From IMG/VR virus record IMGVR_UViG_3300044628_000381, positions 1-20,330 of that record: a stretch of DNA of 20,330 bases. The stretch is one strand, 5' to 3'. Below are positions 1-20,330 of this stretch, one piece after another; within the stretch, counting starts at the first letter, position 1, and each line of letters opens with the position of its first letter. Origin of the DNA: a virus. The position numbers were made by a program, and so were the translations under genes. The notes under the pieces were generated by a model. It searched no databases. It was not told the origin of the DNA and worked only from the letters and a program-made list of their open reading frames with translations.

Positions 1-247
1 TTAGCAACGCATCCATAGCCTCTCTAGCTGACCAAATATCTTTCTGATAGCTACGACCCTCAAAAGATTTCAATCCCCTGTCATACGAGCTTAAACTCTC
101 CATATCAGCAAAGTCACCAATGTTCACTATTACGTCAGGCTTTTTAGCAAGAATATAATTACCTATTGCTCGCAAGTAACTAAAGTCAACATTAGGCTTT
201 GCTTGTACGTCAAATAAAACTAATATCTTCATATTTGTATTAATCAT
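1..247 (-). CDS. Metallophosphoesterase, N-terminal part (cut by window edge)
   Basis: The first 82 codons of a calcineurin-like phosphoesterase are visible; the rest lies beyond the left edge. The first metal-binding strand reads LVLFDVQ (D13, Q15), and the second motif is GDFAD (G44, D45, D48). The usual DxH is DxQ here, a variant I recall from phage members of the family. Such enzymes hydrolyse phosphomono- or diesters with two divalent metals; the phage substrate is unknown. The start at 247 is preferred to the in-frame ATG at 232 because AAGGA lies 5 nt upstream. It is the last visible gene of the leftward early operon. Confidence 0.85.
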   Translation of the reverse strand, partial: MINTNMKILVLFDVQAKPNVDFSYLRAIGNYILAKKPDVIVNIGDFADMESLSSYDRGLKSFEGRSYQKDIWSAREAMDALL

Positions 248-255
248 TTTATTCC

Positions 256-351
256 TTAAAGTATTGAAAAGTATTCAACAAATAACCCATATATGCCATA
301 GATAATACTACACATACAGCAAAAGATAACAAAGTACATTAGTACATTCAT
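256..351 (-). CDS. Small membrane peptide, 31 aa
   Basis: This short frame begins MNVLMYFVIFCCMCSIIYG and is almost wholly hydrophobic with three cysteines, so it probably forms one membrane helix. Its ATG overlaps the TGA of the secreted-protein gene upstream (ATGA), which suggests translational coupling; no strong ribosome binding site of its own is seen. It ends 9 bases before the start of the phosphoesterase gene. Function is unknown. The hydrophobicity and the coupling overlap argue that it is real, but it is short enough to be chance. Confidence 0.45.
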   Translation of the reverse strand: MNVLMYFVIFCCMCSIIYGIYGLFVEYFSIL

Positions 352-632
352 AATGTAGGCTTACCATTACAAGCTGTATAAACACCTTCCCAAATCTGTA
401 TAGCGTTTAGTTTAGGATTAGCATAAGCATAACCTACCCAGCCTAGTGCTTGGTCAATCTCTGCGTTATCCCCCATAGTGCGGATTAGCTCATTCTTAAC
501 TTCTTTCTCAGTTTTACCTGTATCTCTAAAGCGGTAAGTAATAATCTTAGTGAAGTTAGCCCATTCATCACATGGTGTTTCTGCATGAGCTGTTAAAGAT
601 ACTGATAATAGTAATGCTGTAATTAATTTCAT
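348..632 (-). CDS. Small secreted protein with Sec signal peptide
   Basis: The 94-residue product starts with a textbook signal peptide: basic N-terminus (MK), hydrophobic core (ITALLLSVSL) and an AHA motif that predicts signal peptidase I cleavage after A17. The mature protein of about 77 residues has exactly two cysteines (C21 and C88), near its two ends, which could form a periplasmic disulphide. The ribosome binding site AGGGAG lies 7 nt upstream. I do not recognise the family. A phage protein sent to the periplasm from the early region could modify the envelope, act in superinfection exclusion or inhibit a host enzyme; none of these is shown by the sequence. Confidence 0.75.
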   Translation of the reverse strand: MKLITALLLSVSLTAHAETPCDEWANFTKIITYRFRDTGKTEKEVKNELIRTMGDNAEIDQALGWVGYAYANPKLNAIQIWEGVYTACNGKPTL

Positions 633-814
633 TTTAATACTCCCTATCGGTAATAAATGTTAAACAAACTTTACTTTTTACTGCTTTTGTTAATTATCGC
701 TAACACTTTTAGTTCAAAATTAAACTAATCCTGTAAACATACACAGACAATACGCATCACTTCCTCTGAAACCCTCATACAGACCTGATTAGACCGAATT
801 AAGTACAAAAAAGA

Positions 815-831
815 TATATACAAAGTATATA
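815..831. repeat. Perfect palindrome TATATAC-aaa-GTATATA
   Basis: Two 7-base arms are separated by three bases. On the minus strand the hairpin is followed by TCTTTTTT, so it could be a weak intrinsic terminator for the leftward transcript; only one G:C pair per stem makes that doubtful. A protein-binding operator is the alternative. Confidence 0.4.
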
Positions 832-832
832 C

Positions 833-967
833 TTACATCCGCCATCTACCTCTACGTCTAGGCATCTCGTCATACAGTCTTTTGTTATGGTCAGACCTTC
901 TGCATAGTGTTGTTCTTCCAGACAACAGTAGCTTTCCATGTAATCTTTTAATTCTGTGTAATATCAT
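833..967 (-). CDS. Possible small basic protein, 44 aa
   Basis: The frame starts MILHRIKRLHGKL and ends DEMPRRRGRWRM. It is very rich in Arg and Lys, like some nucleic-acid-binding phage peptides. The frame stays open upstream through a 12-base tandem repeat (encoding LADVLADV) into the preceding gene, so a TTG start there is possible. No clear ribosome binding site precedes the ATG. It may be chance. Confidence 0.3.
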   Translation of the reverse strand: MILHRIKRLHGKLLLSGRTTLCRRSDHNKRLYDEMPRRRGRWRM

Positions 968-970
968 AGA

Positions 971-994
971 AACATCCGCCAAAACATCCGCCAA
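971..994. repeat. Tandem 12-bp repeat AACATCCGCCAA x2
   Basis: Two identical 12-base units lie head to tail, and the core 10-mer ACATCCGCCA recurs at 835-844. The repeat sits just after the stop codon of the methyltransferase-like gene. It is more GC-rich than its surroundings. It may be a protein-binding iteron or a slippage product. Confidence 0.6.
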
Positions 995-998
995 ATTG

Positions 999-1565
999 TC
1001 AATCAGACTTACAAACTGTATTCTTAATCATTAAACATATTTCTTTCAGCCATAAAATAAGCTGGGGGGGGGTGTATTCACGTTGATACTGTGTGCAGCG
1101 TTTAGTACCCCTTACATTCCCACAAATAGACCTATCTGTGCTTGATGTATTTTTAGGGGGTAGCTCAGGCAAGTCTTTAATATCAATACCGCAGATATAT
1201 AACTTTGTTGCCTTGTGTGCTACATGACCAAAATCAAACTGGTCAATCTCAATCGTAAATCCACCAAACTCGTCAACAAACATACCCGTAGGCAAGTTAG
1301 CTTCTTTAAAAAACCTACTGCTTGCTGGATGCTCTAGTACCCCACCATTTAACCTAACCTGCGCTAGTGCCAAATAAGCTAATTGCTTTTCACCCTCTCT
1401 AGGATTAGCCATATGGCTTAATTGCCCCCATGCTCGGCAAGGTGGATGCGCTAATACAGGCTTTCTGCTGCAAAATGTTCTAGCATCCCGTTCCATGTCA
1501 TAAACATCAAAGCCTTCTAATTCTTTGTATGCGCTATCAGGTCTAGCAAATAAGACTGAAATCAT
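999..1565 (-). CDS. Phage protein resembling a C5-cytosine methyltransferase core
   Basis: The 188-residue product carries motifs in an order that recalls a cut-down DNA cytosine methyltransferase: HPPCRAWG (40-47) like the PPC catalytic loop, GGVLEHP (74-80) like the ENV motif, and FDFGH with HKATKLY (110-123) in place of the later conserved loop. It lacks an obvious S-adenosylmethionine glycine loop and is far shorter than active enzymes, so activity is uncertain. I recall similar short proteins as hypothetical genes in other phages. The C-terminal TPPQLILWL follows a run of nine C on the coding strand (1064-1072); continued family-like sequence after it suggests the frame is intact. Its ATG overlaps the stop of the small gene upstream (ATGA). 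Confidence 0.65.
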   Translation of the reverse strand: MISVLFARPDSAYKELEGFDVYDMERDARTFCSRKPVLAHPPCRAWGQLSHMANPREGEKQLAYLALAQVRLNGGVLEHPASSRFFKEANLPTGMFVDEFGGFTIEIDQFDFGHVAHKATKLYICGIDIKDLPELPPKNTSSTDRSICGNVRGTKRCTQYQREYTPPQLILWLKEICLMIKNTVCKSD

Positions 1566-1711
1566 AAACTGTAACCCACATAAGTTGCCTTAGAGTTAGC
1601 ATATTTTACTTCTACTGCACATGGTGTACCATGTGACGGAACGGCTAACTTGTAGCACGACATAGCAATGAGAATGAGTAGTACGGTGATGACTATGTTC
1701 TTATTCATCAT
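1562..1711 (-). CDS. Small membrane-anchored protein, 49 aa
   Basis: The product begins MMNKNIVITVLLILIAMSC, a basic tip and hydrophobic helix ending at a cysteine, so it is either a single-span membrane protein or a lipoprotein with a weak lipobox. The remaining 30 residues are polar. AAAGGAT lies 5 nt before the first ATG. The start overlaps the stop of the upstream gene, and the stop overlaps the ATG of the methyltransferase-like gene (ATGA), the usual phage coupling pattern. Function is unknown. Confidence 0.6.
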   Translation of the reverse strand: MMNKNIVITVLLILIAMSCYKLAVPSHGTPCAVEVKYANSKATYVGYSL

Positions 1712-1965
1712 TCATATCCTTTAATCTTGTTCAAGGCTTCAACAGCTATATCATTACCAATACTATTGCCAACTCTGTCACCGTTTCCTAGCTTAGAAAG
1801 CATATCAAGTGCATCAATAGCTATGGTGAGTTTGGCTTCCAACTCGGCAATACGCTTGGCATCTACCTTGCCCCGTTCTTCCCATGCTTTCCACACAGTT
1901 CTATCCCAATCAGGATATAGCCTATGAGATTGCCAAAACTCTTCAAACTGTTCTTTGTTAGTCAT
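1708..1965 (-). CDS. Small acidic early protein with coiled coil, 85 aa
   Basis: The product begins MTNKEQFEEFW and has a helical centre (residues about 33-60, WEERGKVDAKRIAELEAKL) typical of short phage early proteins. The C-terminal part pairs IGNDIAVEALNKI. I do not recognise a function. The ATG at 1965 is chosen over an upstream in-frame GTG because GTGGAGA sits at the right distance and this ATG begins one base after the previous stop. It is tightly packed between the PP-loop gene and the small membrane gene. Confidence 0.7.
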   Translation of the reverse strand: MTNKEQFEEFWQSHRLYPDWDRTVWKAWEERGKVDAKRIAELEAKLTIAIDALDMLSKLGNGDRVGNSIGNDIAVEALNKIKGYE

Positions 1966-1966
1966 A

Positions 1967-2755
1967 TTAATCTCCACAAAAACATTCTATTGTTGCATCC
2001 ACAAACAATTCTGTTTGCTCCCGATTAAACTTAGCCATTTGAGAATACGTTGGCTTGTCTTTAGAAAATCTTGCACCAATGCTTGCTTCTTGTTTTTGCC
2101 ACCAGATTGTGCGTTCTGGTTTTTGTTGAATTAGGCTAGTTAAAATTGCAGTACCTTTTAAAAAACATAAATCACAATTAGACGAGCCTGATTGTTTAGG
2201 TAATTCCAAATCAAATGTATTATTATTCCAAAAATCCCACACCATCTTTTCAGTTACACCATCTTTTGATAAAGGCATTAACTTATCTTCTTGCTGTGAT
2301 ATTTTAGCTATGCGTCTTGGTTCATCTGCTCTAATACCAACAAAGGTAACAATGTCCATAATGCCAATACTTTTAAAATATCTAGTGAATGTGTTAACTT
2401 TCAATTCTTGTGTGCAAAATCGTTGCGCTTGGTTTGGTAGATAATGTTTTTTATCTATTAATTGTTCAAAAGGTTCACCATTACGACTAGCAGTTTCATA
2501 AGTAACCACTTCAAATTTTTTTTCGTTATCTCTAAATTCTAGCCAAACAATAGGCACATTCCAATTCACAGCGCAGTCATTTACAAACTTTAGTGTGGCT
2601 TCTTCTTCCTTACCTGTATTGGCAAAGCAAACTACCGCCTCGTCTGGCAACTTACCGCCATGCGCCTCTAAGCATTTCCAAAGCATATATCCTGATGTTC
2701 TGCCACCACTAAAGCTGATAATGGTTGGTTCTGTAATTAGGTATGGGCTAGTCAT
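1967..2755 (-). CDS. PP-loop ATPase, phosphoadenosine-phosphosulfate-reductase-like
   Basis: The 262-residue product has the adenine-nucleotide alpha-hydrolase signature SFSGGRTSGYML (residues 14-25; PP-loop 16-22), a VVCFANTG strand (about 41-48), RFCTQELK (C114) and VGIRADEPRR (138-148). A CDLC motif (C194, C197) and CFC near the C-terminus (C258, C260) could bind zinc or an iron-sulphur cluster. Family members activate a substrate by adenylation, or reduce PAPS; phage versions have no settled role and may act in nucleotide, sulphur or DNA-modification chemistry. DndC-like sulphur modification is conceivable but no dnd partners are visible. The ATG at 2755 has GGGAG 7 nt upstream and is preferred to an upstream GTG. 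Confidence 0.8.
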   Translation of the reverse strand: MTSPYLITEPTIISFSGGRTSGYMLWKCLEAHGGKLPDEAVVCFANTGKEEEATLKFVNDCAVNWNVPIVWLEFRDNEKKFEVVTYETASRNGEPFEQLIDKKHYLPNQAQRFCTQELKVNTFTRYFKSIGIMDIVTFVGIRADEPRRIAKISQQEDKLMPLSKDGVTEKMVWDFWNNNTFDLELPKQSGSSNCDLCFLKGTAILTSLIQQKPERTIWWQKQEASIGARFSKDKPTYSQMAKFNREQTELFVDATIECFCGD

Positions 2756-2759
2756 CACA

Positions 2760-2840
2760 TCACTCCCACACACTTAATAAGACTTTATAGGCTATGATTA
2801 AGCCTACGATTAAAACAAAAATATCAAATAAGTTAGTCAT
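2760..2840 (-). CDS. Small membrane protein, 26 aa
   Basis: The product reads MTNLFDIFVLIVGLIIAYK and then seven more residues, a single transmembrane helix with a positive flank. AAGGTGAAG precedes the ATG, and the start lies inside the last codons of the upstream gene (8-base overlap). The same frame continues open upstream, but a longer start would overlap the well-supported 55-codon gene in another frame. Function unknown. Confidence 0.55.
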   Translation of the reverse strand: MTNLFDIFVLIVGLIIAYKVLLSVWE

Positions 2841-3000
2841 CTTCACCTTCCTTATAATGTTTTTTCCAGTAAGGTTCTTCTTTCTCAGGTTTCTTTTTCT
2901 TGCCAAATATCTTGTCGTAATTCTCAGCATACTTTTCTTGTTGCTGTTTATCACCTAGTTTAGTTCTTAAAGCATCGCCTGTAATTGGATTGCTTGACAT
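2833..3000 (-). CDS. Small highly charged protein, 55 aa
   Basis: The product starts MSSNPITGDALRTKLGDKQQQ and is dominated by Lys and Glu in its second half (FGKKKKPEKEEPYWKKHYKEGEDD is its tail in part). TAGGAG lies 6 nt before the ATG, one of the best ribosome binding sites in the operon. It lies just downstream of ssb. It is probably cytoplasmic and partly disordered. I do not recognise a family. Confidence 0.65.
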   Translation of the reverse strand: MSSNPITGDALRTKLGDKQQQEKYAENYDKIFGKKKKPEKEEPYWKKHYKEGEDD

Positions 3001-3009
3001 GGATTACTC

Positions 3010-3384
3010 CTAAAACGGAATAGAACCTGCATCATCATCAAACGAATCAATCACATCAAGTTTTTGACTCGACTTATCTTTACTGCCTAATAACGTAACA
3101 TCGCTTACACGACACTCTAGGCTTGTTTTTTCTGTGCCATCCTTAGCTTTATATGGGCGCAAGCTAATCTCGCCTGTAATGCCTATTTGTGTGCCTTTTA
3201 AAAGCATTGGTGCAAGTATTTCTGCACGTTTTCCCCAAAGATTGCAGTTTAACCATGTTGTTGTTTGCTTTTCTCCATAACCAGATGTAAGCGATAGTGA
3301 AAAGTTTAAGATTGCATCTTTGTTTGCTGTGTAACTTAATTTTGCATCTTGACCAGTACGGCCTGTGGCATTGAGAGAGTTCAT
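3010..3384 (-). CDS. ssb: Single-stranded DNA-binding protein (SSB)
   Basis: The 124-residue product is an OB-fold SSB. The N-terminus MNSLNATGRTGQDAKLSYT matches the usual beta-1/beta-2 region, TTTWLNCNLWGKRAEIL (41-57) is the conserved W-x-x-C/V-x-x-W-G-K-x-A-E strand-helix, and GTQIGITGEISLRPYKAKDG follows. The tail DSFDDDAGSIPF is the acidic tip that recruits recombination and replication partners. The protein coats single strands during phage replication and recombination. Its start overlaps the exonuclease stop (ATGA) with AGGA upstream, so it is co-translated with the YqaJ and Sak3 genes. Confidence 0.95.
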   Translation of the reverse strand: MNSLNATGRTGQDAKLSYTANKDAILNFSLSLTSGYGEKQTTTWLNCNLWGKRAEILAPMLLKGTQIGITGEISLRPYKAKDGTEKTSLECRVSDVTLLGSKDKSSQKLDVIDSFDDDAGSIPF

Positions 3385-3998
3385 TTTAGTTCCTTTAGTT
3401 GTTTAGTTAAGTCTGCTACTTCTGTTAAAAATAATTTTACTACATTTTCTGTTTCAGCGATATAAATATCATCACGTTCAACACGTACTACAAATAATGC
3501 TAGGTTATCGCCTATTAATGGGCAATAGCTTACAAAGTCACACCATTTTGCGCCTGTACAAGCCATCTGCCATTGCATCTGTGGGATATATTTTGTAGGT
3601 GCTTTGCCTGATAACAATGCTTCTACGTGATTGCCAGGTGTTGGACATTTAATCTCAATCAACCCATCGCCTACAATACCATCAGGACTAGCCCCAGCCA
3701 TTTCAATACTTGGATGGTCAACAAATCCTATCTCCGTTACCGTAACACCTTGCTTAAACTCATACAAGCTACGTGCAATAGGCTCTAGCTCAATTCCTCG
3801 TTCCATGTGTGAGTTAGTATAACCTTCTTCACGTTGACCTGTTAAACGCTGGCAAACTAGTTCCATGCGGTAATTTCTGCGACTAGCTGCTTCACCTGTC
3901 TTTAATGTTGCTAACACGTCTGCTACACGGCTTGCAGTAACTTTGCCTAAACGTGCTTCAAACCAGCTATCTGTTCCTTGAATAATATCAGTCATCAT
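3381..3998 (-). CDS. YqaJ-family (lambda Exo-like) viral recombinase exonuclease
   Basis: The 205-residue product carries the YqaJ/RecB-like nuclease signatures: W12xxR16 near the N-terminus, HMERGIELEPIA (64-75), GASPDGIV (102-109, catalytic D106), IEIKCP (114-119, E115-x-K117), and YIPQMQWQM (137-145). These form the PD-(D/E)XK core that digests one strand of double-stranded DNA to leave a 3' overhang. With the Sak3 annealing protein and SSB on either side it makes a complete two-component recombination system. Two adjacent ATGs are possible; GGGAG of the upstream stop region serves either. Confidence 0.93.
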   Translation of the reverse strand: MMTDIIQGTDSWFEARLGKVTASRVADVLATLKTGEAASRRNYRMELVCQRLTGQREEGYTNSHMERGIELEPIARSLYEFKQGVTVTEIGFVDHPSIEMAGASPDGIVGDGLIEIKCPTPGNHVEALLSGKAPTKYIPQMQWQMACTGAKWCDFVSYCPLIGDNLALFVVRVERDDIYIAETENVVKLFLTEVADLTKQLKELK

Positions 3999-4412
3999 TT
4001 ACTCCCTATGCGCTTTACACGCACCTAATATCCAGCTTTTATTAACTTTCCAAAATTCACTCGCTCTGCTTTCCATTTTTGCTATCTCGTCATCTGTAAA
4101 CCTTTCCCATGCTTCATGGGTATGGCGTTGGCAACCAATGGTTAAGTATTGAGAAGTGATAAGAATAGGCCATGTTAGATTAAGTATTGAGATAGGTGTT
4201 TCTGTAAGAATTTCACCATTCAATTCAGCACCATATAAATTAGCCCCATGTAAATTAGTAGTACCCAAGTAAGCGCCATTTAATTTAGCAAAACTTAAAT
4301 CAGCAAAACGTAAATTAGCCCCACTTAAATCAGCGCCACGTAAATGAGAATTAGTCACTTCGTCTATTGTGAGTAATACCTCGCCCGTATCTTTGTGTTT
4401 AATGTCCATCAT
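3999..4412 (-). CDS. Pentapeptide-repeat protein with C-terminal extension
   Basis: Residues about 24-68 are pentapeptide repeats of the A(D/N)LxG type (GADLS GANLR FADLS FAKLN GAYLG, then further units), which fold as a right-handed beta helix. About nine units are present. Residues 70-137 are a non-repeat region with several Trp and charged residues (RFTDDEIAKME) that I recall from other phage pentapeptide proteins. Larger relatives mimic DNA and protect gyrase, but this helix is short and no such role is shown. It sits between the annealing-protein gene and the exonuclease gene with direct stop-start junctions on both sides. Confidence 0.85.
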   Translation of the reverse strand: MMDIKHKDTGEVLLTIDEVTNSHLRGADLSGANLRFADLSFAKLNGAYLGTTNLHGANLYGAELNGEILTETPISILNLTWPILITSQYLTIGCQRHTHEAWERFTDDEIAKMESRASEFWKVNKSWILGACKAHRE

Positions 4413-4546
4413 TTAATTCTCGGTAAAGGTTTAGACAGTAAATACTTGTGACCCATTGCTTTAATAGCCTTAGCTATCTTAGCATCACGGTCTTTGCGTT
4501 GTTTATCGCTTGGTGGTGTTAAACCATATAGTGAGGTAATAATCAT
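4409..4546 (-). CDS. Small basic protein, 45 aa
   Basis: The product starts MIITSLYGLTPPSDKQRKDR and is strongly basic and probably helical (AKIAKAIKAMGHKYLL). Its ATG overlaps the TGA of the annealing-protein gene (ATGA) and its TGA overlaps the ATG of the pentapeptide gene, so both junctions look translationally coupled. Function unknown. Position between recombination genes hints at a nucleic-acid-related role, but this is only inference. Confidence 0.6.
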   Translation of the reverse strand: MIITSLYGLTPPSDKQRKDRDAKIAKAIKAMGHKYLLSKPLPRIK

Positions 4547-5094
4547 GCTGGCATCCCTTCAAATAATGCTTTCATTTCATCTTTAGCCTTAGTAATAGGT
4601 GCGGTGTAGCTTGCATCTGATTTAACCTGGTTGCGTACAGCTATGAATATACTTTGCAGTTCTGCCATTGTTTTAGCGCCTCGTATCATAGCGATATAAA
4701 CGTCAACTGGTTCAAGTTCAGTGGTAGGCAAATCTTCACCTGCATAGATATATAAACCTAACCCGTGTAATGCGATTGCTTTAACCAGACATCGTTGAAT
4801 TGATGTATTAATCTGAAAAGCATTTGGTGCAGGTATCGTTTTATTTTGATTATCCAATACAGGGTGAATTTGGCTTAATGTAATTTCATCTACCGTAACA
4901 GCTACCTCAACAAAGTAACCACACTCTGTTTTGCAGAATGGTAATCCATCAGTCTTAATCACTTCCCATGTAGCTGTTGGCGATGCTTTGCGTAACTCTG
5001 CAACTGCCCATGCCCATGATAGATAAGTAAACTGTCCTTTCTTTTCTACGTGCTTGTTTACGTCTATTGCATTTAATGTTTGAAATACACTCAT
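4543..5094 (-). CDS. Sak3/DUF1071-type single-strand annealing protein
   Basis: The 183-residue product matches the DUF1071 (Sak3) family of phage single-strand annealing proteins. Seen are VNKHVEKKGQFTYLSWAWA (12-30), the middle strand region (ATWEVI, 41-46) and the highly conserved RCLVKAIALHGLGLYIYAGE (101-120). These proteins anneal complementary single strands made by a partner exonuclease, here YqaJ, with SSB. ATG at 5094 is chosen because AAAGGTGA precedes it; an in-frame GTG at 5103 overlaps that site. The C-terminal third (about 125-183) is less conserved and may hold partner contacts. Confidence 0.9.
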   Translation of the reverse strand: MSVFQTLNAIDVNKHVEKKGQFTYLSWAWAVAELRKASPTATWEVIKTDGLPFCKTECGYFVEVAVTVDEITLSQIHPVLDNQNKTIPAPNAFQINTSIQRCLVKAIALHGLGLYIYAGEDLPTTELEPVDVYIAMIRGAKTMAELQSIFIAVRNQVKSDASYTAPITKAKDEMKALFEGMPA

Positions 5095-5105
5095 CTTATT
5101 CACCT

Positions 5106-5282
5106 TTAAATTATATTAATAATTGCATCAGTATCAACAATCATTTGATTTGGATATAATTGTTGTAAATGTAAGCAAAACTGTTCTTTTATTCCAGCTT
5201 CAACTTCAGAGATATTGGTAAACAATGGAACATCTCTAAATGCTATACTTACTGTAAATACAATTTTTTTATTTATAATCAT
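5106..5282 (-). CDS. Small early protein, 58 aa
   Basis: The product starts MIINKKIVFTVSIAFRDVPL and looks like alternating beta strands with one helix (EAGIKEQFCLHLQQLY). AGGTGA sits 6 nt before the ATG at 5282; a longer in-frame start upstream would overlap the gene before. I do not recognise it. It lies directly ahead of the annealing-protein gene. Confidence 0.6.
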   Translation of the reverse strand: MIINKKIVFTVSIAFRDVPLFTNISEVEAGIKEQFCLHLQQLYPNQMIVDTDAIINII

Positions 5283-5283
5283 A

Positions 5284-5421
5284 TTATTCACCTTTAGCCA
5301 ATTCATCTAAATACTCGTCAATCTGTTTTCTTGCACATTCATATAACCATTGGTCATATTCTGCCATTTCAATTAGTTCTCTGTCGTCACCATAATCAGG
5401 TATGTAATAATCGTTGGCCAT
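5284..5421 (-). CDS. Small acidic protein, 45 aa
   Basis: The product starts MANDYYIPDYGDDRELIEMA and is strongly acidic, with a predicted helix rich in Glu, Asp and aromatic residues. TAGGAG lies 6 nt before the ATG. Small acidic early phage proteins are often inhibitors or DNA mimics, but nothing specific can be shown here. Confidence 0.6.
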   Translation of the reverse strand: MANDYYIPDYGDDRELIEMAEYDQWLYECARKQIDEYLDELAKGE

Positions 5422-5422
5422 C

Positions 5423-5542
5423 TTAAACTCCTAACAATAAATAAATAAATGCTGACATTAATACAACTGCTATAAAGCAGAACCCGATAACAATACATTC
5501 ATATACGTTATCTTTAACTTTGCTATTTTTATAATCCTTCAT
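5423..5542 (-). CDS. Small membrane protein, 39 aa
   Basis: After a charged N-terminus (MKDYKNSKVKDNVYE) the product has one long hydrophobic segment (CIVIGFCFIAVVLMSAFIYLLLGV) reaching the C-terminus, a single-span inner-membrane protein with its N-terminus probably in the cytoplasm. GGGGAT lies a few bases before the ATG. Its stop overlaps the leader of the next gene. Function unknown. Confidence 0.6.
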   Translation of the reverse strand: MKDYKNSKVKDNVYECIVIGFCFIAVVLMSAFIYLLLGV

Positions 5543-5543
5543 T

Positions 5544-5720
5544 TTATATCCCCAAATCAGTAAATAATTGTTTGAGTAGTTTGTAGGCTCTAACTGATTG
5601 CTTATCTGACTCAGGTTCACCATTCGTATTCTGATTAATCCGTACAATATAAATCGCATAATCTAAATCATTTAATTGTTGTTGAGTACATTCTAATTTG
5701 ATTTCAGTTTGTAGCTTCAT
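5544..5720 (-). CDS. Small early protein, 58 aa
   Basis: The product starts MKLQTEIKLECTQQQLNDLD and is mixed beta then alpha, ending AYKLLKQLFTDLGI. GGAGA precedes the ATG at 5720 by 6 nt, which favours it over a start six codons upstream. It overlaps the end of the gene before by 17 bases in another frame. No family recognised. Confidence 0.6.
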   Translation of the reverse strand: MKLQTEIKLECTQQQLNDLDYAIYIVRINQNTNGEPESDKQSVRAYKLLKQLFTDLGI

Positions 5721-5853
5721 TTTTATTCTCCAATTCACGTTTAGCTAGTAATAATTCTAATTCTTCAAAGTCATCTTGAATTGCTCGTAGTTCTTCAATA
5801 ATTTTAACTAGACCAATGTCTGTAAGTAAGTATTGTGAGTTATCTGGAAGCAT
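5704..5853 (-). CDS. Small coiled-coil protein, 49 aa
   Basis: The product starts MLPDNSQYLLTDIGLVKIIEE and continues as one long amphipathic helix rich in Leu and Glu (DDFEELELLLAKRELENK), so it probably forms a coiled coil or binds a partner helix. It overlaps the genes on both sides by 14 and 17 bases. Ribosome binding is weak (GGGAT), so coupling to the gene before is likely. Confidence 0.55.
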   Translation of the reverse strand: MLPDNSQYLLTDIGLVKIIEELRAIQDDFEELELLLAKRELENKNEATN

Positions 5854-6046
5854 GATTAATCCCATCATATTTGTTTATGAAGTTTAAATTTTTAGCACGT
5901 GCATTTGCAAAGCGTGAATTTGAATAATACTGATGTTGTGAAAGGGCAACTGCGGCCATTTGATAGTTGCTATAAACGTCTATTAGTTTGCCATTGTTAA
6001 ATAGTTCAAATCTGTTATCGTTTACTTCTTTAATTTCGTATGTCAT
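5840..6046 (-). CDS. Small early protein, 68 aa, first gene of the leftward operon
   Basis: The product starts MTYEIKEVNDNRFELFNNGK. The N-terminal half looks like a small beta hairpin domain (KLIDVYSNYQMAAVALSQHQ), the C-terminal half is basic and polar. GTGGAGA lies at the right distance before the ATG at 6046. Being first after the leftward promoter, it is probably among the earliest and most abundant products. No family recognised. Confidence 0.65.
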   Translation of the reverse strand: MTYEIKEVNDNRFELFNNGKLIDVYSNYQMAAVALSQHQYYSNSRFANARAKNLNFINKYDGINHASR

Positions 6047-6071
6047 TTTAATCTCCACTGTTTCTATTAAG

Positions 6072-6093
6072 TCGGTTGCTTTTTCTCAACCGA
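6072..6093. promoter_or_regulatory. Inverted repeat TCGGTTG-N8-CAACCGA, candidate operator
   Basis: Two perfect 7-base arms are separated by 8 bases. They cover the -35 and spacer of the rightward promoter and lie at the start of the leftward transcript, an ideal place for a repressor to control both. As RNA, the leftward message would begin with this hairpin. No poly-T follows on either strand, so it is not a terminator. Confidence 0.55.
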
Positions 6094-6103
6094 TGTGTAA
6101 TAT
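6076..6103 (+). promoter_or_regulatory. Candidate rightward early promoter
   Basis: TTGCTT (6076-6081), 16-base spacer, TAATAT (6098-6103). It would start transcription near 6110, some 57 bases before the VRR-NUC gene. The match to the sigma-70 consensus is moderate. Confidence 0.4.
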
Positions 6104-6128
6104 TAATATATCTAAAATCATAATGCAA
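6100..6128 (-). promoter_or_regulatory. Candidate leftward early promoter
   Basis: On the minus strand TTGCAT (6128-6123), 17-base spacer, TAATAT (6105-6100). Transcription would start near 6093 and read the whole leftward operon. The -10 element overlaps that of the rightward promoter, so the two may compete. Confidence 0.45.
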
Positions 6129-6166
6129 GCTTTTTTATACATTTATTTTAAAATAATTGAGGATAT

Positions 6167-6544
6167 ATGAAAACTACTGAACATCAAGAACAGGTCGCAC
6201 TAGTTACATGGTTTAGATTGCAATACAAGCAATACAAGTATCATTTATTTGCTATTCCCAATGGCGCACACTTAGCTGGTGATGCAAGACTGCGAGCAAT
6301 TAAAATGAATGCAATGAAGGCTGAAGGATTGTTGCCAGGCGTCAGCGATTTAATGTTAATAGTGCCTAAATCAGGCTGGCACGGTATGTTTATTGAAATG
6401 AAAAGTAAGACTGGTCATCTATCAGATAACCAAAAAGAGTTTATGGGCGCAGCTACACTTATGGGCTACCAAGCTGTGGTCTGCTATTCTTTTGAAGATG
6501 CTAAAGATGCTATTACAAACTACTTGCATGAAAGCAAAAGTTAG
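6167..6544 (+). CDS. VRR-NUC domain nuclease
   Basis: The 125-residue product is a stand-alone VRR-NUC domain of the PD-(D/E)XK superfamily. Visible are E5/Q8 in the first helix, IPNGAH (30-35), PGVSDL (57-62, catalytic D61), FIEMKSKTG (75-83, E77-x-K79) and the glutamine-rich helix LSDNQKEF (85-92). Stand-alone viral members cleave branched DNA such as Holliday junctions or flaps, so it may resolve replication or recombination intermediates before packaging. GAGGA lies 6 nt before the ATG. It is the first gene of the rightward early operon. Confidence 0.92.
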   Translation: MKTTEHQEQVALVTWFRLQYKQYKYHLFAIPNGAHLAGDARLRAIKMNAMKAEGLLPGVSDLMLIVPKSGWHGMFIEMKSKTGHLSDNQKEFMGAATLMGYQAVVCYSFEDAKDAITNYLHESKS

Positions 6545-6550
6545 TATAAT
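6524..6550 (+). promoter_or_regulatory. Candidate promoter for the HNH leader
   Basis: A perfect TATAAT (6545-6550) immediately follows the VRR-NUC stop codon, with TTGCAT (6524-6529) 15 bases upstream. The spacer is short, so strength is uncertain. It would start an RNA near 6557, in front of the structured leader. Confidence 0.45.
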
Positions 6551-6556
6551 GTATAG

Positions 6557-6722
6557 GTATTGGCTTGATAAACCAATACTACAAACGGAGTATCAAATGC
6601 AATTTATTTATATTAGTTTTTATTCAATAGCGGAGTCGGTAACTACTTCGTTGGCTTCCGTGCGTGGTTTTTACTTGTTGGACTTATCATCCAGCCCGCT
6701 ACTGAATAGGAATTAATATGAA
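6557..6722 (+). promoter_or_regulatory. Structured leader RNA that can bury the HNH start
   Basis: Three elements are seen. A 7-bp hairpin GTATTGG/CCAATAC (6557-6579, 9-nt loop). A very long stem pairing 6607-6633 with 6696-6722: 27 positions, one mismatch (6627/6702) and four G-U pairs. Inside its 62-nt cap, a 6-bp hairpin with a 7-nt loop (6677-6695). The right arm contains the HNH Shine-Dalgarno (AGGA, 6708-6711) and the HNH ATG (6718-6720), so folding should block HNH translation. Translation of the small frame at 6597, which enters the left arm, would open it. Confidence 0.65.
6597..6716 (+). CDS. Leader small ORF, 39 aa, possible frame problem
   Basis: The frame starts MQFIYISFYSIAES and has an excellent ribosome binding site (CGGAG, 6 nt before ATG). 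It ends one base before the HNH start codon. The second half is Ser/Leu-rich and looks unlike a protein. In the -1 frame, from 6617 to 6709, lies a convincing membrane segment (VGNYFVGFRAWFLLVGLII) without its own start. A one-base shift in the TTTTT run (6617-6621) would join the start to it. Either the shift is a sequencing or natural frameshift, or the frame is a leader peptide whose translation opens the 27-position stem. Confidence 0.45.
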   Translation: MQFIYISFYSIAESVTTSLASVRGFYLLDLSSSPLLNRN

Positions 6723-7260
6723 GCGAAAAAGCATATCAAAAAAATTAAGATTTGAAATTTTTAAGCGTGACCAATTTACTTGCCAATACTGTGGTTCACA
6801 TCCACCGTCAGTTATTTTGCATATTGACCACATCATTCCAGTTAAGAGTAATGGGGATAATAGTATTGATAATTTAATAACCTCATGCTCATCTTGTAAT
6901 TTAGGAAAATCAGCAAACTCATTAAACGATATACCTCAATCTTTAAAAGATAAAGCGGCAATAATTAAAGAGTCTGAGTCGCAACTTAAAGAATATGCAA
7001 AAGTAATGCAAGAAAAGAAAGACAGAATATATGGTGAAACATGGAGGATTGCAGCTTCATTAGAAAATAAAGATTATGTTAAAGAATATAATTCTCACGA
7101 ACTAAAAACTATTGAACAATTTATAGGAAAAATTGGATTTTTTGAAGTTCAAGATGCAGCAGAGTTATCTTTTAATAAATTCCCATATACAACACATAAT
7201 AAATTTAGATACTTTTGCGGAATATGTTGGAATAAGATTAAGGAGAATAATCATGGCTAG
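6718..7260 (+). CDS. HNH endonuclease with C-terminal phage replication-type domain
   Basis: The 180-residue product opens with a classical HNH fold: IFKRDQFTCQYCG (14-26), IDHIIPV (36-42) and DNLITSCSSCNLGK (51-64), with zinc ligands C22, C25, C57, C60 and catalytic H38. Residues 70-120 are helical. The C-terminal 60 residues (QFIGKIGFFEVQDAAELS to YFCGICWNKI) form a small domain seen in other phage HNH proteins and probably bind DNA or a partner. It may nick branched or host DNA, or be a free-standing homing nuclease. Its start is inside the long stem of the leader. It overlaps the replication protein start. Confidence 0.88.
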   Translation: MKRKSISKKLRFEIFKRDQFTCQYCGSHPPSVILHIDHIIPVKSNGDNSIDNLITSCSSCNLGKSANSLNDIPQSLKDKAAIIKESESQLKEYAKVMQEKKDRIYGETWRIAASLENKDYVKEYNSHELKTIEQFIGKIGFFEVQDAAELSFNKFPYTTHNKFRYFCGICWNKIKENNHG

Positions 7261-8026
7261 AGCTAGAAACATTAAGCCAGCTTTTTTTCAGAATGAAGAC
7301 CTGGCAGAATTAAAACCAATAGACAGATTAGCTTTTATAGCAATGTGGACTATTGCTGATTATCGTGGTTGTATTGAATATCGTGCAAAGCGATTAAAAG
7401 TACAGTTATTACCTTACGATAATTGCGATATTGATTTAATCGTTACAAATCTAGAGCAGTCACGATTTATCACGACTTATAATGTCAATGGACAGAAGTA
7501 CATCAAAGTGCTTAATTTTGAGAAGCACCAGAACCCACATCCTAACGAAAAGAAGGCAGGTAGCACAATCCCTGATATTAGCGAAAGTAATAATAATATC
7601 AATGAGTTACAAAATATCGTGACAAATCACGACAAAGACGGAACTAATCGTGCTGATTCCCTCATCCCTATTACTGATTCCCTATTACCTATAGAGAGCA
7701 AAAAACAAACCATTAAAGGCTCACGTCTTTCTCAAGACTGGATAATCCCTGATGAATATATAGAATTCTGTAAAACAGAACGCCCAGATTTAGATGTTAA
7801 ATTAGTAGCTGATAACTTTAAAGACTTTTGGATTAGTAAAAGTGGTAGTGATGCAACTAAGTTAGATTGGTTTGCTACATGGCGCAACTGGGTGAGAAAA
7901 GAACGTGTTATTAGTAATGTTAAAAAGCCAATGAAAGGCTATGGCTTTATATCTGACGCAGAATTTAATGATTGGCTAGACTCTGCACCTATACAAGAAA
8001 GGATTGCAAATGAACGACTCTCATAA
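7253..8026 (+). CDS. Phage replication initiation protein (O-like)
   Basis: The 257-residue product opens MARARNIKPAFFQNEDLAEL, the start of a widespread phage replication protein with a winged-helix DNA-binding domain (residues about 1-105, ending VLNFEKHQNPHPNEKKAG). A polar linker (about 110-170) leads to a C-terminal domain (IIPDEYIEFCKTERPDLDV to TWRNWVRKE) shared with primosome proteins such as lambda O. It should bind the phage origin and recruit the helicase loader encoded next. AAGGAG lies 7 nt before the ATG at 7253. The reading frame is open upstream, but this ATG has the good site. The tandem polar linker is a plausible place for an origin, though no iterons were seen. Confidence 0.82.
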   Translation: MARARNIKPAFFQNEDLAELKPIDRLAFIAMWTIADYRGCIEYRAKRLKVQLLPYDNCDIDLIVTNLEQSRFITTYNVNGQKYIKVLNFEKHQNPHPNEKKAGSTIPDISESNNNINELQNIVTNHDKDGTNRADSLIPITDSLLPIESKKQTIKGSRLSQDWIIPDEYIEFCKTERPDLDVKLVADNFKDFWISKSGSDATKLDWFATWRNWVRKERVISNVKKPMKGYGFISDAEFNDWLDSAPIQERIANERLS

Positions 8027-8441
8027 AAAACAGTTTTGGGGTATGTTAAACGTGACAATGGAACTTACTAACAAACCGCCATTGACTAAAGAAGCCATAT
8101 TAACTTGGTGGAACTTATTATCTAAATATGATTTTGAAGTTGTGCAAAAGTCAGTTGGACAATGGGTAGATAACTCAAGCAAGCCACCTACACCACACGA
8201 CATACTAGGTCTATGCAGACCTAAAGAACCTATCTATCAGGCACTACCGCCACCTGTTAGCCATGAAGATAATAAAGCTCATGCTGATAAACTTGCTCTA
8301 TTTATTCACGAACGCTTAAAACCTAAAACGGACTACCATGCCTGGGCAAAACGTATATTAAAAAATCCGCAGAACTTCCCAGAAACATCAGTAGAAGCTG
8401 CACGAAAGGTATTAGGTGAAAACTATGATACGCAATCGTGA
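8010..8441 (+). CDS. Helicase loader (P-like / G39P-like)
   Basis: The 143-residue product starts MNDSHKKQFWGMLNVTME and has the helical pattern of phage helicase loaders: TKEAILTWWNLLSKYDFEVVQKSV followed by PPTPHDIL (about residues 59-66). Such proteins bring the host DnaB helicase to the O-type initiator. It directly follows and overlaps the O-like gene (17 bases), as in lambda O-P. AGGA lies 6 nt before the ATG; an in-frame TTG lies two codons upstream. No Walker motif is present, so it is P/G39P-like rather than DnaC-like. Confidence 0.7.
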   Translation: MNDSHKKQFWGMLNVTMELTNKPPLTKEAILTWWNLLSKYDFEVVQKSVGQWVDNSSKPPTPHDILGLCRPKEPIYQALPPPVSHEDNKAHADKLALFIHERLKPKTDYHAWAKRILKNPQNFPETSVEAARKVLGENYDTQS

Positions 8442-8793
8442 ACACATGAGAAGCATTGTTAATTTTGACAACATGACATTTGGTAAAATATCACCAATGG
8501 ATTTAGACGCTTTTATGGAGTTTAACAATAAGCTATATATTTTTATTGAAACAAAATACCTTGACGCAAAAATGCCGTTTGGTCAAGAATTAGCTTTAGA
8601 ACGACTATGCGATATGTGCTATGACTCAGGCAAACAATCATTTGTATTTGTTACATCACATAAAGACAATGACGAAATTGACTTAGGCAAATCAACTGTT
8701 ACTAAATACAGATGGGAGAAACAATGGCACACACCTAAACATGAAGTTACATTACATGACGCTGTACTTAAACTTAAAGGCAAATACACATGA
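8425..8793 (+). CDS. Putative PD-(D/E)XK-type protein
   Basis: The 122-residue product belongs to a common phage family starting with N-R-E-H-x-R-S-I-V-x-F. It shows a nuclease-like spacing: SPMDLDAFMEF (23-33, D26/D28), YIFIETKY (38-45, E42-T-K44) and GQELALERL (53-61), which fits a PD-(D/E)XK core with catalytic D, E-x-K and Q. Usual members read ELKY or EYKY at this point. If active it would cut DNA, perhaps structured intermediates. The assignment is by motif spacing only. AGGTGA precedes the ATG at 8425. Confidence 0.6.
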   Translation: MIRNREHMRSIVNFDNMTFGKISPMDLDAFMEFNNKLYIFIETKYLDAKMPFGQELALERLCDMCYDSGKQSFVFVTSHKDNDEIDLGKSTVTKYRWEKQWHTPKHEVTLHDAVLKLKGKYT

Positions 8794-8948
8794 AATGGAT
8801 TGAACACGATAAGTACCACCACAGCTCAGGCAACTGGATAATTGGTGTGTATCTTAATGGCGAAAAGGTTAAATATGGTCTAAGCAATGGCAATAAACAC
8901 ATTGGTTACTTTGATAGTTTGGATGAAGCAAAAGCTAATGCAAAATAG
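8790..8948 (+). CDS. Small AP2-like DNA-binding protein, 52 aa
   Basis: The product reads NWIIGVYLNGEKVKYGLSNG, then KHIGYFDSLDEAKANAK. Three short beta strands with a Trp at the start followed by a helix that begins DSLDEA are the pattern of AP2-type DNA-binding domains, which in phages are usually attached to HNH nucleases. Here the domain stands alone. Its ATG overlaps the previous stop (ATGA). It may be a remnant of a homing nuclease or a small regulator. Confidence 0.65.
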   Translation: MKWIEHDKYHHSSGNWIIGVYLNGEKVKYGLSNGNKHIGYFDSLDEAKANAK

Positions 8949-8951
8949 TTG

Positions 8952-8981
8952 TTGCATTATTTATACAATCTAATATATAAT
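8952..8981 (+). promoter_or_regulatory. Promoter ahead of the HTH gene
   Basis: TTGCAT (8952-8957), 18-base spacer, perfect TATAAT (8976-8981). Transcription would start near 8988, just before GGGAG (8996-9000) and the HTH start at 9006. It lies in the only non-coding gap of this stretch. Confidence 0.6.
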
Positions 8982-9005
8982 TATTCTTACTAACTGGGAG
9001 ATTAT

Positions 9006-9173
9006 ATGACACACACAGAATTTAAAGAGGTACGAAGTAAAACAGGCTTAACGCAGACCGAGTTTGCTAAACGATTATTTAAGACTAGAGATAGCATTGC
9101 TAAGTATGAGTCAGGTAAGTTTAATATCCCAGCTTATATGGATGTATTGCTAAAGGCTACTTTTAATGACTGA
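9006..9173 (+). CDS. Small XRE/Cro-type HTH regulator, 55 aa
   Basis: The product starts MTHTEFKEVRSKTGLTQTEF and shows the XRE helix-turn-helix: GLTQTEFAKRL (14-24) as helix 2 and RDSIAKYESGK (28-38) as recognition helix. At 55 residues it is Cro-sized and has no C-terminal oligomerisation or cleavage domain. It has its own promoter and a strong GGGAG site, so it is probably made independently of the neighbouring genes. A natural target is the inverted repeat at 6072-6093, but this is only inference. No CI-type repressor is visible in the window. Confidence 0.8.
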   Translation: MTHTEFKEVRSKTGLTQTEFAKRLFKTRDSIAKYESGKFNIPAYMDVLLKATFND

Positions 9174-9354
9174 GATGACCTGTAATGAATTTATCCAAAA
9201 AATGAAAGCGGCAGGCTTTACTGGCAAGTTTCGTGCAACAGATGGTAAGCAAGTTATAACTGGCGAGATTAAAGCAGAAAAAGTTGATACGGTAAAAATT
9301 ACAACTTCAGACGAGTCAAGGCGCAAAATTAAGGATATGTTTCATGGAAGTTAA
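9166..9354 (+). CDS. Small conserved-looking protein, 62 aa
   Basis: The product starts MTEMTCNEFIQKMKAAGFTG, a helix followed by beta strands (KFRATDGKQVITGEIK). Its ATG lies inside the last codons of the HTH gene; a second ATG three codons on is possible. No clear family. Position just before NinB suggests a place in the recombination block. Confidence 0.55.
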   Translation: MTEMTCNEFIQKMKAAGFTGKFRATDGKQVITGEIKAEKVDTVKITTSDESRRKIKDMFHGS

Positions 9355-9712
9355 GAATTTTAACATTAGCACAAGTAACTTGCCTTACTTATTTGAAAAG
9401 ATTAAGGCACTAGACTTATCGCTAGGTTATGTATGCAATGTAACGATTAAATCGCATGGTAGAAGTACAGACCAAAACTCTAGACTATGGAAACTATACA
9501 GCGCACTTGGTGACTACATTGGTGAGTCGCCCGATGGCATTCATGTGCTTATGGGATGGAAATTTTTGCGTAGCCAAAGTGTAGTCAATGGCGAAACTAT
9601 TGAGGTAATAAAAAGCACAACTAAGCTAACAACTGCTGAGATGTCTGACTACCAAAGCAAGATTGAGTTATGGGCTGGTAGTATAGGGTTTGCGTTTAAT
9701 GATGCATCATAG
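9344..9712 (+). CDS. ninB: NinB-like recombination protein
   Basis: The 122-residue product shows NinB hallmarks: GRSTDQNSRLWKLYSALGDY (39-58), VLMGWKFLRS (68-77) and the STTKLTTAEMSDYQSKIELW stretch toward the end. NinB (Orf) of lambda binds single-stranded DNA, interacts with SSB and loads the recombinase, replacing RecFOR. It is slightly shorter than the usual 140 residues but all core blocks are present. It overlaps the gene before by 11 bases. Confidence 0.88.
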   Translation: MEVKNFNISTSNLPYLFEKIKALDLSLGYVCNVTIKSHGRSTDQNSRLWKLYSALGDYIGESPDGIHVLMGWKFLRSQSVVNGETIEVIKSTTKLTTAEMSDYQSKIELWAGSIGFAFNDAS

Positions 9713-9866
9713 AGCTAAACTAACCAACGACCAGGTTAAAGCTATGCGTAAACAGCATCTAGCCTATGTAGTCGGCTATGAAACACTAGCTAAACGCTTT
9801 AACTGTGGCATATCAACAGCAAGAGATATATGTACTTATAGGACACGTTATGATGTCAAAGGCTGA
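9699..9866 (+). CDS. Small HTH-like basic protein, 55 aa
   Basis: The product starts MMHHRAKLTNDQVKAMRKQH and contains a probable helix-turn-helix of the resolvase type (YETLAKRFNCGISTARDIC, 27-45): a helix, a GIS turn, and a recognition helix. Such small HTH proteins are often found next to phage HNH genes. It overlaps NinB by 14 bases and the Ref-like gene by 17. It may bind DNA as a regulator or assist the adjacent nuclease. Confidence 0.65.
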   Translation: MMHHRAKLTNDQVKAMRKQHLAYVVGYETLAKRFNCGISTARDICTYRTRYDVKG

Positions 9867-10107
9867 ACGATTATATTTTAACAAGGTAGCAGAACTGGGT
9901 TGTATGGTATGTAAGATGCCAGCCGAGATACACCACCTTAGAACTGACGCAGGTATGGGCATGAAAAGCAAAGAGGTTATCCCATTATGTCCAACGCATC
10001 ACAGAAATGGTGGTTATGGTGTTGCTATTCATGCAGGTAGGTTAGAGTTTGAAGCCAACTTTGGCACAGAGTTAGAGTTACTAGAAAAAATGAAAGGTTT
10101 ACTATGA
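9850..10107 (+). CDS. Ref-like HNH nuclease
   Basis: The 85-residue product matches the catalytic part of the phage P1 Ref family (RecA-dependent nuclease): C18xxC21, IHHLRTD (27-33), KEVIPLCPTHH (41-51), AIHAGRLEFEANFG (59-72). The zinc site is C18/C21/C47/H50-like and the conserved histidines lie at 28-29 and 61. P1 Ref cuts DNA at RecA-formed displacement loops; this short version lacks Ref's basic N-terminal arm, so RecA dependence is open. AGGA lies 6 nt before the first of two ATGs. It follows NinB as NinG/Rap-type nucleases do in lambdoid phages. Confidence 0.82.
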   Translation: MMSKAERLYFNKVAELGCMVCKMPAEIHHLRTDAGMGMKSKEVIPLCPTHHRNGGYGVAIHAGRLEFEANFGTELELLEKMKGLL

Positions 10108-10712
10108 GTGTCAACGGCATTTATTTTTCAAAGACTAAACAAAAATGGATTGCTCAATGCAGGTCAGATGGTAAAGTAAATCATATAGGCACGTATGAAA
10201 CACCAGAGCAAGCATCAATGGCTTATGCCAGCTTTAGGCTTAACCTAAAACGTGAACCAACTGCTAATGACTATGTAAGATTAGCAAGATACAAGTCATA
10301 CTGTGAGTTCTGTAAGACGCCTAGAACAATATCAGAAATGTTTGCTAATTATCCTAAATCTAATACTGGTTCGGTGCGTCATGTATCTGACTACTTGGTG
10401 CAAGAAGGCTTCATTGAAAAGAAAACACAAAACGCAAAGATTAACGCTAAAGATAAGTACATATATGTTACCATCAAAGACTTTAAAGACACAGACCTAA
10501 AGCCTATGGGCAGGTCGCAAATAAATAAAGTAAGATTTGAAACAACAATGGGCATTAAAGCTAAAGATATTATTGAAGGTGCTAGAGTGATTAACTTTGA
10601 TAACTTACACCTGCAAGAAAAGTATAATGAGCAACGACATTTAGATAGGCTGGCCATGAAGTCACCTAAAAACTATATAAGCGGTGCAACTATGTCAGGG
10701 AGTGATTGGTAA
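10104..10712 (+). CDS. AP2-domain plus winged-helix protein
   Basis: Residues about 4-50 form an AP2-like DNA-binding domain (GIYFSKTKQKWIAQCR, HIGTYETPEQASMAYASF). Residues about 60-135 look like a winged helix: PRTISEMFANYP as helix 1, GSVRHVSDYLVQEGFI as recognition helix, then a beta hairpin (KYIYVTI). A C-terminal tail of about 65 residues is polar. A CEFC motif (67-70) could bind zinc. No nuclease motif is present, so this is probably a two-domain DNA-binding regulator. It lies where lambdoid phages carry late regulators, upstream of the late promoter. Confidence 0.65.
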   Translation: MSVNGIYFSKTKQKWIAQCRSDGKVNHIGTYETPEQASMAYASFRLNLKREPTANDYVRLARYKSYCEFCKTPRTISEMFANYPKSNTGSVRHVSDYLVQEGFIEKKTQNAKINAKDKYIYVTIKDFKDTDLKPMGRSQINKVRFETTMGIKAKDIIEGARVINFDNLHLQEKYNEQRHLDRLAMKSPKNYISGATMSGSDW

Positions 10713-10999
10713 TGATAAAATTAAATGAATTACCATCTGAAATATGGAATAAATTTAGAATTTTCAAAGAAAGTAAAAACTTTCTATTTGATAAAAAATA
10801 TAATCAGCCAACAAAAAAACAATTAAAACAAGCTATTATTGATTGCAATTTATGGTTAGAGTATGGAGAAGGTGTCCACCTTTTATATTATTATGACGAT
10901 TTTAAAACATCTCATAAAGAGTCATATTTAATAATCAACAATATCTTATATGGGAAAGCACGAAGGAAAGTTCTTAAAAAGTCTGGTAAGATTGACTAA
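10712..10999 (+). CDS. AT-rich hypothetical protein, 95 aa
   Basis: The product starts MIKLNELPSEIWNKFRIFKE and is rich in Lys, Ile, Asn and Tyr. Codon third positions are more A/T-rich than in the neighbours, which suggests a recent arrival. TAATG overlap joins it to the gene before. I do not recognise the family. It is the last gene before the late promoter and terminator, the position of the antiterminator Q in lambdoid phages, but there is no sequence evidence that it acts like Q. Confidence 0.6.
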   Translation: MIKLNELPSEIWNKFRIFKESKNFLFDKKYNQPTKKQLKQAIIDCNLWLEYGEGVHLLYYYDDFKTSHKESYLIINNILYGKARRKVLKKSGKID

Positions 11000-11020
11000 A
11001 CGCTTGCATCATGTTATATT
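10992..11020 (+). promoter_or_regulatory. Strong candidate late promoter
   Basis: TTGACT (10992-10997), exact 17-base spacer, TATATT (11015-11020): five of six matches in each hexamer. The -35 overlaps the end of the preceding gene. Start site near 11027. It is followed at once by an intrinsic terminator and then the late genes. Confidence 0.65.
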
Positions 11021-11035
11021 ATAGCAACGGTTTAT

Positions 11036-11068
11036 AGTAAGTTGAAAGCATAATCAGCTTACTTTTTT
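11036..11068 (+). terminator. Intrinsic terminator at the head of the late leader
   Basis: AGTAAGTTGA (11036-11045) pairs with TCAGCTTACT (11054-11063) over 10 positions with one G-U, an 8-nt loop, and TTTTTT directly after. It can end the middle transcript. It also lies only about 10 bases after the predicted start of the late promoter, so late transcription would have to read through it. Confidence 0.75.
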
Positions 11069-11069
11069 A

Positions 11070-11176
11070 TTCCAGCGACAGTACATCGCTAGAAAGCAAT
11101 CCTAGCCCCCTTGACGAAGATGGGTAGACTCTGAGGTAGTCTAATTGCGAGAACCTCCTACTTTTTAAGGATATGT
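11070..11176 (+). promoter_or_regulatory. Structured late leader with anti-Shine-Dalgarno switch
   Basis: No gene is seen here. Hairpin A is AGCGA/TCGCT (11074-11090, 7-nt loop). Hairpin B is GCTAG/CTAGC (11088-11106), which shares bases with A, so only one can form. Hairpin C is TAGACT/AGTCTA (11125-11143, 7-nt loop). The loop of C holds GAGGT (11133-11137), complementary to ACCTC (11153-11157). ACCTCCT there matches the 16S rRNA anti-Shine-Dalgarno and can also pair (TCCT) with the AGGA (11168-11171) ahead of the gene at 11177. Confidence 0.55.
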
Positions 11177-11545
11177 ATGGGTATATTAGAAGCTGCACCA
11201 GTTTTAGTTTCTGCTAAAGAGAACATATCTAATACCAAAAACGCTATTGCTAACTGGAACTTGGGCGCAAAAGACGTAGACGCACCTAACAATGACTACT
11301 GGCGCAAGATGGCTAAGATATGGTCAGTAGATGAAAAGACAGCTCGCACTCAGATATGCGGTAATTGCGCTTACTACGACAACACACCAGAAGTCTTATC
11401 AGCAATGACAGACAAATACCCACTCAACGAATTTGATATATATAACTCTTTCACTCAAAGAGGCTATTGTCACAAATTAGAATTTGGTTGCCATACACCT
11501 AGAACTTGTCAGGCATGGGAACGTAAAGATTACGAGGAAGAATGA
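11177..11545 (+). CDS. Cys-rich putative metal-binding protein
   Basis: The 122-residue product has a C-terminal cluster C61-x-x-C64 (ICGNCAYYD), C98 (GYCHK), C105 and C111 (GCHTPRTCQAW), a spacing suited to a zinc site or iron-sulphur cluster. I recall similar CGNCAYF...CxxxxFxCxxxxTCxxW proteins near structural genes of aquatic phages, with no known role. AAGGAT stands 6 nt before the ATG, within the leader switch. It is the first protein of the late transcript. A virion-assembly or host-redox role is possible but unproven. Confidence 0.7.
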   Translation: MGILEAAPVLVSAKENISNTKNAIANWNLGAKDVDAPNNDYWRKMAKIWSVDEKTARTQICGNCAYYDNTPEVLSAMTDKYPLNEFDIYNSFTQRGYCHKLEFGCHTPRTCQAWERKDYEEE

Positions 11546-11580
11546 TGGCTTGTAAATCAAAGAAACCGCCTAAAAAATGA
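11542..11580 (+). CDS. Twelve-codon basic mini-gene
   Basis: The peptide is MMACKSKKPPKK. Its ATG overlaps the previous stop (ATGA) and its own TGA overlaps the next ATG. A Cys followed by Lys-rich residues recurs in mini-genes of other phages as far as I recall. It may only serve translational coupling. Confidence 0.4.
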   Translation: MMACKSKKPPKK

Positions 11581-11657
11581 ATGACCATTGGGCAATTATA
11601 TTACTAGCTGTAACGGCTAACATTACACTTATCTTAAATGCTATAAGGCATTGGTAA
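11577..11657 (+). CDS. Single-span membrane mini-protein, 26 aa
   Basis: The product MNDHWAIILLAVTANITLIL plus six residues is a single hydrophobic helix with a basic end (RHW). It overlaps its neighbours by four bases (ATGA) before and one base (TAATG) after. Late small membrane proteins can be holins or spanin parts, but one short helix without other lysis genes nearby does not support that. Confidence 0.5.
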   Translation: MNDHWAIILLAVTANITLILNAIRHW

Positions 11658-12352
11658 TGACACCACTACGCATATTTGTTGGATTTGATAACAATGCAGA
11701 GCCAGTGGCCTATCATGCTTTCTGTCAATCAATTATTGAACGCTCAAGCATACCAGTATCATTCACACCACTAGCATTAAACAACTTACAAGGCTATGAA
11801 GAAACTCATACTGATGGCAGTAATGCTTTTATTTATTCACGCTTTCTCGTGCCTTCTCTATGTGGGTATGAAGGCGTTGCTATGTTCTTTGATGGGGATA
11901 TGATTGTTAAAGACGACATCGCAAAACTATTAGCACTCTATGACGACAAAAAGGCAGTACAAGTTGTTAAGCACGATTACAAGACTAAAGCCAGCATCAA
12001 GTATCTAGGCGCAAAGAATGAGAACTATCCACGTAAGAACTGGTCTAGCGTAATTATATTTAACTGTGCTAAGAATAAAGACTTAACACCTGACATGGTA
12101 ATGACATCAACAGGTAGCTTCTTACATCGCTTTAGCTGGTTAAATGATGATGACATTGGTGAACTACCTAAAGAATGGAACTGGCTTGCTACTGAGTACG
12201 ACTTTAATCATGACGTAAAGCTAGTCCACTATACACTTGGTACGCCATGCTTTGGTGACTATCAAGAATGCGATTACAGCGATGACTGGTGGGATGTTTA
12301 CAGTGGTTTAATCTATCCATTAACAGGTAATGACAAAGAGAGTTTACTTTAA
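11657..12352 (+). CDS. GT8-like glycosyltransferase
   Basis: The 231-residue product begins LRIFVGFDNNAEPVAYHAFC (4-23) and has the GT-A features of family 8-like enzymes: AFIYSRFLVP (57-66) and FFDGDMIVKDDI (77-88), whose DGD is the metal-binding D-x-D. KNWSSVIIFNC (about 127-137) and VHYTLGTPCFGDY (about 196-208) complete the sugar-nucleotide site. It transfers a sugar to an unknown acceptor. Its place between late leader and terminase suggests modification of virion proteins or of the host surface. It is expressed with structural genes, not early ones. Confidence 0.82.
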   Translation: MTPLRIFVGFDNNAEPVAYHAFCQSIIERSSIPVSFTPLALNNLQGYEETHTDGSNAFIYSRFLVPSLCGYEGVAMFFDGDMIVKDDIAKLLALYDDKKAVQVVKHDYKTKASIKYLGAKNENYPRKNWSSVIIFNCAKNKDLTPDMVMTSTGSFLHRFSWLNDDDIGELPKEWNWLATEYDFNHDVKLVHYTLGTPCFGDYQECDYSDDWWDVYSGLIYPLTGNDKESLL

Positions 12353-12390
12353 TAACAACAGGGTGACCAACCAATAGGAGTCACGATAAC

Positions 12391-12708
12391 ATGGCAAATA
12401 AAGATTTAGCAGAGGCAAGAGAGAAGGCAGCAGAAGTAAATAAGAATAATTCTCATTCTAGTAAAAACAATAGGTTATTAAATGATACTCTTAGGAGAGT
12501 CCTTGTACAGGATGATGGCTTAAAGGCTAGAAGTATTGCTGAGGCATTAGTAGCTAAAGCAGAGGATGGTGACGTATCAGCTATTAAAGAAGTCTTTGAC
12601 CGTATGGAAGGCAAAGCAATAGCTAAGACAGAGATTAGCGGTGTTGATGGTTCAGACATTCCACTAAGCATAGGGATTAGGTTTGTCAGTAGCACAGTTC
12701 CCGAGTAA
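12391..12708 (+). CDS. terS: Terminase small subunit (putative)
   Basis: The 105-residue product starts MANKDLAEAREKAAEVNKNN. LRRVLVQDDGLKARSIAEAL and KAEDGDVSAIKEVFDRMEGK (about 52-73) is the conserved block of small terminase-like proteins of this class, followed by a flexible tail. It should recognise phage DNA and stimulate the large subunit encoded next, with which it overlaps by 26 bases. GGAG is placed 9 nt before the ATG inside a small hairpin (GTGAC/GTCAC, 12363-12384) that may tune its translation. Confidence 0.72.
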   Translation: MANKDLAEAREKAAEVNKNNSHSSKNNRLLNDTLRRVLVQDDGLKARSIAEALVAKAEDGDVSAIKEVFDRMEGKAIAKTEISGVDGSDIPLSIGIRFVSSTVPE

Positions 12709-13930
12709 GCTAGAGTTCTTATTTGAGCCACATAGATACAAGGTAGCTTATGGCGGTAGAGGTAGCGGTAAGTCATGGGGCTTTGCTAGAGCATTGCTCA
12801 TACAAGCTGCTAACAAGCCTTTACGCATACTATGTACTCGTGAGATACAGAAGTCTATTAAGCAGTCAGTACATACATTGCTTAATGACCAGATACAAGC
12901 ATTAGGCTTAGGTGCTTTCTATGAGGTGCTAGAGTCAGAAATTAGAGGGCGCAATGGCAGTTCATTTACATTTGCAGGACTAGCCAGTAATACGGTTGAG
13001 TCCATTAAGTCATTTGAAGGCTGTAACATTGTATGGGTAGAGGAAGGGCAGACAGTATCTAAGCGTTCATGGGATATATTAATCCCTACGATACGGTCAG
13101 AAGGTTCAGAGATATGGGTTAGCTTTAATCCTGACGTTGATACCGATGATACTTACCAACGCTTTGTAGTCAATCCGCCTGATAACGCTAAAGTAGTTAA
13201 AGTAAATTACAGTGATAATGCTTGGTTTCCTAGTGTACTAGAGATAGAGCGATTACATAGCAAAGAACACAACCCTGACTATGCGAATATATGGGAAGGT
13301 GATTGTAAGGCAGCAGTTGATGGTGCTATCTATTCTAATGAGATTAGAGAGGCGCAAGAAGGCAATAGAGTAACGACTGTGCCTTATGACCCAATGCTTA
13401 AGGTTCACGCTGTAATGGACTTAGGCTGGAATGATAGTATGTCTATTATCTTATGCCAACGTGGTGTATCAGATATTAGAGTAATAGGTTATATAGAGGA
13501 TGACCATAGGACTTTAGATAGTTACTCTGCACAACTTAAAGCATTGAACTATAACTGGGGGCAAATGTTTTTACCTCATGATGGCAGAACTAAAGACTTT
13601 AAGTATGGCACTAGCGCAGAGGATATAATGCGTAAGCAAGGGTGGGATGTTAGAATAGTTCCCATTGCAGACATAGAATCAGGGATTAGAACAGCTCGCA
13701 TGAACTTTCATCGGATATACTTTGATAAGTCAGCGATACGATTAGTAGATTGCTTAAAGCATTACAGACGTAGCATTAATAACAATACGCAAGAGCCTGG
13801 CGCACCATTGCATGATGAATATAGTCACGGTGCAGATGCGTTTAGATATATGGCCACATCAATAGACCAAATGAAGAACGAGTCATGGGGTGGCGGTAAG
13901 ATACAATATAATTCAAAGGGCATAGTATGA
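12683..13930 (+). CDS. terL: Terminase large subunit (PBSX-type)
   Basis: The 415-residue product is a two-domain packaging motor. Walker A YGGRGSGKS (23-31), Walker B CNIVWVEE (114-121), and coupling region SFNPD (147-151) form the ATPase. The nuclease has MDLGWND (245-251, D246) and YSHGADAFRYM (380-390, D385). It cuts and pumps DNA into the prohead through the portal. The start must be TTG at 12683: an in-frame TAG lies at 12671-12673 and no ATG or GTG occurs before the ATPase core. The start lies inside the small-subunit gene, so it is probably translated by coupling. Confidence 0.95.
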   Translation: MSVAQFPSKLEFLFEPHRYKVAYGGRGSGKSWGFARALLIQAANKPLRILCTREIQKSIKQSVHTLLNDQIQALGLGAFYEVLESEIRGRNGSSFTFAGLASNTVESIKSFEGCNIVWVEEGQTVSKRSWDILIPTIRSEGSEIWVSFNPDVDTDDTYQRFVVNPPDNAKVVKVNYSDNAWFPSVLEIERLHSKEHNPDYANIWEGDCKAAVDGAIYSNEIREAQEGNRVTTVPYDPMLKVHAVMDLGWNDSMSIILCQRGVSDIRVIGYIEDDHRTLDSYSAQLKALNYNWGQMFLPHDGRTKDFKYGTSAEDIMRKQGWDVRIVPIADIESGIRTARMNFHRIYFDKSAIRLVDCLKHYRRSINNNTQEPGAPLHDEYSHGADAFRYMATSIDQMKNESWGGGKIQYNSKGIV

Positions 13931-14043
13931 CGCCAGAAGAAAGAGCAGAACTCGTAAGATTAAAAGAGCTATTACGTGGCAAACAAGAGCCAGTAGTACA
14001 AGAGCCAGTTAAACCTAAACGTGGTCGTAAGGCTAAAGGATAG
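13927..14043 (+). CDS. Small protein with basic AT-hook-like tail, 38 aa
   Basis: The product has a helical head (MTPEERAELVRLKELLRG) and a Pro/Lys tail ending KPKRGRKAKG, where RGR flanked by Lys resembles an AT-hook. The ATG overlaps the TerL stop (ATGA) and the stop ends two bases before the portal gene. Such peptides between terminase and portal recur in phages but I know no function. Confidence 0.6.
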   Translation: MTPEERAELVRLKELLRGKQEPVVQEPVKPKRGRKAKG

Positions 14044-14045
14044 TT

Positions 14046-16271
14046 ATGAAAGACAGCGAAATACTATATCGGATAGAACAAGAAGAACAGATTGCTTATG
14101 GTATTAATGACGCTGCCTTATCTAACGATAGGGCTACTGCTATTGATTACTACTTAGGCGAACCATTTGGTAATGAAGTAGAAGGTCGTAGTCAAGTTGT
14201 TAGCTCAGACGTGCAGGACACGATAGAATCAGCATTGCCACAGTTGCTTAAGGTATTTGTATCTGGCGACCAAGTAGTAACGTTTGACCCAAAGAACGCA
14301 GAGGATGTAGACGGTGCTGCACAAGAAACGGATTACATTAACCACATTGTCATGGAAAAGAATGACGGCTTTACAATTTTCTATGTCTGGTTTAAAGATG
14401 CTCTACTTTCTAAGAACGGTTACGTTAAGGCGTACTACGAAGAAGAATCAGAAGTTGAGGAAGAAAGCTACGAGGGTTTAACAGACGCACAGCTATCAAT
14501 GCTAGTGCAAGATACCAACGTAGAGGTATTAGAACACACAGCTTATGCTGACCCATCCGTAGATATGGAAGTCATGATGCAACAAGCAGTTGCCAATGGA
14601 CAAGACCCATACGGTATGCAACCACCATTCTTACATGACGTTAAGATTAGCGTGACAGAAACTAAAGGTAAGATTTGTATTAAGAACGTAGCACCTGAAA
14701 ATATCATGGTGTCAGTAGATACAGCAAGCCCATCATTACAGAAAGCAAGGTTCGTGCAACATCGTGAGGTTATGAGTCGTGGTGAAGCGTCAGAAGCCTT
14801 TAAGATTAGCAAAACAAAGATGGATGAAATATATGCAGAATCATCCGATAACCTAGAGCAAGAATCAAACGCTCGTGATATTTACAATGAAGAATATGAC
14901 CGTGTATCAGATATGGGCATGGTATTAGTACGTGATACTTATATCCGCTTAGATGACGAGCTTACTCGCTGTGTAGTTATTGGTAACAGAATAGTATTTA
15001 AAGAAAAGGCAGAAGTAGTGCCATTTGCTTGCATTACACCAATGCTCATGCCACATCGTCACATAGGTCGTAGCTACTCAGACTTAACGATGGATATTCA
15101 GCTAATCAAGTCAACACTATTACGTGGTCAGCTTGATAATATGTATCTAGCCAACAATGGGCGTTATGCTATTAGCGACAGAGTAAACCTAGATGATATG
15201 TTGACCTCAAGACCTGGTGGCATTGTACGTGTTGAGGGTGAGCCAATGTCAGCTATTATGCCATTAAGCCATCCACCTTTACCTGCGTCTAGCTTTGCTT
15301 TAGTAGAGTACATGGACAGCATGAAAGAAAAGCGCACAGGTGTTACTGCTTACAATCAAGGCTTAGATGCTAATAGCTTAAACAAAACTGCTAGTGGTAT
15401 CGCTCAAGTGATGTCTGCTGCACAACAACGTATTGAGTTAGTAGCTCGTACATTTGCAGAAACAGGCGTAAAAGACTTATTTAAGTTAGTTCATAGGTTG
15501 GTTAGGACTTCATACACTAAACCTGATGTGGTGCGATTACGCAACAAATGGATTGATGTTGACCCTAGGGAGTGGAAGAACCGTAGCGACTTAACTATCT
15601 CAGTAGGCTTAGGTGCAGGTAATAAAGACCAACAACTTATGCACTTGACTACTATCTTACAGATGCAGAAAGAAGCACTAGCGGCAGGTATCACATCACC
15701 TGAGAAGATTTACAACGCATTGGCTAAACTTACACAGAACGCTGGCTTTAAGAACCCAGAGGAATTCTGGACTAATCCTAGTGAAAATCAACCAGCACCA
15801 CCTGCTAAGACTGATACTGAGATTGCGATAGAAGGCCAGAAAGAGATTGAAGCGATGAAGTTACAAGCTGGCGCACAGAAGTTCCAAGCTGAAACAGCAC
15901 TAGAACGTGAGAAAGCACAGCAACAACTACAACAAGAGCAAGCAAGGTCAACCAATGACGTGCAGATTGAACAATCTAAGATTGCCGCACAAATGGAACT
16001 AGAAAGATGGAAGGCTGAATTGCAAGCACAAGTAGATTTACAGAAAGAGCAAATGCGTGTTGAAGCTCAACGTCAGATTAAAGAGATGGAATATACGCAA
16101 GCAAAACCCATGCCAATTAATGTAACAACACCTGATAACTCTGCTGTGATGGAAACATTATCTGTGCTACTTGAACAACAAAAGCAAGCGAATGATGAAC
16201 TTGTAAGAACATTAACCAAACCAAAAACCATAGTCCGTGACCAAAATGGTCGTGCTATTGGTGTAAATTAA
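14046..16271 (+). CDS. Portal protein (podovirus-type)
   Basis: The 741-residue product fits long portal proteins of podophages: after a helical N-terminus, EGRSQVVSSDVQDTIESALP (about 46-65) is a hallmark block, followed by the clip/stem/wing region and YIRLDDELTRCVVI (about 296-309). The conserved HRHIGRSYSDLTMDIQ (about 337-352) and TGVTAYNQGLDANSLNKTASG (about 434-454) are typical. Residues about 600-690 are a Gln/Glu/Lys-rich coiled coil. Twelve copies form the DNA gate. It follows TerL and a mini-gene directly. No scaffold or capsid gene follows it within the window, which is unusual. Confidence 0.9.
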   Translation: MKDSEILYRIEQEEQIAYGINDAALSNDRATAIDYYLGEPFGNEVEGRSQVVSSDVQDTIESALPQLLKVFVSGDQVVTFDPKNAEDVDGAAQETDYINHIVMEKNDGFTIFYVWFKDALLSKNGYVKAYYEEESEVEEESYEGLTDAQLSMLVQDTNVEVLEHTAYADPSVDMEVMMQQAVANGQDPYGMQPPFLHDVKISVTETKGKICIKNVAPENIMVSVDTASPSLQKARFVQHREVMSRGEASEAFKISKTKMDEIYAESSDNLEQESNARDIYNEEYDRVSDMGMVLVRDTYIRLDDELTRCVVIGNRIVFKEKAEVVPFACITPMLMPHRHIGRSYSDLTMDIQLIKSTLLRGQLDNMYLANNGRYAISDRVNLDDMLTSRPGGIVRVEGEPMSAIMPLSHPPLPASSFALVEYMDSMKEKRTGVTAYNQGLDANSLNKTASGIAQVMSAAQQRIELVARTFAETGVKDLFKLVHRLVRTSYTKPDVVRLRNKWIDVDPREWKNRSDLTISVGLGAGNKDQQLMHLTTILQMQKEALAAGITSPEKIYNALAKLTQNAGFKNPEEFWTNPSENQPAPPAKTDTEIAIEGQKEIEAMKLQAGAQKFQAETALEREKAQQQLQQEQARSTNDVQIEQSKIAAQMELERWKAELQAQVDLQKEQMRVEAQRQIKEMEYTQAKPMPINVTTPDNSAVMETLSVLLEQQKQANDELVRTLTKPKTIVRDQNGRAIGVN

Positions 16272-16280
16272 GGATAAATT

Positions 16281-16706
16281 ATGGCAACGTATGTAAAGTA
16301 TGAATTAGGTATTGAAAAGATGATGGAAGGCGGTAACGCTGGCTCTGACACTTGGCAATTAATCCTATCAAACACAGCACCAAACGTAGCAACTAACACA
16401 ACTGCTGCAAGTGCTACTGAACTAGGTACATCAGGTGGCTATACGGCAGGCGGTGTGAACTGTACGATTACATCAGCAGCGTCAACGTCAGGCACATATA
16501 AACTTGTACTAGCAGCACCAGCAAGTCCTACATGGACAGCATCAGGTGGTGGCTTTACATTCCGTTATGTCATTTTATATAACTTGACACAAACTCAAGT
16601 TATCGGTTATTGGGATTATGGTTCTGCTGTAGTAATGAATGGCACTAATGCTGACACATTCACACCTACATTAGACGCTGTCAACGGAGTGTTTACAGTT
16701 GCTTAA
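16281..16706 (+). CDS. Virion-associated beta-rich protein
   Basis: The 141-residue product starts MATYVKYELGIEKMMEGG and is rich in Thr, Ala, Gly and Ser with alternating beta strands. The middle GGYTAGGVNCTITSAA and the end GFTFRYVILYNLTQTQVIGY resemble small phage proteins found with fibre or neck genes. AAGGAT precedes the ATG. I infer a decoration or adaptor role from position and composition only. Confidence 0.65.
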   Translation: MATYVKYELGIEKMMEGGNAGSDTWQLILSNTAPNVATNTTAASATELGTSGGYTAGGVNCTITSAASTSGTYKLVLAAPASPTWTASGGGFTFRYVILYNLTQTQVIGYWDYGSAVVMNGTNADTFTPTLDAVNGVFTVA

Positions 16707-16770
16707 TGTTGACTATACATTGCCATGTGAAACTGGCCACTTAGGCTATAAACCAGGACAGCTTAAATGA
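16699..16770 (+). CDS. Possible mini-gene with TTG start, 23 aa
   Basis: A frame starting TTG encodes MLNVDYTLPCETGHLGYKPG and three more residues. It overlaps the stop of the gene before and the ATG of the next (ATGA). No ribosome binding site is clear. It would fill the only gap between these genes. Confidence 0.25.
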   Translation: MLNVDYTLPCETGHLGYKPGQLK

Positions 16771-17396
16771 CAGCTTTATTAACTAGAGCAGCAAAAGGTT
16801 CAGCGCTGACTTATACCGAGTTTGATGCTAACATTGACGAGATTGAAGTTCGTACTGGTCAAGGTTGGAATGACTTAGTACAAGATGTTACTGTTCGCAC
16901 AGGCTCTAATGCACCTAGTCCTACTATCTTTATTGGTGGGATTAGTGCGTATGAGTTCTCACCTACGACAATGAATGAATGCTTTGTAAACTTTCACATG
17001 AGGCATGATTATATTGCTGGCACTATGGTTTATCCTCATGTCCATTGGTCGCATAACACAGATGCAGCAGGTGTAGTTAGATGGGGCTTTGAATATACAC
17101 TAGCTAGACGTAACGATAGCACAGGTGTAGTGACATTTGCGTCACCCTCTACATTGTATATTGAACATAATGTTACATTAGGTGAAGTTTATCAACATCA
17201 TGTAAATGAATCAGCAGATGGTCTAGGAATTGCTGGCACAGACTTACAAGAAGATGCACTTATTATTTGCCGTGTGTTTAGAGATGCTACTCATGCTAAC
17301 GACACATACCCTGACCCTATTCATTTACTAACAGTAGATATTCACTATGAGTGCAACACCCTATCAACCCCTTTAAGAGTTCCACCATTTAACTAA
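16767..17396 (+). CDS. Structural protein, phage beta-sandwich family
   Basis: The 209-residue product opens LLTRAAKGSALTYTEFDANI, a N-terminal peptide common in fibre-linked phage proteins. The rest contains ISAYEFSPTTMNECFVNFHM (about 59-78), MVYPHVHWSH (about 87-96), VVRWGFEYTLA and ICRVFRDATHANDTYPDPI, blocks I recognise from a widespread hypothetical virion protein of podophages. It is probably a beta-sandwich component of tail or appendage. Several His residues lie close in sequence and may bind metal. Confidence 0.72.
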   Translation: MTALLTRAAKGSALTYTEFDANIDEIEVRTGQGWNDLVQDVTVRTGSNAPSPTIFIGGISAYEFSPTTMNECFVNFHMRHDYIAGTMVYPHVHWSHNTDAAGVVRWGFEYTLARRNDSTGVVTFASPSTLYIEHNVTLGEVYQHHVNESADGLGIAGTDLQEDALIICRVFRDATHANDTYPDPIHLLTVDIHYECNTLSTPLRVPPFN

Positions 17397-17397
17397 T

Positions 17398-17754
17398 ATG
17401 CCATATTTAGCCGACAGAGTAAAAGATACAACGACTAGCACTGGTACAACTGCTATTACGTTATCAGGAACAGCCCCAACTGGCTATCAATCATTTGCTA
17501 CCGCTTTTGGTTCATCTAGCTTAACTGTGGGTTATGTTATTGAAGGCACTTCAGAGTGGGAAGTAGGTAAAGGTGTATTTAATGGAACTACTGGTTTGAC
17601 TAGAGATACAGTTAGGTCATCAAGCAATAGTAATGCTTTAGTAAATTTTAGTGCAGGAACTAAATCAGTTTATGTAACTGCATCAGCAGAATTATTAGAT
17701 AACGCAAATATAGGTTTGCAATCAGCGCAAATTCGTGGCTGGGCAATCCCTTAA
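17398..17754 (+). CDS. Small virion protein (tail/appendage)
   Basis: The 118-residue product starts MPYLADRVKDTTTSTGTTAI and contains WEVGKGVFNGTTGLTRDTV and SNALVNFSAGTKSVYVT, a well-known block of phage structural proteins (RVKETTTTTG...WEVG...R.TV..SSN...VNFA.GTK). It follows the preceding gene after one base and lies in the appendage block. The exact place in the virion is unknown. Confidence 0.78.
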   Translation: MPYLADRVKDTTTSTGTTAITLSGTAPTGYQSFATAFGSSSLTVGYVIEGTSEWEVGKGVFNGTTGLTRDTVRSSSNSNALVNFSAGTKSVYVTASAELLDNANIGLQSAQIRGWAIP

Positions 17755-17765
17755 AGGAGTAATAC

Positions 17766-18230
17766 ATGGCAGCAAATAATGACCCAATTTATAGTAAAAT
17801 AGGCGTAATTGATTCATCAACATTGGCGGCAGCGACACTACTTGGCCCGACAGCTAATACTGCTCAAGATGGCACAGGTACTATTTACCCTATATTTACA
17901 GCAGATGCTACTAATGGTAGCTTTATTCAAAAATTAACCTTTCAATCTATTACTACGGTGGCTGCTACTGTTTGCCGTATATTTCACGTTGATGAAGTGC
18001 CAACTGTAACTAGTGGTGCATTAGTGTCTAATACTTCACTTAATACACACTTAATTGGTGAGATTGCATTACCTCAAGTAACAGTATCTCAAACTGCTGC
18101 TGCACCTCATTTAGAATATGCGTTAAACCTTGCTTTACCGCCTAGTCACAGAATTGCTGTTACATTTGGTACATCAACTGGTGCAAGCACGACTGGCTGG
18201 GCTATTGTTGGTATTGGTGGTAACTACTAA
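17766..18230 (+). CDS. Virion-associated protein
   Basis: The 154-residue product starts MAANNDPIYSKIGVIDSSTL and is beta-rich with repeated Thr/Ala/Val. FIQKLTFQSITTVAATVCRIF and the end TTGWAIVGIGGNY resemble phage decoration-type proteins with a single jelly-roll-like domain. AAAGGAG lies 6 nt before the ATG, one of the strongest sites here, so it may be made in high copy, as expected for a decoration or fibre protein. Confidence 0.65.
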   Translation: MAANNDPIYSKIGVIDSSTLAAATLLGPTANTAQDGTGTIYPIFTADATNGSFIQKLTFQSITTVAATVCRIFHVDEVPTVTSGALVSNTSLNTHLIGEIALPQVTVSQTAAAPHLEYALNLALPPSHRIAVTFGTSTGASTTGWAIVGIGGNY

Positions 18231-18395
18231 ATGATTTACTGGCAAGTGACATTTAAAGACGGCTCACTTGGTTATCAGATAATGGATGACGACTTGAGTA
18301 ATGCTATTGTTAAAGACATTGAAGGTAATCTAATGACAGGTGAATTTGAATATACAACTACGGACACAGAATGCGCTGTGCCAGAGTGGGCTTAA
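18231..18395 (+). CDS. Small protein, 54 aa
   Basis: The product starts MIYWQVTFKDGSLGYQIMDD and is acidic, with beta strands then polar tail (ECAVPEWA). Its ATG follows the previous TAA directly and its stop directly precedes the next ATG. It may be a small chaperone or adaptor of the fibre proteins around it. No family recognised. Confidence 0.6.
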   Translation: MIYWQVTFKDGSLGYQIMDDDLSNAIVKDIEGNLMTGEFEYTTTDTECAVPEWA

Positions 18396-19313
18396 ATGTT
18401 AGACTTTAGTCATGTTCCAACAAGAGGCAATGCTGACGTACAAACTTTTATAGGCAATCAACGTACGGTAACAGGCGGTACACAACAATGGGTAAAACCT
18501 AGAGGCATCTCTATGGTTCATATTCTTTGTTTAGGGCAAGGTGGTAATGGTGCTAATGCTACGGCAGGTGCAACTTCAGCAGGTGGCGCAGGTGGTGGTA
18601 GTGGCGCACAATCTACGCTATTAATTCCTGCTCGTATGTTACCAGACATTTTATATATTAGTGCTGGTGCTGGTGGTGCTGGTACGGCTGTGGCATCTAT
18701 TGTTGCTGCTAGACCTTTTGGTGCAACCTATAACTCTATTCCACTAGCTCAAGATACTTTTCTTATTGCAGGTGGTGCGATTGGTAACGCTGTAACGGCT
18801 GGAGCGGTTGGTACTGCTGCTACTGCTATCCTATCAGGTAAAGGGATTGCTACTTTCTTGGCTGGTATCGCTGGCGGTGCTGCTGGTGCTGCTACTGGTG
18901 CGGTAGGTGCTGCTGTGGCTGCTAATACAACTGGATTAATGGTAAGCGCTGGTGGTGGTGGTGCAGGTATGAGTGCTGCTGCGGCTTTTGCTGGGGGTGC
19001 TGCGTTTACAACTGCTCTACCTACTGGATTTGTAGGGCATGGTGTAGGCGGAACAGCAGGTACATCAGGTGTAGCAGGTGGTCGTGGTAATCATGGCGCA
19101 CAGATATTAGCAGATGCTAATGGTGGCTGGGTATTATCAGGTGGTGGTGGTGGCGGAACAGGCTTCCCTACGGCTACAGCTTCCGCAGGTGGTAATGGTG
19201 GTAGAGGTGGATATGGTTGTGGTGGCGGTGGTGGCGGTGGTGCAGTCACAGGACAGACAGCAGGTGTAGGTGGATTTGGCGGAGCAGGGCTTGTAATTAT
19301 AACGGCTTGGTAG
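18396..19313 (+). CDS. Glycine-rich tail fibre or adhesin-like protein
   Basis: The 305-residue product has a short N-terminal domain with WVKPRGISMVHILCLGQGG (32-50) typical of phage glycine-rich domains. Dense Gly/Ala stretches follow (for example residues about 60-75, 180-200, 245-290), with runs of four to six glycines. The pattern recalls polyglycine-sandwich receptor-binding tips of phage adhesins. It should lie at the virion surface. Strong Gly/Ala codon runs leave antisense frames open by chance. Host-range determinant is an inference. Confidence 0.75.
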   Translation: MLDFSHVPTRGNADVQTFIGNQRTVTGGTQQWVKPRGISMVHILCLGQGGNGANATAGATSAGGAGGGSGAQSTLLIPARMLPDILYISAGAGGAGTAVASIVAARPFGATYNSIPLAQDTFLIAGGAIGNAVTAGAVGTAATAILSGKGIATFLAGIAGGAAGAATGAVGAAVAANTTGLMVSAGGGGAGMSAAAAFAGGAAFTTALPTGFVGHGVGGTAGTSGVAGGRGNHGAQILADANGGWVLSGGGGGGTGFPTATASAGGNGGRGGYGCGGGGGGGAVTGQTAGVGGFGGAGLVIITAW

Positions 19314-19323
19314 AGGATAATAA

Positions 19324-20316
19324 ATGTTAGGCTTTAGTCCATTATCCAGCACCCCTTTAAGTAGTTTACCTGTTGTTGGTAGTGGGCAAGTCAACTACAC
19401 ACTTACGTGTAACGCAGGGGCTTACACTTATACAGGGCAGGTTGCAACTTTAACCTATACGCCTGGTGCTACTACTATCAATTACACATTAACTTGTGCT
19501 AATGGTAGTTATAGCTATACGGGTGTAGCAGCAACACTTAAAGTTGCTCATAGACTTACCTGTAACGTGGGGGCTTACACTTACACAGGCATAGCAGCAT
19601 CATTAAAGGTAGCGCATAGATTAACTTGTGCAGTAGGGGCTTATACTTACACAGGTGTAGCGGCAAGTCTTAAGGTAGTACACAGTTTAACGTGTAATGC
19701 TGGCAGTTATAGTTATGTAGGTAAAGCGGCAACACTTACTTACACGGCAGGGGCAACAGCATATAGTTTGGCCTGTAATGTTGGTAGTTACGCTTATACA
19801 GGACAAGTAGCAACATTAACTTATGTTCCAGGCGCTAGTCCGATTGCTTATGTTTTATCTTGCGCTAGTGGTAGTTATATTTATGATAATGCTTATGTAA
19901 ATAGCGGATATGTTGACAGTGGTTACTTTCAAGACAATGTAGTATTAACTTATGTATCAAATGCCTCTACTGCACCAACAGGTGGTGGCAGATTTAGACG
20001 ACAACTCATTGTAGTTGAGATAGATGGTAAAGAGTACAGAATATTTGCTGATGAACTAGAATCATTCTTAGCGTCAATGAAGCAAGAAGTTAAAGACGAA
20101 CCTAAGAAAGTAAGCAAGAAGAAAGCTAAGAAAGTTAAAGCGCAACCAGTTAAGTTGCCTAAGATTAGAATTATATCAGCACCTGTAAACATTATTCCGC
20201 AATTACAGTCGCAGATAGAAAGAACAAACGTAGTATTATATAATATCATGAGTAAAGCAATGCAACGCTATTCTGATGATATTGATGATGAAGAATTAAT
20301 TTTGATGATGTTATAG
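19324..20316 (+). CDS. Tandem-repeat virion protein with basic C-terminal region
   Basis: The 330-residue product has an N-terminal lead (MLGFSPLSSTPLSSLPVVGS), then seven repeats of 22-28 residues of the form LTCxxGxYxYTGxxAxL (about 23-210). Similar repeats in other phages usually carry Ala where this protein has Cys, so each unit here holds one cysteine. The last unit is interrupted by a Tyr/Asn/Ser insert (NAYVNSGYVDSGYF). Residues about 218-330 form another domain: FRRQLIVVEIDGKEYRIF, a Lys-rich linker (KKVSKKKAKKVKA) and a helical acidic end. It is probably a fibre or surface protein. Confidence 0.7.
   Translation: MLGFSPLSSTPLSSLPVVGSGQVNYTLTCNAGAYTYTGQVATLTYTPGATTINYTLTCANGSYSYTGVAATLKVAHRLTCNVGAYTYTGIAASLKVAHRLTCAVGAYTYTGVAASLKVVHSLTCNAGSYSYVGKAATLTYTAGATAYSLACNVGSYAYTGQVATLTYVPGASPIAYVLSCASGSYIYDNAYVNSGYVDSGYFQDNVVLTYVSNASTAPTGGGRFRRQLIVVEIDGKEYRIFADELESFLASMKQEVKDEPKKVSKKKAKKVKAQPVKLPKIRIISAPVNIIPQLQSQIERTNVVLYNIMSKAMQRYSDDIDDEELILMML
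19390..19955 (+). repeat. Seven in-frame coding repeats, 66-84 bases each
   Basis: The units encode LTCNxGxYTYTGxxAxLxx and differ mainly at third positions, with a core TA(T/C)ACxGG region in most. Units 3 and 4 (from about 19540) are the closest pair. The array could expand or shrink by recombination. Confidence 0.75.
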
Positions 20317-20323
20317 GGTATAT

Positions 20324-20330
20324 ATGGCAA
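20324..20330 (+). CDS. Start of next late gene (edge)
   Basis: ATGGCAA begins after AGGGTAT, seven bases past the previous stop. It is too short to identify. Confidence 0.4.

Follow-up and report, generated by a model that had tools for sequence, protein, structure and literature searches.

Plasmids often meter their replication initiator by means of a leader frame combined with an RNA stem. In the I-complex plasmids, production of the initiator needs translation of a leader peptide, and an antisense RNA is directed against it (PMC10286972). In the S004-repA system of Salmonella genomic island 1 (SGI1), the leader ORF runs into an inverted repeat that masks the start of repA together with its ribosome site; RepA is lost when the leader ORF carries an early stop, and both translation of the leader in cis and an intact repeat are required (PMC7826253). 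In the phage Gifsy-1, orf45 is coupled to anrP under the control of IsrK (PMC4825925), while the stems of T4-type homing endonuclease genes (I-TevI, segB, mobE) hide ribosome sites, a block that a late promoter within the hairpin relieves (PMC2988022). A review covers two models of translational coupling, unfolding and reinitiation (PMC12548453).

The leader described here, which we call type 1, lies in a 20,330-nucleotide stretch of viral DNA (IMG/VR record IMGVR_UViG_3300044628_000381, positions 1 to 20,330; hereafter the window). As in SGI1 S004-repA, its nearest counterpart among experimentally tested systems, a leader ORF runs into a long inverted repeat predicted to mask the ribosome site of the next gene, ahead of a replication gene. 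SGI1 is an integrative element, whereas the type-1 leader belongs to phages; the SGI1 leader frame overlaps repA by four codons, with the overlap inside the repeat, whereas the type-1 frame spans both arms; and the type-1 leader adds a 5' hairpin with possible loop contacts and can have a mobile HNH gene in first position. With the IncIalpha/IncB repY-repZ (repB-repA) leaders, which have an antisense RNA and a pseudoknot, it shares a leader peptide, a hidden initiator ribosome site and a 5' hairpin loop that may pair with a later segment. However, no antisense RNA was found here, and the partner of the type-1 loop is an apical loop that the stem encloses. The minus strand opposite the 5' hairpin (H1) carries one weak promoter-like site (6571-6543), at chance level, and a cmscan of 6500-6800 with E up to 5 gave no match to Rfam PK-repZ.

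Gifsy-1 IsrK/orf45/anrP, P4 seqA-CI and P1 c4-icd-ant likewise have a phage leader RNA and a small coupled frame before the regulated gene, but these systems act in trans through a short RNA, whereas the type-1 leader is a candidate cis switch. The Rfam models for P1 C4, P4 CI and int-alpA have no match in the window (its relatives L194 and L085 match int-alpA). The T4-type stems resemble it in that a stable stem buries a ribosome site, in the window that of an HNH gene; they belong to the endonuclease gene itself and have no described coupled leader frame, whereas the type-1 leader has one. The initial annotation stated that no phage regulator of this form had been described, which is too strong given the T4 stems (PMC2988022) and Gifsy-1 (PMC4825925); moreover, the same switch acting on a replication gene has been shown experimentally in SGI1 (PMC7826253). 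At gathering and permissive thresholds, Rfam 15 contains no family for the leader of the window, and the type-1 leader RNA family appears to be undescribed and absent from Rfam. A minus-strand match to TwoAYGGAY was set aside as chance (20 vs 43 bits).

Table 1. Features of the type-1 leader and of the genes that follow it in the window.
Feature	Position	Strand	Basis
Putative sigma-70 promoter, TTGCAT - 15 nt - TATAAT	6524..6550	+	sequence; overlaps the 3' end of the VRR_NUC gene
5' hairpin H1, 7 bp, loop CUUGAUAAA	6557..6579	+	fold; stem covariation
H1 loop UGAUAA, proposed PK1 kissing partner of UUAUCA 6684-6689	6566..6571	+	inferred
Leader-frame Shine-Dalgarno region AACGGAGUA (PK2 side)	6584..6592	+	complementarity, inferred
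Leader frame, 39 codons (MQFIYISFYSIAESV...)	6597..6716	+	ORF kept in all ten leaders
Main helix left arm, conserved 20 pairs (window pairing out to 6607)	6614..6633	+	covariation
3' hairpin, 6 bp, 7-nt loop CUUAUCA	6677..6695	+	fold, covariation
Main helix right arm with AGGA 6708-6711 (window pairing out to 6722)	6696..6715	+	covariation
HNH endonuclease gene (PF01844), first gene after the leader	6718..7260	+	domain match
Replication initiation gene	7253..8026	+	PHROG replication initiation protein, E 2e-47

The long stem pairs 6607-6633 with 6696-6722. The pairing reported for it in the initial annotation, 26 of 27 positions with four G-U pairs and a sole mismatch at 6627/6702, proved exact to the base in a base-by-base check (22 Watson-Crick and 4 G-U pairs). 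The stem had also been judged unlikely by chance, and its helix score of 22 is indeed the highest in the window, where the runner-up reaches 13.5; the maximum was 15.5 among dinucleotide shuffles of the stem region (n = 1000) and 16.5 among shuffles of the whole window (n = 8). Folding of 6540-6760, the check recommended at that time, gives −56.6 kcal/mol (z = −3.85), a value equalled by none of 200 shuffles. The 7-bp hairpin at 6557-6579, the capping hairpin of 6 bp with a 7-nt loop and the TATAAT box (6545-6550) are all present as first described. The right arm had been said to hold both the AGGA and the ATG of the HNH gene; the AGGA (6708-6711) does lie within the 20 pairs that the helix has in common with its relatives (6614-6633 x 6696-6715), but the ATG at 6718 falls just beyond them and is paired only by the additional outer pairs of the window. 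The same helix is predicted when the near group of relatives is folded alone. In the model, the ribosome site of the next gene has a pairing probability of 1.00 in the free RNA, which drops to 0.32 when a ribosome occupies the left arm and to 0.00 when one stands at the leader stop. There is no U run after the stem, the right arm being followed by AATATGAAGCG, and a reading as an intrinsic terminator or attenuator was rejected on this ground. A riboswitch was rejected because the near group, L125 and L070 do not share a conserved stem interior.

The promoter is plausible from its sequence, though not canonical, its −35 box being poor; with a spacer of 15 it was missed by a scan for spacers of 16-18 nt. 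TTGCAW and −10-like boxes occur at the equivalent site in L063, L120 and L123. The stem of H1 covaries, with UUGG/CCAA replaced by UCGG/CCGA in L120, L123 and L049.

Further leaders were found in viral contigs using one left-side and one right-side motif, and the type-1 leader is now known from ten distinct phage contexts. L125 was found with a pattern that leaves the loop free; it scores 51.8 bits, and its outer arm is mostly different, with compensation. L070 came to light only through the covariance model (48.9 bits, E 1e-9). Two core patterns of the leader gave zero matches in GTDB genomes, and the L125 leader gave none in phage and plasmid records. Nine distinct type-1 sequences were aligned by fitting them to a model for which only the near group had been used. 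In this alignment, which leans towards its model and in which the near-group pairs are mostly invariant, 98.3% of the cells of the main helix are paired and 13 of its 20 pairs have changed on both sides; for all 32 pairs, 96.8% of cells are paired and 15 pairs have changed on both sides. On each of the five measures used, all 500 shuffles fell short, and with slid partners 35-44% of cells are paired. Pairs anchored by hand in nine leaders (L070 left out) agree with the alignment, and in L125 all 20 innermost positions are paired in this way, several of them via two-sided changes. As eight of the ten leaders are close relatives, much of the covariation is contributed by L125, by L070 and by the groups of L118 and L120. 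A lack of covariation in homologous leaders had been named beforehand as the finding that would count against the stem; the stem survived this comparison, and the pattern of changes indicates that it is a selected RNA structure. As a separate observation, L070 has an extra hairpin of 11-12 bp (AAAGCCCACTT.../AAGTGGGCTTT) at 770-850, within the main stem of its type-1 leader.

The small frame with a ribosome site noted earlier at 6597 is present, with a GGAG site. It crosses both arms, and its TAA (6714-6716) lies one base before the HNH ATG. In each of the ten leaders, a frame of 33-41 codons stays open through the stem; its start codon (TTG in L123) has a GGAG- or AGGA-like site ahead of it, which is weaker in L125. 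The leader stop lies one base before the next ATG (TAATATG) in the window, L063, L114, L118 and L119, overlaps the next start as ATGA in L070 and L125, and falls inside the right arm, about 17 nt upstream of the next start, in L049, L120 and L123. Since the second half of the leader RNA is read in two different frames between the two near groups, the nucleotide conservation there is not peptide conservation, and openness is what is kept. Conservation of the leader at the RNA level does not by itself prove that the frame is translated. Comparison of the leader peptides with Pfam and PHROGs gave nothing usable, and a match of the L125 peptide in phage RcKemmy was rejected, as it is antisense to annotated genes.

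Which gene follows the leader varies. One HNH type (a) is the first gene in the window and in L063 and its copies, and another (b) in L049, L114, L118 and copies; the two are mutually dissimilar. In L119, L120 and L123 a DUF1376 replication gene follows the leader immediately, without an intervening HNH gene, and in L125 the next gene encodes a DnaD/O-like loader, so that a DUF1376/primosomal or DnaD/O-like gene comes first behind four of the ten leaders. The DUF1376 proteins match primosomal and replication initiation PHROGs. In L070, a remnant of 69 amino acids, which by eye resembles the C-terminus of HNH type b, separates leader and replication gene. The next start codon is equally distant from the conserved core in the eight near relatives (window included), and across leaders its spacing from one and the same inner pair hardly changes, whichever gene comes first. 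The regions upstream of distant relatives of the HNH protein are unrelated. Because replication genes without HNH follow it at a fixed start distance, the leader belongs to the replication operon. By its distribution it is best read as the 5' switch of that operon, with the HNH gene as a passenger. In the window the replication initiation gene comes second; its ATG and the HNH stop overlap by 8 nt, and the HNH gene can therefore pass ribosomes on. The initial interpretation is supported for a selected stem that hides a Shine-Dalgarno sequence and for a leader frame that stays open despite changes of sequence or frame; a role specific to the HNH gene is not supported.

In the mechanism that we propose, the promoter just upstream would start an RNA near H1, making 6551-6720 the 5' leader of the replication operon. 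Once this RNA is folded, the helix of 20 pairs would hide the Shine-Dalgarno sequence of the first gene (here HNH; in relatives, a replication gene). Ribosomes starting at the leader ATG would have to unwind both arms and would end one base before the ATG at 6718, so that the next gene may start by unfolding, by reinitiation or by both; the 8-nt overlap would then carry ribosomes from HNH on to the replication initiator. If the start of the next gene needs ribosomes from the leader frame, its output would depend on how often that frame is started, which may be tuned by contact of its own Shine-Dalgarno sequence with the stem interior (PK2) and by contact between the loops of H1 and the 3' hairpin (PK1); an RNA acting in trans, or simply the supply of ribosomes, may also set the rate. 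We consider it probable that the leader frame is translated and that this opens the stem and lets the replication operon start. A plasmid-like metering of the replication initiator, by leader frame and RNA stem, would thus appear before phage replication genes. Such a switch would also explain how mobile HNH genes can head a replication operon and leave it intact, as they would inherit the switch and pass translation on.

The two contacts are individually weak (p 0.01-0.19). PK1 (UGAUAA/UUAUCA) is possible in all near relatives and is kept in eight of the ten leaders, with a chance probability of about 0.05 each; its counterpart in L125 is UGGU/ACCA. For PK2, AACGGAGUA at 6584-6592 is complementary to UACUUCGUU at 6644-6652 (a 9-bp match) or to CUUCCGU at 6655-6661, and the contact thus has alternative partners. 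It reads CAGGAUG/CAUCCUG in L118 and AAGGAUG/CAUCCUU in L120, L123 and L049; its chance probability is 0.01-0.05 per sequence, and 0.19 in L114. In L125 neither contact is significant alone, and PK2 is not clear there.

A survey of the same position in 80 DUF1376 loci and in VRR_NUC and replication loci revealed a second, doubly pseudoknotted leader, type 2, of which about 35 distinct cases remain after removal of chance matches (L036 3385-3505, L038 3367-3490, L062 2525-2640, L067 2330-2450 and about 30 more). Its 5' hairpin loop is perfectly complementary to a later segment and occurs in eight variants (UUGACGG, UUGGCGG, UUGGAAG, UUGCAGG, UUGGUAG, UUGGCAG, UUGGUCG and UGGUGG); some type-2 leaders use UUGGCG/CGCCAA, as do the IncIalpha/IncB leaders. 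A second contact, from the linker, is mostly of 6-7 bp and is compensated in more than 12 variants; the search did not select for it, and by chance about 0.13 per locus would be expected. The contacts were assigned with anchors. Both partner segments are enclosed by a long stem that resembles a terminator and has a U run, before a first gene that may be DUF1376, GIY-YIG, HNH or another. Type 2 is not in Rfam 15. The order of parts is common to both types (5' hairpin, linker, long stem enclosing the partners), type 1 ending in a buried ribosome site and type 2 in a terminator; a shared origin is only a suggestion. GIY-YIG genes (T5orf172/MUG113) stand first behind the type-2 leaders of L062 (2650-3010) and L042, and mobile endonuclease genes thus recur right behind replication leaders, GIY-YIG on type 2 and HNH on type 1. 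Upstream of the replication gene, L043, L093, L140, L142 and L202 have a leader of a third type, with another loop pair (GGACUAG/CUAGUCC or GGUCAAG/CUUGACC, for example) and a U-run stem. A structure like int-alpA RNA (RF02996) lies directly before the DUF1376 gene in L194 (1409-1483, below the gathering score), with similar ones in L151, L164, L165, L175 and L184-L192, which suggests that int-alpA functions in replication control; the int-alpA match in L085 scores 37 bits.

Between the window and L063-L066 the leader DNA is 96% identical over 221 bp, compared with 66% for the flanking HNH protein and 59-64% for VRR_NUC. The VRR_NUC protein of L036 is 96% identical to that of the window (6167-6544), yet L036 has a type-2 leader on DUF1376 and no HNH gene. 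Judged from these identities, leader and first gene behave as exchangeable modules, with a sharp exchange at the leader, and this points to a wider group of such replication-leader RNAs, open to testing, among environmental phages. A further step, in which type 1, type 2, the third type and int-alpA are exchangeable replication-leader modules whose loop letters specify identity, a short RNA made from one leader blocking only loop-matched genomes, is offered as a rather doubtful proposal. If true, it would mean plasmid-like, RNA-specified copy control or superinfection immunity in phages without detected integrases, and mobile HNH and GIY-YIG genes would exploit this switch by sitting directly behind it.

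The likelihoods that we give for other explanations are not exclusive of one another. Control in trans, in which cleavage or termination would release H1, or the leader as a whole, as a small RNA whose loops pair with the leaders of other genomes, would provide immunity or copy control in the style of P1 C4, P4 CI or IsrK, with the leader frame as the target. We regard it as possible, if doubtful. The complementarity between the loops of H1 and the 3' hairpin is consistent with it, as are the type-2 leaders at the same position, where both loop contacts covary completely, the presence of int-alpA, a listed small RNA, at this position in other phages, and the precedent of Gifsy-1 IsrK (PMC4825925). 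Against this, the type-1 PK1 loops are nearly invariant and H1 is not separated from the stem by a terminator. In six contigs of 35-42 kb, possibly incomplete, integrase (PF00589), resolvase (PF00239) and rve (PF00665) domains were all searched for and none was found; there is therefore no sign of lysogeny in them, and lysogenic immunity is so far unsupported.

Cleavage of the 20-bp duplex by RNase III, freeing or destroying the downstream ribosome site, is unlikely to be the function of the stem, although it deserves to be taken seriously as a rival or a companion of the translational switch. RNase III processing has a precedent in the N leader of phage lambda, the duplex is long and regular, and rapid cleavage would explain selection for pairing alone. 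It would leave unexplained why the leader frame is open through both arms and how stop and start are arranged, and a non-pairing position lies within the helix in eight of the nine hand-checked sequences.

Very unlikely, and largely refuted, is control specific to HNH, in which the stem would keep a homing endonuclease silent at early stages of infection, as with I-TevI, SegB and MobE of T4-like phages. The first gene of the window is indeed an HNH endonuclease with a buried ribosome site, and endonuclease hairpins of this kind are known (PMC2988022); however, the leaders of L119, L120, L123 and L125 serve replication genes without HNH, two dissimilar HNH types follow other type-1 leaders, HNH relatives from other phages either carry another leader or lack one, and 6551-6720 contains no T4-type late promoter (TATAAATA), nor did the promoter scan find any on the + strand there. 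That the long inverted repeat near replication genes acts as DNA, as a protein site, cruciform or part of an origin, is scarcely credible. The wobbles of the helix are consistently G-U when read on the + strand, and the model gives the reverse strand 28-36 bits compared with 118-131 bits, both of which argue for an RNA read from the + strand; the repeat also keeps a constant place with respect to promoter and start codon, and loop contacts and leader frame would go unexplained.

Downstream of the operon start, at 9006-9173 and in the same direction, the window contains a small helix-turn-helix gene, its sole HTH_3 match.
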